Shown here piece by piece: positions 1-64,000 of a stretch of 64,000 bases of DNA. The notes under the pieces were generated by a model. That model was not told the origin of the DNA, ran no database searches, and saw nothing but the letters and a program-made list of their open reading frames with translations. The translations under genes and the position numbers were made by a program. Numbering within the stretch: the stretch's first letter is position 1; each line of letters starts with the position of its first letter. Source of the DNA: Pseudanabaena yagii GIHE-NHR1 (GTDB taxonomy: Bacteria; Cyanobacteriota; Cyanobacteriia; Pseudanabaenales; Pseudanabaenaceae); NCBI RefSeq assembly GCF_012863495.1, contig NZ_JAAVJL010000001.1:806001-870000 (forward strand), read 5' to 3'.

Positions 1-639
1 TACCACAAAAGGCTGGGCGATCGCCCCCGTTGGGCAAGCCTCAATACAGCGGGTACAAGTTCCGCAATGTTCGGTATGGGGACGATCAGGTTCTAGTTCA
101 AGATTGGTGAGAACTTCTCCGAGAAATAACCAAGAGCCATAGTCGCGAGTGATCACATTACTATGTTTGCCAATCCAACCGATCCCCGCCCTTTGAGCAA
201 AGGCTTTTTCGGCGATCGGCCCCGTATCCACATAATATCGAGTTTGAATCTTCTCCCCCTCATACTCACCCAGTGACTCTAACCAAGTAGCCAAAGCCTT
301 TAACTTTTTAGTCAGAACCTTATGATAGTCACGTCCCCAGCCATAGCGAGAAATTTTCCCCACTTGGCGATCGCTTGAATGTTGATGGGGAGTGTAATAA
401 TTCAGCGCTACGCAAATAACCGACTTCACTCCTGCCATCACCTGAGTAATATCTTGGCGCTTGGGATTTGCCATCCAGTCCATATCGGCTTGATAGCCTA
501 AAGAGAGCCATTCTTGTAGACGCTCTGCTTCTAGTCCAGATTCCGCTTTTGCAATTCCGATCTTACTAAATCCTAGTTCTAAAGCTTTTTGCGCGATCGC
601 TTGTTTGAGTTCTTGCGGAGATAATTGATGATCGTTCAT
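1..639 (-). CDS. queG: Epoxyqueuosine reductase QueG, 3' end cut by the window edge
   Basis: This enzyme catalyses the last step of queuosine synthesis in the tRNA wobble base, reducing epoxyqueuosine with a cobalamin and two 4Fe-4S clusters. The 213 codons present begin with ATG (MNDHQLSPQELK). They contain the family block around VDTGPIAEKAFAQRAGIGW, with the conserved Asp near residue 138. They end just after the first ferredoxin-like cluster motif CGTCTRCIEACPTG. The second cluster and the C-terminal HEAT-like part lie outside the window. The reading frame is intact over the visible part. The assignment is from family motifs. Confidence 0.93.
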   Translation of the reverse strand, partial: MNDHQLSPQELKQAIAQKALELGFSKIGIAKAESGLEAERLQEWLSLGYQADMDWMANPKRQDITQVMAGVKSVICVALNYYTPHQHSSDRQVGKISRYGWGRDYHKVLTKKLKALATWLESLGEYEGEKIQTRYYVDTGPIAEKAFAQRAGIGWIGKHSNVITRDYGSWLFLGEVLTNLELEPDRPHTEHCGTCTRCIEACPTGAIAQPFVV

Positions 640-685
640 ACTACAAATCAAAAATGTGATGCGAAGCATCATATTTTTGATACTT

Positions 686-1798
686 TTAGCCTCCACCTAG
701 CCAACCAAAAAATCCACCTTTCTTTTCGTCCTTAGGCTTAGCTTGATTTTTTTCTACATTTGGTGTTATGCCACTAACTTGGTTAATGTACTGTAGCGCT
801 AAAGGCTCCTCTGGATTGAGTTTCAGGGCTTGCTGAAAACTCACCTTTGCCATGCCTGATAATTTTTGATTCATATAGACAAAACCTAACAAAGCATGAC
901 ATTTGCTATTGTTACAATCCACTTGAATCGCACTGCGTAATTCCTTTAATGCTGAAGCCCATAACTTTTGGTTGATGAAGGCTTCGGCTTGGCGAATATA
1001 TTGATTACTCGAACCAGATGCATTATTACTAGCCGCAGCTTGGTTTTGCCCTGTACTATTCGAGGCAGTATTATTCGCATTAGATGCGGTGTTATTCGCA
1101 TTACCCGCCCCACTACGGGGAGAAACTTGTGCTTCACTCCGCATTTGATAGGTGCTATTTGTACTATTGGGATAAGTAGAACTGACTCTACTACCACTAG
1201 TATTGCTGGTATTACTTGTACTGTTGCTATTTATGTTGCTTGCCAATCCATTGGTTACAGCAACTTTAGGCGTACTAATTCCTGAATTCACAGCCTCATG
1301 GGATTTGTGTCTATAGCCTTCTTGCAAGAGAATATGCACTAAATTTAGTTCGCTTAATAACCCAATGTGCTCTAAGACTTGATCAAGATCTTGATACTGA
1401 ACTTTCGCAATAGTCTGGATTGTTTGTTCGTAATTGATATCTGTAGCCGCAGTTAAATATTTTTTGGCAAGTTCTGACTGAGGCGTAAATGTCTGGTTAC
1501 GCTTCATTAAACGTTTGCCCAATAATTTTAAAATCGCTGAATATTCTGTACGTTCGCGTTCTTGAGACAGCACGTCGTAGGCAGGATTCACTAACTTAGA
1601 TAGATATTGAGTAGCAACTTGCTTCTCTGACGGAGTACGCCCATGAATATCTGGATGCAAACACTTTGCAATTAAGAGATATCGCCTACGCACTTGGGAA
1701 GCCTCTGCTGTCAGTGGTAAGCCTAATACAGCATAGTAATCATTAAAGTCATATTGACCAATGCCACGCTCTATACGGAATGTTCTTGGGTTTTCCAC
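686..1798 (-). CDS. J-domain (DnaJ-like) protein with C-terminal TPR repeats
   Basis: The 370-residue protein has an N-terminal J domain (about residues 17-88) with the diagnostic HPD tripeptide at 48-50, so it should stimulate an Hsp70 (DnaK) ATPase. A linker at about 175-270 is almost only Asn, Ser, Thr, Gly and Ala. TPR repeats follow at about 275-345 (AEAFINQKLWASALKELRSA), and the tail ends in GGFFGWLGGG. There are no zinc fingers, so this is a type III J protein. The start is GTG, placed 7-8 bases after a GAGGATA ribosome site. The client recruited by the TPR part is unknown. Confidence 0.85.
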   Translation of the reverse strand: MENPRTFRIERGIGQYDFNDYYAVLGLPLTAEASQVRRRYLLIAKCLHPDIHGRTPSEKQVATQYLSKLVNPAYDVLSQERERTEYSAILKLLGKRLMKRNQTFTPQSELAKKYLTAATDINYEQTIQTIAKVQYQDLDQVLEHIGLLSELNLVHILLQEGYRHKSHEAVNSGISTPKVAVTNGLASNINSNSTSNTSNTSGSRVSSTYPNSTNSTYQMRSEAQVSPRSGAGNANNTASNANNTASNSTGQNQAAASNNASGSSNQYIRQAEAFINQKLWASALKELRSAIQVDCNNSKCHALLGFVYMNQKLSGMAKVSFQQALKLNPEEPLALQYINQVSGITPNVEKNQAKPKDEKKGGFFGWLGGG

Positions 1799-2152
1799 TA
1801 TCTATCCTCGGCTTTTCGCGACCCAAACAAAATTTTTTAGATTTTAAACTAGATAAGTAATAATAACCTACCCATTATTAATACAGTTATGATCGCAACA
1901 ATCGCACATTTCCCATAGGTAAAACATTGAAAATTTACAAATTATTTTATCTCAATTTCATGCATATTGGTTATGCGACTTCCAGTTTAACTAGAACAAA
2001 GAAATCCACAGAAATCAAGGTTGGTGCTTAATAGCGTCTTTGATTTCTAGGCTAGCTCACTTCACGAAAGTGGCGATCGCTATATAAAACTACAAAACTC
2101 AAAGAATTGCAAATTAGCGATTTAGATAGGTCACTGTAAAGAAAAATTACTA
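1799..2152. other. Intergenic region, 354 bases, one weak hairpin
   Basis: AT-rich spacer between two minus-strand genes. The only structure seen is a 9-bp inverted repeat AGAAATCAA/TTGATTTCT at 2010-2048 with a 20-base loop. It could be a weak terminator for the TPR gene whose stop is at 2153. No coding potential or RNA gene was recognised. Confidence 0.4.
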
Positions 2153-2890
2153 TTAACTGGCTAAAACTTGTTTGGCAATTTGAATTTGCTCATTGCTAAA
2201 ACCTGCTTCGTTGAGAAAATTTAAGAAGTCGGAACTACGATATCGCGCATCCACACCGATCGCATCCCGAAATGTTTTTTTGGCTCCAGTCTGATCACCA
2301 GATGTCCATTGGGCGATCGCTAGGGCAACAAAGGGATGCGGATTACTAGGTTCTAGTTCGATCGCTTTTTGGGCATAGGCGATCGCGAGATCATATTGTT
2401 TTAAACGCTGATAAGCAAGGCTGAGATTGTAGTGAGCTATCTCGTTGTCAGTTTTGAGAAGTGCTGCCCAACTATGTAAAACCACCGACTGGGGTAGATC
2501 ACCCCGCACGAGATAGACAATGCCGATCGCATTAAAAGCCTGTAGAGATGTGGGCGATCGGTAAATTGCTTCCCAGAGTGATGTGGCGGCGGCATCATAC
2601 TTTTTCGCGAGATGTTGTGTCCAGCCAAGAATAATGCGCCCATCAATATTTTGGGGATCGAGTTTGACAGATTGCTGTAAAGCGGCGATCGCATCATCAA
2701 AACGTTCTTGATTCCGATAGGAAAGCCCTAGTTGACGATATTCATCGGCTGCCCGTTGATCGGCTTGAGAGATCTGGTTAATTCGTGATGAATTTGCTTT
2801 CGGATTCGCAGCGATCGCCGTTGATGCTGTTATCAAGCTTATGAATGTCAGCAAATTTAACAAGCTAAAAATTTTAGACAATCTTTTCAA
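2153..2890 (-). CDS. Secreted or membrane-anchored TPR-repeat protein
   Basis: A TTG start at 2890 is preferred. It gives a clean signal peptide (MKRLSKIF, a hydrophobic run, then STAIAAN), and an AGGG ribosome site lies about 10 bases upstream. An upstream in-frame TTG at 2917 would lie inside a palindrome. The 245-residue product is a chain of TPR units (AADEYRQLGLSYRNQERFDDAI, IAHYNLSLAYQRLKQYDLAIAYAQKA and others, each 34 residues), typical of protein-protein scaffolds. It probably acts in the periplasm or at a membrane. The specific partner cannot be told from sequence. Confidence 0.75.
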   Translation of the reverse strand: MKRLSKIFSLLNLLTFISLITASTAIAANPKANSSRINQISQADQRAADEYRQLGLSYRNQERFDDAIAALQQSVKLDPQNIDGRIILGWTQHLAKKYDAAATSLWEAIYRSPTSLQAFNAIGIVYLVRGDLPQSVVLHSWAALLKTDNEIAHYNLSLAYQRLKQYDLAIAYAQKAIELEPSNPHPFVALAIAQWTSGDQTGAKKTFRDAIGVDARYRSSDFLNFLNEAGFSNEQIQIAKQVLAS

Positions 2891-2904
2891 AGCAAGTATG
2901 ATCC

Positions 2905-2947
2905 CTAAAATAAACAAGGTTCGCTAAGCGAACCTTGTTTATTTTAG
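2905..2947. terminator. 43-base perfect palindrome, probable terminator
   Basis: CTAAAATAAACAAGGTTCGC pairs with its exact complement around a TAA centre (CGC-TAA-GCG). It lies 49 bases past the stop of the minus-strand gene at 2996-4039 and just before the TPR gene start. On the minus strand it ends in a T-rich arm, so it can terminate that gene. Confidence 0.6.
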
Positions 2948-2995
2948 TTATTCAAGAACCAACCCATCGGTATTTCTTGAAAATAAATGCAAAAT

Positions 2996-4039
2996 TTATT
3001 TGCTAGCAGTCAGTTGACGGTAGGCTCTGGTAACTAGCTTGTCATCGACAAAGGTGGCATTCATGCTTAAGTCATTGTTAGTCCAGCTCACAATCACTGC
3101 GCGATCGCCATATTTGTGATCGATACCGAGAGGCTTGCCTTCTCCTCCCAAGATGCTAGCCACTTGGTCATAACGCATTCCCCTTCCTAGACAGACATAG
3201 TTTTTGAGGGTGACTCCGGGATTGCCACAACGATACTGCACATTAGTAATATTGTTGTCATAATGGCGGGGAGGCAACAGTGCAAGATTAATAGTTGGAC
3301 CCGATAGAGCTTCGGTCAGCCAATATAGACACATCAGTACTACCCCCAGCACCAATACATCTTCAATCACGGCACGCACTAGATTGCGTTGGTGACGGCG
3401 TTTGATCTGTTGTGCTTTTTCCTTAGTCCAAGTCTCCCAAGGGAAAGTGTCAACCCATTGAATGGTGTCATTAAACTTGGCGATCGCACTAGTCCGAATT
3501 GCTTCTAAGGCTCCCTTAGGATCGCGGATCGTGATGCGACTCGTAGTACGGGCAGCAGCAATGGTTTTCGGATCAAGCAACCAACCACGTAAACGACGAA
3601 CCAGATTGCCTGATTTAAATCTGCCTCTAGATAAAGCTCCTTGTGGAGAATTCCGAGTAAGCGATTGTCTATCCTCTGAACGCGCAAGAGCACTTTTGGG
3701 AAGGGGAGCAGGTGCGGCGATTAATGGAATATCTCTTCCCTGTGTTAAGACTGGAACATCTTCCCCAATGATGTAAAATTCCCATTCAATGCGGCGTACA
3801 CCCACCAATTGCAACCGATTGAAATAACGGTCAATGCTTTGAGTAAATTCGTTGAGGCGATCGCGATCGGAATTAGCAGCAATCAAAGTAAAAGCAATGG
3901 ATAGAACTTGCTGTTCAAACTTAAATTCCGTTTGTTCAGCAGCCACTAGATCCATATAATCGGAAGCAAGGCTAGTCAGAACATGTTGTAGTTTCTGCCA
4001 CGCTTGTCTGTCTTCAAGATTTAATCGCACTGCTTTCAT
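2996..4039 (-). CDS. Conserved cyanobacterial membrane protein with C-terminal SmpA/BLIP-like domain
   Basis: The 347-residue protein starts with ATG after a GAGGA ribosome site. Residues 1-110 form a soluble alpha/beta region of unknown type. Residues about 110-220 are basic and proline-rich. One transmembrane helix lies near 228-248 (VLVLGVVLMCLYWLTEAL). The exported C-terminal part (about 270-345) has two cysteines and the pattern GMRYDQVASILGGEGKP...VSWTN...FVDDKLV. That resembles the small beta domains of the BLIP/SmpA-OmlA group. The resemblance is by pattern only and the function is unknown. Confidence 0.6.
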   Translation of the reverse strand: MKAVRLNLEDRQAWQKLQHVLTSLASDYMDLVAAEQTEFKFEQQVLSIAFTLIAANSDRDRLNEFTQSIDRYFNRLQLVGVRRIEWEFYIIGEDVPVLTQGRDIPLIAAPAPLPKSALARSEDRQSLTRNSPQGALSRGRFKSGNLVRRLRGWLLDPKTIAAARTTSRITIRDPKGALEAIRTSAIAKFNDTIQWVDTFPWETWTKEKAQQIKRRHQRNLVRAVIEDVLVLGVVLMCLYWLTEALSGPTINLALLPPRHYDNNITNVQYRCGNPGVTLKNYVCLGRGMRYDQVASILGGEGKPLGIDHKYGDRAVIVSWTNNDLSMNATFVDDKLVTRAYRQLTASK

Positions 4040-4166
4040 GATTTATCCTCATTCTTAGACCCTAACTTGGTCTCAGTCTCTAGCAACTGTTTTAAGTATG
4101 TAGTTGCTCTGTTTGTAACACTGACGATGTTACCCAAACCAATGCGGATTTTTAACACTATCAAAG

Positions 4167-4201
4167 AATAAGTAAGTGACGCTTTGCGTCACTTACTTAT
4201 T
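4167..4201. repeat. 35-base perfect palindrome
   Basis: AATAAGTAAGTGACGC and its complement flank a TTT centre (GC-TTT-GC). It lies in the leader of the minus-strand gene starting at 4039 and next to the element at 4203-4288. It has no obvious T-tract. Confidence 0.6.
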
Positions 4202-4202
4202 T

Positions 4203-4288
4203 ATATAGCTATAGTCACCTGTACTAAATAGCGTAAGGCGGCGCTTTGCGCCGCCTTACGCTTTGCCTGACAAGAATGGCGACAGCTA
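4203..4288. mobile_element. Family 2 palindromic element (AGCTATA ends)
   Basis: The left end TATAGCTATAG...CTAAATAG and right end AATGGCGACAGCTA match the ends of elements at 49839-49936 and 63561-63643. The inner 31-base perfect palindrome (4231-4261, GCGTAAGGCGGCGC-TTT) is different in each copy. The right end contains the stop codon of ald. No transposase is encoded, so this is a non-autonomous repeat. Mobility is inferred from dispersion. Confidence 0.5.
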
Positions 4289-5368
4289 CAAATCGGGGAA
4301 TGCTTCGGCTACGGCAGGATAGATGATTTTACCGTTTTGAATATTGACACCTTTTGCCAAAGTGCGATCGCAGTTCAATGCTTCCAATCCAAAATCCGCT
4401 AAAGCTAAGGCATAGGGCAATGTGGCATTAACTAAAGCTTGGGTCGCTGTCCAAGGTACAGCCCCTGGCATATTCGGGACACCATAATGCAAAACCCCTT
4501 CTTCTTCATAAATTGGTTGTGTGTGAGAAGTTGGGCGCACTGTTTCAATACAACCACCTTGATCAACTGCCACATCGACTATGACGGAATGAGATCGCAT
4601 CTGACGCACTAATTCACGCTTAACCAAAGTGGGCGCACGTTTGCCCGTAATCAATACAGCACCGATCACCAGATCCGCCGAAATCACGGATTCAGAAATA
4701 TTGCTGGCATTGCTATATAACAGTTGTACTCTTGAGCCAAATAGGGATTCGAGTTCGCCAAGGCGAGTTAAATTGACATCTAAAATTGTCACCCTAGCAC
4801 CTAGCCCGATCGCCATTCTGGCAGCTTCAGTCCCAACTACGCCACCACCTAGCACCACCACATGACCAGAGCGCACCCCCGGAATACCACCTAGTAAAAC
4901 GCCACTACCGCCCTGTTGTTTAGTTAAGTAATGCGCCCCAAACTGCACCGATAACCTTCCTGCAATGATGCTCATAGGTACGAGCAAAGGTAATTGACCA
5001 TTATCTAACTGCACAGTTTCGTAAGCAATACAGGTCGCCCCCGACTTGATCAGAGCCTCCGTTAATTGGCGATCGGCCGCGAGATGCAGATAGGTAAATA
5101 AAATCAATTGCGGATGCAGTAAGTCATATTCACTGAGCAAAGGTTCCTTCACCTTGATTACCATTTCTTGGGCATACACCTCTTGGGGAGTAGCCACAAT
5201 TTTTGCACCTGCCTTGATATATTCCTCATCACTAAATCCCGAACCAAGCCCCGCATTCGTCTCAATAAAAACTTGATGCGATCGCGCAGTTAAAGCTCCT
5301 ACCCCCGCAGGTGTTAGACCCACCCGAAACTCAAGATCCTTAATTTCTTTTGGCACGCCAATTTTCAC
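4286..5368 (-). CDS. ald: Alanine dehydrogenase
   Basis: This enzyme catalyses the NAD-dependent interconversion of L-alanine with pyruvate and ammonia. The 360 residues match the family's usual length. The N-terminus MKIGVPKEIKDLEFRVGLTP is the family signature, the Rossmann segment is VVVLGGGVVGTEAARMA, and VDVAVDQGGCIETVRPTSH is the conserved C-terminal block. The start is GTG, 5-8 bases after a strong GAGGAGAGA ribosome site. The stop falls inside a palindromic element. The gene seems to be single. It probably links alanine to nitrogen or carbon supply. Confidence 0.95.
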   Translation of the reverse strand: MKIGVPKEIKDLEFRVGLTPAGVGALTARSHQVFIETNAGLGSGFSDEEYIKAGAKIVATPQEVYAQEMVIKVKEPLLSEYDLLHPQLILFTYLHLAADRQLTEALIKSGATCIAYETVQLDNGQLPLLVPMSIIAGRLSVQFGAHYLTKQQGGSGVLLGGIPGVRSGHVVVLGGGVVGTEAARMAIGLGARVTILDVNLTRLGELESLFGSRVQLLYSNASNISESVISADLVIGAVLITGKRAPTLVKRELVRQMRSHSVIVDVAVDQGGCIETVRPTSHTQPIYEEEGVLHYGVPNMPGAVPWTATQALVNATLPYALALADFGLEALNCDRTLAKGVNIQNGKIIYPAVAEAFPDL

Positions 5369-5409
5369 TATTATCTCTCCTCAAAAATCAAGAACTTGAC
5401 TATATCCAT

Positions 5410-5448
5410 GTATTTTGTAGAAGCACATCCCGTGCTTCTACAAAATAC
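5410..5448. repeat. Family 4 hairpin (TTTTGTAG/CTACAAAA stem)
   Basis: A 39-base inverted repeat with outer arms GTATTTTGTAG/CTACAAAATAC and an inner stem AAGCAC/GTGCTT. The same outer stem with different inner stems is found at 25508-25564 and 62820-62854. It lies between the hybrid kinase stop (5486) and the ald start (5368), so it may also end kinase transcription. Confidence 0.6.
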
Positions 5449-5485
5449 AAAATCTACAACCTACTACAATTGTAAAACCCATTGT

Positions 5486-7786
5486 CTAAGCCTTGTGTGT
5501 GCTACATTGCGATCGCAATAGTGCCTCTACCAGCAAATTTACATTAACGGGCTTGCTAATATAGTCATCCATACCCGCATCTAGACAAATCTCGCGATCA
5601 CCATCCATAGCATTGGCTGTCATCGCAATAATATAGGGACGATGCGATCGTTGGTGATCATTCACAATTCTCTTAGTAGCTTCTAACCCATCCATTTCAG
5701 GCATTTGCACATCCATAAAAATCAAGTCATAGCTGTGACGATTCAATGCATCTAAAACCTTTAAACCATTAGTAACAATATCAATTTCATACCCCAATCT
5801 ACTCAAAATTTTATGGGCAACTTTTTGGTTAACAATATTATCTTCAGCAACTAGAATCTTTAACGGTAGCCTCTGTGATAAGTTTTGCTCAAAAACTGAT
5901 TTACCACTAATAATCGATACATTTGGTTTAACAGATAAATTGGATTCAGGAACTTGAAACTTAACACTAAATCGAAAAACACTCCCAACACCACGTTGAC
6001 TGCTGACAATGATTTTACTACCCATCATTTCTGCAATTCTTTGACTAATTGCCAATCCCAAACCAGTACCTTGATTCTTAAAATGGGTTTCGCCAACTTG
6101 CTCAAAGGCTAGAAATATAGATTCTAATTTATCTACAGAAATACCTATACCCGAATCTTCAACCTCAAAATTAATTAATATATTTGTTGACGTTTCTGTA
6201 ATATTCTCTCCTATCACTTGAGGAAAATAAACGCGAAATATGACATGGCCTTTATTTGTAAATTTAACGGCATTGCTAAGTAAATTTAAGAGGATTTGTC
6301 TTAATCTCTTACTGTCAGTATGGATTATCTTCGGTAAACGAGGGGAAAACAAGTAAATAAATTCAATATTTTTTTGATTGGCTTGAACTCGGATGATGTC
6401 CACTAATTCTTGTAATAATCTGAGCAAATAAACATCTTGCAGATGTAGCTCCATCTTGCCAGCTTCGATCTTAGAGATGTCGAGAATATCATCAATTAAA
6501 TTAAGTAGATGTGTCCCTGATTGATAAATTGTTTGAATATCTAATTTCTCTTGATAGTCAATATTTTTAGATTCTTGTAATAGTTGCACTAAGCCCAAAA
6601 TAGCATTGAGAGGTGTTCTCAATTCATGGCTCATATTCGAGAGAAATTCTGTTTTCGTCCGATTTGCTTCTTCGGCAGCTTTTTTAGCTTCTGTTAATGC
6701 AAGATTTTGTTTTTCTAACATTAAAGCAGTTTCATTCAAACTTGTCTTACTACTTTCAAGCTGAATCGATTTATTCACTAGTCTTATTTTTGATTGCTGT
6801 AAGCTAGCGATCGCCTGTTGTTTCTCTGCTAATATCGAGATTAGACTAAGAGTCGTGACAACCATTACCACAATAAAAGATTGCAAAGAAATCAATGAAT
6901 GGGTCGAATCATTACCAAATGCACCTAATCCCTTGACAGTCCCTGAAACGGCAATCATAGTAATCACAACAATTAAATTTGTGGTTCCCAAAATACCAAA
7001 TCTTAGCACTGTCCATACTAGACAAGGAAGTAACATATATTCCAAGTCGTATTCTTCATAAAATGAAGCTAAGCTAAGACAAACCACAATAATAATTAAG
7101 GTAATTGCCTCAAAAATTCGCCATGGATTTAATCGTGAACTTTGAGTCTGATCGCCAAAGGGGAATTGCTTAGTATCTCTAATAGTATTGAGATGTTTTA
7201 AATAGAATTCGTACCAGCTTAAAATTGCAGGTGTAAATATACATATTCCTGCAACATTAGAAATCCACCAAGTTAGCCAAACTGTACCAAAACCTGACCA
7301 ACTAACTTTGCCTCCTAAGCATAAACAAACTACGCCAACGGTAGCGTTGATCATGGGTGCAATCAAACCTATTAAAAGAAGAAACTTATAAACGTCATTC
7401 AAACGCCTAAATAGATTTCTCCCCTTCATGATTTGTCGAAACAAGTAATTACCAAAGCCAGTACCAAGCGTTGTCCCGATCGCAATTCCTACTACCTGAA
7501 GAACTGAAGCGATCGCCATATACCAACTATCCGCATTAAAAAATGCCCAGATATTGGCAAGAAATGAGCCAATTAAGATCCCTGGTAAAATCTGATAGCC
7601 AAAAATTAAAACCGCAGCAGAAGCAAAGCCATCAGGTGGCCAAACGGGTGTGACTGACTGTGGCGTAGAGGCTATATGACGGGAAATCTCCGCTATGCCA
7701 TAGTAAATAAGTGCCAATATTACAATTACTACAAAACGAGGGAATGTCTTTAGTCGTTGCTGCGAAAGAACAAACATTTTTCCCAT
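5486..7786 (-). CDS. MASE1-domain hybrid sensor histidine kinase with receiver
   Basis: This is a 766-residue membrane sensor kinase. Residues about 15-320 hold roughly eight hydrophobic helices of MASE1 type, including the typical VTPVWPPDGFASAA. A coiled coil (about 320-375) leads to HisKA with the phospho-acceptor His387 in SNMSHELRTPLNAI. HATPase follows, with its N box (LLSNAVKFTNKG), G1 (DSGIGI) and GTGLGLAIS. A C-terminal receiver has Asp692 in LIFMDVQMPEMDG and the Lys of YISKPVN. It probably autophosphorylates and passes phosphate to its own receiver. The signal is unknown and no partner regulator is adjacent. Confidence 0.9.
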   Translation of the reverse strand: MGKMFVLSQQRLKTFPRFVVIVILALIYYGIAEISRHIASTPQSVTPVWPPDGFASAAVLIFGYQILPGILIGSFLANIWAFFNADSWYMAIASVLQVVGIAIGTTLGTGFGNYLFRQIMKGRNLFRRLNDVYKFLLLIGLIAPMINATVGVVCLCLGGKVSWSGFGTVWLTWWISNVAGICIFTPAILSWYEFYLKHLNTIRDTKQFPFGDQTQSSRLNPWRIFEAITLIIIVVCLSLASFYEEYDLEYMLLPCLVWTVLRFGILGTTNLIVVITMIAVSGTVKGLGAFGNDSTHSLISLQSFIVVMVVTTLSLISILAEKQQAIASLQQSKIRLVNKSIQLESSKTSLNETALMLEKQNLALTEAKKAAEEANRTKTEFLSNMSHELRTPLNAILGLVQLLQESKNIDYQEKLDIQTIYQSGTHLLNLIDDILDISKIEAGKMELHLQDVYLLRLLQELVDIIRVQANQKNIEFIYLFSPRLPKIIHTDSKRLRQILLNLLSNAVKFTNKGHVIFRVYFPQVIGENITETSTNILINFEVEDSGIGISVDKLESIFLAFEQVGETHFKNQGTGLGLAISQRIAEMMGSKIIVSSQRGVGSVFRFSVKFQVPESNLSVKPNVSIISGKSVFEQNLSQRLPLKILVAEDNIVNQKVAHKILSRLGYEIDIVTNGLKVLDALNRHSYDLIFMDVQMPEMDGLEATKRIVNDHQRSHRPYIIAMTANAMDGDREICLDAGMDDYISKPVNVNLLVEALLRSQCSTHKA

Positions 7787-7886
7787 ACCTGCGTATTGTA
7801 GAGATTGTAAATTAGATGATTTGATGGACTCTTAATTTTGCAGGAGCCTATCAGTATAAATAACTAATAAAAATTATCAGTTATTT

Positions 7887-8528
7887 TTAGATCTCCTTAA
7901 AAGTATCCTTCAAAACTGTACGAGCTGCTAATTGACTTCTTGTTGAAGATAATATTTCTGCTTCACGCCGCAATCTCGCCGCAGTATCACAGGTTTCTAG
8001 TAATGATTGTTGTTCTAGACTAGCCCCTTGAAAATTGCTCGCTACCCAATAGGACAATTCGATAGGACCACGGGGAATTTTGGGTAATTCGATTTCCTGA
8101 TCGGTCAGCTTTTGAGAAAGACGAATTACATCATTGAGCAGTTCACGGACTTCAGTAGCTAGTAAATATGGTGCGTCACTACTAGGCTCATCCTCAATCC
8201 ATTCCACTAGCCCCACACGATAGGGGGTTTCGCGAACATACTCTAATACTCGAAACCGTTGTTGTCCGATGGTCAATAGTTTAAAGCGATCGTCTGGCAA
8301 ACGGTGATATTGCAAAATCTGAGCGACACATCCAACATTGGCGGGCTTACCTGTTTCCGAGTCCCACATGAGTACTCCAAACATGCGATCGCTCTCCAAC
8401 ACAGTGTTGATCATCATGCGATAGCGATACTCAAAAATGTGAAGCGGCAGAGACTGTCCCGGAAATAACACCAACTCAGGTAAGGGGAACAGTGGCAATT
8501 CTCTAACTGAAATCGATGATGAAGTCAT
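7887..8528 (-). CDS. LON substrate-binding domain protein (standalone)
   Basis: The 213-residue protein consists of the N-terminal LON (PUA-like) domain alone, with no AAA ATPase or Ser-Lys protease part. It opens with ELPLFPLPELVLFPGQSLPLHI and continues IFEYRYRMMI, the family signature. A helical tail (about 130-210) follows. ATG at 8528 was chosen over an upstream in-frame GTG at 8546 because the family consensus starts close to it. Such single-domain proteins are common in cyanobacteria. A role in recognising unfolded substrates is inferred from the domain only. Confidence 0.85.
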   Translation of the reverse strand: MTSSSISVRELPLFPLPELVLFPGQSLPLHIFEYRYRMMINTVLESDRMFGVLMWDSETGKPANVGCVAQILQYHRLPDDRFKLLTIGQQRFRVLEYVRETPYRVGLVEWIEDEPSSDAPYLLATEVRELLNDVIRLSQKLTDQEIELPKIPRGPIELSYWVASNFQGASLEQQSLLETCDTAARLRREAEILSSTRSQLAARTVLKDTFKEI

Positions 8529-8679
8529 TTTTGCTAAGCTTGGCACTAGTTATCGTTTTTCCTAGTTTAGCCTGTTAAAGCCAGAAATGAGAGTAGGGGA
8601 TTCTCTCGAACTTTACCGTTATATTGCGGTTTGGTTACATCCTTGTTGCTGTGCGTTCTAGAGTGATTGATGTGCTTGA

Positions 8680-8859
8680 TTAATCAGGAATTTCGATAGT
8701 TTTGTCTAAGCTCAGAATCAAAGTAATAGGTTTATACTCTCGGCATAGTCTCAGCCATTCTTTCTCTAAGCGATCAGTAAAGCATCGATGATTTGCAATT
8801 TGGGTCAACCCATCAATATTGACAATCACTTCCACTTTTTGGGCTGTCAGGCGCAAATT
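8680..8859 (-). pseudogene. Remnant of a GGDEF (diguanylate cyclase) domain
   Basis: An open stretch of 59 codons between stops reads VNIDGLTQIANHRCFTDRLE followed by KEWLRLCREYKPITLIL. This matches the first helix-strand part of a GGDEF domain (consensus DGLTqiaNRRxFdexLxxEW). The frame then diverges where family members have C-D-I/V-D, reads LSLDKTIEIPD and stops. There is no GG(D/E)EF signature, no upstream sensory part and no good start codon. It is therefore read as a decayed leftover of a diguanylate cyclase gene. The PH-domain gene beside it is unrelated. Confidence 0.7.
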
Positions 8860-8938
8860 TTATATAACTTTCTGAGATCTATATAAGTTTTGATATATTC
8901 ATTTGCAATATGCTTTGCAGAGTATAAATGGCAGAAAA

Positions 8939-8967
8939 TGGCAAGAATCGCTAAGTGATTCTTGCCA
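8939..8967. repeat. Short hairpin with TAA loop
   Basis: TGGCAAGAATCGC and GTGATTCTTGCCA pair around TAA, with one G-T type position. It follows the GGDEF remnant and shares the loop type of many palindromes in this window. Confidence 0.45.
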
Positions 8968-8999
8968 CTTTCTACATAAGAAGATTTGGACTCATAAAA

Positions 9000-9027
9000 T
9001 TTAGACTCATATCATCATGAGTCTAAA
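9000..9027 (-). terminator. Probable terminator of the PH-domain gene
   Basis: TTTAGACTCAT and ATGAGTCTAAA form an 11-bp inverted repeat with a 6-base loop, ending 11 bases past the stop of the minus-strand gene at 9038. The T-tract is short. Confidence 0.5.
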
Positions 9028-9037
9028 ACAAATCTCC

Positions 9038-9475
9038 TTAGCTAAACTCCCTAGGATTTTCTTCATCACGAACGCGAAAGCGAAATCTCGCTTCTTGAAT
9101 GCATGGGCGCATCTGCTCGTATAGTTCCCTTACATCTATGGGTAAGCGTTCTAATAATATCTTTGGAGCTGATAGATCGCGGGTAATCAAGAGCATATTG
9201 CCACTACCCATAATCCTTTGATTTAATGGCTTTTCGAGATGAATATCATCAATTTGATAAATTTCTAAGGTCTCGATCGCTCTAGAAAATATCCCAGTTT
9301 CGATCACAATTCGCTGGGAAGTAATTAAATATTGAGTATTAATCGATTTTAGCCAAAACCAAAGTGCTCCAATTCCTAAAGTAAACACAGAAATCATTAA
9401 CCTAGTCACACTACCAATTACAGCAGGATGACCTTTAAACAGAATGCGTTCTTCGTGTAAAGGAGCTTTTGTCAT
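9038..9475 (-). CDS. Bacterial PH-domain membrane protein
   Basis: The 145-residue protein begins EERILFKGHPAVIGSVTRLM, continues with a hydrophobic segment (about 25-45) and then has the YdbS/bPH2-type fold region QYLITSQRIVIETGIFSR...IDDIHLEKPLNQRIMGSGNM. This pattern (tryptophan-rich helix, then strand ITSQRI and IxLxxI) is typical of membrane-anchored bacterial PH domains. Their role is poorly known. Start ATG; the gene stands alone, upstream of argG in the same direction. Confidence 0.75.
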   Translation of the reverse strand: MTKAPLHEERILFKGHPAVIGSVTRLMISVFTLGIGALWFWLKSINTQYLITSQRIVIETGIFSRAIETLEIYQIDDIHLEKPLNQRIMGSGNMLLITRDLSAPKILLERLPIDVRELYEQMRPCIQEARFRFRVRDEENPREFS

Positions 9476-9484
9476 AGTGGCTAT

Positions 9485-9525
9485 ATAAACTAAAAAGGAG
9501 CGCTAAGCGCTCCTTTTTAGTTTAT
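9485..9525 (-). terminator. Intrinsic terminator of argG
   Basis: A 41-base perfect palindrome with core AAAAAGGAGCGC-TAA-GCGCTCCTTTTT. It overlaps the argG stop codon (9522-9524) and lies just upstream of the PH-domain gene. The flanking T-tract makes it a strong hairpin terminator. Confidence 0.85.
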
Positions 9526-10721
9526 CTGGTTTTCTGCGCCCATACACGGATTGGCAGACCCCAAACATAAATAAAGCCTTCGGCTGCTTTATGGTCGAAT
9601 TGGTCAGCACTAGTATAGGTTGCCAACTCTTCGTCGTAGAGAGAATTAACGGATTTACGACCAACGATGGTGGCGTTACCTTTATGGAATTTAACGCGAA
9701 CCACACCTGTCACGCGCTCTTGGCTCTTATCAATAAAAGCATCAAGGGCAGCTTTGAGAGGGCTATACCACAAGCCGTTGTAAATGATCTTGCCATAGGT
9801 TTCCTCGACACCACGCTTGTATTGAGCTAGGTCAGAGGGAAGGGCGAGGCTTTCGAGGTCGCGGTGAGCATGGATTAAGACCAACATCGCAGGTGCTTCA
9901 TAGATCTCGCGAGACTTGATCCCGACGAGACGATTTTCTACCATGTCGATGCGTCCATAACCATTACCGCCAGCGATCGCATTGAGTCGGGTGACTAACT
10001 CCACTGGCTCAAGGGCTTGACCATCGAGCGATACGGGTAGACCTTTCTCAAAGCCAATTTCGGTATAGGTTGGCTCGTCGGGAGTATCCGCGATCGCCTT
10101 GGTGAAGTCATAAATTTCTTCAGGTGGCTCATTCCAAGCATCCTCAAGGGGACCTGCTTCGATGCTGCGTCCGAGCAAGTTGCGATCAATACTGAAAGGA
10201 GAAGATTTCTTTACTGGGGAAGGAATTCCAAACTTTTCACCATAGGCGATTGTTTCTTCGCGGCTCATCCCCCATTCACGGGCAGGAGCTAACACCTTAA
10301 TATCAGGGTTAAGTGCAGCGATCGACACATCAAAGCGCACTTGGTCATTACCTTTACCTGTACAGCCGTGGGCTACTGCATCTGCACCATATTCTTCGGC
10401 TGCCTCAACCAAAATCTTGGCAATGAGAGGACGTGCTAGAGCCGTAGTTAAAGGATAGCGATTTTCATAAAGCGCATTGGCTTTAATCGCAGGAAAGGCA
10501 TAGTCTGTAACAAATTCTTTAGTAACATCTCTAACTAGAGAAACCGAAGCTCCTGAATCTAGAGCCTTTTGTTTAATCGGTGCTAATTCATCGCCTTGTC
10601 CTAGATCTGCTGCAAGGGTAATGACTTCTTCAACACCCCATTCTTGCTTGAGATAAGGAATGCAAACAGATGTATCAACGCCGCCCGAATACGCAAGTAC
10701 GACTTTTTTCGCCCGACCCAT
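9522..10721 (-). CDS. argG: Argininosuccinate synthase
   Basis: This enzyme condenses citrulline and aspartate using ATP, the penultimate step of arginine synthesis. The 399-residue protein has the usual length. The N-terminal PP-loop is [13 protein letters not shown], followed by [13 protein letters not shown] (citrulline/aspartate site) and the [10 protein letters not shown] block. ATG follows a GGAGAGATCC ribosome site. The stop is embedded in the terminator hairpin. All key motifs are intact. Confidence 0.97.
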
Positions 10722-10751
10722 GGATCTCTCCTAAACCGATTTCTAAACCTA

Positions 10752-10850
10752 AAAAAAGTAGCCCGGGTACTACGCCTACCTCAAGCATCCCTTAGTGCTG
10801 CTGTCTTCCGACCCTGACACGATTCGGGCGTTAAGATCGCATAGATCCGA
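10752..10850 (-). ncRNA. ffs: Signal recognition particle RNA (4.5S)
   Basis: On the minus strand the sequence contains GTCAGGGTCGGAAGACAGCA and continues GCACTAAGGGA. This is the conserved apical domain (asymmetric and symmetric loops, GGAA tetraloop) bound by Ffh. The terminal stem is formed by GCCCG (10825-10829 side) and CGGGC (10761-10765 side), followed by a seven-T run at 10751-10757 that would terminate transcription. The 3' end is fairly secure; the 5' end is estimated from typical length. The RNA acts in cotranslational membrane targeting. Confidence 0.9.
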
Positions 10851-10938
10851 GCCATTAACAAGATTAGCACTAAGCGCGGAATTTAAACCAGAAGTTTAGA
10901 CTAATTGTTGGCAAATCCACACATACATACCTAAGCAA

Positions 10939-11038
10939 ACGCGCGTTCGGGATAATTTGAAACGGGCTTTGAGAGAGGGTTGGCGTAGCCAACCCTCTCT
11001 CAAAGCCTAAAAGTTGCCAGCTTAACCCGAACTGACGT
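10939..11038. mobile_element. Family 1 palindromic element, copy a (100 bp)
   Basis: Left end ACGCGCGTTCGGGATAATTT; right end (complement) ACGTCAGTTCGGGTTAAG; these are imperfect inverted termini. Inside is one hairpin, GGCTTTGAGAGAGGGTTGGC with its complement around GTA. Copies b and d carry a second hairpin that is missing here. No reading frame is present, so it would need an enzyme supplied elsewhere. Confidence 0.7.
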
Positions 11039-11043
11039 TAAAC

Positions 11044-11074
11044 AAAGAAGGCGGCGCATTGCGCCGCCTTCTTT
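11044..11074 (-). terminator. Terminator of the small conserved gene
   Basis: AAAGAAGGCGGCGC-ATT-GCGCCGCCTTCTTT is a 31-base perfect palindrome overlapping the stop codon of the minus-strand gene at 11073-11294. Confidence 0.75.
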
Positions 11075-11294
11075 ATATTGCGAGGTTTTGTTTAGACTTT
11101 TCGAGTTGCTGCCATAGTTCTGCAATTTGCGTATAAGCCTCTTGAGATGAAAGCTTACCGCCCGTTTCTAAGGCACAAATAATACTGACCCGATGCGAAA
11201 ACTCTTGCAAATTGGAGTTAAACATTAAGTTCTCGGGTGTAAATTTACCGTAGTAACGAGAACGGGGAAACATAACTTTGGTTGCGGTAGACAT
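11073..11294 (-). CDS. Small conserved cyanobacterial protein (DUF7219-like)
   Basis: The 73-residue protein has the core YYGKFTPENLMFNSNLQEFS followed by HRVSIICALETGGKLSSQEAY and a helical tail. This resembles a short protein widespread in cyanobacteria, recalled as DUF7219. ATG follows a strong GGAGGGAAA ribosome site, and the stop sits in a terminator hairpin, so it is a self-contained expressed gene. No enzymatic motif or membrane segment is visible and the function is unknown. Confidence 0.7.
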   Translation of the reverse strand: MSTATKVMFPRSRYYGKFTPENLMFNSNLQEFSHRVSIICALETGGKLSSQEAYTQIAELWQQLEKSKQNLAI

Positions 11295-11686
11295 GATTTT
11301 CCCTCCTTGGATGGCAACTCAGGGTGACTAGATGTTAGGTAGCCTTAAAATCCTGAAAGGTGAGATGGCACATTAGTGCGGGTTATAACCTTTTTTGGCA
11401 GCTATTTAAATTTGATAGGCGTGAGCGATTTTTATTAACCTAATCTTAACCTAGATTTAACTTATTATGATGGGTCAGTTTGTGATAAGTTCCCGACATA
11501 GTTGAAATTTCTATTTAAGGAAATCTATGACCAATTGCTAAAGAAGTAATTATTTCTGGAGCGATGGCAAAACATAAAAACATAAATGTAGTGCATCATC
11601 TATATATCGTTTCCCAGCTAGCGGGCTCCAAGTTTTAACAGGTCTTATGCAACGAAATAGTCTAGAAAAGCACTTTCAGCAAGGTT
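11295..11686. other. Divergent regulatory region with a Pho box
   Basis: The 392-base region separates the divergent small gene and the SpoIIE-type phosphatase. A candidate Pho box lies at 11434-11463. No reading frame of note was seen; the leader to the + strand gene would be about 200 bases. Confidence 0.5.
11434..11463 (+). promoter_or_regulatory. Candidate Pho box (three tandem 8-mers)
   Basis: ATTAACCT-AAT-CTTAACCT-AGA-TTTAACTT: three direct 8-base repeats with 3-base spacers, the layout of cyanobacterial PhoB/SphR sites (PyTTAAPyPy(T/A)). An extended -10-like TGTGATAAG lies about 12-20 bases downstream. The orientation points to the phosphatase gene at 11687. Confidence 0.55.
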
Positions 11687-14059
11687 ATGACGCTATTTAA
11701 ACCTGCGATCGCACTTATGAACCGTCTGAAATATCCCCAGAAATTTTTTCTGATTAGCTTGCTATTTGTTTTGCCGCTAGCACTAGTAATGAACTTACTA
11801 CTATCGGAAATCAATAGCCGCATTGAATTTACTCAAAAAGAAATCTATGGCAATGCTTACCTCCGTCCTCTAAACCAACTCTGGCAGCATATCCCCCGCA
11901 GACAGTTAATTTTACAGCGCCAGTTCTATAAAGATACCCAAAGTTTCGGTCAAATATTACATTCCCAGTCACAGGAATTAATCGATTTACAAAATAAGAT
12001 TGATCAAGCATTTATCAAGCTCACAAATGTTGATCGCCAATTAGGTAAGGTCGTCCAAACTAGCGATAAATTGCAAGATATCAAGTTTGCATGGATTAGT
12101 CTCAGAGATAGTAAAGAGTTTGCTTCTTTTCGGAATCATGATGCTCTCCTCGAACAACTCGATCGCTTCCGTATCCATATAGTTGACTTCTCCAATTTGA
12201 TTCTCGATCCAGATCTTGATACTTACTATCTGATGGATGCGAGTGCTGTGAAGTTGCCAGAGATGCAAAAGCTCCTGCATCAAATTATGCAGATAGAGGC
12301 AGAAGTTATCTTTAAAAAAGAAATTAGCAATGATAATAAAGAGAAATTAATTGCTTGCATTAGCTTATTAAATAATTACAATAATGCGATCGCCGCAAAT
12401 CTAGAGAGAGCTTTTAACAATAATCCGCGCCAAAATCTCCGTAACTCTCTCAATATTCCTCTGCGTAATTTTGTTGTTAGTGTTAGTGAATTCAACGCTT
12501 ATACCAATGAGTTAGTAAGACAAGAAAATAAATTTAATTTTACAGATAGTTTCTATCGGCAAGAGATGGAAAGCACTCTAGATGATAGCTTTACACTCTG
12601 GCAACAGGTTGTTGATCGTCTCGATGAGCTATTGACTTATCGCATTCAAGGATTTGAGCAACGCAAACAATTTATCTTGATTTTTATAGCAGTGATTTTC
12701 ATCACTATCATCTATTTATTTATCGGTTTTTACCTAGCAGTAATGCAAACTGTAAATCAGTTAGATATCGCATCTAAACAAATGACTAATGGGGGTGAAA
12801 TCTTGGTCAATCTCAATAGTAAAGATGAATTGTCGATGGTAGTTCAATCATTTAATAATGTTGCGATCGCGCTGAGGGAATCTGAAGCTAAATATCGAGG
12901 TATTTTTGAAAACTCTGTCGATGGCATCTTTCAAACTACGGTCAATGGCAAATATATCAGTGTGAACCCCGCGCTGGCTCAGATTTATGGCTATGATTCG
13001 GTAGCACAAATGCTCGATGAAATAGTTGATATCCAAACACATCTTTATGTGGATAGCGATCGCCGCCATCAGTTTCAGCAACTCATGGAAGTAAATGACA
13101 AAATTACTAACTTTGAATCACAAATATATAAACGAGATCGCAGCACTATTTGGATCAGTGAAAATGTCCGAGCCATTCGCGATCGGCAAGGCAACATCAT
13201 CTATTACGAAGGAACTGTTGAAGACATTAATCAACGCAAGATTGCAGAAATAGCCTTAGAGAAGGCTAATCAGCAAATTCTGGCGCTAAATAATCGCCTC
13301 AAGCATGAGAATATGCGGATGAGTAGTGAGCTAGAAGTCACGCGCAAACTCCAGCAGATGATCCTACCAAAAGAGCAGGAACTATCGTTAATCTTAGGTC
13401 TAGATATTGCTGGCTTTATGGAACCTGCTGCTGAGGTGGGTGGCGATTATTACGATGTACTGCAACAGCATGGACGCATCAAAATCGGCATCGGCGATGT
13501 TACTGGTCATGGGCTAGAAAGTGGTGTGCTAATGATCATGGTGCAGACAGCCGTAAGGACTTTATTGCAAAGCGAAGAAAATGATCCTGTTCGTTTTTTA
13601 GATACCCTTAACCGTACTATTTATGGCAATGTGCAGAGAATGTCATCGGACAAAAATTTAACTCTCTCTCTCATTGACTATGAACATGGCAAATTGACCT
13701 TAAGTGGCCAGCATGAAGAAATTATTGTGGTGCGTCAAAATGGAAATCTAGAACGCTTTGATACTATCGATCTGGGATTTCCCATTGGTCTAGAGGAAGA
13801 GATTTCTGATTTTCTAGCTCAAAAACAGATTCATTTAGATTTAGGCGATGTCATGGTGCTGTATACCGATGGGATTACGGAAGCAGAAAATGAATCTCGT
13901 CAACTCTATGGTGTGGATCGCTTATGTGAAGTAGTTCGTCAACATGTAGAGGAATCGGCAAGTAGCATTCGGCAGGCAGTTATTGATGATTTGAGATCGC
14001 ATATTGGCACACAAAAAATCTATGACGACATCACATTGCTAGTTCTCAAACAAAAATAA
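11687..14059 (+). CDS. Membrane PAS-SpoIIE (RsbU-type) serine phosphatase
   Basis: The 790-residue protein has a transmembrane helix at about 20-40, a large exported helical sensor (about 41-330), a second helix (about 330-352) and HAMP (about 350-395). A PAS domain follows (about 400-515, YRGIFENSVDGIFQTTVNGK), then a coiled coil and a PP2C-like SpoIIE phosphatase (about 560-788). Metal and catalytic signatures are AEVGGDYYDV, GIGDVTGHGLESG, LYTDGITEAEN and YDDITLLVLK. It probably dephosphorylates an anti-anti-sigma (STAS) protein in partner switching. No such partner is adjacent. The upstream Pho box suggests phosphate control (inference). Confidence 0.9.
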   Translation: MTLFKPAIALMNRLKYPQKFFLISLLFVLPLALVMNLLLSEINSRIEFTQKEIYGNAYLRPLNQLWQHIPRRQLILQRQFYKDTQSFGQILHSQSQELIDLQNKIDQAFIKLTNVDRQLGKVVQTSDKLQDIKFAWISLRDSKEFASFRNHDALLEQLDRFRIHIVDFSNLILDPDLDTYYLMDASAVKLPEMQKLLHQIMQIEAEVIFKKEISNDNKEKLIACISLLNNYNNAIAANLERAFNNNPRQNLRNSLNIPLRNFVVSVSEFNAYTNELVRQENKFNFTDSFYRQEMESTLDDSFTLWQQVVDRLDELLTYRIQGFEQRKQFILIFIAVIFITIIYLFIGFYLAVMQTVNQLDIASKQMTNGGEILVNLNSKDELSMVVQSFNNVAIALRESEAKYRGIFENSVDGIFQTTVNGKYISVNPALAQIYGYDSVAQMLDEIVDIQTHLYVDSDRRHQFQQLMEVNDKITNFESQIYKRDRSTIWISENVRAIRDRQGNIIYYEGTVEDINQRKIAEIALEKANQQILALNNRLKHENMRMSSELEVTRKLQQMILPKEQELSLILGLDIAGFMEPAAEVGGDYYDVLQQHGRIKIGIGDVTGHGLESGVLMIMVQTAVRTLLQSEENDPVRFLDTLNRTIYGNVQRMSSDKNLTLSLIDYEHGKLTLSGQHEEIIVVRQNGNLERFDTIDLGFPIGLEEEISDFLAQKQIHLDLGDVMVLYTDGITEAENESRQLYGVDRLCEVVRQHVEESASSIRQAVIDDLRSHIGTQKIYDDITLLVLKQK

Positions 14060-14063
14060 AAGA

Positions 14064-14085
14064 ACTGGTAGCATGTGCTACCAGT
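14064..14085 (+). terminator. Short hairpin after the SpoIIE phosphatase gene
   Basis: ACTGGTAGC-ATGT-GCTACCAGT follows the stop at 14059 by 4 bases and is followed by CCTAAAAA. It has no T-run, so termination strength is uncertain. Confidence 0.4.
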
Positions 14086-14093
14086 CCTAAAAA

Positions 14094-14239
14094 ACGCGAG
14101 TTCGGGATAATTTGAAACAGGCTTTTAGAGAGGGTTTGCTACGCAAACCCTCTCTAAAAGCCCAAAAGTAAAAGCCTCGCATTGCGAGGCTTTTACTTTT
14201 GGGCTTTTTAAAATTTGCCAACTTAACCCGAACTGACGT
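14094..14239. mobile_element. Family 1 palindromic element, copy b (146 bp)
   Basis: Ends ACGCGAGTTCGGGATAATTT and CTTAACCCGAACTGACGT. It holds two hairpins: stem 1 CTTTTAGAGAGGGTTTGC with loop TAC, and stem 2 AAAAGTAAAAGCCTCGC with loop ATT. It is nearly identical to copy d at 25569-25713 but with paired stem changes. It sits between the stop of the phosphatase gene and the terminator of the deoxyhypusine-synthase-like gene. Confidence 0.75.
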
Positions 14240-14240
14240 A

Positions 14241-14270
14241 AAAAAAGCCTCGCATTGCGAGGCTTTTTTT
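14241..14270 (-). terminator. Terminator of the deoxyhypusine-synthase-like gene
   Basis: AAAAAAGCCTCGC-ATT-GCGAGGCTTTTTTT directly abuts the stop codon of the minus-strand gene at 14271. Its GCCTCGCATTGCGAGGC core is the same as stem 2 of the neighbouring element copy b. Confidence 0.85.
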
Positions 14271-15332
14271 CTATACGCTAACAGGAGTAGGAATATTACT
14301 GAAACTAGTAACAGATGGCTTGTTGAAAACTTGGGCTAACTGACGAGGAGCGCGATCGCACCAGTTCTTCTTCCCATAGACATAGCCTGCAATCAGAGGT
14401 AGAGCTACAGTTGCTTCCGAGAACACCATCTGCTCTTGGACGATATCTACTTTGCCCCAAGAATGTGCTTCTTTCAAAGTAGAACCTGATAGAGCGCCAT
14501 CACGTTCATCAGCAACAGTGATTTGGACTGCATACTTGTGCATTGCTGCATCGAATCCGAGCAATTCTGCGGCAACGACAGTATCTTGAGCGAAGTTCTT
14601 AGGAACACCACCACCGATCATGAATAGACCAGTGTGAGGGCTTGCCAACTTGCATTGAGTCAATTCACGGAAATCCTTTACCGAGTCAATGCTGACATGC
14701 TCTTCGGGAGAATTCCACTGATGATGTACTAAGCCAAAACCTGCGGAGCAATCACTGAAGGCAGGAACGAAGATAGGAACTTGATGCTCATAAGCTGCCA
14801 AAACGACAGAGTGACGATTTTTGGCATTCTTATCTAGATATGCCCCCATTTCATGGATAAATTCGCGAGAGGAGTAAGCACGAGGAGGAAGAGAATTCGC
14901 AATTTCCGCGATCGTCATGTCGCAAACGCGCAGTTCGTCTTCGTCGATGTAGGTGTCATAGATGCGATCGATCGCATTTTCGCGGAGTACCGTATCATCT
15001 GCGAAGGTATCACCCACATAGTGACGGAAGCCGAGAGCCTCAAAGAAGTCTTGATCAACGATATTTGCGCCTGTAGAGACAATCATGTCTACCATGTTGT
15101 TGACGATCAGATCGTAGATGACTCCCTTAAGTCCTGCACTAAATAAAGAACCTGCTAAACATAGGATGATTGCACAATCCTTATCTTGGATCATGTTGTC
15201 GTAAATACGAGCCGCGCGTCCAAGATTACGTCCTTGAAAAGCGGTATTTGCCATTGCATCAACCAATCCCACAACATCAAAAGCCTTGATGTCAATATGT
15301 TCAACAGTCTGTTTAAGTAGTTCGCGTTTCAT
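14271..15332 (-). CDS. Deoxyhypusine synthase-family protein (possibly homospermidine synthesis)
   Basis: The 353-residue protein belongs to the deoxyhypusine synthase family. It has the NAD-site blocks LCLAGSLFSAGLKG and IVSTGANIVDQDF, and near the C-terminus DGALSGSTLKEAHSWGKVD with the catalytic Lys at about residue 294 (EAxSWGK). Bacteria lack eIF5A, so it cannot make hypusine there. Bacterial relatives are known or proposed to transfer the aminobutyl group of spermidine to a small acceptor such as putrescine, giving homospermidine. The substrate here is inference. ATG start; monocistronic, with its own terminator. Confidence 0.85.
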   Translation of the reverse strand: MKRELLKQTVEHIDIKAFDVVGLVDAMANTAFQGRNLGRAARIYDNMIQDKDCAIILCLAGSLFSAGLKGVIYDLIVNNMVDMIVSTGANIVDQDFFEALGFRHYVGDTFADDTVLRENAIDRIYDTYIDEDELRVCDMTIAEIANSLPPRAYSSREFIHEMGAYLDKNAKNRHSVVLAAYEHQVPIFVPAFSDCSAGFGLVHHQWNSPEEHVSIDSVKDFRELTQCKLASPHTGLFMIGGGVPKNFAQDTVVAAELLGFDAAMHKYAVQITVADERDGALSGSTLKEAHSWGKVDIVQEQMVFSEATVALPLIAGYVYGKKNWCDRAPRQLAQVFNKPSVTSFSNIPTPVSV

Positions 15333-15966
15333 GGTTCTCTATAGTCCTAGATGTTTGTGTGTTAGTAGATGTATGCAAATGTATGCAATAAAAATTGAGC
15401 AAGCTTCAAAAACTGAACAAGCAAAATCGAACATCGTAGAACCGAAACTTTTTGATATGTCACAAGTTAAATATTGACAGCCTTGTATGTTAGTCAAAAC
15501 ACCAATTACTGCCAAGCTAAAACCTGAACATGAGAAAATCCCTGTCCAAACAGTTCTTTATGCTAGATATTCAGTTTTGAAAATATTTATTCTTCCCATT
15601 CGTTGAGAAGCGATCGACCTAGGCTGTTAACGGTTGTTACAACCCTAATAGTTAGAAGGTCGATCGGAACATACTGGGACCTTCACAGGCATCATCCCAA
15701 GAAAGAGTAGGGTCAGACTCACGTCTGTCGCCTAGCTTCTCGTTGAGGAGCCAATCACATCCAAGCAATAAAACCAGCTTTTTCAATTTCTGTATAACTG
15801 AGAGTAACAAGTCCTTAAATACAATAGCACTTTTTTTAATAAACACAAGCAAAATGGCGCTAGAGGATTTACATATTAATGCGTTTAATTGTGTATTAGG
15901 AGGCTTGTAGAGACCTAAGACTCCTTATTTGAAACAAGTATAGACGTATTTCATACAGGGACGATC
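15333..15966. other. Divergent 634-base intergenic region with a structured block
   Basis: The region lies between divergent genes and contains the structured block at 15605-15741. A 66-codon minus-strand open frame (15652-15852) overlaps that block and shows no family resemblance, so it is not called. The rest is AT-rich leader sequence. Confidence 0.5.
15605..15741. ncRNA. Candidate structured RNA with mutually exclusive pairings
   Basis: Inverted repeats nest across 137 bases. GAGAAG (15605-15610) pairs with CTTCTC (15736-15741) and CTAGGC (15619-15624) with GCCTAG (15730-15735). CGATCGACCT (15611-15620) pairs with AGGTCGATCG (15657-15666), and there are inner stems GGTTG/CAACC, TGGGA/TCCCA (15675-15699) and CAGAC/GTCTG (15714-15727). 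Bases 15619-15620 are claimed by both long stems, so two folds compete. The strand is unknown. No known riboswitch, tmRNA, RNase P or SRP signature was recognised; a 6S-type RNA cannot be excluded. Confidence 0.45.
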
Positions 15967-18900
15967 ATGATGACAGCGCAGTATCAGGCGGCTCTACACT
16001 CCTATGCAGAGGGGCGGTATGAAGAGGCAATGCAGCAGTTCTCAGAATTGTTGTATGAAGATCCTCGCAATCCCAAACTGCATATTTGGTTGGGCGCAAC
16101 CTTTCGTAAAGCGGGTAAAATTGAGTACGCTAAGGTGCAATATCAACAGGTATTGACCCTTACGGACGATCCTGATTTGCTTGATCTGGCTAGTACATCC
16201 CTTGCTCAAATTCAAAATAAGTTAGCTCATAGCGCTCAAAAAACTGAATCCCAAAAGGCTATCCCAAAAGATCTAGATAGCTCCCATAAATTGCATGATT
16301 CATCTTCGCAACAAGAAATCACCCAAGTCATGCATCCTCAAAGTAATGCGATATTGGGGATAAGTCGTCTAGTAGATAATGCGATCGCATCTAATTCTGA
16401 TTTAGCTGAGAGTAGTGGGGATGAAACTCTATTAGCTTCTAATTCTAGTATTCTTAGTAATAACAACGTGTCTAAGCCTCAAACCGCCATCAAAGTTAGC
16501 AATGGACTAGTGCCACCACCACCTGCGATTGCCGCTCTATTGGAAAATAAGCAACAGACAATCATTCCCGACGAACCTGCCAGTGAGTCGTTTATTTTCA
16601 GTGATGAGCCAACGGAAAGGTCTACTAATTCTTCCGCACCACCATCAATAACAGCATCAATTTTGCAGGACACGATCGCTAATCTGCAAAATAGCAATCC
16701 ACAAGACAAAAAGACAAAGAAGAGCAAAAAGAAAAAGCCCCAAGTTGAATTTCCACCCTTAGAATCAGAAGTATTTATAGATGCTGGTGAGCAAGGGAAC
16801 CTTGCGGAGGTTGTGAGCAATAAGTCTGCAACCTCCGCAAATTCAGCGATCGCTTTGGAAGATATGCTGAAATTTTCTACAGTGGGACAAAAAATCACTT
16901 TATGGGGGGCTTTAGTTGCTACTATCCCTGCAGTTATTTTAGGGGTAACAGCCTACAAGGTCGGTGATGGTTTGTTACTCACAAAGGTCAAGCAAGGACA
17001 ACAGTCGGAAGCGATCTCACTTGCTAAAACCACTGAAAATTTCTTACACAGACAAACAAGTGATGTCGGGGTACTGAAGACATTGTTGGTCTCAGCAGAG
17101 GTAGGACAAAACACCCTACAAAATGCTGGACAGAATACTATTACGACAAATCCATCGGAATCGAATAAGACAATTAAGCTATTAGCATCTTTACCGATCA
17201 ACCAACAACGTCAATATAAGCAACTCTTAACTAATCGCTTAAATCTCTATAGTCAAGCCTATCCACAATATACGAGCATTGCGATATTTAGCACCAATGG
17301 AGAACTGTTAGCACAATCCAATAACTCTAAAACGCTTCAAACAATTAATCCTAATCTTCTCAATAAAGCTGCTACGGCTGACAATGTATTAATTGGGAAT
17401 CCTGTGGTTGATAAGGATGGTACTTATTTATATGCAGTAACATCCGTTAAGAGTTCAGTTTCTCAAAAAGTAGGCATGATTTTACAGGTGGAAATCCCCG
17501 TAAAGTCTTTAGTAAGTGAGTTAAGCAATAATAGAAATAGTAATGGAGGTAGCAATTTCTATGTAATTGATAATGCGAACAAATATATTGCTAGTTCTCA
17601 GCCTGTTACGCTTGCCGAGGATGCATTAACAGATTTTGCAATGCTCCCGAGCTTACGTTCATTGCCATCCAATGATCTCCCAGAAATTGTAAAGGGTGAC
17701 CGCAATCCCCAAATACTTGCCTATGCCCCCATTTCTAATATGCAAAGTTATGGCATGGCTTGGGATATAGTCACCACTATCGATAAAGCCACAGCCATTT
17801 CGGGGAATCAAAATCTGCTGCTGGTGATCGGTATTGGCATTGCGGCGACACCTTTGCTGGTCGCAGCGATCGCCTATGCGCTATCACGACGATTAAGTAA
17901 CCGACTTAAGGATATTCGTTCAGCTTTACGCGATCTTAGCCGAGGCAATACTGATATTAGCTTTGGAACCCTCAGCGTAGAAGGAAATGATGAACTAGCT
18001 GATATTTCCTTAAGCATAAATAAAATGTCTGATCAGTTCCAAGTCATGATGCAAAAGCAAGAACAGGAACGACAAAGGCTCCAAGCGCAAGTGGTTAAAA
18101 TGTTCAAGGTTTTATCTAAGCTTGCAAGGGAAGAAAAACAAGAAGTGCAAGAAGATGATTTATCCGATCAAAAAATCATGCAATTGGGTAAAAAAATTCG
18201 TGGGGAAATGGTACAACGGAATGCTGAAGTTGAGAGCTATCGTCAGCAGAAATCTGATCTGCAAGCTCAACTGATGCAAATGCTGAAGGATGTACAGGCT
18301 TTAGCTGATGGTGATTTGACTGTTGCGACCAAATCCATTGACGGCAATCTCAATAATGTCTCCATATTCTTTGATGATGTCATCCGTGGATTGCAAAACA
18401 TCGTTGGGCAAGTTAAATCCTCTGCTAGTCAAGTTAACTTGTCGCTTGGGCAAAATGAACAGGCGATCGCCAATCTGACAAGTGTTTCTCAGAGACAGGT
18501 CGATACGGTGACGCGATCGCTAAATACAGTGCAAATGGCGAAGATATCCGCTAACTCCATCACAACCAACAGCCAGAATGTGCTGAAATCATCGCAAATG
18601 GTTGCGGAAAAGCTCTCTGAAAGTGATCGATCTATTGATGCAGTGATGACAAAAGTCGGGGAATTGCAAGGTACTGTCGCCAATACCGCCAAGCGAGTCA
18701 AGCACTTAGGTGAAGTCTCGCAAAAAATTGCCAAGGCAATTTCCGCAATTAATGAAATCGCTATAAAGACTAACTTTCTAGCGATTAATGCCACCCTTGA
18801 AGCCTCTCGTTCAGGAGATATGGGTAATGGATTTGCGATGGTCGCAGAAGAAGTAGGGGAACTAGCAGCACGCTCAGTAGCAGCGACCAAAGAAGTCGAA

Positions 18901-19245
18901 GGTTTACTGAATAGTATTCAAACTGAGGCGAATGCCGTCATGATGGCAGTTGAATCTGGTAGCAACCAAGCTGCTGAGAGCGCCACATTAGCAATCTCAG
19001 CAAAAGATAGTCTGCTGCAAATCTCTCATATTTCTCAACAAATTGATGAGTTAGTATCGTCGATTTCCGATGCCACCATTTCACAGGTACAAACCTCAGA
19101 AGGTGTTGCCAACTTAATGAAGGATATCTCACATATTGCCAAAAGGAATCTAGCGGCTTCTTCGGAAGTATCAAAGTTCCTCAAGTCAACTAAAAGATAT
19201 TCTGGGGACTTACAACAAGCTTTGGCTCAATTTAAGACTCGATAA
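15967..19245 (+). CDS. TPR-MCP fusion, PilJ-type methyl-accepting taxis receptor
   Basis: This 1092-residue receptor has TPR units at about 5-85, a disordered Ser/Asn/Lys-rich linker (about 90-300), a transmembrane helix (about 308-328) and an exported Cache-like sensor (about 335-610). A second helix (about 615-636), HAMP units and a long coiled coil lead to the signalling hairpin. Its tip at about 925-945 reads INEIAIKTNFLAINATLEAS, followed by RSGDMGNGFAMVAEEVGELAARS. It should control the CheA-type kinase encoded 57 bases downstream, as in type IV pilus phototaxis systems of cyanobacteria. The ligand is unknown. Confidence 0.9.
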   Translation: MMTAQYQAALHSYAEGRYEEAMQQFSELLYEDPRNPKLHIWLGATFRKAGKIEYAKVQYQQVLTLTDDPDLLDLASTSLAQIQNKLAHSAQKTESQKAIPKDLDSSHKLHDSSSQQEITQVMHPQSNAILGISRLVDNAIASNSDLAESSGDETLLASNSSILSNNNVSKPQTAIKVSNGLVPPPPAIAALLENKQQTIIPDEPASESFIFSDEPTERSTNSSAPPSITASILQDTIANLQNSNPQDKKTKKSKKKKPQVEFPPLESEVFIDAGEQGNLAEVVSNKSATSANSAIALEDMLKFSTVGQKITLWGALVATIPAVILGVTAYKVGDGLLLTKVKQGQQSEAISLAKTTENFLHRQTSDVGVLKTLLVSAEVGQNTLQNAGQNTITTNPSESNKTIKLLASLPINQQRQYKQLLTNRLNLYSQAYPQYTSIAIFSTNGELLAQSNNSKTLQTINPNLLNKAATADNVLIGNPVVDKDGTYLYAVTSVKSSVSQKVGMILQVEIPVKSLVSELSNNRNSNGGSNFYVIDNANKYIASSQPVTLAEDALTDFAMLPSLRSLPSNDLPEIVKGDRNPQILAYAPISNMQSYGMAWDIVTTIDKATAISGNQNLLLVIGIGIAATPLLVAAIAYALSRRLSNRLKDIRSALRDLSRGNTDISFGTLSVEGNDELADISLSINKMSDQFQVMMQKQEQERQRLQAQVVKMFKVLSKLAREEKQEVQEDDLSDQKIMQLGKKIRGEMVQRNAEVESYRQQKSDLQAQLMQMLKDVQALADGDLTVATKSIDGNLNNVSIFFDDVIRGLQNIVGQVKSSASQVNLSLGQNEQAIANLTSVSQRQVDTVTRSLNTVQMAKISANSITTNSQNVLKSSQMVAEKLSESDRSIDAVMTKVGELQGTVANTAKRVKHLGEVSQKIAKAISAINEIAIKTNFLAINATLEASRSGDMGNGFAMVAEEVGELAARSVAATKEVEGLLNSIQTEANAVMMAVESGSNQAAESATLAISAKDSLLQISHISQQIDELVSSISDATISQVQTSEGVANLMKDISHIAKRNLAASSEVSKFLKSTKRYSGDLQQALAQFKTR

Positions 19246-19301
19246 GTGATTAAAGCTAGCCATCTAGCGTCAAGGGAAAAAGTTCACTAGAGCTACATAT
19301 A

Positions 19302-22300
19302 ATGACTCCTGCAATGATTGAAACAGAATCACAACAAACCAAACAAATCTTTTCTGAAGAAGCCCAGCTTTATACTAGTGATCTAGAAAAGCAAATTTCA
19401 GAACTAGATCCGAGTCTATCAAATTTCAATCAACAGATTGATCAAGTACTCACTACCTATAGCCAACTTAGGGAATCTGCAACTAAGGCAGATTTTTATA
19501 GCCAAAGCCCTATTTTTACAAATATCACCAACCGCTTTGATGATGCGATCAAGGTATTAGGCGATCGCTCAGATTGTATTAATCAGCATCTTAAAGAATT
19601 ACTTATAGAAGTAATCATTATGCTGCGTCAAATTATCAATGAATATTGCTTTGCCTCAGCACCAAACCCTAACTGGCTTGACTTACAAAATAATTTATTT
19701 ACGCAAATAAATAATAGTTTAGCTGCCAAGAAACAGAGCTATGACTATCATCCCAGTTCCATAATTACTAACCAAGATAATATTGATAGTAATGAGCTTA
19801 ATGATCAAGAAATTGAGTCATTAAATTTACCTTTTAACCTAAATGACACCTTTGAGGGTTTGCATTTATTTGATGTAGAAGATAGCGAGACTGAAAACTT
19901 CGATGATTTTCTATCTTTTAATCAAATGAATCAATCAGAAAATGCCGACACATTCTTTTTGCTGCAATTAGAGGATCTAGATGTGCCGCAATCGCTAGAA
20001 CAGGATTTCGAGGAATCTCAGATAGAGCCATTTCAATCATCGTTAGATCTCAATCAAGACTCATCTCAAATTGCTAGCGAAGAAGTCACCCATGTCGCAG
20101 CCAATCAGAAAATACCAGCAATATCTGAAGATTTTGATGCTCAACTTGATAATCTGATTAATTTGAGAGACCAACAAAGATTACCAATGCCAGAATTACT
20201 TAAGGATATCTTTCCATCAAATAATACTGAGCATCTATTGGGGAATGAAGACGAGACTACACTACAGGGGGTTAACTGGGAAAATGGGGAAGATGACTTA
20301 GATAATCATTGGCACCAATTTGGAGCGTTACAGTCTTGGGCAGAGCTAAATGCCCATAATGACGATCGCGCAGAGGATCTTGACGAAGTTGAAACTGTAT
20401 CAAGTCAACCTTTTCCTTTCCCTGCTGATGAAAGCAAACTTATAGACATAGACGACGAGATTGCTAATAGTTTTTTTGAGCCGTTACCATTAGATGAAGA
20501 TGAAGCTGCATTTTGGAATTCTTTAGAGTCTATGGATTCTTTAGATTTTCTTGAAGACTCACAACAAGTAGAAGAATTAGAAGATCAGGCTGAATCTCAG
20601 CTCAGTAGTTTAGGAAATCAGTCTGAATCTCAACTTAGTAGTTTAGAAGAGCAGTATGAATCTCAACTTAGTAGCATTGATCAGTCACAAAAAGAGAGTG
20701 ACTTACTCTGGCTAGATATGATCAAATCTCAGGATTTTTCTAGCTCAGATGTGGATACCGCCATAGAAGAATCACCCATTTATCAGAACAAAACTATACC
20801 TAGTCCTGATGATTTGGCATTAGTAGATAGTCATCATCAAGAAATTGAATATCCAGCTTTAAGTGCGGATACAGCTATTGATAAGGATCTTGAGAATATT
20901 GCGCCTTTATCGCTAAACATGACAAAGGAGATCAAGATAGACTTACATTCCTCTGAAGATTCAGATTTAGGAATTCTTAAGCCATTAGATACGCATCTGA
21001 CAAATATTGATTATCACGAGGCTAATATTCGAGTTCCTCTTAATTATTTAGAACTTTGGGAAGATCTATCAGAGGAATTGTTGGTAAGAAAGGGAAACTT
21101 AGATGTTTATTTAAGTGAAATGCGTGTGTTGTCCCACGAAGCTCGAAAACAATTGCAGGTGTTAGAGCCACAAGCTACTGGCAATCAAAAGGCGATCGCA
21201 ACTTTACAAAATACCTTAGAACTGATTACTGGCATCCTTGAGCATACCGAAAAGCAATCCTATGCAATTAGCCATGATGTTCGTAATTTAAGAAAAAACT
21301 TTCGACAAGTTCTTAAATACCCAATATCTAGTCTGGTAAGAAAGTTTCCACGCATCTTACATGACCTTTCCTTAGAGCATGGGAAGCAAGTTGAGTTAAT
21401 TGTCCAAGGTTCGGAAATTGGCATAGATCGAGAAATTGTAACTCTAGTAGGTGAGACCCTTGAGCTATTACTTCGTAATGCTTTTGAGCATAGTATAGAA
21501 CCGACTAGTGAGCGTCATCAACAAGGTAAATCATTACAAGGCAAGATTGAAATTATCGCCACTCAAACCGATGATCAAACAATTATTAGAATTAGTGATG
21601 ATGGGCGAGGATTTGATAATCAGACCAGTAGCATTTCCTATTTGGAAAATATTGCAAAGTTAAGTAATGTTCGTAAGAAGTTGTGGAATGTCGGAGGGAA
21701 GATTTCCGTTAAATCACATTTAGGTCAAGGCACTCAAGTAACCGTAACTTTGCCCATTACGATTTCCTTACTTAGGGTATTGCTAATTGATATTGATCAA
21801 ATGTGTTTAGCGATCGCGAGCAGAAGCATTCGCGAAGTTATACCCATCAATGAAGACGAAGCTAATGTCAATGAAGAGCCAGAAACTCTAGCATGGAATG
21901 ATCACATTGTGCCTATTGTGCGTCTCAATTCTTTACTTAAGCTCAATTGTCAGCGTAATTCCTATCAGAGGAATGCACCACTTAATAATCAAAACCCAAC
22001 ATTCACCAATCAAACACAAAACTATAGACCTGCGATCGCTGTCCCTTCATACCTAATTATTCAGCATGATCATAATTTATTTGCACTGCAAACCGATGGT
22101 TGCTGGCATGAGCAAGAAGCGACATTTCATCAAATTGAGGGAGATATTGCCCTACCATCAATCTTTAGCGGCTCTGTAATCCTAGGAGACAATCAGGCAG
22201 TAGCTTTAATTAATCAGACAGAGTTAGTTAATCAATGCTTGCGATCGCACCCTAATATCGGTGTATTAGATTCGCAGTCTGACCATGACAGTTTTCCTGA

Positions 22301-22886
22301 TTTACAGAATAATACCCCTCAGCTAGAGAATTTGAAAAGTCTATCGGATTTCTTCACCGTCAATGATCAATCTAACGAGTCGGATATATCAGAATTTTTG
22401 GAGCAACCAGTACGTTCTTTGAACCAAACATCTGAGCCAGAAAATCTCGAAAGCTCTGGCATTTTTATGAGTGATTTACATGATGGTCAGAAAAGAACTT
22501 CTAGCCAGCCAAAGGTACTGATCGTTGAGTCTTCAGCCAATGTGCGACGCTATCTTGCTATGACCTTAGCAAGATCAGGTTTTCTCACTGAACAGGTACA
22601 GGATGGTAAAGCCGCGATCGCATTTCTGAAGGATCGACTCAAGGACAAATTAGATATTGATATTGTGATTACAGATTTGGAGATGCCTCAAATGGATGGG
22701 TTTAAGCTCCTATCTGGTATCCGCTCCGATGCAGAATTACACAATTTACCGATTGTGGTACTCACAGCCCGCAATAATGAAAATGATCAAAAGCTCGCCT
22801 TAGAGCTGGGTGCTAATGCCTACTTCAGCAAGCCCTATCGAGAGCAAGAATTGGTTAAAACCTTACAAGAGATCGCTTCTAGGTAA
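19302..22886 (+). CDS. CheA-type hybrid kinase (PilL-C-like) lacking an HPt histidine
   Basis: The 1194-residue protein has a helical N-terminus (1-130) in the place of HPt but without the usual His-Ser/Thr-x-Lys-Gly motif. A long acidic linker (about 140-620) contains an 11-residue tandem repeat (ESQLSSL, three times). The CheA core follows: dimerisation region, N box LLLRNAFEHSIEPTSERH (about 721-738), G1 DDGRGFD (766-772) and VGGKISVKSHLGQGTQVTV. A CheW-like domain and a receiver with Asp1125 (ITDLEMPQMDG) and FSKPY complete it. It resembles the C-terminal half of split cyanobacterial PilL, whose HPt is on another protein. It probably forms an operon with the upstream receptor. Confidence 0.88.
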   Translation: MTPAMIETESQQTKQIFSEEAQLYTSDLEKQISELDPSLSNFNQQIDQVLTTYSQLRESATKADFYSQSPIFTNITNRFDDAIKVLGDRSDCINQHLKELLIEVIIMLRQIINEYCFASAPNPNWLDLQNNLFTQINNSLAAKKQSYDYHPSSIITNQDNIDSNELNDQEIESLNLPFNLNDTFEGLHLFDVEDSETENFDDFLSFNQMNQSENADTFFLLQLEDLDVPQSLEQDFEESQIEPFQSSLDLNQDSSQIASEEVTHVAANQKIPAISEDFDAQLDNLINLRDQQRLPMPELLKDIFPSNNTEHLLGNEDETTLQGVNWENGEDDLDNHWHQFGALQSWAELNAHNDDRAEDLDEVETVSSQPFPFPADESKLIDIDDEIANSFFEPLPLDEDEAAFWNSLESMDSLDFLEDSQQVEELEDQAESQLSSLGNQSESQLSSLEEQYESQLSSIDQSQKESDLLWLDMIKSQDFSSSDVDTAIEESPIYQNKTIPSPDDLALVDSHHQEIEYPALSADTAIDKDLENIAPLSLNMTKEIKIDLHSSEDSDLGILKPLDTHLTNIDYHEANIRVPLNYLELWEDLSEELLVRKGNLDVYLSEMRVLSHEARKQLQVLEPQATGNQKAIATLQNTLELITGILEHTEKQSYAISHDVRNLRKNFRQVLKYPISSLVRKFPRILHDLSLEHGKQVELIVQGSEIGIDREIVTLVGETLELLLRNAFEHSIEPTSERHQQGKSLQGKIEIIATQTDDQTIIRISDDGRGFDNQTSSISYLENIAKLSNVRKKLWNVGGKISVKSHLGQGTQVTVTLPITISLLRVLLIDIDQMCLAIASRSIREVIPINEDEANVNEEPETLAWNDHIVPIVRLNSLLKLNCQRNSYQRNAPLNNQNPTFTNQTQNYRPAIAVPSYLIIQHDHNLFALQTDGCWHEQEATFHQIEGDIALPSIFSGSVILGDNQAVALINQTELVNQCLRSHPNIGVLDSQSDHDSFPDLQNNTPQLENLKSLSDFFTVNDQSNESDISEFLEQPVRSLNQTSEPENLESSGIFMSDLHDGQKRTSSQPKVLIVESSANVRRYLAMTLARSGFLTEQVQDGKAAIAFLKDRLKDKLDIDIVITDLEMPQMDGFKLLSGIRSDAELHNLPIVVLTARNNENDQKLALELGANAYFSKPYREQELVKTLQEIASR
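20590..20688 (+). repeat. Three 33-bp tandem repeats in the CheA linker
   Basis: Three in-frame units each begin GAATCTCA(A/G)CT(T/C)AGTAG and encode ESQLSSLGNQS, ESQLSSLEEQY and ESQLSSIDQSQ. They lie in the acidic linker, outside every folded domain. Confidence 0.85.
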
Positions 22887-23066
22887 CACGAGTTCGGGAT
22901 AATTTAAAACAGGCTATGAGAAAGGATTTGCCAGCTTAGGCTCTTGCAGATAAAAAATGTCCCACCAAAGTTATCTAGCTTCGACTCCGCTCAGCAACTT
23001 TGGCTGAGCGGAGTCGAAGCCACAGGTACTTTAATTAATAGCAAAGTCCTTAACCTGAACGGATGT
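22886..23066. mobile_element. Family 1 palindromic element, copy c (degenerate, 181 bp)
   Basis: Left end ACACGAGTTCGGGATAATTT abuts the cheA stop codon; right end TTAACCTGAACGGATGT is more diverged. The central part is different from copies a, b and d: a hairpin AGCTTCGACTCCGCTCAGC / GCTGAGCGGAGTCGAAGC with a 7-base loop. Confidence 0.6.
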
Positions 23067-23200
23067 TAGTAATCACAAAATAATCACTTAATTTAGCGGT
23101 AAGTATTTTTACTTATGACTAGTTTGAAGTGGACAGATTTGTGTAAAATTATTAAGACTTTGTAAAAAAGCAACTTTATATACTAAAAACTTAAATTTTT
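23067..23200 (+). promoter_or_regulatory. AT-rich pgk leader and promoter region
   Basis: The 134 bases before pgk are very AT-rich. TTGAAG near 23125 and A/T-rich -10-like sequence about 17 bases on are plausible promoter elements. No strong ribosome site precedes the ATG. Confidence 0.3.
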
Positions 23201-24403
23201 ATGGCAAAAAAGAATCTAGCAAGCTTGACTGCTGCTGACTTGGCAGGCAAAAAGGTATTAGTCAGAGTCGATTTCAACGTTCCTCAAGACGAAACTGGCA
23301 AAATTACCGACGATACCCGTATCCGTGCAGCTTTGCCAACGATTAAGTATTTGACCGATGCTGGTGCGCGTGTCATCCTCACCAGTCACTTCGGCAGACC
23401 CAAGGGTGTTACTGAAGGTCTTCGCCTCAATGCTGTAGCTGCTCGTTTGTCAGAGTTGATCGGAAAGTCTGTAGTCAAGACCGATGACTGTATCGGTGAT
23501 GCGGTCGCAGCTCAAGTTAATGCCCTCAACAATGGTGATGTGGCTTTGCTAGAAAACGTTCGTTTCTATCCTGAAGAAGAAAAGAACGATCCTGAATTTG
23601 CTCAAAAGTTAGCTTCCTTGGCTGACATCTATGTAAATGATGCTTTTGGTACTGCCCACCGCGCCCATGCTTCGACCGAAGGCGTAACCAAGTACATCAG
23701 CACCTCCGTTGCTGGCTTCTTGCTCGACAAGGAATTGCAATACCTCAGTGGTGCGATCGACAATCCTCAGCGTCCTCTCGCAGCGATCGTTGGTGGTTCC
23801 AAAGTTTCCAGCAAGATCGGCGTTATCGAAACCCTGCTCGATAAGGTTGATGTACTGCTCATCGGCGGCGGCATGATCTTCACATTCTACAAAGCTCGTG
23901 GCTTAAGTGTTGGTAAGTCTCTCGTTGAAGAAGATAAGCTAGACCTAGCTCGCGCTCTCGAAAAGAAAGCCGCAGAACGTGGTGTTAAGTTCTTACTTCC
24001 TACCGATGTAGTAGTTGCCGACAACTTCAAGCCCGATGCTGATTCTCAAACCGTCAGCATTAACGCTATTCCCGATGGTTGGATGGGCTTAGATATTGGT
24101 CCTGACTCCGTTAAGGTATTCCAAGATGCGCTTGCAGATTGCAAATCCGTAATTTGGAATGGTCCTATGGGTGTATTTGAATTTGATAAGTTTGCCGTTG
24201 GTACTGAAGCGATCGCCCATACCCTCGCAGACTTGACTGGCAAAGGCACAATCACCATCATCGGTGGTGGTGACTCCGTAGCCGCAGTTGAGAAAGTTGG
24301 CGTTGCTGAAAAGATGAGCCACATCTCCACTGGTGGTGGTGCAAGCTTAGAATTGCTCGAAGGCAAGATCCTCCCTGGTATTGCTGCTTTGAACGAAGCT
24401 TAA
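23201..24403 (+). CDS. pgk: Phosphoglycerate kinase
   Basis: This enzyme transfers phosphate between 1,3-bisphosphoglycerate and ADP in glycolysis and, in reverse, in the Calvin cycle. The 400 residues are a normal length. Family blocks are [46 protein letters not shown], the nucleotide-site WNGPMGVFE and the C-terminal [13 protein letters not shown]...[13 protein letters not shown]. Codon choice is C-ending more often than in its neighbours, as expected of a highly expressed gene. Confidence 0.98.
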
Positions 24404-24420
24404 TTTTTCAAATAGCCTTG

Positions 24421-24461
24421 CTAAATAAAAAAGGGTCGCTTCGCGACCCTTTTTTATTTAG
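24421..24461. terminator. Bidirectional terminator between pgk and the COP23 gene
   Basis: CTAAATAAAAAAGGGTCGC-TTC-GCGACCCTTTTTTATTTAG is a 41-base perfect palindrome with T-runs on both strands. It begins 18 bases after pgk and contains the stop of the convergent gene at 24458. Confidence 0.9.
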
Positions 24462-25306
24462 CGAAAATTATCAGGATTAAGTCTTCTACCACCGTTGAAG
24501 TTGCTAGTGCCTAAGCTAGCACCAGTACCGCCATCACTAGGATCGAGAAATGGCTTCAAGTAGATATTGCCACCACGAATATTTGACGCAGTAGGTGCAG
24601 GGCGATTCGTTGATAGAACTGATCCGAGAACACCATTGATGCTTGAGAGATCAATGCCACCTAAACCAAGGTTGCCTGTGAGATCACCTAAAGAGCGATC
24701 GCGTCCTCGATAAGTATTAACAGCAGTAGTAGTTTGACCGCTATCAGCAGTGGCGAGATTACCAAAAACCTTATCGCGAGTAGCGATCGGATCTTGACCA
24801 TTGGGCACTGTCAAGACAATCCGACAAGCAGAATTTTTATCAGTTGTGGCACAAATAACGTTGTATCCATTTTCTGTGCTGGTTCGCATTTCTAGCAAAC
24901 CATCGGGACGGTAGGATTCAAGGCGGCGACTAATTTCATTACAACGACGCTCAGGCGACCAGCCATCTCCCATAGCGCTGGGTGCTGCCCAAGGGAAATA
25001 TTTTTGAGGTTGACTCTTAGGTTGATAGACGACGATATATTGCCCATCGCGCACTTGGCAGCTAAATCTGGCATTTTTGTTATCGCTAGGATTTGCTGCC
25101 TTATCGTTGGGTTTATCTGATGGGAGTTGTGATGCAGGTGGATTACTAGGTGCTGGCGAAGTTGTCGTACTAGGCTTAGTTTCTACAGGAATAATTTGGG
25201 CGAAACTAGGCAACGCAGCCATACCCCAAGGTAAAGCTAAGGCGATCGCTACTGATAAGCAGCCAACAGGTCGCAATTTTGATGATTTATCAAGATGGTA
25301 ATTCAT
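24458..25306 (-). CDS. Secreted COP23-domain protein
   Basis: The 282-residue protein starts with ATG at 25306 (MNYHLDKSSKLRPVG). This gives a proper signal peptide ending near ALPSFAQ; an upstream in-frame start would add 36 residues before the signal. A Pro/Ser/Asp linker is followed by the COP23 domain (about 75-180: RFSCQVRDGQYIVVYQP..., four cysteines) and a Gly/Asn-rich tail. COP23 is named after a circadian-expressed cyanobacterial membrane protein; its biochemical role is not known. Export is predicted from the signal peptide. Confidence 0.8.
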   Translation of the reverse strand: MNYHLDKSSKLRPVGCLSVAIALALPWGMAALPSFAQIIPVETKPSTTTSPAPSNPPASQLPSDKPNDKAANPSDNKNARFSCQVRDGQYIVVYQPKSQPQKYFPWAAPSAMGDGWSPERRCNEISRRLESYRPDGLLEMRTSTENGYNVICATTDKNSACRIVLTVPNGQDPIATRDKVFGNLATADSGQTTTAVNTYRGRDRSLGDLTGNLGLGGIDLSSINGVLGSVLSTNRPAPTASNIRGGNIYLKPFLDPSDGGTGASLGTSNFNGGRRLNPDNFR

Positions 25307-25507
25307 AGGATTAGTGTGTGTAAGGAGTGGTGATGGATGAAAACGCAAATCCCCCAAAAATTTATTGCCGATTTTTAGATCTCTTGCAGCATTGTATGAG
25401 ATTTCTATAGACAATGATCATGCAACTATTATTGTGCAACTATGAGGCTAACCACCTATTAATGACATCAGTTTTAACAAATATGTTCCCTTACGTTTCT
25501 GCGATTT

Positions 25508-25564
25508 ATCAGCAACCAATTTTTGTAGCACAGCTAAGCTGTGCTACAAAAATTGGTTGCTGAT
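25508..25564. repeat. Family 4 hairpin, 57-base perfect palindrome
   Basis: Outer arms contain TTTTTGTAG/CTACAAAAA, the inner stem is CACAGC/GCTGTG and the loop is TAA. The 27-bp stem has no mismatch. It lies 4 bases from family 1 copy d, in the region between the COP23 gene and the FAH-family gene. Confidence 0.75.
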
Positions 25565-25568
25565 TTTA

Positions 25569-25713
25569 ACGTCAGTTCGGGTTAAGCTAGCAAATTTTAA
25601 AAGCCCAAAAGTAAAAGCCTTGCGTAGCAAGGCTTTTACTTTTGGGCTTTGAGAGAGGGTTTGCTACGCAAACCCTCTCTCAAAGCCCGTTTCAAATTAT
25701 CCCGAACTCGCGT
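25569..25713. mobile_element. Family 1 palindromic element, copy d (145 bp, inverted)
   Basis: Opposite orientation to copy b: begins ACGTCAGTTCGGGTTAAG and ends ATTATCCCGAACTCGCGT. Stem 1 is CTTTGAGAGAGGGTTTGC with its complement; stem 2 is AAAGCCTTGC with loop GTA. At three stem positions both strands differ together from copy b, and the loop of stem 1 is inverted relative to it. Confidence 0.75.
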
Positions 25714-25753
25714 TGATTTTACTGCGCGTCCCTTAGCCTTCTTCCAAAATCGA

Positions 25754-25795
25754 ACTAATCAAAAGGGGATGCTAAAGCATCCCCTTTTGATTAGT
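25754..25795 (-). terminator. Terminator of the FAH-family gene
   Basis: ACTAATCAAAAGGGGATGC-TAAA-GCATCCCCTTTTGATTAGT, a 42-base palindrome immediately after the stop at 25796 on the minus strand. Confidence 0.8.
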
Positions 25796-26614
25796 CTAAT
25801 TAATTTCACTTTCTTCAGGATCTACTTCTATTGGTAAAGGCTCTCGCAGAATCACCGTGTTTTGCAACTTACCAATACCTTCAATTTCGATATAAACGCG
25901 ATCGCCTTCTTGAATGGGACCCACACCTTCAGGTGTTCCCGTAATCACAATATCTCCGGGTAGCAAAGTCATAATCTGACTAATGTAGGAAACAATATAA
26001 TCTGGAGAAAAGACCATTTCATCGATCGCCGCCGACTGGACAGGCTTTTTACTTTCATTCACAAAAGTTTGCAGCATTGCCGATGGATTGATCTCACGCA
26101 CAATCCAAGGACCAAGAGGACAGAAAGTATCAAAACCCTTGCCTCTTGTCCATTGACTATCACTTCTTTGCAAATCTCTAGCAGTGACATCATTAGCGAT
26201 CGTATAGCCCCAAATAGCAGCGATCGCCTGATTGGGGGTCAGGTTAAAACAACGCTCACCAATTACTAAAGCTAGTTCACCTTCATACTCCACCCGTTTA
26301 GACTGTGGCGGCAAGGCAATCTCAGCATCAGGAGAAATTAAAGTAGTGGTCGGCTTTAAAAATATAATCGGCTCCTTAGGGACTTCTCCGCCCATTTCCG
26401 CAGCATGGGCAGAGTAATTCTTACCAACAGCAACAATTTTGCTTGGCTCACAGGGATATAAAAGCTGATAAGTATCTGGAGCAAGTAATTCACCATTTGG
26501 CTCCCCTCCTAACCAAGGTGCGGTACTAAGTACCTTTACGGCTTGATTTAACTCTAGTAGTCCGTAATAAACCTGTCCTTGAGTAGTTTTTACGCGAACA
26601 TAACGATCCGCCAT
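25796..26614 (-). CDS. Fumarylacetoacetate hydrolase family protein
   Basis: The 272-residue protein has an N-terminal small domain and the FAH catalytic fold. Motifs are KIVAVGKNYSAHAAEMG, EYEGELALVIGERC (metal-binding Glu residues), GYTIANDVTARDLQ and GDIVITGTPEGVGPIQEGD. Family members hydrolyse, hydrate or decarboxylate beta-diketo acids such as acylpyruvates and oxaloacetate using Mg or Mn. The substrate cannot be chosen from sequence. Monocistronic, with a strong terminator. Confidence 0.9.
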   Translation of the reverse strand: MADRYVRVKTTQGQVYYGLLELNQAVKVLSTAPWLGGEPNGELLAPDTYQLLYPCEPSKIVAVGKNYSAHAAEMGGEVPKEPIIFLKPTTTLISPDAEIALPPQSKRVEYEGELALVIGERCFNLTPNQAIAAIWGYTIANDVTARDLQRSDSQWTRGKGFDTFCPLGPWIVREINPSAMLQTFVNESKKPVQSAAIDEMVFSPDYIVSYISQIMTLLPGDIVITGTPEGVGPIQEGDRVYIEIEGIGKLQNTVILREPLPIEVDPEESEIN

Positions 26615-26760
26615 AACATCTTTTTTTCGTATTTAAATTTTGAGAGGGGTAACTTAACTGCATTAATCTAGCAGCATTGATTATATAGCAATCGCCATAA
26701 TAAACCTAGATTCAAGGATTTGCACTTTGCCCCACCTAACTAGCAACTCCGTAACAAACT

Positions 26761-26801
26761 TAGGAGATGTGGTGTGGGCTTTGCCCGCACCACATCTCCT
26801 A
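26761..26801. repeat. 41-base palindrome
   Basis: TAGGAGATGTGGTGTGGGC-TTT-GCCCGCACCACATCTCCTA, perfect except for one T/G position in the stem; loop TTT closed by GC. Confidence 0.6.
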
Positions 26802-26876
26802 AAAACCCAGTAAACTCGTTAGCATTGCGTAAGCCCTATTGATTCCTATTGATATAGCCTGTTGAGGTTCAAAGTA

Positions 26877-26926
26877 GTACAGAGAAATTTTTGAAAGCGT
26901 GGCTAAGCCGCAATTTCAAAAATTTT
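26877..26926. repeat. Family 3 hairpin repeat, copy a
   Basis: GTACAGAGAAATTTTTGAAA is followed by a variable stem (GCGTGGC-TAA-GCCGC) and ATTTCAAAAATTT. The first 20 bases and the closing ATTTCAAAA recur at 63651-63700 with a different inner stem. Confidence 0.6.
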
Positions 26927-27070
26927 AAAGCCCCGTATGACGGGGATCGTCGTTCACACTGGACTTTCTGTTATTCCCTATTAAGCTAACTTAAGCTAGG
27001 TTCACCACTGTCTCAGCAAACTGTATTTCCGCATCACTAGCCAGCGCTTCTCACCCTAGCCAATTAGCAT

Positions 27071-28309
27071 ATGAATCTATCTACGTTTATTCTTCTTTCC
27101 CTTGGGATTGGTGTTGTATTTGGAACAGTACTAAATACAACCTTCCCTGAACATATTGCCATCATTAATCAAAATATTCTGGCTCCTATTGGTGAATCCT
27201 TTTTAAGATTGATTCAATTTGTCGTAGTTCCCATCGTTTTCTCTTCATTAATTATGGGATTAACGCGCATCCAAGGGGCAGGACAAGTCGGACGGTATAC
27301 AGTCAAGTTAATGACGAGCTATGTTGTGACTAGCTCGATCGCTCTTTGTGTGGGTATGGGAACAGCCTACTTACTACAACCAGGGAGTGGTGTAACTGGT
27401 TTTACGGTGTCCACAGAAATTAATGTCACTGAAGCTCCTTCACTAGTAACTTGGTTAGTGAGTCTCATTCCTGTCAATCCCTTAGAAGCACTCAGCACTG
27501 GTAATCTATTACAAATCATTTTTTCGGCAGTATTCTTAGGTATTGGAGTACAACTTGCGGCGGATAAAGCAAAGCCATTTGTAGAATTTATTGAAAGTAT
27601 CTATCACATCAGCGAGAAAACGCTTTCGGTTATTCTGTATGCGGCTCCTTTAGGAGTCTTTGCCTTGATGAGTTCGACGATCGCCACTCAAGGACTAGAC
27701 CTCATCGCTAAATTATTTCTCTATGTTCTAGGACTAGTGATTGCCTCTTCGATCATGTTGAGTTTCGATATGATTGTACTGCTGCTGCTCAAAGCTAATC
27801 CTACTAAGTTTTTGCGTAGTCTCTCGGAGGCGATCGCCTTAGCCTTTGGCACTGCTAGCTCGAATGCTGCATTACCTGTAGTATTGCAGAATATTCAAGA
27901 GAACTATGGCTTGCGAGAAGAGATTGCCAGTTTTGCGATTCCCTTGGGAACTGCTCTCAAACGTGATGGGGCTGCTATTTTGCAGGGATTTAATGCGCTA
28001 TTCGTCACGCAAATTTATCAGGTTCCTTTAACGCCTTCTCTCTTAACAGCGATCGCTGTTAGTAGTTTATTAGTTTCCTTTAGTACTCCGGGGGTTCCGG
28101 GTTCCGCATTAATTACGATGGCAACGGTACTATCAGCCGCAGGATTGCCCTTAGAAGCGATCGCACTGGTGGCGGGCATCGATCGCATTACCGATGGCTT
28201 AAAAACCGTGGTGAATATCATTGGTAATAGTGTAAATGCCATCATCCTTAGTCATTGGGAAACAGAACAAAGCTCAGAGGTTGAAGGGCTACCTGCGCTC
28301 AAAAGCTAA
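27071..28309 (+). CDS. Dicarboxylate/amino acid:cation symporter (DAACS family)
   Basis: The 412-residue membrane protein has about eight transmembrane helices and two re-entrant loops. Diagnostic motifs are FGTASSNAALPVVLQN (serine-rich hairpin HP1), PLGTALKRDGAAI in place of the usual NMDGT motif of helix 7, STPGVPGSALI (HP2) and GIDRITDGLKTVVNIIGNS (helix 8 substrate/cation residues). It probably imports glutamate, aspartate or a C4 dicarboxylate with Na+ or H+. The substrate is not determined. Confidence 0.88.
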   Translation: MNLSTFILLSLGIGVVFGTVLNTTFPEHIAIINQNILAPIGESFLRLIQFVVVPIVFSSLIMGLTRIQGAGQVGRYTVKLMTSYVVTSSIALCVGMGTAYLLQPGSGVTGFTVSTEINVTEAPSLVTWLVSLIPVNPLEALSTGNLLQIIFSAVFLGIGVQLAADKAKPFVEFIESIYHISEKTLSVILYAAPLGVFALMSSTIATQGLDLIAKLFLYVLGLVIASSIMLSFDMIVLLLLKANPTKFLRSLSEAIALAFGTASSNAALPVVLQNIQENYGLREEIASFAIPLGTALKRDGAAILQGFNALFVTQIYQVPLTPSLLTAIAVSSLLVSFSTPGVPGSALITMATVLSAAGLPLEAIALVAGIDRITDGLKTVVNIIGNSVNAIILSHWETEQSSEVEGLPALKS

Positions 28310-28413
28310 ATAATATCCATACAATTTGTGGTAATAATCGCACTATAATCAGCGATCGGTTAACCTAAGACTAGCGATCGCCAAAAGATCGCCAAAACTT
28401 TAAAACGAGCATC

Positions 28414-31263
28414 ATGACTTCAAGCGCACAAAACCACCCCACATTCTTACTCGTTGACGGACATTCCCTCGCGTTTCGCGCCTTTTATGCCTTTGGTAAA
28501 CATCCCGAAGGCGGCTTGCGAACTTCGACAGGAATCCCCACCAGTGTTTGTTTTGGCTTTTTGAAGGCATTAATTGAGATGCTCGATCGCGAAAAACCTG
28601 CGGCTGTAGCGATCGCCTTTGACCTTGCTCAGCCCACCTTTCGCCATGAAATTGACGATACCTACAAGGCAAATCGCTCGGAAACCCCTGAGAGCTTTAT
28701 TCCTGATATTCAGAACTTACAAAAAGTATTAGCAGCAATGAATTTGCCCGCGATTACCCAAGCAGGTTTTGAGGCGGATGATGTCTTGGGAACGCTCTCA
28801 CAGGCGGCGAGTGCGGAGGGTTACACCGTCAAGATCTTAAGTGGCGATCGCGATTTGTTTCAGCTAATTGATGCCGAAAAGCGGATTTCGGTATTGAACT
28901 TGGGACAAAAAGATAAGATTGTAGAATACCATGCCGATCAAGTAAAAGAGAGGTTAGGCGTATTACCTACGCAGGTTGTGGACTATAAAGCTCTCTGCGG
29001 TGACGCTTCCGACAATATTCCGGGGGTGCGAGGGATTGGTGAAAAAACGGCGGTTAAGTTAATTACCGAATATGGTTCGTTAGAGAATGTTTTGGCAGCT
29101 TTGCCTAGTATGAAGGGAGCAGTTAAAGCCAAGCTAGAGCAAGGGATTGAGGATGCAAAGCACTCGCAATTTATGGCGACGATTAAAACCGATGTGCCGC
29201 TTCCTGTAGCGATCGCTGATTGTAAGTTGACAGGTTTTGATACGGAGCAGTTAGTTCCGATATTAGAGGAACTTGAGCTAAAAGACTTTATCAAGCGCGT
29301 CGATCAAATTCAGGCGAAATTGTCGGGGAATTATGAGAAGAAGCCCTCACCCCCAGCCCCTCTCCCAGTGGGAGAGGGGAACAAAACATCGGCTCCGAAT
29401 GGGGAGGATGAGGAGTTGTGGTTTGATTTTGCTAAGCAAGAGGAGAATCAAGCGATCGCCGCAACCGCTTCTTTAAAATTAGATGTACAGATTATTGACA
29501 CAATTCCTAAATTAGAGAATTTATGCAAAATCCTGAGTAATAAGCAACCAGCCGCATGGGATACGGAAACCTCGGCATTAAATCCCTTTGAGGCGGAGTT
29601 AGTGGGTATAGGTTGCTGTTGGGGCGATTCTATTAGTGAAGTTGCTTATATCCCTTTAAGCCATAATTCAGGGCAAAACCTACAATGGGAAGAAGTAAGC
29701 GCGATTCTCAAGCCCATTCTCGAAGATCCTAGCTATCCTAAATATTTGCAAAATGCCAAATTTGATCGCTTGATGTTTAAGTCCGCAGGCATCGAACTAG
29801 CAGGTGTGGCATTCGATACAATGATCGCTAGCTATGTCATCGATCCAGAGGCAAGCCATAAGCTTGATGATCTGGCGATGGACTTGCTGCAAATCCGCAC
29901 TGTAAGCTATAAAACCCTTGTCGGCAAACTCAAATCGATCGCCGAAGTAGATATTCCCGATGTCGCTCAATATTGCGGCATGGATACCTATATCACCTAT
30001 CATATTCAACCGATTTTAGAAGAGAAGTTAAAATCTGTTCCTGAATTGTGGGAATTGTTCCAAAATTTAGAAATGCCCCTAGAGCCAATTCTTGCGGAAA
30101 TGGAATGGCGCGGTATTAGGATCGATAAAGAATATTTAGGTATTTTCTCCAAGGAATTAGAGAAAGACCTAGATGCTTTAGCGATCGCTGCCTATCAACA
30201 GGCAGGACAAGAGTTTAACCTTAATTCCCCCAAGCAATTAAGCGAAATTTTAGTAGAAAAGCTTGGTGACAAATTTACTGGAAAATCACGCAAAAGTAAG
30301 ACAGGATATTCCACTGATGTTACTGTTCTAAATAAATTAGAAGGTGTTCATCCACTTATAGACACCATTCTCGAAAACCGCACCCTTGCTAAACTGAAAT
30401 CTACCTATGTCGATGCTTTACCCTCACTGATTCAACCAAAAACTGGGCGCGTGCATACCGATTTCAATCAAACTGTTACCGCTACAGGACGCTTAAGCAG
30501 TTCCAATCCCAACTTGCAAAATATTCCCATCCGCACTGCCTTTAGTAAGCGGATTCGTGCAGGATTTTTGCCCAAGGAAGATTGGATTTTAATGGCTGCC
30601 GACTATTCTCAAATTGAATTGCGGATTCTTGCCCATTTAAGCCAAGAGCCTGAATTAATGCGAGCCTTTAACGCTGGTGAGGATGTGCATACAGTCACAG
30701 CGCAACTGCTGCTAGAAAAAGAAGAAGTAAATAGTGAAGAACGTCGCCTCGCCAAAATTATTAACTACGGTGTGATCTATGGCATGGGAGCGCAGAAATT
30801 TAGCCGTGATATTGGTGTGCCAGTAAAACAAGCCAAGCAATTCATTGAGAAATTCAACCAGCGCTATGAACGCATCTTTACCTATATGCAAAGCGTGGAA
30901 GCAGAAGCCGAACGGGATGGCTATGTGCAGACTGTGCTAGGCAGAAGACGCTATTTCCGCAATCTTAAAGATATGGGCGGCTATCAAAAAGCAGCCTTGT
31001 TGCGATCGGCAGTCAATGCACCGATACAGGGAACCAGCGCTGACATTGTGAAACTTGCGATGCTCAGAGTGCATGAACTTCTTAAAGATTATCAAGCACG
31101 ACTACTGCTGCAAGTCCATGATGAATTAGTGTTCGAGGTTCCTCCTGAAGAAGTGGCGGAATTGCAACCAAAGATCAAATTAGCAATGGAAAATGCTTTG
31201 AAGCTTTCCGTCAAGCTAGAAGTAGATATTCACACTGGCAAAAATTGGATGGAGGCAAAGTAA
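28414..31263 (+). CDS. polA: DNA polymerase I with in-frame repeat insertion
   Basis: The 949-residue polymerase acts in repair and Okazaki fragment maturation. The 5' nuclease domain occupies about 1-300 (LVDGHSLAFRAFYAF). The 3'-5' exonuclease has the active-site pair Asp383/Glu385 (WDTETSAL), so proofreading looks intact. The polymerase domain carries Asp730 (ADYSQIELRILAHLS), KIINYGVIYGMG and HDE at 902-904 (VHDELVFEV). An insertion at about 310-325 ([16 protein letters not shown]) comes from a palindromic repeat and falls in the linker after the 5' nuclease, where it should be tolerated. Confidence 0.97.
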   Translation: MTSSAQNHPTFLLVDGHSLAFRAFYAFGKHPEGGLRTSTGIPTSVCFGFLKALIEMLDREKPAAVAIAFDLAQPTFRHEIDDTYKANRSETPESFIPDIQNLQKVLAAMNLPAITQAGFEADDVLGTLSQAASAEGYTVKILSGDRDLFQLIDAEKRISVLNLGQKDKIVEYHADQVKERLGVLPTQVVDYKALCGDASDNIPGVRGIGEKTAVKLITEYGSLENVLAALPSMKGAVKAKLEQGIEDAKHSQFMATIKTDVPLPVAIADCKLTGFDTEQLVPILEELELKDFIKRVDQIQAKLSGNYEKKPSPPAPLPVGEGNKTSAPNGEDEELWFDFAKQEENQAIAATASLKLDVQIIDTIPKLENLCKILSNKQPAAWDTETSALNPFEAELVGIGCCWGDSISEVAYIPLSHNSGQNLQWEEVSAILKPILEDPSYPKYLQNAKFDRLMFKSAGIELAGVAFDTMIASYVIDPEASHKLDDLAMDLLQIRTVSYKTLVGKLKSIAEVDIPDVAQYCGMDTYITYHIQPILEEKLKSVPELWELFQNLEMPLEPILAEMEWRGIRIDKEYLGIFSKELEKDLDALAIAAYQQAGQEFNLNSPKQLSEILVEKLGDKFTGKSRKSKTGYSTDVTVLNKLEGVHPLIDTILENRTLAKLKSTYVDALPSLIQPKTGRVHTDFNQTVTATGRLSSSNPNLQNIPIRTAFSKRIRAGFLPKEDWILMAADYSQIELRILAHLSQEPELMRAFNAGEDVHTVTAQLLLEKEEVNSEERRLAKIINYGVIYGMGAQKFSRDIGVPVKQAKQFIEKFNQRYERIFTYMQSVEAEAERDGYVQTVLGRRRYFRNLKDMGGYQKAALLRSAVNAPIQGTSADIVKLAMLRVHELLKDYQARLLLQVHDELVFEVPPEEVAELQPKIKLAMENALKLSVKLEVDIHTGKNWMEAK
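29343..29382 (+). repeat. C/G-rich palindromic repeat inside polA
   Basis: The segment reads CCCTCACCCCCAGCCCCTCT followed by CCCAGTGGGAGAGGGGAAC. CCCCTCTCCCA pairs with TGGGAGAGGGG. The same repeat is found reversed in mfd (50998-51037) and, diverged, in the intergenic element at 55576-55727. Translation stays open through it. Confidence 0.85.
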
Positions 31264-31289
31264 TCACAACGCAATGTGTTGCGATTATT
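31261..31289. terminator. Weak hairpin between polA and rsmH
   Basis: TAATCACAACGCAAT and GTGTTGCGATTA pair with one mismatch. It starts at the polA stop and overlaps the stop of the convergent rsmH, followed by TTCCTTTTTC on the plus strand. Confidence 0.4.
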
Positions 31290-32151
31290 CCTTTTTCTGT
31301 GCAATGCGTAATTTCGCCGATCGCGATCGCGGATTGGCGCGAATTTCTGCATCGGTGGCAATGATCACTTTTTTGGTGATTACTTGGAGGCGATCGTCTT
31401 CGCGGAAAGTATGCTTGACAATGCGATCTTCTAAACTATGGAAGGTAATCACCGCAATTTTGCCACCAGCTTTTAACCAATTGGGTGCAATAGCTAGCCA
31501 TTTTTCAAGGCTTTCTAATTCACGGTTAACGGCGATGCGTAAAGCTTGAAAGGTGCGGGTTGCGGGGTGAATCCTGCCATGACGATAGCTGGCGGGAACA
31601 CAGGCGGAGATGGCATTAGCAAGTTCTAAGGTAGTTCTAAAGGGACGCTTCTCGACAATCTGACGGGCAATTCTGCGCGATAATCTTTCTTCTCCAAGCG
31701 TAAAAAAGATATCCGCCAGTTCTTTTTCTTGGTAGTGATTGATAATTTCGGCGGCTGTAAGGGTTTGGCGATTATCCATTCGCATATCGAGATCTCCAGA
31801 TTCTCGAAAGCTAAAGCCTCGCTCGGCAACATCAAACTGGGTTGAACTCACTCCCAAATCTGCAAGAATGCCATCAAACTTTAAATCTGGTGCGGGTTTA
31901 TATTCACAAAAGTTACCTCGCCAAAAGGTGACTCTATTTGCATATTCTTTGAGATTTTCACTAGCCGCAGCGATCGCCATTTCATCGCGATCGATTCCCA
32001 CTAAGCTCACATTCTCCGCCGCTTGCAAAATCAAGGCGCTATGACCACCACCACCCACTGTGCAATCGAGATATATTCCACCTGAAACGATTTCTAAACC
32101 TGCGATCGTGGGTTCGGCAAGGACGGGGACATGATGAAACTGAGCAGTCAT
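31285..32151 (-). CDS. rsmH: 16S rRNA (cytosine1402-N4)-methyltransferase
   Basis: The 288-residue SAM-dependent enzyme methylates C1402 of 16S rRNA. Motifs are [10 protein letters not shown], the SAM-binding [46 protein letters not shown] and the C-terminal [19 protein letters not shown] start. It is not in a division cluster here, as is usual in cyanobacteria. It diverges from the restriction-modification locus by 95 bases. Confidence 0.97.
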
Positions 32152-32246
32152 ACTTTTGATGTTTAGCTGAATCGAATTTTTGGGCGAATCTTTCTTGGTG
32201 GCTTGTAGCTACTATACTTTCAAAAGCTGTAGCTAAAAAATTTTGC

Positions 32247-34304
32247 ATGACTGATAACAATAACATTCTTCAATACGAATCAAGGATCTGGGCAACGGCG
32301 GATCTACTGCGCGGCTGTGGGATTAAGGAGTCAGAATGGCCGTCTTACATGATGCCTTTTTTTGCTTTGGTGATGATCGAAAGTCGTTTGATCAGGATGC
32401 TAGATGAACTGACTGCCGAAATTGGGGAGGCTGAGTTGGCGGATCTGGATGCAGAGGATCGAATGACGCTAATTCAGGATCGCGGTCAGGGCTATAACAA
32501 GTTTATTTTTGAGAGGAATCTGACTCTAAAGGATATTTGCAAAAACGATAAATCTTTTGATAATGATTTTGAAGCATACCTAAAGGGTTTTGATGGAGAA
32601 ACTAGGGATTTATTAGGGGTTGAGGCGACGGATGGGGAAAAGTTTCTGGATATCAAGGGTGTAATTGCGAAACTAAAGGCGAAAAAAGTTTTGCTGGGCT
32701 ATACCAAGGAATGGAGTGGCATTGACCTAAAGCCCTTTGATAACTCGGCAATCACGACTTTAGAGGAGCATATTAAGCGGCGCTGGGCGGATATTTCGGC
32801 TGAGACGGCGGGGGAACAGTATACGCCTGATGATGTGATTGGGCTGATTGCGGAAATTATTGCATCGAAAATTGAGGACAGCGATCGCCTTTTAAAAATT
32901 TATGACTGCACCTGTGGTGGCGGAAATTTGCTGTTTGGGGTAGAGGATCGAATTAATGCCAAGGTGCAGCGACTGACTCAGACTTTTGGGCAGGACTGGA
33001 ATGATGCGCTGTATGCGCTTGCCAAGATTGAGAGTCGGTTTCGGTTGGATTCTAAGATCGAGCATGGCAATACGCTCACCGATGACAAGTTTTATAATGA
33101 TGAATTTGAGGTGGTAATTGCGAATCCACCCTATGGGGTGAGTTGGAAGGGTTACGAAAAAGCAATTAAGGACGATAAGACGCAGCGTTTTCAGTATGTG
33201 CCGTCAATTTCCGATGGTCAGTTGTTGTTTATGCAGCATTTGATCTCGAAGCTGAGTGAGCAGGGTATGGGTGTGGTGGTTCACAATGGCTCGACGCTGT
33301 TTAGTGGCGATGCGGGTTCGGCTGAGAGCAATATTCGCAAGTGGATGTTGGATATCGATATTGTGGAGGCGGTGATCCAGTTGCCGACGGATGAGTTTTT
33401 TAATACGGGAATTTATACTTATCTGTGGGTGTTGAATAAGCGGAAGTCAAGCGATCGCCTGAATAAGGTGATGCTGATTAATGCGAGTGAAAAGTTTAAG
33501 CCGCTCAAGAAAAATAAAGGCTCAAAGCGTAAGGAAATTGATGAGACTAGTCGTTTAGAGATTGTGGAAACCTTGGCGCGGTTTGTGGACAATGACTATG
33601 CGCGTGTGTTTGACAAGGAGTTTTTCTATTTCAATAAGCAGGGGATTATGCTCACGAATGTGGATGAGCAGGGCAGGAGTTTTGCGAGTCATCTCAAGGA
33701 TGGTAAGACTAGTCTGAAGTTATCGCCGATCGCGTTAGACAATGGGGTGCGATCGCTGACTGAGTTTACAATCACCGATTATGACGCGGCTAAGTTTGAC
33801 TCGTTAGCTGACTTGTATGAGCAGGACATTAAGCCGTTTGTGGACTCGTTGGACTATAAGGATCAGCCGTTGGTGGTGACGACGGATAAGGCTGTTTATA
33901 GTTTTGATAGCGATCGCGAAACAATTATCAAACAATCTGGCTCGAAGCGTGAGGAGTTGGGCTGCGGAAAGATTGTGGTGAAGTCGGCTTTTAAAAAAGC
34001 GTCTAAAACTCAGGCAGAACGCATTGAGATTACGGTGGAGTTAACTCCTGACTATCAGAAGGATTATGAGATTATTCCCTTTCATCGTGATGAGGTGGCA
34101 AATCGGGAGGCGATCGCGGCGTTTATGGCGAAATATATTACGAAGCCGTTTGAGTATTTGGAGAATGTGGTAGGTGTGGAGATTAATTTTAATAAGGTGT
34201 TTTATAAGCCTGAAAAGTTGCGATCGGTTGAGGAGATTTTAGGAGAAATTGCATCTCTCGATCAGGAGCTGCAAAAATTAGAAAAATTGATAATTGACAA
34301 TTAA
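32247..34304 (+). CDS. hsdM: Type I restriction-modification DNA methylase subunit HsdM
   Basis: The 685-residue N6-adenine methyltransferase modifies the target of the type I system and forms the M2S core with HsdS. It has a helical N-terminal domain (about 1-190), then EQYTPDDVIGLIAEII and the SAM motif I variant YDCTCGGGNLLFG (219-231, usually DPACGSG). The catalytic motif IV is NPPY at 293-296, followed by NGSTLFSGDAGSAESNIR. It is longer than classical HsdM (about 500), with extra C-terminal sequence. The coding strand is G/T-rich, in contrast to hsdR. BrnT starts 2 bases after its stop, suggesting cotranscription. Confidence 0.93.
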   Translation: MTDNNNILQYESRIWATADLLRGCGIKESEWPSYMMPFFALVMIESRLIRMLDELTAEIGEAELADLDAEDRMTLIQDRGQGYNKFIFERNLTLKDICKNDKSFDNDFEAYLKGFDGETRDLLGVEATDGEKFLDIKGVIAKLKAKKVLLGYTKEWSGIDLKPFDNSAITTLEEHIKRRWADISAETAGEQYTPDDVIGLIAEIIASKIEDSDRLLKIYDCTCGGGNLLFGVEDRINAKVQRLTQTFGQDWNDALYALAKIESRFRLDSKIEHGNTLTDDKFYNDEFEVVIANPPYGVSWKGYEKAIKDDKTQRFQYVPSISDGQLLFMQHLISKLSEQGMGVVVHNGSTLFSGDAGSAESNIRKWMLDIDIVEAVIQLPTDEFFNTGIYTYLWVLNKRKSSDRLNKVMLINASEKFKPLKKNKGSKRKEIDETSRLEIVETLARFVDNDYARVFDKEFFYFNKQGIMLTNVDEQGRSFASHLKDGKTSLKLSPIALDNGVRSLTEFTITDYDAAKFDSLADLYEQDIKPFVDSLDYKDQPLVVTTDKAVYSFDSDRETIIKQSGSKREELGCGKIVVKSAFKKASKTQAERIEITVELTPDYQKDYEIIPFHRDEVANREAIAAFMAKYITKPFEYLENVVGVEINFNKVFYKPEKLRSVEEILGEIASLDQELQKLEKLIIDN

Positions 34305-34306
34305 CT

Positions 34307-34576
34307 ATGAGATTTGAATGGGATGAGAATAAGCGTTTAGCTAATATTCGTAAGCATGGTTTTGACTTTGCGGATATTTCATCTATTTTTGATAGTGACA
34401 CTGTAACAGTTGAGGACGATCGCTATAATTATGGTGAGCAGAGGTTTATGACGCTTGCTTTGTTGCAAGGGCGGATAATCGCTGTTGTACATACTGAGAA
34501 TGATGATTTAGTCCGTATTATTTCTGTAAGAAAGGCTAGTAAATATGAACAACAAATCTATTTTGAACAAATCTGA
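34307..34576 (+). CDS. brnT: BrnT-family ribonuclease toxin
   Basis: The 89-residue protein has the full BrnT pattern: FEWDENKRLANIRKHGFDF, then a central DDRYNYGEQRFMTL and a C-terminal VRIISVRKASKYEQQIYFEQ. BrnT toxins are RelE-fold ribonucleases that stop translation and are neutralised by BrnA. The gene overlaps brnA by 32 bases and follows hsdM almost directly, so toxin, antitoxin and methylase are probably coexpressed. No truncation is seen. Confidence 0.88.
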   Translation: MRFEWDENKRLANIRKHGFDFADISSIFDSDTVTVEDDRYNYGEQRFMTLALLQGRIIAVVHTENDDLVRIISVRKASKYEQQIYFEQI

Positions 34577-34826
34577 AACTGACTGGGCGCGGATTGATGC
34601 GATGTCCGATGAGGATATTGATTTTTCTGATTGTCCAGAAGCTACGTCTGAGATGTTTGCTAAGGCTGTAGTACGTCGCGCTCCTAAGAGTCAGGCAACG
34701 ATAACTTTAAAGATTGATCAAGATGTATTGGTGTGGTTTAAATCTCAGGGTGATTCGGCAGAGCGTCAGATGGCGATGGCTTTAAAGATTTATGCTGAGG
34801 CAAATAAGGCATATTTAAATGTTTAA
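34545..34826 (+). CDS. brnA: BrnA-family antitoxin
   Basis: The 93-residue protein starts inside brnT, in another frame. It has an acidic N-terminus (DWARIDAMSDEDIDFSDCPE) that would bind the toxin and a ribbon-helix-helix C-terminus (KSQATITLKIDQDVLVWFKS followed by QGDSAERQMAMALKIY). Such antitoxins bind the operon promoter and repress it. Here the pair lacks an obvious promoter of its own and may depend on that of hsdM. Confidence 0.88.
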   Translation: MNNKSILNKSETDWARIDAMSDEDIDFSDCPEATSEMFAKAVVRRAPKSQATITLKIDQDVLVWFKSQGDSAERQMAMALKIYAEANKAYLNV

Positions 34827-34895
34827 ATTTCATGTTTGTGGTTCTACAGATTGCCATACAGAATAAAACTTGAGTAAATATTTAAAGTTTTTTAG

Positions 34896-35470
34896 ATGAT
34901 TGCTTTAAAAGAACATTTTCCGAAGTTTACTCCTGAAGAATACTTCGCATGGGAGGAAAAACAGTTAGAACGCCATGAGTACATTGATGGCGAAGTTTAT
35001 GCGATGAGTGGTGGCTCGATCGATCATGGGGATATTGCGGGAAACTTTCTGGCTCTACTTAAAGCTCATCTGCGCGGAAGCGGCTGTAAAACTCTTAATT
35101 CTGATTGTCGAGTCAGTATTGTGGGCGCGACGAAGTATGTCTATCCTGATATCAGCGTGACCTGTGACGATCGCGATAAGACCACACAACCCAATACATT
35201 ACCTATCCTTGTCTGATCATTGAGGTCTTATCGCCCAGTACAGAAGCCTATGACCGTGGCAACAAGTTTAAAATGTACCGCCGCAATCCCAGTTTGCAGG
35301 AATATGTCTTAGTCAGTGTAGATGCGATCGAGATCGAGTTATTCCGCAAAACTGAAACGGGTGACTGGCGGATTATTAATTATCAAACAGGGGATGCGAT
35401 CGAGCTAAAAAGTGTTAATTTCACCTGCCAGATTGAACAGGTTTATGAGGATATAGTATTTAATGAATAA
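34896..35470 (+). pseudogene. Uma2-family nuclease-fold gene broken by a frameshift
   Basis: The first frame (34896-35216) gives MIALKEHFPKFTPEEYFAWE, then RHEYIDGEVYAMSGGSIDHG and the YVYPDISVTCDDRD block. It then shifts near 35190-35200 and stops. The second frame resumes YPCLIIEVLSPSTEAYDRG, NKFKMYRRNPSLQEYVLVS and ends VYEDIVFNE at 35470. Together they make a complete Uma2 (DUF820) protein of PD-(D/E)XK fold, a family of unclear function multiplied in cyanobacteria. A 1-base deletion or 2-base insertion explains the break; a sequencing error is the alternative. The stop overlaps the hsdS start. Confidence 0.85.
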
Positions 35471-36797
35471 TTATAAGTTGTCGGTTAAAAAGTATCCAGT
35501 TTATAAGGATAGTGGGGTTGAGTGGTTGGGGGATGTGCCTGAGCATTGGGAATTGAAGAGATTAAAAGATATAATTAAAAATCTTGAATCTGGCGTAAGT
35601 GTTAATGCTGAAAATATGCCAGCACAAAATCATTTATATGGTGTACTAAAAACAAGTTGTGTAAATGAATATGGATTTAATCCAAATGAGAATAAAGCTA
35701 TACTTCCTGAAGAATTCACAAGGGTAAAATGTAGTCCAAAAAAAGGACGTATTATCATTAGTAGAATGAATACCCCTGAGTTAGTTGGTGCTAGTGGATA
35801 TATTAATGAAGATTATCCTAATCTCTTTTTACCTGACCGTTTATGGCAAACAGCTTTTTATAGAAACTCAAAATTAAATTCTAAATGGCTAAGTTATCTC
35901 TTATTAGCAAGTAGTTTAAAAGGAGTTATTTCCTGCTCAGCAACGGGTTCAAGTCCAAGCATGAAAAATCTTGCACAAGAAGACTTTTTGCGAATAGAAA
36001 TTCCTATTCCTCGTCTATCTGAACAAGAATTGATCGCTGACTATTTAGATACAAAAACGGCGCAATGCGATCGCAAAATTGACTTACTCACCCAAAAAGC
36101 AACACAATACGGCAAGCTCAAACAGTCTCTCATCAATGAAACCGTGACTCGTGGGCTTGATAAGTCTGTGCCGATGAAAGACAGTGGCGTTGAGTGGATT
36201 GGGGATGTTCCTGAACATTGGGAAGTTGTCAGAAATAAGCAAATATTCCAAGAACGTAGCATTTTAAGTTCTACAGGTAAAGAAACATTACTTACGGTTT
36301 CACATATTACGGGTGTTACTCCTCGCAGCGAAAAAAATGTAAATATGTTTATGGCTGAGACAATGGAAGGCTATAAAATTTGTCATCAAGGAGACTTGAT
36401 TATAAATACTATGTGGGCTTGGATGGGCGCACTTGGCACTAGCAAGTATTTTGGTATTTGTAGCCCTGCTTATAACGTGTATATGCCAGTAAATAATGTC
36501 CCTTATGATTATAGATATTTTGATTATCTTTACAGAACTCCTAACGCAATAGTTGAGATGACTAGAAACTCAAAAGGGATTGTTTCTTCTCGTCTACGGT
36601 TATATGCAAAAGAATTTTTTCAAATTGAAACTCCTTTACCTCCAGTCTCCAAACAAAATGCGATCGCGGATTATCTTGATAAGAAAACTGCACAAATAGA
36701 CCAAATCATCCAAACCATCAACACCCAAATCGAAAAACTCAAAGAATTGCGTAAAACCCTAATCAATGATGTCGTCACAGGAAAAATAAAAGTCTGA
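35463..36797 (+). CDS. hsdS: Type I restriction-modification specificity subunit HsdS
   Basis: The 444-residue subunit recognises the split DNA target. Two target-recognition domains each start with the same phrase, SGVEWLGDVPEHWE near residue 17 and SGVEWIGDVPEHWE near 241. Each is followed by a variable region and a conserved coiled-coil spacer (DYLDTKTAQCDRKIDLL and DYLDKKTAQIDQIIQTI). The near-identical DNA at the two domain starts can support recombination that swaps domains. The start overlaps the last codons of the broken Uma2 gene. Confidence 0.93.
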   Translation: MNNYKLSVKKYPVYKDSGVEWLGDVPEHWELKRLKDIIKNLESGVSVNAENMPAQNHLYGVLKTSCVNEYGFNPNENKAILPEEFTRVKCSPKKGRIIISRMNTPELVGASGYINEDYPNLFLPDRLWQTAFYRNSKLNSKWLSYLLLASSLKGVISCSATGSSPSMKNLAQEDFLRIEIPIPRLSEQELIADYLDTKTAQCDRKIDLLTQKATQYGKLKQSLINETVTRGLDKSVPMKDSGVEWIGDVPEHWEVVRNKQIFQERSILSSTGKETLLTVSHITGVTPRSEKNVNMFMAETMEGYKICHQGDLIINTMWAWMGALGTSKYFGICSPAYNVYMPVNNVPYDYRYFDYLYRTPNAIVEMTRNSKGIVSSRLRLYAKEFFQIETPLPPVSKQNAIADYLDKKTAQIDQIIQTINTQIEKLKELRKTLINDVVTGKIKV

Positions 36798-36937
36798 ATC
36801 ACAGATTAGAAGGATTAAAGGATTACACAGATTTTAACTTTCTTGAGAGTATCCAAAAAAATCCGTGAAATCAGCGTAATCCCATCAAATCCGTGTTCAA
36901 ACATCGGCGTAATCCAATCTAATCCGTGTTCAAACAT
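36798..36937. repeat. Imperfect repeats based on AATCCGTGTTCAAACATC, block 1
   Basis: Units such as AATCCGTGAAATCAGCGTAA, AATCCGTGTTCAAACATC and GGCGTAATCC follow one another after hsdS. The same units make block 2 at 37325-37496, so the two blocks bracket the GxxExxY gene. Unit length and spacing are irregular. Confidence 0.75.
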
Positions 36938-37315
36938 TCACCTCACCAACCGCTTAAACGTCATACTCTTGCTACCAAAATTAATCAGCAAACCAACCTC
37001 CAACTTATACACCTTCAGATAATTCAAAGCCTGAGCCAAATGCACATCCTCAAGCTGAATAACCGCCTTTAACTCCACCAAAACCTTATCCTCCACCACA
37101 AAATCAGCCCGACGAGTCCCAATCGGCTCAGGCAAATCCTTATAAAAAATATGCTGCTCAATCTCCCGCGCAAAACTCAACCCCACCTGACCCAACTCAT
37201 AAGCCAAAGCCCTCTGATAGATCACCTCCTGAAACCCATTACCCAAAAACTTATGCACCTCAAAACTAGCCCCAATAATCTTCTGAGTAATATCCGCATA
37301 CTTAAAATTCTCCAT
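36938..37315 (-). CDS. GxxExxY family protein
   Basis: The 125-residue protein has the name-giving motif GNGFQEVIYQRALAYEL (G-x-x-E-x-x-Y) and the later RADFVVEDKVLVELKA, in which D and ELK look like a PD-(D/E)XK nuclease core. The family is widespread next to mobile and defence genes; its activity is unproven. ATG at 37315 (MENFKYADIT) was preferred to an upstream TTG at 37327. The gene is opposite in strand to the hsd genes and framed by repeats on both sides, suggesting insertion. Confidence 0.85.
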   Translation of the reverse strand: MENFKYADITQKIIGASFEVHKFLGNGFQEVIYQRALAYELGQVGLSFAREIEQHIFYKDLPEPIGTRRADFVVEDKVLVELKAVIQLEDVHLAQALNYLKVYKLEVGLLINFGSKSMTFKRLVR

Positions 37316-37324
37316 ACACTCACA

Positions 37325-37496
37325 CAACCTTAGAACACAGATTAAACTGATTACAGGATTACACAGATTACAAAATCAGTGTAATCTGTGTAATCTCAAA
37401 AAACCGTGTTCAAACATCAGTGAAATCAGCGTAATCCCAAAAATCCGTGTTCAAACATCAGTGAAATCTGTGTAATCTCAAAAATCCGTGTTCAAA
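37325..37496. repeat. Imperfect repeats, block 2
   Basis: Several units of CAGTGAAATC(A/T)G(C/T)GTAATC followed by CCGTGTTCAAACATC in tandem. At the left is an inverted unit, with GATTACACAGATTAC facing GTAATCTGTGTAATC. They separate the GxxExxY gene from the PIN gene. They differ from CRISPR repeats in having no constant spacer length. Confidence 0.8.
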
Positions 37497-37917
37497 CAAT
37501 TTTCACAACTTTAAAAAACTCTTCAAACGTCACAATCGGACAAGCAAAACTATCCGCAAGACATAACAAATCGCGATCGCCTGTCACCAAATAATCAGCA
37601 CAACCCACCAGTGCCAAAATTAGAAAAGGTTCATCAAAAGGATCGCGACATTGCGGAATAACAGGCAACTGCTCAGGCATCAAAACCGTTTCACAAAATG
37701 GTAAATAATCAGCTAATAAATCCTCTTGATCTGTCCTCGTAAGCTCAAATTTGGGATAAGCAAGCACTCGCATTAACTCCGTAACCGTTGCCTTAGAAGC
37801 CAAAGGAATAACGCGATCGCCTTGCCATGCAAAACGTAGCTTCGCCATATTCCCCCCAAATATCAAAGCCGACACCAATAAATTAGTATCAATCACAACT
37901 CGGATGCGATCGGTCAT
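37492..37917 (-). CDS. PIN-domain toxin
   Basis: The 141-residue protein is a PIN-fold ribonuclease with acidic residues in RVVIDTNLLVSALIFGG (first Asp), ATVTELMRVLAYPKF (Glu) and ADYLVTGDRDLLCLAD (Asp pair). It belongs to the toxin type with a VapC-like fold. ATG at 37917 overlaps the antitoxin stop (TGATG), the normal coupling of such pairs. An upstream in-frame GTG would lie inside the antitoxin gene. Confidence 0.88.
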   Translation of the reverse strand: MTDRIRVVIDTNLLVSALIFGGNMAKLRFAWQGDRVIPLASKATVTELMRVLAYPKFELTRTDQEDLLADYLPFCETVLMPEQLPVIPQCRDPFDEPFLILALVGCADYLVTGDRDLLCLADSFACPIVTFEEFFKVVKIV

Positions 37918-38135
37918 CACTTCCGCGCCCAATTTACCGCATCGTCAATATCGCGATCGCTTAACTCTAAAGCTGCCAGTTTAGCCCTTACAGCATCAGC
38001 CCTTTGAATTTTCACAGGCGTAAGAATTATTTGTCCATCCACAACTTTCACATCAAAATATTCAGAATCACCAATTTCTCGTGTGATACTTTTAGGTAAA
38101 GTAAGCTGATTTTTTGCAGTTAACTTAGCAAGCAT
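37917..38135 (-). CDS. AbrB/MazE-type antitoxin of the PIN toxin
   Basis: The 72-residue protein begins MLAKLTAKNQLTLPKSITRE, the swapped-hairpin AbrB DNA-binding motif. It is followed by VVDGQIILTPV and a C-terminal helix (AKLAALELSDRDIDDAVNWA) that probably blocks the toxin. It is translationally coupled to the PIN gene and diverges from hsdR by 76 bases; the intervening TTTACTAAGG-like sequence may hold both promoters. Confidence 0.87.
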   Translation of the reverse strand: MLAKLTAKNQLTLPKSITREIGDSEYFDVKVVDGQIILTPVKIQRADAVRAKLAALELSDRDIDDAVNWARK

Positions 38136-38211
38136 CGCAAACCTCCTAACTCGATTAAATACAGTGTAAGGAATCCTTACTTTATCATATTCTTACTAGT
38201 TAAAGCTTCTC

Positions 38212-41200
38212 ATGAACGAAACTCACCTTCAAGACAAATTCCTAATCCCCTTCTTTCGTGAAAGTCTAGGCTATCAAGAAGTCAAAGCCAACACCGTCAC
38301 CAACTCCCTGATTATCGAAGAAGACCTTCAAACCTTCATTTCTGAGACTGAACTCAATCAAAAAAATTACGAACTCCTGCTCAAAAAATATAGTGGCGAT
38401 CGCAAAAAACTATTAGCAGAACTCATCGAACTAATCCAAGAACGGATTGCCAGTAGTCGCAACATGGCACTGTTTATTAATGCCAATAAATCGATTACGT
38501 TCCAAGGTGTAAAACTACATCTGTTTTATACCGATGACAGCGTAATTCATGATAGTAACCTCTTCAATCAAAATATATTTTCTGTAGTCCAAGAACTACC
38601 CTACAAATACAAATATCAAAACAAAATTATCTTCTCCTTTCGACCCGATATTTGCCTATTTGTGAATGGGATCTACCTCGGCTATAGCGAACTAAAATCT
38701 AACCTCAGCAACCAAACCGCCAAAAAGAACGGACGAGGTAAAGTCATCAAAGACTACTTTGAAGCCGTCAAAGCCTATTACGAAAACTTCGATCGCCATC
38801 TCTACCTCAGCGACAAAGAAAAAGAATCTCATCGCAAAGACTTCTTAAAAATATTTGAAAAAGCAATCCATATCACCAGCACAGACCTCGGCGAAACCTA
38901 CGTGATCCGCACCATATCCGACTTCTTTGATGAAATCCTCACCACCTGCCGCGAAGGCAAAAGCGATCGCGAAGAATACGAAAAAAACGCCATCAAAGTA
39001 TTTAAACCCTATCCCCTGCTCAATCCCAACGCCGACAAAAAAGACAAACTCAAAGAAATATTCAAATACCATTACGGCAAAAGCTTCATCGAAAAGGAAA
39101 TACTCTATTACAACTTCATCGAACGTGATGTCTATTTTGTTAATGGCAAAAAAGAACTCAAAGACGAAAAAGGACACCTAATCTCGCCACGCCCCAAACA
39201 AAAATTTGGCACAGACAAAATTCTCGCCAAAATCGATGAATTTCTCGACCATGAAACTGAAGATGATTACTTCATCAAGCAACTAGAGCGACAACTCGCC
39301 CAAGTCGCCCCTAGCAAACGCGCCGAACTCATCGAAAAGCGCAAAGCCTACGCCAACAACAAAAATATCTATTCGCTCTTACTGCAATATGCCGCAGGAT
39401 TTGGCAAATCCAACATCATTGGCTGGACAGCACTGCAACTCAAAGACCTCCGCCGCAATGGTGAATATGTCTATGACAAAATCATGATCGTCGTCGATCG
39501 CCTGCAACTCCGCAGCCAGATCGACTCCAAAATGCTAAACATGAACATCGATAATCGGATGTATGTGGAAGCAAATAATAAGGCAAGTTTCCAAAAAGCC
39601 CTTGAATCCGATACCCGCCTAGTGATCGTCAACCTGCAAAAATTCGGTGCAGTTGCAGAAATGCTTACCCCTGACACCATGCAAAAACTCTCGCAGTTGC
39701 GTATTGTCTTCCTAATTGATGAGATTCATCGTTCCAACAGTGGCGAACAACATGAAGAAATGGTCAATATCTTTGATGAACTGCAAACACCCTTTGACAC
39801 TCAAACCAGCCTATTCCGTACCAAAAAGAATTTAATTATCGGCTTCACCGCCACCCCTGATGACCATACCCTCGCTCGCTTCGGTGAATTTAGCGGCTAT
39901 GCCGAAAGCGAAAAGCTCTGGGTTCCCTTCGACTCCTACACTATGAACGAAGCAATTAAAGACGGCTTCATTCATAACCCTATCGAAAATATTATTCCTG
40001 TTGCTTCCAAAATGCTATTTGATCTTCCTCAAAACAAAATGGAAGGATTCGAGCAACCTAATTACAAAGATATTGATAAAAAGCAAATCTATGAAGAACG
40101 CGAACGAATTAATGCGATCGCCAAATACATCGCTGATCTCCTCGTAAAAGATGTCTATCCTAAAATTCGCGGCACGGCAAAAGCCATGCTTGCCGTGTAC
40201 TCGATTAAGGCAGCGATCGCCTATAAACAAGCCATCACCAAACATTTCCAAGAAATCACCAAACAGCCTAAATTCGCCAAATATGCCGAAGCGCCTATTC
40301 ACATCGTCTACTCCAGCAACCAAGACGAGCAAAGCGCCACAGGACTAAATGACGGACTCACCGAAGAAAAAGTCTTAGAAAACTTTGCCCTCAAGAAAAA
40401 TGGCTTAATTATCGTGGTTGCCAAACTGCAAACAGGCTTCGATGAAAAAAGATTGCACACCCTCTTTCTAGACAAAGAAATCAAAGGCATTAGCGCCATT
40501 CAAGCAATTTCCAGAGTCAATCGCACCGCCAAACATAAAAATGAATGCAAAATCGTTGACTTCTCCTACAACAATGTCAACGTCCAAAATATCAAAGAAG
40601 CTTTTGAGCATTTCTCCGATGTTGTCGTTAGTGATTTCGATCCTTTCAGTGACAAACGCATATTAGAACTGCTCTTCCCGATGCTGAAAAAATCTGAGGT
40701 GTACGAAGAGTTTTTCAATATATTTGTGGCGATCGCCCACGATGACACAAAGCCCAACAATCCCGAAAACTACCTAGATCTCGAAAGCAACATCGAAAAA
40801 TATATTGAAGCTAATCCTAAGTCTACTGCCGACACCAAAGCCAAAACCGCCCAATATTTCACCATTCTCAATCGCATCGAATATGTGATTGCGCTAGAAG
40901 AAAAATACAGCGAACCAAATTTTTTAAATTTCCTGCGCCTGTTTAACAAGATCTATAACCAGCTACATCGCACCGATGACATTAAGGATGCGATCGAGGT
41001 CTATTTTGACAATCAAATCGGCATTATCGAAGTCCAAACCCAGCCCAAAGAGAATAAACCAAAACCTCCAATCAAAATAGCTGAAGGCAAATCTCCCTAT
41101 ACAGTTCATCAATTTGATATTCTTGCCATCCTCGAAGCACGGAATGAGCAAGAAGAATTAAAGGGAGAGCGTATTCGTGACTTTAAGGCAAAGATAGATG

Positions 41201-41427
41201 ACTTTTTTGCCTATATTATTTCCTCTGATGATGGTAAACGATTGATTACCAAAATAAAATCTAACGTCTCAGAAGAAGAGATTTATGACGATTTTTCTAA
41301 AATCTATCGTAAGTACAAAGTCTTATACCGTAAAAAAGTTGGAGATTACTTCTTCAAAGAAATAGAAGATTTAGTCAATAAATTATGTGATGACTTTGAA
41401 AATCTGGTGCGTAATTTAGCAATCTAA
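38212..41427 (+). CDS. hsdR: Type I restriction enzyme motor-nuclease subunit HsdR
   Basis: This 1071-residue subunit translocates and cuts unmodified DNA. The N-terminal nuclease is of PD-(D/E)XK type, with Asp146 (RPDICLF) and E160-L-K162 (YSELKS). The helicase part has a Walker A variant AAGFGKSN (394-401), DEIH at 503-506, GFTATPDD (544) and QAISRVNR (764-771). A C-terminal helical region should bind the M2S core. The coding strand is A/C-rich, unlike hsdM and hsdS. It lies 1.4 kb from hsdS, separated by opposite-strand genes, so it needs its own promoter. Confidence 0.93.
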   Translation: MNETHLQDKFLIPFFRESLGYQEVKANTVTNSLIIEEDLQTFISETELNQKNYELLLKKYSGDRKKLLAELIELIQERIASSRNMALFINANKSITFQGVKLHLFYTDDSVIHDSNLFNQNIFSVVQELPYKYKYQNKIIFSFRPDICLFVNGIYLGYSELKSNLSNQTAKKNGRGKVIKDYFEAVKAYYENFDRHLYLSDKEKESHRKDFLKIFEKAIHITSTDLGETYVIRTISDFFDEILTTCREGKSDREEYEKNAIKVFKPYPLLNPNADKKDKLKEIFKYHYGKSFIEKEILYYNFIERDVYFVNGKKELKDEKGHLISPRPKQKFGTDKILAKIDEFLDHETEDDYFIKQLERQLAQVAPSKRAELIEKRKAYANNKNIYSLLLQYAAGFGKSNIIGWTALQLKDLRRNGEYVYDKIMIVVDRLQLRSQIDSKMLNMNIDNRMYVEANNKASFQKALESDTRLVIVNLQKFGAVAEMLTPDTMQKLSQLRIVFLIDEIHRSNSGEQHEEMVNIFDELQTPFDTQTSLFRTKKNLIIGFTATPDDHTLARFGEFSGYAESEKLWVPFDSYTMNEAIKDGFIHNPIENIIPVASKMLFDLPQNKMEGFEQPNYKDIDKKQIYEERERINAIAKYIADLLVKDVYPKIRGTAKAMLAVYSIKAAIAYKQAITKHFQEITKQPKFAKYAEAPIHIVYSSNQDEQSATGLNDGLTEEKVLENFALKKNGLIIVVAKLQTGFDEKRLHTLFLDKEIKGISAIQAISRVNRTAKHKNECKIVDFSYNNVNVQNIKEAFEHFSDVVVSDFDPFSDKRILELLFPMLKKSEVYEEFFNIFVAIAHDDTKPNNPENYLDLESNIEKYIEANPKSTADTKAKTAQYFTILNRIEYVIALEEKYSEPNFLNFLRLFNKIYNQLHRTDDIKDAIEVYFDNQIGIIEVQTQPKENKPKPPIKIAEGKSPYTVHQFDILAILEARNEQEELKGERIRDFKAKIDDFFAYIISSDDGKRLITKIKSNVSEEEIYDDFSKIYRKYKVLYRKKVGDYFFKEIEDLVNKLCDDFENLVRNLAI

Positions 41428-41525
41428 GATAATTGGCTATGCAATATGTAGCTTGATAGTCGCAATAAAGTAACCAAAGTCATTAATATAGTCTACTGTG
41501 CTGTTTATTTGCCGAATTTTTCACC

Positions 41526-42065
41526 ATGAAACATACTCTCTCCGTTGTCGTCCAAGATGAGGCAGGTGTACTGACCCGTATTGCTAGCTTGTTCGCCCGC
41601 CGAGGTTTTAATATCGAGAGCCTTGCAGTCGGGACGGCTGAGCAAGATGGATTTACGCGCATTACGATGGTTGTCTCAGGCGACGATCACACGATTGAGC
41701 AGATCACTAAGCAGTTGCACAAACTGATCAACGTGATCACTATTCTTGACTTTACCGATATTCCTTGTGTTGAGCGCGAGTTGATGCTCGTTAAGGTGAA
41801 TGCCGCTCCCAACGTGCGCTCCGAAATTATTGAAATCTCGCAAATTTTCCGTGCCCGTATCGTTGACGTGGCCGATGATTTCTTAACTATCGAGGTAGTG
41901 GGTGACCCCGGTAAGATGGTTGCGATCCTAAAGATGTTAAACAAGTTTGGCATTCGCGAAATTGCCCGTACTGGCAAGGTTTCGCTCACCCGTGAATCAG
42001 GGGTTAATACTGAATATCTGAAAATTGCCAAGGATACGTTCAAAAATCCAATTTCTAACTTCTAG
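41526..42065 (+). CDS. ilvH: Acetolactate synthase small (regulatory) subunit
   Basis: This subunit controls the first common step of valine, leucine and isoleucine synthesis. The 179 residues comprise an ACT domain ([20 protein letters not shown], followed by [12 protein letters not shown]) that binds valine for feedback inhibition. The C-terminal regulatory domain is at about 85-165 ([12 protein letters not shown]). The catalytic subunit is not adjacent. Confidence 0.96.
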
Positions 42066-42070
42066 CAAAA

Positions 42071-42098
42071 GAAAAAGCACCCAATGGGTGCTTTTTTA
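42071..42098 (+). terminator. Intrinsic terminator of ilvH
   Basis: GAAAAAGCACCC-AAT-GGGTGCTTTTTTA, five bases after the ilvH stop, with a six-T run. Confidence 0.9.
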
Positions 42099-42112
42099 TT
42101 AAACGAACTACA

Positions 42113-42157
42113 AAATATTTTTTGAAAGTGTTGCTAAGCAAGACTTTCAAAAAATAT
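42113..42157. repeat. Palindrome with ATTTTTTGAAAG stem
   Basis: ATATTTTTTGAAAGTGTTGC-TAA-GCAAGACTTTCAAAAAATAT, 45 bases with one mismatch in the stem. The outer arm resembles family 3 (TTTTTGAAAGC). It lies in the sqdX leader. Confidence 0.6.
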
Positions 42158-42224
42158 CTTCATTTAGATTTGAGTGCAAAGCGCTGTATGATCCTGTCAG
42201 CTTTGCAAACGTGTATAACTATCT

Positions 42225-43349
42225 ATGCGTATCGCCATATTTACCGAGACATTTTTGCCAAAAATCGATGGCATCGTCACCCGCCTCAAATATACCGTTG
42301 AGTATTTGGTCAAGCTCGGTAATCAAGTCCTCGTATTTTCGCCCGATGGGGGACTTACGGAATATTGCGGCGCTCAGATTTACGGGGTATCTGCCTTTGA
42401 CTTTCCCCTATATCCAGAACTAAAACTAGCCTTGCCGCGCCCTTCGATTGGTCATGCTTTAGAGCAGTTCAATCCTGATCTGATCCATGTCGTCAATCCT
42501 GCAATTCTAGGGATGGCTGGGATTTATTATGCCAAAAAGATGAATTATCCCTTGATGGCTTCTTACCATACGCATTTACCACAATATTTGCAGCATTACG
42601 GTTTAGGCTTTCTTGAAGGGGTGATGTGGGACTTGGTAAAAAATACGCATAATCGAGCCGCTTTAAATCTCTGTACTTCCACAGCAATGATCGATGAATT
42701 GCGATCGCATGGTGTAGAGAGGCTCGACCTATGGCAGCGTGGTGTGGATACGGTGCAGTTTCACCCAAGGTTTAAAAGTGACGAAATGCGATCGCGCCTT
42801 ACGCAAGGACATCCCGAAGATACTTTGTTTTTATATGTAGGTAGACTGTCAGCGGAGAAAGAGATTCAGCAAATCCTGCCCGTATTACAGGCTATTCCCA
42901 ATAGTCGTCTTGCCCTTGTAGGTGATGGTCCCTATCGTCAGGAGCTAGAGAAAATCTTTGCAGGGACAAATACTAATTTTGTCGGTTATCTGCGAGGTGA
43001 TGATCTCGCATCTGCCTTTGCTTCTAGCGATGCCTTTCTATTCCCATCTCGTACCGAAACCCTCGGCTTAGTGCTATTAGAAGCAATGGCGGCTGGTTGT
43101 CCTGTTGTTGCCGCGAACTCAGGTGGCATCCCTGATATTGTCACTAATGGCGTTAATGGCTATTTATTTGAGCCAAGCGATCGCGATGGCTTGGTGACAG
43201 CTACTCAAAATCTATTACGCGATCGCCATGAAGCAATGTGCATTGAAGCCCGTCTCGAAGCAGAAAAATGGGGATGGGATGCTGCCACGCGCCAGTTACA
43301 AAAATATTACGAACAAACGATCGAGGCTTCGCAGCCAGCATTAGTTTAA
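42225..43349 (+). CDS. sqdX: Sulfoquinovosyldiacylglycerol synthase (glycosyltransferase family 4 type)
   Basis: SqdX transfers sulfoquinovose from UDP-sulfoquinovose to diacylglycerol, making the thylakoid sulfolipid. The 374-residue GT-B protein opens MRIAIFTETFLPKIDGIVTR. It has SYHTHLPQYLQHYG, LDLWQRGVDTVQFHPRF and the nucleotide-sugar E-x7-E region in SRTETLGLVLLEAMAAGCPV. These match the cyanobacterial SqdX group more closely than general glycosyltransferases. The partner sqdB is not in the window. Confidence 0.88.
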   Translation: MRIAIFTETFLPKIDGIVTRLKYTVEYLVKLGNQVLVFSPDGGLTEYCGAQIYGVSAFDFPLYPELKLALPRPSIGHALEQFNPDLIHVVNPAILGMAGIYYAKKMNYPLMASYHTHLPQYLQHYGLGFLEGVMWDLVKNTHNRAALNLCTSTAMIDELRSHGVERLDLWQRGVDTVQFHPRFKSDEMRSRLTQGHPEDTLFLYVGRLSAEKEIQQILPVLQAIPNSRLALVGDGPYRQELEKIFAGTNTNFVGYLRGDDLASAFASSDAFLFPSRTETLGLVLLEAMAAGCPVVAANSGGIPDIVTNGVNGYLFEPSDRDGLVTATQNLLRDRHEAMCIEARLEAEKWGWDAATRQLQKYYEQTIEASQPALV

Positions 43350-43350
43350 A

Positions 43351-43434
43351 AGCTTTTAAGTAGATTAAGCCAAAATCTGTGGCGCACGCTACGCGTGCGC
43401 CACAGATTTTAATTACTCCTAGCTACTTAAAAGC
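43351..43434. terminator. Nested inverted repeat between convergent sqdX and Yip1-family genes
   Basis: Inner perfect palindrome AAAATCTGTGGCGCACGC-TAC-GCGTGCGCCACAGATTTT (43372-43410) lies inside an outer 13-bp pair AGCTTTTAAGTAG/CTACTTAAAAGCT, whose right arm covers the end of the Yip1-family gene. The T-rich arms suit bidirectional termination. Confidence 0.7.
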
Positions 43435-44050
43435 TAATGCTCACTAGCAATTTGATGATGTTACCGAGCCAAATCAGGGCAACGATACCACCAGCGATCG
43501 CTAAAGGAATGATCGCTAAAGTTTTCCAGCTTTTAATGCCTAGGGCTACCGATGCGCTCCATACCTGCCAGAAGATAAACCAGATGATCACAGCGATCGC
43601 GCCAAGAAAACGGGATTGGGGCGGCAAGCTGAGGGCAGGAGCCATAAATATCCAAGGTAAGCTCGCAAACCCCGTGAGGGTGAGTAACTCCTGCATCTCC
43701 ACATTTTTTTGAAACACACCAGCCAATTGTTTCAATAAAAAGGTGAAAAATACCCAGCCAATGCTGCCACCAATCACCGCACCGATAATTCTCACAATCG
43801 ATAGATGATCAAGGCGAATAGTTTCCAAAGCATTGACTAAAGCAATCACGATCGCTGCTTGCACAAAGGACGGATGCGTCTTGAGTTGCTCAAAGGTTAC
43901 TTGGGGCAAAAACAATGTCCCATATAGGCGATCGAGAAATGTCCCTAAATTTTGTGGGGGAGGCGTAACACTTTCAGCATTGGTATTGCTATCAGTGCTG
44001 CTATCGGGTGCGATCGCATTAATATCTTCAGGATTGGGCGTGGCATTCAT
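43427..44050 (-). CDS. Yip1-family membrane protein
   Basis: The 207-residue protein has a disordered acidic N-terminus (about 1-30), then FLDRLYGTLFLPQVTFEQLK, the entry typical of bacterial Yip1/YIP1-like domains. About five transmembrane helices follow. Such proteins are widespread in cyanobacteria with no defined role. Confidence 0.75.
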   Translation of the reverse strand: MNATPNPEDINAIAPDSSTDSNTNAESVTPPPQNLGTFLDRLYGTLFLPQVTFEQLKTHPSFVQAAIVIALVNALETIRLDHLSIVRIIGAVIGGSIGWVFFTFLLKQLAGVFQKNVEMQELLTLTGFASLPWIFMAPALSLPPQSRFLGAIAVIIWFIFWQVWSASVALGIKSWKTLAIIPLAIAGGIVALIWLGNIIKLLVSISF

Positions 44051-44172
44051 GGTTTCTTCCTATGAGCAACTATTCTTGAAAGGGTTATTTGGCAACACTT
44101 TCAACAAAACTCTATGTTTTACGGAGAGCGCAAAGCACTGTAATCTAATAGTAATTGCTAATTGACTTTAAC

Positions 44173-45510
44173 ATGATTGACCTTGCCACTACGCACCCCA
44201 ACCATATCCTCACTATTGACTCTAGCCAGTTGCCTCAGGGGTTACAGGGCAGAATTACGATTCCGGGGGATAAATCCATTTCGCATCGGGCGTTGATGCT
44301 TGGCTCCCTTGCCGAAGGAGAAACGCGAATTCGCGGGCTACTATTGGGGGAAGATCCTCGTAGTACCGCAGCCTGTTTTGCGGCAATGGGTGCGGAAATA
44401 TCTGAGCTAAATTCAGATTTAGTGATCGTCAAGGGGATCGGGCTAGGCAATCTCAAGGAACCCGTAGATGTACTCAATGCAGGTAATTCAGGCACTACGC
44501 TACGGTTAATGTTAGGCATTTTAGCGAGCCATCCCGATCGCTTCTTTACAGTCACAGGCGATGCATCCTTGCGATCGCGTCCCATGTCCCGTGTGGTCAA
44601 TCCTTTGCGCCAAATGGGAGCCAGTATTTGGGGTAGAGAAAATGGAGCACGTGCACCCCTCGCCATTTCAGGACAAAATCTCAAAGCAATTCACTATCAA
44701 TCTCCCGTTGCTTCGGCGCAGGTCAAGTCCTGCATCATGTTGGCAGGCTTGATGACCGATGGCGAAACGATTATCACCGAGCCAGAGCGATCGCGCGATC
44801 ACAGTGAAAGAATGTTGGCAGCTTTTGGCGCGAATGTCAGTGTCGATGTTGACACCAATACGGTCTCTGTTAAAGGTGGTGCAAAATTAGTTGGTCAAGA
44901 AGTAACCGTCCCCGGAGATATTAGTTCCGCCGCTTTTTGGCTAGTTGCTGCATCGATCGTTCCCAATTCTGATTTAGTAATTGAGAATGTGGGAATCAAT
45001 CCCACTCGCACAGGAATTTTAGAAGTTCTTGCGGAAATGGGAGCCGACATCACCTATGAAAATGAACGCGAAGTTACAGGCGAACCCGTTGCTGATTTAC
45101 ATGTGCGTTCGGCATCTCTCAAGGCTTGTCGCATCGGTGGTGCGGTCATTCCTCGATTGATTGATGAGATTCCCATTTTAGCGATCGCCGCTAGTTGTGC
45201 AGAAGGAACAACCATCATCGAGGATGCCGAAGAACTGCGGGTTAAGGAAAGCGATCGCATTGTGGCAATGGTGAAGGAATTAACCAAACTCGGTGCAAAT
45301 GTAACTGAGCGTCCCGATGGGATGGAAATCGTCGGAGGTAAAGCGCTGACGGGTACTGAAGTAGATAGCTATGACGATCATCGTGTGGCGATGAGTTTAG
45401 CGATCGCGGCGCTAGTTGCCAAAGGCAAAACCTCCATCAACCGCGCCGAATCCGCCGCAATTTCCTATCCTTCCTTTATTCCAACTCTACAGAGCTTATA
45501 TTCCAAATAA
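44173..45510 (+). CDS. aroA: 3-phosphoshikimate 1-carboxyvinyltransferase (EPSP synthase)
   Basis: This enzyme joins shikimate-3-phosphate and PEP in aromatic amino acid synthesis. The protein (445 residues from the ATG at 44173; an upstream in-frame TTG at 44155 is less likely) has [51 protein letters not shown], the catalytic [14 protein letters not shown] and [13 protein letters not shown]. The residues fit a class II-like enzyme of cyanobacterial type. Confidence 0.97.
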
Positions 45511-45542
45511 AAAGAGAGGCGCAGAGCGCCTCTCTTTTTATT
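45506..45542. terminator. Bidirectional terminator between aroA and ictB
   Basis: AATAAAAAGAGAGGCGC-AGA-GCGCCTCTCTTTTTATT overlaps the aroA stop and the ictB stop, with T-runs on both strands. Confidence 0.88.
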
Positions 45543-46920
45543 CTTCAATTTTAGTTTCGATAGGAGCAATGTAAAAACTGCTAATGATGGCGATCGCTAA
45601 CCACCAGAGTAACTGCACTTGGGGGCGATACCAGACTGTATCGACTAGACCGTGAACGAGCATTCCCACTAAAGTGGCGATCGCCCCGATAATCCATAAA
45701 CCACTCGAATCGCGATCGCTTCTCAGACGATTCAGCCCCAGCCATCCTTGACGAAAGATGGTAAAAACTAGCCAGCTATAGCAAATTATGCCGACAATTC
45801 CTGTTTCTACGGTAATTTCTAGCGGTACGCAATAAGTCCCTAAGGCGCTATAGCCCGACCGCTGATAGAGGGGATAGATTTGATTAAAAGCTTTATTTCC
45901 CGGACCAATTCCTAAGATTGGCTTAGCCTTAATCATATTGAAAACCGCTTGCCAAACATTGACCCGAAAGGCATTGCTACTATCATCGGTTCCGAAAATA
46001 CTAAATACCCGTTTACGCAATGTCGGTACGAGAATTGTACCGATAGCGATCGCCCCAGCCATGCCCCCAAAAACCGTAGGAAAAGTCCACTTCGGCAACC
46101 GTTTGCCCCACCAATATACTAATAACAAAACCAGCGTCAAGCTTGCTGCCGCTAAGCCCATGAGTCCGCCCCGACTCTGGGTTTGCGTAATGCAAAATGT
46201 CCCAAAAATCGCTGTAATAATTCCTAACGCCTTCAATCCCCAACCACGCCAATGAATAGCGGCGATCACGCCCAAGGGTAACGCTGGCATTAGATAACCC
46301 GCAAATAAATTAGGATTGCCTAAGAAACTATAAACACGGGTCACGCCTGCGGTCTCAGAAGTAGGATCTGTCCATGTAGCGAGTTCGGGTGCGCCGAGAT
46401 ACCATTGCTGCACGCCATAGGCACTGGCAATCAGTGCTGAGCCTAAATATGCGCCAATGAAAATCGAGCGCCATCCCAAGCGCATTAACCGACTCATCGA
46501 CACAAAGGCAAGCATATACAGCGTTAGCTTCACCATGCCATCGGCAGCCGCTACCCGCACGGGTGAGACCAAAGTGGCAACTAAAGCGATCGCCCAATAG
46601 GCAATCAAAGGTGTATGAATGGCAGTCCAAATCGGTACTGTTTGATCCTGTTCATCTCGGCGATCGCTAAGCCATAGTAATAACCATGCGATCGCTACGG
46701 CTGCTCCGATTACCCCTGTCTGAGCATTTTCTAAAAAGGGCAAAGTCGCCAGCATCACCACTAGCAATCCACCCAAAAACTTAGCACTTAACAAGCGACT
46801 ACCTTCGCGCCATGCTTGCAAGGGGGTAATTAGTTGAAAAAATTTAGCTTGACTGCTGAGCCACCACGATCGCATGGGTTGCAAAAACTTGGGCATAGGT
46901 AGTTTGAGCTTAGAATTCAT
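45538..46920 (-). CDS. ictB: IctB-family putative bicarbonate transporter (O-antigen ligase-like)
   Basis: The 460-residue membrane protein has about ten to twelve helices. It carries the O-antigen-ligase/Wzy_C core VYSFLGNPNLFAGYLMP and TQTQSRGGLMGLAAA followed by GIGPGNKAFNQIYPLYQRSG. These are hallmarks of the cyanobacterial IctB group. IctB was first linked to inorganic carbon accumulation but its transport role is disputed, and the fold suggests a glycan ligase or polymerase. Convergent with aroA. Confidence 0.82.
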   Translation of the reverse strand: MNSKLKLPMPKFLQPMRSWWLSSQAKFFQLITPLQAWREGSRLLSAKFLGGLLVVMLATLPFLENAQTGVIGAAVAIAWLLLWLSDRRDEQDQTVPIWTAIHTPLIAYWAIALVATLVSPVRVAAADGMVKLTLYMLAFVSMSRLMRLGWRSIFIGAYLGSALIASAYGVQQWYLGAPELATWTDPTSETAGVTRVYSFLGNPNLFAGYLMPALPLGVIAAIHWRGWGLKALGIITAIFGTFCITQTQSRGGLMGLAAASLTLVLLLVYWWGKRLPKWTFPTVFGGMAGAIAIGTILVPTLRKRVFSIFGTDDSSNAFRVNVWQAVFNMIKAKPILGIGPGNKAFNQIYPLYQRSGYSALGTYCVPLEITVETGIVGIICYSWLVFTIFRQGWLGLNRLRSDRDSSGLWIIGAIATLVGMLVHGLVDTVWYRPQVQLLWWLAIAIISSFYIAPIETKIEE

Positions 46921-46988
46921 AGATCGATCAGCATATTTGAACTTAGGGTAAAGTTATTTTGACATCTTGAGGGAAAAGGCAAAAGGAA

Positions 46989-47309
46989 ATGGAAAAACTA
47001 AATTCTGCTGAAGCCTATAATGATCGCGGCATGGAACGGGCGGAAAATGGCGACTATGCGGGGGCGATCGCTGACTATACCGAGGCGATCGCGATCAATC
47101 CCAATTATGCTGAGGCATATTACAACCGCGCCTACGATCGCTCAGAAATTAAGGACTATAAGGGTGCGATCGAGGATTACACCAAGGTAATCGAGTTAGC
47201 TCCTGATGCTGCCCCAGCCTATTTCAATCGCGGCATGGCAAAAGCAAAAATCGGCGATGCTGAAGGCGCGAATGCTGACTGTGAGTATGCAAAGAGTCTT
47301 GGATTGTAA
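46989..47309 (+). CDS. Small three-unit TPR protein
   Basis: The 106 residues are almost entirely three TPR units: AEAYNDRGMERAENGDYAGA, AEAYYNRAYDRSEIKDYKGA and APAYFNRGMAKAKIGDAEGA, each 34 residues apart. There is no signal peptide, so it is cytosolic. It probably binds a partner protein; which one is unknown. It diverges from ictB by 68 bases. Confidence 0.75.
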   Translation: MEKLNSAEAYNDRGMERAENGDYAGAIADYTEAIAINPNYAEAYYNRAYDRSEIKDYKGAIEDYTKVIELAPDAAPAYFNRGMAKAKIGDAEGANADCEYAKSLGL

Positions 47310-47593
47310 ATCTATGTATGCCAAGGTGCAAAATTGGTTAATAGCTAAGGCATCAGGTTAAGCACAGAGATATTGGCTCAAGCAAATATTGTGATTGGTG
47401 ACGATCTAGAAATTTTTACTTCACAAGATCAAATAGTCATAGTTAAACAGAATTTTTTCGTCTAATATCATAGTTAGACTTCTTTTTAGTCTGTTAGTCG
47501 TAACGAAGGTTAAATCTAGGATGAGTCTTTCCTAGATGATTAAGACTGGCTCAGAACAAACGTTGAATAACAGATCATCTCAAGGAAAAATCC

Positions 47594-48007
47594 GTGAAAA
47601 GCTCAAGATTATTTTTTAGCTCTTTAGTTGCTTCCTTTTCCCTGACTATTGTATGCAGTCTAAATGCAAGTGCTCAGTCTTCAAGTGATTGGGTAGATCA
47701 AGCTCTCGGAAACTATCAAAGCCGAATTTTGAGTGCAGGTAGTTTAGTATCTGGAACAACAGAATTTAGGAAAACTAGAGAAGACTCTTTAGAAGGTAGC
47801 TACACGATGGATGAGCAAGGGAAAGTGGTGTTCGGCACATTGTCTCAATGCCAAGTAATGCAGGTTCGTGTTATGCGATGTGTTTGGAATGATAAATATG
47901 GAACTGGGAATCTTGAAGTGACCTTTTCGGAGAATTTCTCTAGTTTTAATGGCTATTGGGGAGAAATAGGTTCCGAACCAGTATTTCGCTGGAGTGGCTC
48001 ACGATGA
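47594..48007 (+). CDS. Secreted protein of unknown function
   Basis: The 137-residue protein starts with GTG, 6 bases after AAGGAAAAA. The signal peptide ends near SLNASAQS. The mature part (about 110 residues) has two cysteines (LSQCQVM, VMRCVWND) and beta-like sequence EGSYTMDEQGKVVFGTL...GNLEVTFSENFSSFNGYWG. The G-x-W pattern and repeated strands suggest a small beta-barrel. The family was not recognised. Confidence 0.6.
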   Translation: MKSSRLFFSSLVASFSLTIVCSLNASAQSSSDWVDQALGNYQSRILSAGSLVSGTTEFRKTREDSLEGSYTMDEQGKVVFGTLSQCQVMQVRVMRCVWNDKYGTGNLEVTFSENFSSFNGYWGEIGSEPVFRWSGSR

Positions 48008-48110
48008 AATTCTAACAATTAGCTGAAGCGAACTGCCAAAAACCTTGGTATTAAACTCAAGGTAAATTACAGCCGCTCAAGGGAAGGTTAGATATAACGA
48101 AATGATGATT

Positions 48111-49040
48111 TTAGCGGAATAGTTTTTTGCCTTCTAGGGAACGGAAATAAAGAGTTCCCATCGTTGATAGGAAGATGCAATAACTAACAATCTGAGTTGT
48201 GTATAACTTATCGGAATAGCCAAATAGCGTTGAGAAGATAATTCCAGGGAATTTATCAGCAGGTAAGATTGATGAAGTATCTGTAATCTGAGAACCGAGG
48301 GTAAACCACTCAACTACACGATGGGGGGGATCGAGGAACTCATAGGATTGAGTTATGGGATTGAAGACTTTATCAACGGTATTAGCCAGATCAAAAGCAG
48401 AAAGAGAAGTAATTACTAGTCCTGACACAATCAACAGGAGAATTACTCCCAAAACTTGAAAGAAAGCACGAATATTCAGTTTCACACCAAATTTAAACAT
48501 AGCAATCCCGATCGCGATCGCTACAACAATTCCAGCAAAACAACCGATCGCTGGTGCATATTGCGCTAATCCTGATTGCGTCTGGTCGGGGGTTAATGTA
48601 CCTGTAATAAAAAGAACAGTTTCCGCCCCTTCCCGTAAAACTGCCACGGCGATGAGAGTAAATACCCCCCAACCTGCTTTGCGAATTTCTGCTGAACTGA
48701 TGGCTTTTTCAAGACTAGATTGAACTTGATGGCGCATAGTTTTGGCTTGCTGCGTCATCCAAATCAACATCCAACTCAGCATCACGATCGCCGCAACCGA
48801 GAAAATACCTTTCGTCAAATAATAGATCGTACCGCTAAAGCCACCAATCAACTTTTGAGCGATCGCGCCCATAATACTACTGATGAATAGCCCTGCCGCC
48901 GCTCCTAAATAGACCCATTTTTGGAGGACAGATTGTTTTGCTTGTATCAAGTAAGCTAATACTATCCCCACAACCAAAGTTGCCTCTGTACCTTCTCTAA
49001 GGGTGATTAAGAAGGTCGGCAGTGCGCTACTAAAATCCAT
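48111..49040 (-). CDS. FTR1-family high-affinity iron permease
   Basis: The 309-residue protein has about seven transmembrane helices and both iron-binding REGxE motifs: REGTEATLVVG near residue 15 and REGAETVLFITG near 135. These are as in EfeU/Ftr1. It should import iron. The usual partners (EfeO/EfeB or a multicopper oxidase) are not here; a lipoprotein gene lies 20 bases upstream in the same direction. Confidence 0.9.
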   Translation of the reverse strand: MDFSSALPTFLITLREGTEATLVVGIVLAYLIQAKQSVLQKWVYLGAAAGLFISSIMGAIAQKLIGGFSGTIYYLTKGIFSVAAIVMLSWMLIWMTQQAKTMRHQVQSSLEKAISSAEIRKAGWGVFTLIAVAVLREGAETVLFITGTLTPDQTQSGLAQYAPAIGCFAGIVVAIAIGIAMFKFGVKLNIRAFFQVLGVILLLIVSGLVITSLSAFDLANTVDKVFNPITQSYEFLDPPHRVVEWFTLGSQITDTSSILPADKFPGIIFSTLFGYSDKLYTTQIVSYCIFLSTMGTLYFRSLEGKKLFR

Positions 49041-49060
49041 ACTTTCCCTACTTGGTTTCC

Positions 49061-49465
49061 CTACTTGGTTTCAGTGGTAACTAGATTTTGAATTAATTTA
49101 AATTCTTCGGCAGAGATTGCCTTTTTGGTTACAAGATCATCAATTTGTTTATAGGGTCTACCACCTTCAATTCGCTCTGATAACGAAGGCTTTGTTCCTG
49201 GTAGCTCTAGCTTGTCCAATTCAGCATTGGTGGCTGTATTGATATTGATTTTGCTGGATTTCGCAGACTTTGGTGCTGCGGTATCAGGGGCAGCAGAGGG
49301 AGATGCTTTTGGCTCTGCGGAAGTAGGTGCGGCAGATGGCGAAGTTTTGACAGCTTCAGGTTTAGTTGCCTCTGGGGTCGTTGTACAGCCACCCGCTATT
49401 AATGCCAAAACAAATCCAGAAAGTAATATATGAGTAAATGAAAAGGTAGATTTAGTCACATGCAT
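49061..49465 (-). CDS. Lipoprotein with ComEA-like helix-hairpin-helix region
   Basis: The 134-residue protein has a signal sequence ending in the lipobox LIAGGC (Cys about residue 27) and an Ala/Pro/Ser/Lys-rich linker. The C-terminal domain ININTATNAELDKLELPG...YKQIDDLVTKKAISAEEF resembles ComEA/PsbU helix-hairpin-helix folds. It probably sits on a membrane surface. Cotranscription with FTR1 suggests a role in iron uptake or in bringing a partner to the permease (inference). Confidence 0.75.
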   Translation of the reverse strand: MHVTKSTFSFTHILLSGFVLALIAGGCTTTPEATKPEAVKTSPSAAPTSAEPKASPSAAPDTAAPKSAKSSKININTATNAELDKLELPGTKPSLSERIEGGRPYKQIDDLVTKKAISAEEFKLIQNLVTTETK

Positions 49466-49591
49466 GATCCAAACGTAAAGATATTAATTGTCAAAAGGCT
49501 ACACAAAGTCTTAGACAGTGACCTTGGCATTAGTCTTTAGGCAAATAGATAAGAAATTTAATCCTTAATCTATACTTATACACTATCCAAG

Positions 49592-49606
49592 TGAGAATAG
49601 TTCGCA
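49592..49606 (-). promoter_or_regulatory. Candidate Fur box upstream of the lipoprotein-FTR1 operon
   Basis: TGAGAAT-A-GTTCGCA: the left half matches the 7-1-7 Fur consensus (TGAGAAT/ATTCTCA) fully and the right half matches in five of seven positions. On the minus strand TTGGAT and TATAAG/TATAGAT lie just downstream as possible -35 and -10 elements. Confidence 0.4.
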
Positions 49607-49728
49607 ATAAACTAAAAAATTATCGATAATTACTAATAGGTTTATTTTATGGTTTTCTTCTATTGAATAATATTTGATTATTTTTAACGGGATTATGCCA
49701 ACTGATGTCTGTTATTTGAAAATTGCCA

Positions 49729-49846
49729 TATATAGCAAAGCAAGTTTTGCTTAGGACATAAACCCAGAAGATGAGTTGCGGCGCGAAGCGCCGCAACTCA
49801 TCTTCTGGGTTTGGTGTGTACTAGCGAACTCTTTTTTTGCTATAGC
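49729..49846. mobile_element. Palindromic element with TATAGCAAA ends
   Basis: Ends TATAGCAAA and TTTGCTATA enclose AAGCAAGTTTTGCTT and a 51-base perfect palindrome (49761-49811, AACCCAGAAGATGAGTTGCG then GCGC-GAA). It is related to family 2 by its ends only. Confidence 0.5.
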
Positions 49847-49936
49847 AACCATATTTCATTTACGAGATTGAATAGGTTGTGAGATTGTGCCCCTGCGGGG
49901 CACAATCTCACAACCTATTTAGGATTGCTATAGCTG
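49839..49936. mobile_element. Family 2 palindromic element, copy b
   Basis: Left GCTATAGCAACCATATTT; right (complement) GCTATAGCAATCCTAAATAG. Inner 49-base perfect palindrome AATAGGTTGTGAGATTGTGC with CCC-TGC-GGG centre. The right end matches the left end of the copy at 63561. Confidence 0.6.
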
Positions 49937-50076
49937 TGTTTTCGAGACGATCATGCTGGATAATGCGTGTCTGACTGAGTGTAACCCCTCCCTAAAATTA
50001 TTGTTAGACTTAGGCATAGATGCTTATTACCATCTCTCAATCTAAATTCAACCATCAATTATCAATTATCTAGTCC

Positions 50077-53000
50077 ATGCCATTTTCATCTGTAATTCGT
50101 TCATTAATCCGATCGCCACTCACTGATGAACTAGAGAGTAAACTGGCGAGGAATCATCAACTAACGCTTTCAGGCTTGTCGCGCGTAAGCAAAGGTTTAG
50201 TTAGCTCAACCCTAAGCCAGCGCCAAGAAAGATTAATGCTGGTGATTACCTCCACAATCGAGGAGGCAGGACGCTGGGCGGTGCAGCTTGAAACCATGGG
50301 CTGGCATACGGTGCATTACTATCCCAATTCCGATATGTTGCCCTATGAGCCATATCAACCTGAGTCAGAGGTAATCTGGGGGCAGATGCAGGTATTGGCA
50401 GATTTAGCGGATTGGCATGAGCAGGAAGGGGAAAAGAAAAAAATGGTGATCGTGGCAACTGATCGCGCTCTTCAAAAACATTTACCCAGTCCCCAAAAAT
50501 TTAATGACTATTGTGTCCAACTAGAAGTTGGTTGTGAGATCAAGTTACGGGATTTAGCCGAAAATCTCACCATCATGGGTTACGAAAATGCTTCTACCGT
50601 TGAGACTGAGGGGCAATGGGCAAGGCGTGGGGACATCATCGATATTTTCCCTGTATCTAGCGAAATGCCTGTGCGGATTGATTGGTTCGGTGATGAGATT
50701 GAGAGAATTCGCGAATTTGATCCTGCAACGCAGCGAGCCTTAGATAGCATTCCTTCAGTTTTACTAACTCCCATTAGTTACGGTCATATTTTAGGTAGTT
50801 TAGAATTTTCCGATCAGGATGCTGAAGATGAATTTAGCAGCAAGGGCTTTGCGGTACATCCACTGTCTAGCGCTTCGCTTTTAGACTATTTGCCCGAACC
50901 AGAGCAATGTCTAGTGGTCATTGATGAATTAGAGCAATGTCAAGCCCATTGCGATCGCTGGTACGAATCCGCCGAAGAACTTTTCCCAGCTTTCTTACAC
51001 CCCTCTCCCAATGGGAGAGGGGCTGGGGGGGAGGGCAAACTCCATCGCGCCTTTGCTGAATGTTTAGCAGAAATTACTAAATTCTATCGCCTTGATTTGT
51101 TTGAACTTGCCGAAGAAAATCGTGGCATAAATATGTCAAGTCGTCCTGTGCCAGCAATTCCCCATCAGTTCGGGAAGATTGCTCAAACAATCCGTGACTA
51201 TCGCGAACAGAAGTACAAGATCATTCTCATTTCTGCACAACCATCACGTACAGTTGCCCTATTACAGGAGCATGACTGCCAAGCGCAATTCATTCCCAAT
51301 GTTCGTGATTATCCTGCGATCGAGAAAACCCATAACCTGCGAATAGCCGTAGCTTTGAAATATTCAGGTATTGCGGAGATCCAAGGGTTTGTGTTGCCGA
51401 CTTATCGCATTGTCGTCATTAGCGATCGCGAATTTTTTGGACAACACGCCCTTGGGACACCCAATTATGTGCGAAAGCGCCGCAGGGCTGCGTCTAAGCA
51501 GGTTGACTTAAATAAGCTCTCCCCAGGGGATTACGTCGTCCACAAAAATCATGGCGTGGGGCAGTTTGTCAAATTAGAGAAGTTGACCGTTAATAATGAA
51601 ACTCGCGAATATCTCGTTCTGAAATATGCGGATGGATTATTGCGCGTCGTAGTCGATCAGATGTCGATCCTGTCACGCTATCGAGGAATGCATGAGGCAA
51701 AACCCGAACTGCATAAAATGACGGGCAAGGCTTGGGCAAATACCACGACCAAAGCAAAGAAAGCAATTAAGAAAATTGCCTTTGATTTGCTAGAACTCTA
51801 TGCTAAGCGATCGCAACAGGTTGGTTATTCTTTCCCGCCCGATAATCCTTGGCAACAGGAAATGGAAGATTCTTTTCCCTATCAAGCCACACCTGACCAA
51901 TTAAAGGCAACTCAAGATGTCAAACAAGACATGGAAAGTTCCCGCCCTATGGATCGCCTTGTGTGTGGTGATGTCGGTTTCGGGAAAACAGAAGTTGCGA
52001 TTCGGACGATCTTTAAAGCAGTAACTTCTGGTAAACAGGCGGCGCTCCTCGTTCCGACAACCATTCTCGCGCAGCAGCATTACCACAGCCTCCAAGAGCG
52101 CTATGCTGCCTATCCCGTCAATATTGCCCTACTGAACCGCTTTAAGAGTACTTCCGAAAAGAAAGAAATTATCCGCAAGCTGAAAACAGGTGAATTAGAT
52201 GTTGTCGTGGGTACGCACCAGCTTTTAGCCAAGGATGTGGAATTTAAGGATTTGGGGCTACTCGTCATTGACGAAGAGCAACGCTTCGGAGTGGCGCAAA
52301 AAGAGAAAATCAAAACCATGAAAACGGAAGTGGATGTGCTAACTCTCTCGGCAACACCAATTCCCAGAACCCTTTATATGGCAATGTCTGGCGTGCGGGA
52401 AATGAGTCTAATTACGACACCACCTCCATCGAGGCGATCGATCATGACCCATTTATCCCGCTATAACCTCGAATTAGTTCGCGCTGCGATTCGGCAAGAA
52501 CTCGATCGCGGTGGGCAGATTTTCTATGTGGTGTCACGCATTGATGATATCGAGGAGGTTTCGGCAAAAGTCCATGAAATGCTGCCATCGGTACGCATGG
52601 CGATCGCCCACGGCCAGATGCCCGAATCAGAGCTAGAGTCAACCATGCTTAGCTTTAGTAGTGGCGAAGCGGACATGATGATCTGTACCACGATTATCGA
52701 ATCAGGCTTAGACATTCCAAGGGTAAACACCATCATTATCGAAGATGCCCAAAGGTTTGGACTTGCTCAGCTTTATCAGTTGCGTGGTCGTGTCGGTCGT
52801 GCAGGTATCCAAGCCCATGCATGGCTCTTTTATCAAGAAAAAGGGGAACTTACCGATGTGGCTCGGAAACGCCTCAAGGCAATTCAAGAATTTACCCATC
52901 TTGGCTCAGGTTATCAGTTAGCCATGCGTGATATGGAAATTAGAGGTGTCGGCAATCTCCTCGGTGCTGAGCAATCGGGACAAATTAACACGATCGGCTT

Positions 53001-53523
53001 TGATCTCTATATGGAGATGCTCCAAGAGGCGATCGCCGAAATACGTGGCTCGGAAATTCCTGAAGTCGATGATACACAGGTAGATCTACCGATTACCGCC
53101 TTTATCCCTGCAGAATATATCCCCGATGGCGATCGCAAGATGAGTGCCTACCGCTCCGTATCTTCTGTAACCTCACGCCGCGAACTCGCCCAAATCATTG
53201 AAGAATGGAATGATTGCTATGGCAAAGTACCTGCACCAGCGATGCAACTGGTTAAAGTGATGGAATTGAAACTGATTGCCAAACGCATCGGTTTCTCGCG
53301 CATCAAACCCGACGGCAAACAACACGTTGTCCTCGAATCAAAGATGGAAGAACCTGCTTGGAAATTACTCCATGAGCATCTCCCTAGCCATTTGCGATCG
53401 CGCTTTGTCTATAGCAAAGGTAATGTCACCGTGCGTGGCTTAGGTACACTTTCCCACGACAAGCAGCTTGATAGCCTAATCGAATGGCTAGACACAATGC
53501 AACTTGCGAAGTCGGTAGCTTAG
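50077..53523 (+). CDS. mfd: Transcription-repair coupling factor Mfd with in-frame repeat insertion
   Basis: Mfd removes RNA polymerase stalled at lesions and recruits UvrA. The 1148 residues contain the UvrB-like N-terminal part and the RNA polymerase interaction domain (about 478-550, [20 protein letters not shown]). The translocase has Walker [12 protein letters not shown] (631-641) and DEEQ (732-735), with [16 protein letters not shown] as motif VI. The TRCF C-terminal domain follows. Residues about 308-321 ([14 protein letters not shown]) are encoded by a palindromic repeat inserted in a linker of the UvrB-like region. Frame and motifs are intact. Confidence 0.96.
50998..51037 (-). repeat. 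C/G-rich palindromic repeat inside mfd
   Basis: CACCCCTCTCCCAATGGGAG continues AGGGGCTGGGGGGGAGGGC. This is the reverse orientation of the repeat in polA at 29343-29382, with the same CCCCTCTCCCA/TGGGAGAGGGG hairpin and CTGGGGG arm. Confidence 0.85.
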
Positions 53524-53561
53524 TTTTACATAACTCTTAACTCAATTCCCATCAGAAGAAA

Positions 53562-54956
53562 ATGGTCGAAACAAATCATGATTCTCCTACTCTAGGAATA
53601 GATACTTGGACAGCAGATCGGGTGGTAGCTCTAGCCCCCGATCCTTCATCAGCAAAGAATGGTAAAGGCTTAGCAACATTAAATAAATGGAGCAATTTGG
53701 GCAAGGAACAACAAATAATTTGGGGTGAATGCAAAGGTAGTGGGAAAGATCCCTATCGCATACAGGTTGACTTGTCTGAGCCTGCATTTCGCTGTAGTTG
53801 TCCTAGCCGCAAATTCCCTTGCAAGCATGGTTTGGGATTACTATTTTTGATGGTCAGCCAACCCACAGTTTTAACTGAGGGAACCCCGCCTGATTGGGTA
53901 GCTGATTGGATTGCATCACGGACGAAACGCGAAGAGAAACAAAAGCAAAAGCTAAATCAACTTGAAAAAGCGATCGATCCTGAGGCTCAAGCCAAACGTG
54001 CTCATGCCAGACTCAACAAGGTCAAAGCAGGAGTTCAGGATTTACAAATGTGGCTCAATGACTTAATCCGTCAGGGTTTAACCTCAGTACGAACAGAGTC
54101 TTACCAGTTTTGGGAACAGCCTGCGGCGCGGATGGTCGATGCTCAAGCGCCGAGTTTAGCCAGACAGTTGCGGGAGATTCCCAGTATCATTAATTCGGGT
54201 ACAGGTTGGGAATCGAGACTATTAGCGAAATTAGGCAAATTATATTTACTTTTGGAAAGTTTTCAGCGTCTAGAGTCTCTTCCCTTACCCAATCAAGCTG
54301 ATATTCGCAATCAAATCGGCTGGACGCAAAACCAATCCGAACTGATAACTGCTCTGGAAAATTCCTCAACTTCATCTCAATCATCTCAATATTTACAGCA
54401 GGATCTCTGGCTAGTCATGGGACAGCAAATAGAAACAGAGGAACGTCTGCGCGTTAGTCGGACTTGGCTTTGGGGTAAGCACAGTCACCGTTATGCCCTA
54501 TTACTACAATTTGCTCATGGGACTCAAGCTTTTGAGGTAAATTTCGGTCTAGGGACTTCGTTAGAAGCAGAACTTGCATTTTTCGAGAGTGCCTATCCGC
54601 TTCGTGCAATTATCAAATCTAGAGAGAACTCGTCATCGTTTGTATCCGTAGGCGAGATTGTTGGATATGAAACTATTGATTTAGCGATCACCTCTTACAG
54701 TAGCGCCCTAGTTAAAAATCCTTGGTTAGAAAGATTTCCCCTCACCCTTCAGCAGGTCATCCCATTACATAGGGATGGCAAATGGTTTATTCGCGATCGC
54801 GCCAATAATCTGTTAGCGATCGATCCAAGGTTTGAGAGAGTCTGGACAATCTTGGCTTTAAGTGGTGGACATCCTGTAATGATATTTGGGGAATGGAATG
54901 ACAATCATCTTTATCCCTTAAGTATTTGGGTTGAAGGAAACTTTTATAGTGCTTAA
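53562..54956 (+). CDS. SWIM zinc-finger protein
   Basis: The 464-residue protein has a SWIM motif FRCSCPSRKFPCKHGLGLLF with zinc ligands Cys78, Cys80, Cys87 and His89. A basic coiled stretch (about 120-170) and a long domain of unknown fold follow. SWIM proteins are expected to bind DNA or protein. In other bacteria such genes often stand next to an SNF2-type helicase gene, but none follows here. It lies 38 bases after mfd and may be cotranscribed. Confidence 0.82.
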   Translation: MVETNHDSPTLGIDTWTADRVVALAPDPSSAKNGKGLATLNKWSNLGKEQQIIWGECKGSGKDPYRIQVDLSEPAFRCSCPSRKFPCKHGLGLLFLMVSQPTVLTEGTPPDWVADWIASRTKREEKQKQKLNQLEKAIDPEAQAKRAHARLNKVKAGVQDLQMWLNDLIRQGLTSVRTESYQFWEQPAARMVDAQAPSLARQLREIPSIINSGTGWESRLLAKLGKLYLLLESFQRLESLPLPNQADIRNQIGWTQNQSELITALENSSTSSQSSQYLQQDLWLVMGQQIETEERLRVSRTWLWGKHSHRYALLLQFAHGTQAFEVNFGLGTSLEAELAFFESAYPLRAIIKSRENSSSFVSVGEIVGYETIDLAITSYSSALVKNPWLERFPLTLQQVIPLHRDGKWFIRDRANNLLAIDPRFERVWTILALSGGHPVMIFGEWNDNHLYPLSIWVEGNFYSA

Positions 54957-55175
54957 AAAGTGCTTGATCTACCGTGAAATTGAAAATTGCAGTAATTAAT
55001 CAATTAGTCTCGATATAAAGAGATTGTAGTAATTATTAGGGAATATCGTGCGATTTCAGCAATTTATAACCACCAAAAATGCCATAAATCTTTAAACGTA
55101 AATACGTAAAAACATATATTTTTGCAAAAGGTCTATGTTATTCTTGTTACAGGGAATAGGATAAAAACTGTTATT

Positions 55176-55223
55176 ACAAAAATACAACGAATTACTCAAA
55201 CTTATAGTTTGTTGTATTTTTGT
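55176..55223 (+). terminator. Long hairpin, possible terminator or attenuator
   Basis: ACAAAAATACAAC and GTTGTATTTTTGT form a 13-bp stem; inside, CAAACT/AGTTTG extends it past a bulge. It ends in TTTTTGTTTTGTG, a T-rich 3' side on the plus strand. It lies 220 bases after the SWIM gene and 645 bases before the kinase. Confidence 0.5.
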
Positions 55224-55433
55224 TTTGTGATAAGTTGGAATCCTAAAAATTTTCTGCATAGTCAATCAATGGTAATTGATTGATAGTTTCATGAACTCAA
55301 ACAAATGTTTGGTGGGGGTAGGCTTATATCTAGTAATTACACAAATTGTTATCTGAATTTTTATAGATTTTATCTAAAGTTAGAGCATTTGCAGTGCGTT
55401 GAGCTGAGTTAAAAACTAGAGGAGTTTTGGAAG

Positions 55434-55523
55434 ATGTGGCTTCACCACATTTTTGTAAGCTTATCTGTAATACTTCAAGCTTCAGCATTGTTGCAAAGAA
55501 AGGAATTAGAAATATATGACTAA
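55434..55523 (+). CDS. Possible 29-residue small protein
   Basis: ATG is preceded by AGAGGAG at good spacing. The frame gives MWLHHIFVSLSVILQASALL then QRKELEIYD: a hydrophobic helix with a charged tail. Against it, the first codons are part of a small hairpin (ATGTGG-CTTCA-CCACAT), and no homologue is known to me. Confidence 0.25.
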   Translation: MWLHHIFVSLSVILQASALLQRKELEIYD

Positions 55524-55575
55524 TTTTTTAAAACTATTGAATTCATAGTTTTTTAGATGTCAACTTTATAACTAA

Positions 55576-55727
55576 CTGATGTTACGTGGAACTCTTCTAA
55601 AGCCCTTACCCCTAGCTCCTCTCACGCAGGAGAGGGGAACAAGAAAATAATTTAGGTTTTGCTCCCCTTCTCCTGCGGGAGAAGGGGTTGGGGGATGAGG
55701 GGCGATCCTAGTTCCACGTAACATCAG
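55576..55727. mobile_element. 152-bp element with 18-bp perfect terminal inverted repeats
   Basis: Ends CTGATGTTACGTGGAACT and AGTTCCACGTAACATCAG are exact complements. Inside, each half carries a diverged copy of the C/G-rich repeat also found in polA and mfd (CCTCTCACGCAGGAGAGGGG and CTTCTCCTGCGGGAGAAGGG). No reading frame. This looks like a MITE, with target-site duplication uncertain. Confidence 0.75.
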
Positions 55728-55867
55728 TAACTAAGATATTTTTAAAACTTTATTCAAAATTTATAAATAGATACATAAGTATTAGATATATTCGCATTTA
55801 TTTACATTTGTTAGACAGTCTTGTAACGCAATCTGATCTGTTGAACAAATTCACAAGAAATATACCT

Positions 55868-57871
55868 ATGTTGATAGAGTCAATGAGCCAACAAGGATTA
55901 ATTCTTATTGTTGATGATGAGCCAGCCAATCTTAACGTTCTTTCAGATGTCTTAATTGCTGAGAGATATGATGTGGCTATTGCTAATAGTGGGGAGCGAG
56001 CGATAACGATAGTCAATCGACAATTACCAGATCTAATCCTGTTAGATATCCATATGCCTGATATGGATGGTTTTGCTGTCTGTCAAAAACTCAAAGAAAA
56101 TCAGAGAACCTCTGCAATTCCTGTCATTTTTATGACAGCCTTAAACGATATAGACAATAAAGTCAAAGGCTTTGAATTGGGAGCTGTAGACTATATTACG
56201 AAGCCTTTTAATGTCCGAGAGCTATTAGCACGGATCAAGAACCATTTACAGTTAACCAGAGTCACCCAAAACTTAGAAAAGGTAAAAGAACAATTATCCC
56301 TAGTTTTAAAAGGTTCTAACGATGGTTGGTGGGATTTTGATCTATTACAAAATCAGGCTTATAACTCTCCCCGCTGGTGGGATATGTTGGGATATACAGA
56401 TAGGGAGATAGAATCGTCCTTCGAGAATTGGCAAAAGTTAATACATCCAGACGATCGCGATCGCGTAAATGCCCAAATAATTACTACTGAAAGTAATAGT
56501 CAGCAACATCTCCTTGAATTTGAATATCGTTTATTGCATAAACAAGGGCATTATGTGCCCATTTATGCGAGGGCACTTTTGCAACGAGATGATACGGGTA
56601 AAGCGATCCGTATCTCTGGTACTAATAGCGATCTCACTGCTTGGAAGCAAAAGGAATCAGAACTGCAACAAGCTCTTAAAACAGTACATGAACTCAACCT
56701 TGAGCTAGAAAATAGAGTAGCGGAACGTACTCAGACTCTACAAAGACTCATGGCAGCGATCGAGGCTAGCATTGATGGCATCGCTGTTGTTAATGAAGAA
56801 GGCAAATATATTTATATTAATGCTGCCCATCTTGATTTGTTTGGCTATCAACATCCTAGCGAGCTGATTGGTGAAACTTGGAAAGTATTTTACTATCCTG
56901 ACGAGGTACAGCGCATTGAGCAAGAAGTTTTCCCCATCATTGGTGAAACTCAAAAATGGCGGGGAGAGGCGATCGCGAAACGACGGGACGGCAGCACATT
57001 TATCGAAGAACTATCACTGACGATGGTTCAAGGTGTGGGGCTAATCTGCGTATGTAGGGATGTGACAGATCGCAAAGAAATGGAAAATGGTATTCGTCAA
57101 TCATTAGCCAAAGAAAAAGAACTCAGTCAACTCCGTTCTAACTTTATTTCGACAGCATCCCATGAGTTTCGGACTCCACTTACGATTATTTCATCTTCAT
57201 CCTCAATTCTAGAAAATTATAGCGATCGCTTAACTGAAGACAAGAAAAGTAGCCATTTGCAACGCATTCAATCTAGCGTCAATCATATGGTGAATTTACT
57301 AGATGATGTGCTTACTGTAAATCGAGCTGAAGTTAACAAATTAGACTTCAATCCAGAAATAGTTGATCTTGTTACTTTTTGCCAAAATATCACTGAAGAA
57401 ATCCAACTAAGTACTAAAGAACATAGTATTAGTTTCTTTGCCATATCAAATAATCTTGATGAGACTGATTTAACAACTCTAAATATTCGATGTGATGTTA
57501 AACTCATGCGGCAAATTATTACAAATCTTTTAAGCAATGCGATTAAATATACGCCAGATGGGGGAATGATATATCTATGGCTAATGCAGCAGGATAACAA
57601 TGCAGTTTTAAAGGTACAAGATCATGGCATCGGCATTCCTATTGATGATCAAACAAAGTTATTTGATTCGTTTTATCGAGCTGGAAATGTCGGCAATATA
57701 TCTGGAACTGGTCTGGGATTAGCTATTGTCAAAAAATGTGTTGATTTACATAACGGCGTAATTGGAGTGGAAAGTGCCATCAATGAAGGGACAACTTTTA
57801 CTGTAATTCTCCCTAAGAGTCCTAACATTTCTAACAGTCCTAAGCGAATCCATGAAATGTTAATTAATTAA
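55868..57871 (+). CDS. Hybrid sensor kinase: receiver-PAS-PAS-HisKA-HATPase
   Basis: The 667-residue cytosolic kinase starts at ATG 55868; an upstream TTG at 55808 would add 20 residues. An N-terminal receiver has Asp60 (LILLDIHMPDMDG) and DYITKPFN. A PAS domain of fold-3 type (SNDGWWDFDLLQNQ...IHPDDRDRV) and a second PAS (IEASIDGIAVVNEEGKYIYI) precede HisKA with His432 (STASHEFRTPLTII). HATPase has LLSNAIKYTPDGG, DHGIGIP and GTGLGLAIVKK. It lies 51 bases before the REC-EAL gene, which is its likely partner. No transmembrane segment is seen. Confidence 0.9.
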   Translation: MLIESMSQQGLILIVDDEPANLNVLSDVLIAERYDVAIANSGERAITIVNRQLPDLILLDIHMPDMDGFAVCQKLKENQRTSAIPVIFMTALNDIDNKVKGFELGAVDYITKPFNVRELLARIKNHLQLTRVTQNLEKVKEQLSLVLKGSNDGWWDFDLLQNQAYNSPRWWDMLGYTDREIESSFENWQKLIHPDDRDRVNAQIITTESNSQQHLLEFEYRLLHKQGHYVPIYARALLQRDDTGKAIRISGTNSDLTAWKQKESELQQALKTVHELNLELENRVAERTQTLQRLMAAIEASIDGIAVVNEEGKYIYINAAHLDLFGYQHPSELIGETWKVFYYPDEVQRIEQEVFPIIGETQKWRGEAIAKRRDGSTFIEELSLTMVQGVGLICVCRDVTDRKEMENGIRQSLAKEKELSQLRSNFISTASHEFRTPLTIISSSSSILENYSDRLTEDKKSSHLQRIQSSVNHMVNLLDDVLTVNRAEVNKLDFNPEIVDLVTFCQNITEEIQLSTKEHSISFFAISNNLDETDLTTLNIRCDVKLMRQIITNLLSNAIKYTPDGGMIYLWLMQQDNNAVLKVQDHGIGIPIDDQTKLFDSFYRAGNVGNISGTGLGLAIVKKCVDLHNGVIGVESAINEGTTFTVILPKSPNISNSPKRIHEMLIN

Positions 57872-57922
57872 CTCATTAAACTGTTCAAATTACACCTTTG
57901 TGAATTCCTCTAAATATTAGAC

Positions 57923-59209
57923 ATGAAAAAGATTTTAGTAATAGAAGACTCTAAGGAAGTTTGTGATAATATCCAACAAATTCTGGAATTAGAAGATTTT
58001 AATGTAATTACTGCTATCAATGGACGTATTGGGATCGAGTTAGCCCAACGTCAGAATCCTGATTTAATCATTTGCGATGTCATGATGCCAGAAATTGATG
58101 GCTATGGTGTACTAGAGACATTACAAAAAGATGTCATAGCCCGACATATTCCTTTTATATTTTTAACAGCTAAAGCTGAATATAGGAGTATGCGTCAGGG
58201 TTTTGAATTAGGAGCCGATGACTATTTAACTAAACCTTTTTCACCTAATGATCTTTTAAAAGCGATATCTGTGCGGTTGCACAAGAAGACATTTGCCGCC
58301 AATTATTTAAATGAGCAATCTCAAGATCATTTATATCTATGGGAACATGAGCAAATCCAACAAATCCAACAACAAATTGATGGTGCTAAGGTATCTTTGC
58401 TCAGTTCAGTAGATTTAACACTCTTGGAAGCACTTAAGCGATCGCTCGATAAACTAGAAGATCCCAAGCAAAGAGAAATATTTATTTTCTATCAACCTCA
58501 AATTAATTTAAAATCAGGGAGGATTAGCGGGATTGAGGCTTTGGTGCGTTGGCAACATCCAGAGTATGGATTTATTACACCAAGCAAATTTATTCCAATT
58601 GCTGAAACCACAGGGCTGATTAGACGACTGGATACATGGGTCTTGCAACAAGCCTGTCAAAATGCTCACCAATGGCAAAGTATTCAAGAAAATCTAACAG
58701 TTTCAGTTAATATTTCTGCCAATCAATTTAGAAATCCAGATTTTTATTTAACCGTTCAACAAACCCTTATTGAGCAGGAACTTAAACCTAGTTTGCTGAA
58801 TTTAGAAATCTCAGAAAATATTGTAATTCAAGATTCTAATCTGACAATTGATCGACTGAATAAGCTCAGAAGTCTAGGTGTTCGGATTGCTATTGATAAT
58901 TTCGGTACTGGTCATTCTTCATTAATTTGTCTGCAAAAGTTTTTGCCAAACTTTATTAAGCTGGATCAATGCTTTGTCAACAATATTGATGTCAACCTAG
59001 CCAATGCCACAATCGTAAAATCATTAGTGGAAATGGCTCACAACTTAAATTGTCAAGCAGTTGGAGTAGGTGTAGAGGTCGTAGCAGAGCTTAATTTCTT
59101 GAAAACCTATAATTGCGACATGATGCAAGGTTTTCTATTTAGCAATCCTTTGCCTTGTCATAAGATTGAGCAGTTATTGATTGGAGATAAAAGGCTTATT
59201 TCTTATTAG
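57923..59209 (+). CDS. REC-EAL response regulator with degenerate EAL active site
   Basis: The 428-residue protein has a receiver with Asp52 (LIICDVMMPEIDG) and an EAL domain (about 175-425). EAL itself is present (Glu205), as are NISANQF, LEISEN, IKLDQ (Lys346) and MQGF. But the metal-binding DDFGTG reads DNFGTG (Asn326) and the AEGVE block reads GVGVE, so the glutamate expected at 382 is Val. Two residues needed for c-di-GMP hydrolysis in characterised enzymes are thus changed. It may bind c-di-GMP or a protein rather than cleave it. It is probably controlled by the upstream hybrid kinase. Confidence 0.88.
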   Translation: MKKILVIEDSKEVCDNIQQILELEDFNVITAINGRIGIELAQRQNPDLIICDVMMPEIDGYGVLETLQKDVIARHIPFIFLTAKAEYRSMRQGFELGADDYLTKPFSPNDLLKAISVRLHKKTFAANYLNEQSQDHLYLWEHEQIQQIQQQIDGAKVSLLSSVDLTLLEALKRSLDKLEDPKQREIFIFYQPQINLKSGRISGIEALVRWQHPEYGFITPSKFIPIAETTGLIRRLDTWVLQQACQNAHQWQSIQENLTVSVNISANQFRNPDFYLTVQQTLIEQELKPSLLNLEISENIVIQDSNLTIDRLNKLRSLGVRIAIDNFGTGHSSLICLQKFLPNFIKLDQCFVNNIDVNLANATIVKSLVEMAHNLNCQAVGVGVEVVAELNFLKTYNCDMMQGFLFSNPLPCHKIEQLLIGDKRLISY

Positions 59210-59250
59210 GACATAAAAAATGCCGCAAAGCGGCATTTTTTATGTCCTAA
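59206..59250. terminator. Bidirectional terminator between the EAL and GH57 genes
   Basis: A 45-base perfect palindrome with core CATAAAAAATGCCGC-AAA-GCGGCATTTTTTATG. It overlaps both convergent stop codons. Confidence 0.9.
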
Positions 59251-60746
59251 TAACTTTGCTCTCCTTTTCGGTAGAGTTCACGGGCATAGTCTGTCCATGT
59301 GCCTTGTCCCCAATAACGGAAGCAACTGGTTTGAACTAGCAGGTTATAGAGTAAGGCTTGCTGATAGTCCGATCGCTTAGTAATCGATGGATCTTGAGCT
59401 ACCAGTGGATCGTATTTCTCATGGAACTTAGCACTGAGTTGATTCATCGGTTCCAAGACATTTTCGTAACCATTGACCCAGCTCATACTATTTGTCCATG
59501 ATGCACCATCCATATGGAACTGATGATCACTGGCTTTGAGTTCAGTAATTGCATGTTCGACCATAGCCGCATTTAGATTTTGGCGATCGCCGATTTGCTC
59601 GACTTTTTGCCAGACCTTATGCTGCTGTACTGCTTGAATCGTTGGATAATCAAGGGGACTCACACCTGCTGCCTCGATCATTTCTAAATATTCAGTACCA
59701 TTTAAACCAACAACACCCGCAGTGCCACGACCATTATTTTTCAGTTGATCCCATACCAAAGGATAATCGCGGGGAAATTCATTCATCATTACGCCGCCAT
59801 TCTCGCCATCGGCAATCTGAGTGACTAGAGAAGGAATGGAAACATTACCAAGTTGCTGTTTACCTCTACCTTTAGCTTCGTGGTAGGGCTGCATTTGTGC
59901 GACCAATTTGGTATCAGAACCTTGGGTTTTAATTAGTGCTGTGATACTAATTGATTCACCTTTGGAGTTCATTGCTACCAAGCGATTAGGCAAATATTTC
60001 TGATCTTGAGTTAAACCCGAACCATCAAAACGTTCTACGGAATGTTCCTGTACCATTAGCCAGCGATAGCCGCATTCCTTGAGCGCTTTAATATATTCAT
60101 AGAGTGTATCAGGATGATTGGGAAGGTGCATCTCTGGTGGCGAAAACCCTTTCACACGCTTGAGAACATCAATTCCGAAAATAGAAGCAAAATGACTTTG
60201 CCATGCTTGGATATGCAGTTTGATATCAGGAATCGGGGTGGAGGGAATCACTGCATGACTCCACATTGTGCCGAGCCATTCCACATAGGGTTGATATTGG
60301 AGATCGCAAGTAATCCGTTTGAGATTATCTAAAATGTCATGGCGTTGCATCTGCTGCAAGCCCCAGAGCAGGTTTCCAGAATAGTCCAACATGATCCGAG
60401 GATTGCTACCCTGTGCGACAAGTTGGGAAATGAAATCGCCCATGCGGCTATAGCACCAAGCAAATACTCCAGCATTGTGATTATCACCTTCGCCTTGATG
60501 CTCGAACATATGCTGAAGATTGCAAATTAAAGCCCCATTCGCACCTGCGGGAATAGTCGGCTGATGCATATGCAAGGCACAGGCAAAAGCGGAAGTAATC
60601 TCTTCTAGTTTGAGGTTATTGCTATTTAGATTGCTATTTAGAAATACAGGTGCATCATCCTGTACTGCCCGTTGAATTAATTCTTCATTGCCACAAATAG
60701 CAGGAAAATCAGAGGCAACAAAGCTTGATGGTGTCGTTGAAATCAA
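59247..60746 (-). CDS. Glycoside hydrolase family 57 protein
   Basis: The 499-residue protein has the GH57 entry ACALHMHQPTIPAGANGA, the pattern MLDYSGNLLWGLQQM, FSPPEMHLPNHPDTLYEYIK and YRWLMVQEHSVERF. Family members act on alpha-glucans (amylases, branching enzymes, 4-alpha-glucanotransferases). The exact activity cannot be told, and the position of the nucleophile Glu was not verified. Only a TTG start is available: the in-frame region upstream ends in a stop after seven codons or so. An amylase gene fragment at the window end supports local glycogen metabolism weakly. Confidence 0.85.
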   Translation of the reverse strand: MISTTPSSFVASDFPAICGNEELIQRAVQDDAPVFLNSNLNSNNLKLEEITSAFACALHMHQPTIPAGANGALICNLQHMFEHQGEGDNHNAGVFAWCYSRMGDFISQLVAQGSNPRIMLDYSGNLLWGLQQMQRHDILDNLKRITCDLQYQPYVEWLGTMWSHAVIPSTPIPDIKLHIQAWQSHFASIFGIDVLKRVKGFSPPEMHLPNHPDTLYEYIKALKECGYRWLMVQEHSVERFDGSGLTQDQKYLPNRLVAMNSKGESISITALIKTQGSDTKLVAQMQPYHEAKGRGKQQLGNVSIPSLVTQIADGENGGVMMNEFPRDYPLVWDQLKNNGRGTAGVVGLNGTEYLEMIEAAGVSPLDYPTIQAVQQHKVWQKVEQIGDRQNLNAAMVEHAITELKASDHQFHMDGASWTNSMSWVNGYENVLEPMNQLSAKFHEKYDPLVAQDPSITKRSDYQQALLYNLLVQTSCFRYWGQGTWTDYARELYRKGEQSY

Positions 60747-60793
60747 AACTTGGAAACCTCGATAAAGTTGTGTTGATAATCAGATTACCATAG

Positions 60794-60826
60794 TAAGAAG
60801 GGCGGCGCGAAGCGCCGCCCTTCTTA
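60794..60826 (-). terminator. 33-base palindrome after hsp20
   Basis: TAAGAAGGGCGGCGC-GAA-GCGCCGCCCTTCTTA lies 33 bases past the hsp20 stop (minus strand) and in the leader of the GH57 gene. The GCGAAGC centre is the known very stable DNA mini-hairpin sequence. Confidence 0.6.
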
Positions 60827-60858
60827 GATTAACTAGCTAATTGGGACTTTTTGATTAA

Positions 60859-61308
60859 TTAGGAAGCAGGTAACTCCGTAGCAACATCAACCTTGAAAGC
60901 CTTGACTTCATTAGCTTTTGGCAAGGTGAGAGTAAGAATACCATTGGTGTATTCAGCCTTCACTTGTTCATTTTCGATCGCGACAGGTAACGCAAATACA
61001 CGACGGAACTTGCCATAGCTGATTTCACTCCAGTAGTAACCCTTTTCCGCAGATTCTTCTTTGCGTTCGAGGTGACGTTCACCAGCAATTGTCAAAGAAT
61101 CCTTAGTTACCTGAATATCGAGATCCTTAGCTTCGATATCAGGAATGGAGAGTCTGAGGGTCAAATGATCGCCATCATCGCGCAATTCACTGGCGGGAAC
61201 CCAGCCTTTGGCGGCTTCTTGATCTAGGGTAGTGATGTCACGGAACATGCGATCAAACTGACGACGAACTTCTTCGATTTCTTGTAAAGGTTGCCAACGT
61301 ACTAACAT
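60859..61308 (-). CDS. Small heat-shock protein Hsp20
   Basis: The 149-residue chaperone binds unfolding proteins. MLVRWQPLQEIEEVRRQFDR is the N-terminus, the alpha-crystallin domain is about 40-135 (PASELRDDGDHLTLRLSIPD, then LTIAGERHLERKEE), and NGILTLTLPKA is the conserved C-terminal motif. ATG at 61308 with an AAGGTGAT ribosome site was preferred to an upstream GTG at 61317. The ribosome site can pair with an upstream segment (see the regulatory entry). Confidence 0.93.
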   Translation of the reverse strand: MLVRWQPLQEIEEVRRQFDRMFRDITTLDQEAAKGWVPASELRDDGDHLTLRLSIPDIEAKDLDIQVTKDSLTIAGERHLERKEESAEKGYYWSEISYGKFRRVFALPVAIENEQVKAEYTNGILTLTLPKANEVKAFKVDVATELPAS

Positions 61309-61379
61309 AAATATCACCTTGAGCTATTTCAAAACAACTATGAACATTTAGAAGTAGGTTTAGGATTTAGTTGATATTT
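61309..61379 (-). promoter_or_regulatory. Candidate RNA thermometer in the hsp20 leader
   Basis: In the transcript, AAAUAUCAaCU (61369-61379) pairs with AGgUGAUAUUU (61309-61319), covering the ribosome site AAGGUGAU with one internal mismatch. The same upstream segment can instead pair CAACUA with UAGUUG (about 61336-61341). Two competing weak helices at the start site are the design seen in heat-opened RNA thermometers, as for the Synechocystis hsp17 leader. Pairing is by eye. Confidence 0.4.
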
Positions 61380-61463
61380 TGTACTTCCCTTTCGTTCACA
61401 GCTTTATTATGAAATAGCTGCAAAGCTATGGACAGAAGGGGAACCGAACTTTTTTGGTAGGGT

Positions 61464-62672
61464 TCACCTCACCACTTTGACTGCGTAATCTTTGCGTTTG
61501 ACAAAGGCTAAACCTAAAACAAGGAAGGTACAAATACCTGCTAAATAGAGTGGATAGCCGTAGGATTCAGGATGCTCTTGATTGACAAGTAAGCCTGCAA
61601 TGACGGGGCCAAATCCATTGGAAATGCTGAGGTATGAGGCATTTATACCTAGTACAGTCCCTTGTTCCTCAGGACGGGCATTGAGAGAGAGTAAGGCGCT
61701 AATCATCGGTTGTACAACCGAATTGAGTAATGAGAAGAGTACACAAACAGCGATAAAGTAATAGATATCCTTCCATATCGGCATTAAGACAAAAGATAAA
61801 CTACGGATCAATAGTCCTAAAAATAATATTTGCGCTAGTTGCAGATGTTTGGTCATTTGGGAAATACCCGCAGTTTGCATAATGACTGCGAGTACGCCAA
61901 ATAGTAAAAACATGAGGGCAAGCCCATCACTATTTTGGTTGAGAACTTTGAGAAAGTAAGGCTGAAAGGCAAAGGTAAAGATATTAAAAGTCAAGCCTGT
62001 CAGGAAATTAATAATCAGTAAAATGCCAATTTTGGGCATCAATAATCCTGTAACTAGTTTCTCTAAACCAAGATCAAATATATTTTGCGCTTTTTCCGCT
62101 TTAGTTTTCAGTGTCTCTGGCAAGAAGAAAATAGTTAAAAATAAAGCGATCGCCGCAATCGCCCCTGACACCAAAAACGAAGCCCCAAAGGATTTACCTA
62201 AAGGAGTATTGAGGGCAGCTTTCTGAGCTAGCAAACTGATCGCAGGTCCTAGAATGAAGCCCATCCCAAAGGCGGCTCCATTGATCCCAAAGGCTTTAGC
62301 GCGAGTTTCGGGTGTAGTGACATCAGAAATAACGGCTTGAGCAACCGAAGCATTCCCCCCCGTAATCCCATCTAAAAATCTCGCAAAAAATAATACTGCG
62401 GCACTAGCGGCGGTTCCTGCCATCAGATTGGCAACCACTGTTCCCGCTAAACTCAGTATTAATAAAGGCTTTCGTCCAAAGCAATCGCTAAGTTTCCCGA
62501 TGATTGGAGTTGCAAAAAATTGCGAGATTGCATAAATTGCGAATAATAAGCTCGTCTGAAAATCATTTAATTGAAACTGTCTACCATATTGGTACAAAAC
62601 AGGGATGAGAATCGTAAAACTCAGCGCATTAATGAAAGAAATAAGAGCAATAATCCAAAAGTTACGATTCAT
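61464..62672 (-). CDS. MFS transporter (TetA/multidrug-type exporter)
   Basis: The 402-residue protein has twelve hydrophobic helices. Motif A is GKLSDCFGRKPLLILSLAGT between helices 2 and 3, and motif C-like glycine-rich sequence GAAFGMGFILGPAISL is in helix 5, typical of drug:H+ antiporters of the DHA1/TetA group. The substrate is unknown. ATG start; no regulator is adjacent. Confidence 0.87.
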   Translation of the reverse strand: MNRNFWIIALISFINALSFTILIPVLYQYGRQFQLNDFQTSLLFAIYAISQFFATPIIGKLSDCFGRKPLLILSLAGTVVANLMAGTAASAAVLFFARFLDGITGGNASVAQAVISDVTTPETRAKAFGINGAAFGMGFILGPAISLLAQKAALNTPLGKSFGASFLVSGAIAAIALFLTIFFLPETLKTKAEKAQNIFDLGLEKLVTGLLMPKIGILLIINFLTGLTFNIFTFAFQPYFLKVLNQNSDGLALMFLLFGVLAVIMQTAGISQMTKHLQLAQILFLGLLIRSLSFVLMPIWKDIYYFIAVCVLFSLLNSVVQPMISALLSLNARPEEQGTVLGINASYLSISNGFGPVIAGLLVNQEHPESYGYPLYLAGICTFLVLGLAFVKRKDYAVKVVR

Positions 62673-62819
62673 TCTAAAGGCGATCGCATAGAGGCTTTTT
62701 CTATACTACAGCGCGATCAGAGAAAATTATTAAACGCGATTGCCCTACTCCCATATATAAGCTTGAAAATGGGCATAGCGAAGTACCACCCATCCACTAC
62801 CCATTGATGAAAATTCCAA

Positions 62820-62854
62820 TTTTTTGTAGTGCGGCTTTGCCGCACTACAAAAAA
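62820..62854 (-). terminator. Family 4 hairpin after the Nudix gene
   Basis: TTTTTTGTAGTGCGGC-TTT-GCCGCACTACAAAAAA, 14 bases past the Nudix stop on the minus strand. It has the same outer stem as 25508-25564 and 5410-5448, with a different inner stem (TGCGGC/GCCGCA). The T-run allows termination. Confidence 0.75.
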
Positions 62855-62868
62855 TTTATGAAACTACA

Positions 62869-63426
62869 TCAGGCTTGTAAAGCTTGCAAAGCTAGATGAA
62901 AGGCAGTGATGGACTTAGCATCAAGGCTAGTATCTGCACTTTGCGATCGCAATAAATTATCAATTTCTTCCCGACTGAGCAGTACTACTTCTATCTCTTC
63001 ATCTTCATCTTGAGCAGGAGGTTGTTCCAATTTGGTGAGATCCTGTGCGAGATAAGCATGGATAATCTCATCGGAATAGCCGGGGCAAATGTAGAATCCG
63101 CCGAGATATTGCCATTTACTAGCACTGTAGCCTGTCTCTTCTTCGATTTCCCGCTTAATCGTCACATCATGATTTTCGCCTACTTCTAAAGTTCCCGCAG
63201 GAAATTCTAGTAAATAGCGCTGAATTGCAAATCGATATTGCTTTACTAAGACAAACTTGCCATCGGCAGTGACAGGAACCGCCATTCCTGCCCCAGGGTG
63301 TTTGATATAGGAATATTCTCCGATAACGCCATTGGGTAACTTAATGCGATCGGTATGAAAAGAGAACTTACGACCTTGATAGCTGAGACGGTTTTGCAAA
63401 ATTGTTGCAGGTACGAGATCAGACAT
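62869..63426 (-). CDS. Nudix hydrolase, ADP-ribose pyrophosphatase-like
   Basis: The 185-residue protein has the full Nudix box in GTLEVGENHDVTIKREIEEE (continuing TGY), i.e. G-x5-E-x7-R-E-x2-E-E-x-G. Upstream KFVLVKQYRFAIQRYLLEFP and downstream YLGGFYICPGYSDEIIHAYL (proline 15-16 residues after the box) point to the ADP-ribose pyrophosphatase subfamily. It would hydrolyse ADP-ribose or a similar dinucleotide to recycle or detoxify it. The substrate is by family resemblance. Confidence 0.9.
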   Translation of the reverse strand: MSDLVPATILQNRLSYQGRKFSFHTDRIKLPNGVIGEYSYIKHPGAGMAVPVTADGKFVLVKQYRFAIQRYLLEFPAGTLEVGENHDVTIKREIEEETGYSASKWQYLGGFYICPGYSDEIIHAYLAQDLTKLEQPPAQDEDEEIEVVLLSREEIDNLLRSQSADTSLDAKSITAFHLALQALQA

Positions 63427-63464
63427 AAATTTTGTGAATTGATTTCAGCCCATTGTGTCATATA

Positions 63465-63501
63465 GCGGTTTTCATTTTGCCTACGGCAAAATGAAAACCG
63501 C
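63465..63501. repeat. 37-base perfect palindrome
   Basis: GCGGTTTTCATTTTGCC-TAC-GGCAAAATGAAAACCGC, in the Nudix gene leader. Confidence 0.6.
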
Positions 63502-63525
63502 AAATCCTTACTGTGATTCTTTTTT

Positions 63526-63559
63526 GTTTTACAAATGAGTATGCACTCATTTGTAAAAC
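63526..63559. repeat. 34-base inverted repeat
   Basis: GTTTTACAAATGAGT-ATGC-ACTCATTTGTAAAAC; preceded by a T-rich run. Confidence 0.6.
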
Positions 63560-63560
63560 G

Positions 63561-63643
63561 CTATATAGCAATCCTAAATGGTTTGTGGAAGCGCACCCTG
63601 AAGGGGTGCGCTTCCACATCTACAAATGGTTGACAGCTATATG
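63561..63643. mobile_element. Family 2 palindromic element, copy c
   Basis: Left GCTATATAGCAATCCTAAAT; right AAATGGTTGACAGCTATA. Inner hairpin GTGGAAGCGCACCC/GGGTGCGCTTCCAC (63585-63617). The left end matches copy b (49839-49936) and the right end matches the copy at 4203-4288. Confidence 0.6.
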
Positions 63644-63650
63644 CAGCATT

Positions 63651-63700
63651 AGTACAGAGAAATTTTTGAAAGCACGGCAAAGCTGTGATTTCAAAAGCGT
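63651..63700. repeat. Family 3 hairpin repeat, copy b
   Basis: Same GTACAGAGAAATTTTTGAAA start as 26877-26926. The inner stem is here CACGGC-AAA-GCTGTG, containing a G-T pair, instead of GTGGC-TAA-GCCGC. Confidence 0.6.
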
Positions 63701-63756
63701 AATTCAGTGCGTTGACTAAAAAATAACTTAGAGTTATGGCGCAAAGTGACACAACT

Positions 63757-64000
63757 CTAAGTTGTGGTCTTAATCCAAACTGAAACAGAGCCACCATTGC
63801 AACAAAATTCTGCCCAGCCATCATCATTCGTTGTGATTGATTGCTCTACCTGCTTGGTGATGTCGATATAGGTACAATTAGGCTGACCAATTTCCATCCA
63901 TTTTCTTCCTTCCTCAGCATTGCTTAATACCACTGCCATTCCTCCCTGATGCTCATCATCTCCTAGTCTTGTCCAGCCGATGGTATTGGGATGGTCAAAA
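63757..64000 (-). CDS. Alpha-amylase, C-terminal fragment (5' end beyond the window)
   Basis: The 80 visible residues read FDHPNTIGWTRLGDDEHQGG, MAVVLSNAEEGRKWMEIG and end GWAEFCCNGGSVSVWIKTT. This is the C-terminal beta domain of cytoplasmic (Bacillus liquefying-type, GH13 subfamily 5) alpha-amylases, which usually end GGSVSVWV. The catalytic barrel lies outside the window. It would hydrolyse internal alpha-1,4 bonds of glycogen or maltodextrin. Confidence 0.85.
   Translation of the reverse strand, partial: FDHPNTIGWTRLGDDEHQGGMAVVLSNAEEGRKWMEIGQPNCTYIDITKQVEQSITTNDDGWAEFCCNGGSVSVWIKTTT

Follow-up and report, generated by a model that had tools for sequence, protein, structure and literature searches.

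A Pho-type box between two divergent genes

Three direct repeats upstream of a gene for a SpoIIE-type protein phosphatase raise the question of whether, and on which of their two sides, they place a gene under phosphate control. They were found in the window, i.e., the whole stretch of 64,000 nucleotides analyzed here (C1:806001-870000), exactly where the original prediction had located a box with the layout of a Pho site. The + strand at 11434-11463 reads ATTAACCT-AAT-CTTAACCT-AGA-TTTAACTT, three 8-base repeats (11434-11441, 11445-11452, and 11456-11463, respectively) with 3-base spacers, and a TTAA core can be read directly in all three. The cyanobacterial Pho consensus is YTTAACYTnnnYTTAACYTnnnYTTAACYT, from which the box deviates by a single mismatch at 24 specified positions. 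The threefold YTTAACYT agrees with Table 1 of PMC1906773. When up to 3 mismatches were allowed, the box was the sole match in the 64-kb window, and none of 100 shuffles gave one. The whole genome (5,567,508 bases) contains three places at this stringency, among which the box is the best, and no match to the consensus read backwards. The two remaining places have 3 mismatches each. One of them (L002) lies 87 bp upstream of a gene for a PstS-like binding protein (MMSKK start; Pfam PF12849), a sign that phosphate genes are marked by the motif in this organism; the other (L003) is AT-rich. Judged by its sequence, the 11434-11463 element is a genuine Pho-type regulatory site.

The top PhoB-like protein of the genome, our SphR candidate (C1:1026983-1027654), scored 240 bits versus a cut-off of 296 bits for the PhoB equivalog; of the solved structures, RegX3 is the one it matches best. 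TIGR02154 has 150 matches in the genome, and most of those listed cover the receiver part only.

The box starts 253 bp upstream of the ATG of the phosphatase gene, at 11687. This gene (11687-14059, + strand) encodes a protein of 790 residues, in whose translation two hydrophobic segments were recognized by eye; it has a PAS domain (1.1e-9) and a SpoIIE (PP2C) domain (PF07228, 2.3e-39) that is nearly full length, the domain match covering positions 2 to 190 of 192. Relatives of its N-terminal part were found in 72 of 338 genomes of the class. Partner switching with RsbU/SpoIIE-type phosphatases is reported in cyanobacteria, with hormogonium control as an example. The RsbW-type domain HATPase_c_2 (PF13581) gave 12 matches in the genome, 8 of them above the Pfam cut-off; some belong to long proteins, possibly histidine kinases of the ordinary kind. 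Within the window, no RsbW-type kinase gene (PF13581) was found. As such matches occur elsewhere in the genome, the suggested link of the phosphatase to a partner-switching sigma or STAS pathway is possible. Some 2 kb past the phosphatase gene, a gene for a methyl-accepting chemotaxis protein (MCP) and a CheA-like gene follow at 15967-22886, and the region may thus belong to motility control.

On the other side of the box lies a divergent gene (11073-11294, − strand) that was absent from the earlier description of its surroundings. Its product of 73 residues belongs to the DUF7219 family (PF23856, 2e-29), and beyond it is an argG-like gene, which we take from the look of its sequence to be argG. 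Between these two genes, the window has two strong inverted repeats at 10965-11071, one a long palindrome at about 10965-11009, the other a GGCGGCGCATTGCGCCGCC hairpin followed by T-rich sequence; they may represent a mobile repeat and a terminator.

Conservation of the box and its neighbors within the genus

Of the 26 genus genomes, 24 have an ortholog of the DUF7219 gene, the other two (G008 and G024) having only a more distant copy. The argG-like gene adjoins it in 23 of these 24 genomes and was not seen in the stretch of G003 that was examined. All 24 genomes have the box beside the ortholog, always reading away from it, at 15 to 274 bp from its start. Across the genus, repeat 1, repeat 2, and the first spacer are almost invariant, at 1.70, 1.95, and 1.78 bits, versus 0.26 to 0.41 bits for the 60 bases upstream and 0.71 bits for the 30 bases downstream (1.01 in the SpoIIE-adjacent set); since related sequences push such values up, it is the comparison with the flanks that counts. 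The genome of the window has two DUF7219 paralogs, one of which (L353) has no box upstream; the second (L354) was left out, as no start was found. In the partly complete genome G022, a second copy of the DUF7219-type box (L136) was observed near a contig start; 117 bp downstream, where SpoIIE would otherwise be, lies what is presumably, from the look of its sequence, a predicted ATPase gene.

The SpoIIE gene is present in 21 of the 26 genomes, including that of the window: it is full length in 19 and split over contigs in two (G011 and G014). It was not found in G006, G007, G008, G009, and G022, the last of which is 82% complete. With up to 5 mismatches allowed, the box occurs upstream of SpoIIE in 14 of the 17 loci with at least 1 kb of upstream sequence; G011 and G014 add two boxes, giving 16 of 19 testable genomes, while G021 and G024 fall outside this count because of contig ends. 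In the three genomes without a box at SpoIIE (G002, G003, and G013), the gene lies behind another that we assume, from its sequence, to be dnaK-like. The box is thus retained by DUF7219 in seven genomes in which SpoIIE is elsewhere (those three) or was not found (G006, G007, G009, and G022). In a SpoIIE tree, the three dnaK-adjacent genes group together (86/56) as part of a group of eight (99/99) to which box-adjacent genes also belong. This nesting suggests that SpoIIE left the box, the root of the tree being unsure because of long outgroup branches. An argG tree groups G002, G009, and G013 together with G018.

The distance from the box to the SpoIIE start ranges from 186 to 597 bp in the 17-locus set, and the first start in G011 comes just 95 bp after the start of the box. 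The intervening leader is largely unconserved: conservation past the box fades beyond about 60 nt, and the 160 nt preceding the ATG of 21 SpoIIE genes showed no conserved promoter block. Other elements were considered in this region. One candidate, a small ORF with the conserved sequence M-T-x-x-F-V-I-S-S immediately past the box, was rejected because a stop interrupts it in G004, and a scan of 11060-11760 for terminators, with a small RNA after the box in mind, found none. Outside the genus, none of the nine SpoIIE relatives with loci has a box pointing at it.

Within the conserved part, the module TTTGTGATAAGTTCCC (11479-11494, + strand) contains an extended −10-like sequence, TGTGATAAG, as a putative promoter element; its GATAAG (11484-11489) is 20 nt from the end of the box. 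In the 17 genomes with adjacent SpoIIE, the module TTTGTGATAAGTTCC begins 15 to 16 nt after the box (27 in G001), the adjacency being assumed for G021. Fifteen of these 17 have the 15-base module with at most one change; the remaining two, G017 and G018, have a poor version (4 and 6 changes, respectively). Among the seven genomes without adjacent SpoIIE, the module is lost (5 to 7 changes) in G002, G003, G009, G013, and G022, and the third repeat is decayed in G002, G009, and G013 and intact in G003. The other two, G006 and G007, both close relatives of the genome of the window, retain the module with one change. This retention where no SpoIIE was found fits a recent loss of the gene, but it demonstrates as well that presence of the module does not require the gene. 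After the box of the PstS-like gene, a TAGTAT follows at 19 nt in 5 of 5 genomes, versus 20 nt for TGTGATAAG. With the box preceding SpoIIE in 16 of 19 genomes and the −10-like module kept in 15 of 17, a phosphate-responsive SpoIIE promoter after the box is plausible.

The claim that the box targets the SpoIIE gene at 11687 therefore stands in part: the box points at SpoIIE and is followed by a conserved −10-like module, but what it stays with in all 24 genomes is the divergent DUF7219 gene. As the latter is its constant partner among relatives, both flanking genes are candidates for phosphate control.

Pho-type boxes were also observed at other genes of the genus. In eight genomes (L052, L062, L063, L125, L128, L129, L134, and L135), one lies 97 to 211 bp before a small cyclic-nucleotide-binding gene, at or just past the 3′ end of another gene; Pfam was run on the L062 protein only, and genes of this type are candidates for further Pho targets. 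In G001 and G024, a gene for a Na/Pi cotransporter containing a PhoU domain has two or three Pho repeats upstream (L034 and L057; Pfam on L034). A Pho-type box also precedes a gene for a pyridine-nucleotide oxidoreductase, which we take to be a type II NADH dehydrogenase, in G008 and G001 (L041 and L127; Pfam on L041).

The DUF7219-associated box in other families of the class

With one mismatch allowed, 45 of the 338 class genomes matched the 19-bp core TTAACCTWATCTTAACCTA. Of these, 23 lie outside the genus, each with one place. Nineteen of these 23 places had a surrounding locus for inspection, and at eight of the 19 a divergent DUF7219 gene lies 7 to 247 bp away, measured to its first possible start. 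These eight places are in families f36 (two), f24 (four), f11, and f1; the DUF7219 identity was determined with Pfam for L177 and L178 and by eye for the other six. Other places outside the genus precede a CHAD-domain gene or genes that, unlike that of L002, we call pstS-like from the look of their sequence. The CHAD-domain gene was observed in two genomes (L193 and L194) from a different genus of this family, about 30 bp after the start of the box core (Pfam on L193). The CHAD domain binds polyphosphate.

DUF7219 (PF23856) itself occurs in 297 of the 338 class genomes and, among 14 named control genomes, in one, that of Synechococcus elongatus. We collected 148 DUF7219 genes from other genomes, taking the best-scoring family members and leaving out one genus row and one known box bearer (G176:C99). 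L277, whose box was already known, was dropped. For the remaining 147 genes (132 genomes), we scanned the 350 nt upstream for YTTAACCTnnnYTTAACCT with at most 2 mismatches. This strong double box was found reading away from DUF7219 in 32 of the 147 upstream regions of these best-scoring members and towards it in three, versus 0.1 each in shuffles. As a control with real sequence, the 82,083 bases outside the DUF7219 upstream regions of 30 loci gave two matches, both strands being scanned. Outside the genus, the boxes lie 9 to 182 bp before the DUF7219 start codon, nine of the 32 at 9 to 72 bp.

By family, the box was present in 20 of 40 upstream regions in f16, 5 of 19 in f24, 2 of 17 in f26, both in f34, and the single one in each of f19, f21, and f39. 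At this stringency, it was found in none of the 23 upstream regions of f32, none of the 8 of f13, and none of those of the remaining families among the 147. With f1, f11, and f36 added from the core scan, the inverted DUF7219 box recurs in ten families of the class. The genes on its far side differ, and in L221, L223, L225, L229, L177, and L187 the next long gene runs towards the box; L228, for which the scan had picked another site, was left out of this comparison. Because the far-side genes vary and several converge on the box, the pattern is not accounted for by a common forward target. The new element, as defined by these sequences, is a widespread inverted Pho box at DUF7219.

Possible roles of the box and comparison with known systems

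The box and its neighbors are observed, as are the conservation of the box and the bias in its orientation; SphR binding, the location of the promoter, whether regulation is positive or negative, and all steps after the phosphatase are what we infer. We would put at about even odds that the box is an old, inverted, DUF7219-associated Pho box that was apparently co-opted as a forward promoter of SpoIIE in the genus. It would be the site of a PhoB/SphR-type regulator serving the divergent intergenic region, with the DUF7219 gene as its old and widespread partner. The genus-specific forward promoter would consist of repeats 1 to 3, followed about 20 nt downstream by the extended −10, and would drive SpoIIE transcription. 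On phosphate starvation, phosphorylated SphR would bind the three repeats and raise this transcription, and the additional phosphatase would shift a serine-phosphorylated STAS-type partner to its dephosphorylated form. In the other direction, the inverted box would overlap or crowd the DUF7219 promoter, so that expression of DUF7219 would probably be lowered. According to PMC13226834, two Pho boxes near the −10 of the Synechocystis promoter PurtA go with its phosphate repression, and the Pho boxes of activated promoters are at or above the −35. As an inverted box so near the start codon as in those nine of the 32 would likewise overlap the core promoter of DUF7219, we expect SpoIIE to be induced and DUF7219 to be repressed in low phosphate, the sign being less certain for DUF7219 than for SpoIIE. 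Somewhat more tentatively, and at a little under even chances, DUF7219 may be a widespread member of the cyanobacterial Pho regulon, with an inverted box and probable repression in starvation, the box of the genus acting as a two-way switch that also induces SpoIIE.

The box might serve DUF7219 alone, being inverted and probably repressing, with SpoIIE merely lying downstream and using a promoter of its own nearer its ATG. The widespread association of box and DUF7219, the long and variable distance to SpoIIE, and the module retained in G006 and G007 all fit this reading. We nevertheless consider it rather unlikely, because the forward module is conserved with adjacent SpoIIE and gone in five of the seven genomes without it, and because the 160 nt before the SpoIIE ATG contain no conserved promoter block in the 21 genes. 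That the box serves SpoIIE alone, with DUF7219 as a bystander, would agree with its orientation, which is that of known activated Pho promoters and of the box at the PstS-like gene (L002), and with the forward module in 15 of 17 genomes. However, the synteny makes SpoIIE as the sole target unlikely: the box stays by DUF7219 in the seven genus genomes with SpoIIE elsewhere or not found, the bias in orientation at the best-scoring DUF7219 genes outside the genus is 32 versus 3, and the nine SpoIIE relatives there are without a box.

A different regulator of the OmpR family, rather than SphR, might bind the repeats. A repeat period of 11 bp is general to this family, related regulators are many in the genome (the 150 TIGR02154 matches), and the conservation extends to the spacers, where a plain Pho box does not require it; but the same repeat unit precedes the PstS-like and Na/Pi-cotransporter genes in the genus and presumed pstS-like genes elsewhere, which leaves this alternative a low probability. 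As for AT-rich repeat noise, some genus matches of a looser pattern are plain AT repeats, and backward control matches occurred in 10 of the 26 genomes. A chance origin of the box is nonetheless ruled out for practical purposes by the shuffles (0/100), the conservation in 24 of 24 genus genomes, and the orientation bias, and we give it a negligible probability.

If the box is indeed an old DUF7219 site put to a second use, it would exemplify a Pho box possibly serving the genes on either side of it. DUF7219, present in most of the sampled genomes of the class, gains a testable handle on its role through an oriented and conserved phosphate-type site in members of ten families. If the SpoIIE part is true, phosphate status would be joined to a serine-phosphatase signaling pathway. 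In our literature search, no paper connected a Pho box with SpoIIE or DUF7219, and none of the papers searched mentions DUF7219 by name; supplementary tables, which were outside the search, could list DUF7219 genes.

Among known phosphatases, the biofilm regulator SiaA (NCBIfam NF038263) matches the C-terminal part of the protein (residues 528 to 787) with 53.6 bits, far under the cut-off of 700 bits, and here a PAS domain precedes the SpoIIE domain. The protein resembles the RsbU/SpoIIE-type phosphatases of partner switching in having a SpoIIE (PP2C) output domain behind a sensor region. It differs from them in that the sensor is a PAS domain, with no RsbW-type match in the window, and its N-terminal relatives are those of the 72 class genomes.

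As to the site, PMC11126600 reports that a mutation in any one of three TTAA cores weakened or prevented binding by Synechocystis PhoB, whose putative targets beyond phosphate uptake include pilus and chemotaxis genes. PurtA, as described in PMC13226834, has its Pho boxes on or next to the core promoter, which is where we would place them for DUF7219 in species with a short gap; the DUF7219 family, in contrast, is known here from sequence. The closest likeness in layout is to the Pho boxes or SphR (PhoB) sites of sphX, pstS, and phoA, as given in PMC1906773 and PMC11126600: three 8-bp repeats with 3-nt spacers and TTAA cores, reading, in our case, towards SpoIIE. In contrast to those sites, neither neighbor is a known phosphate-uptake gene, and the box described here is found also, and more constantly, in inverted orientation before DUF7219.
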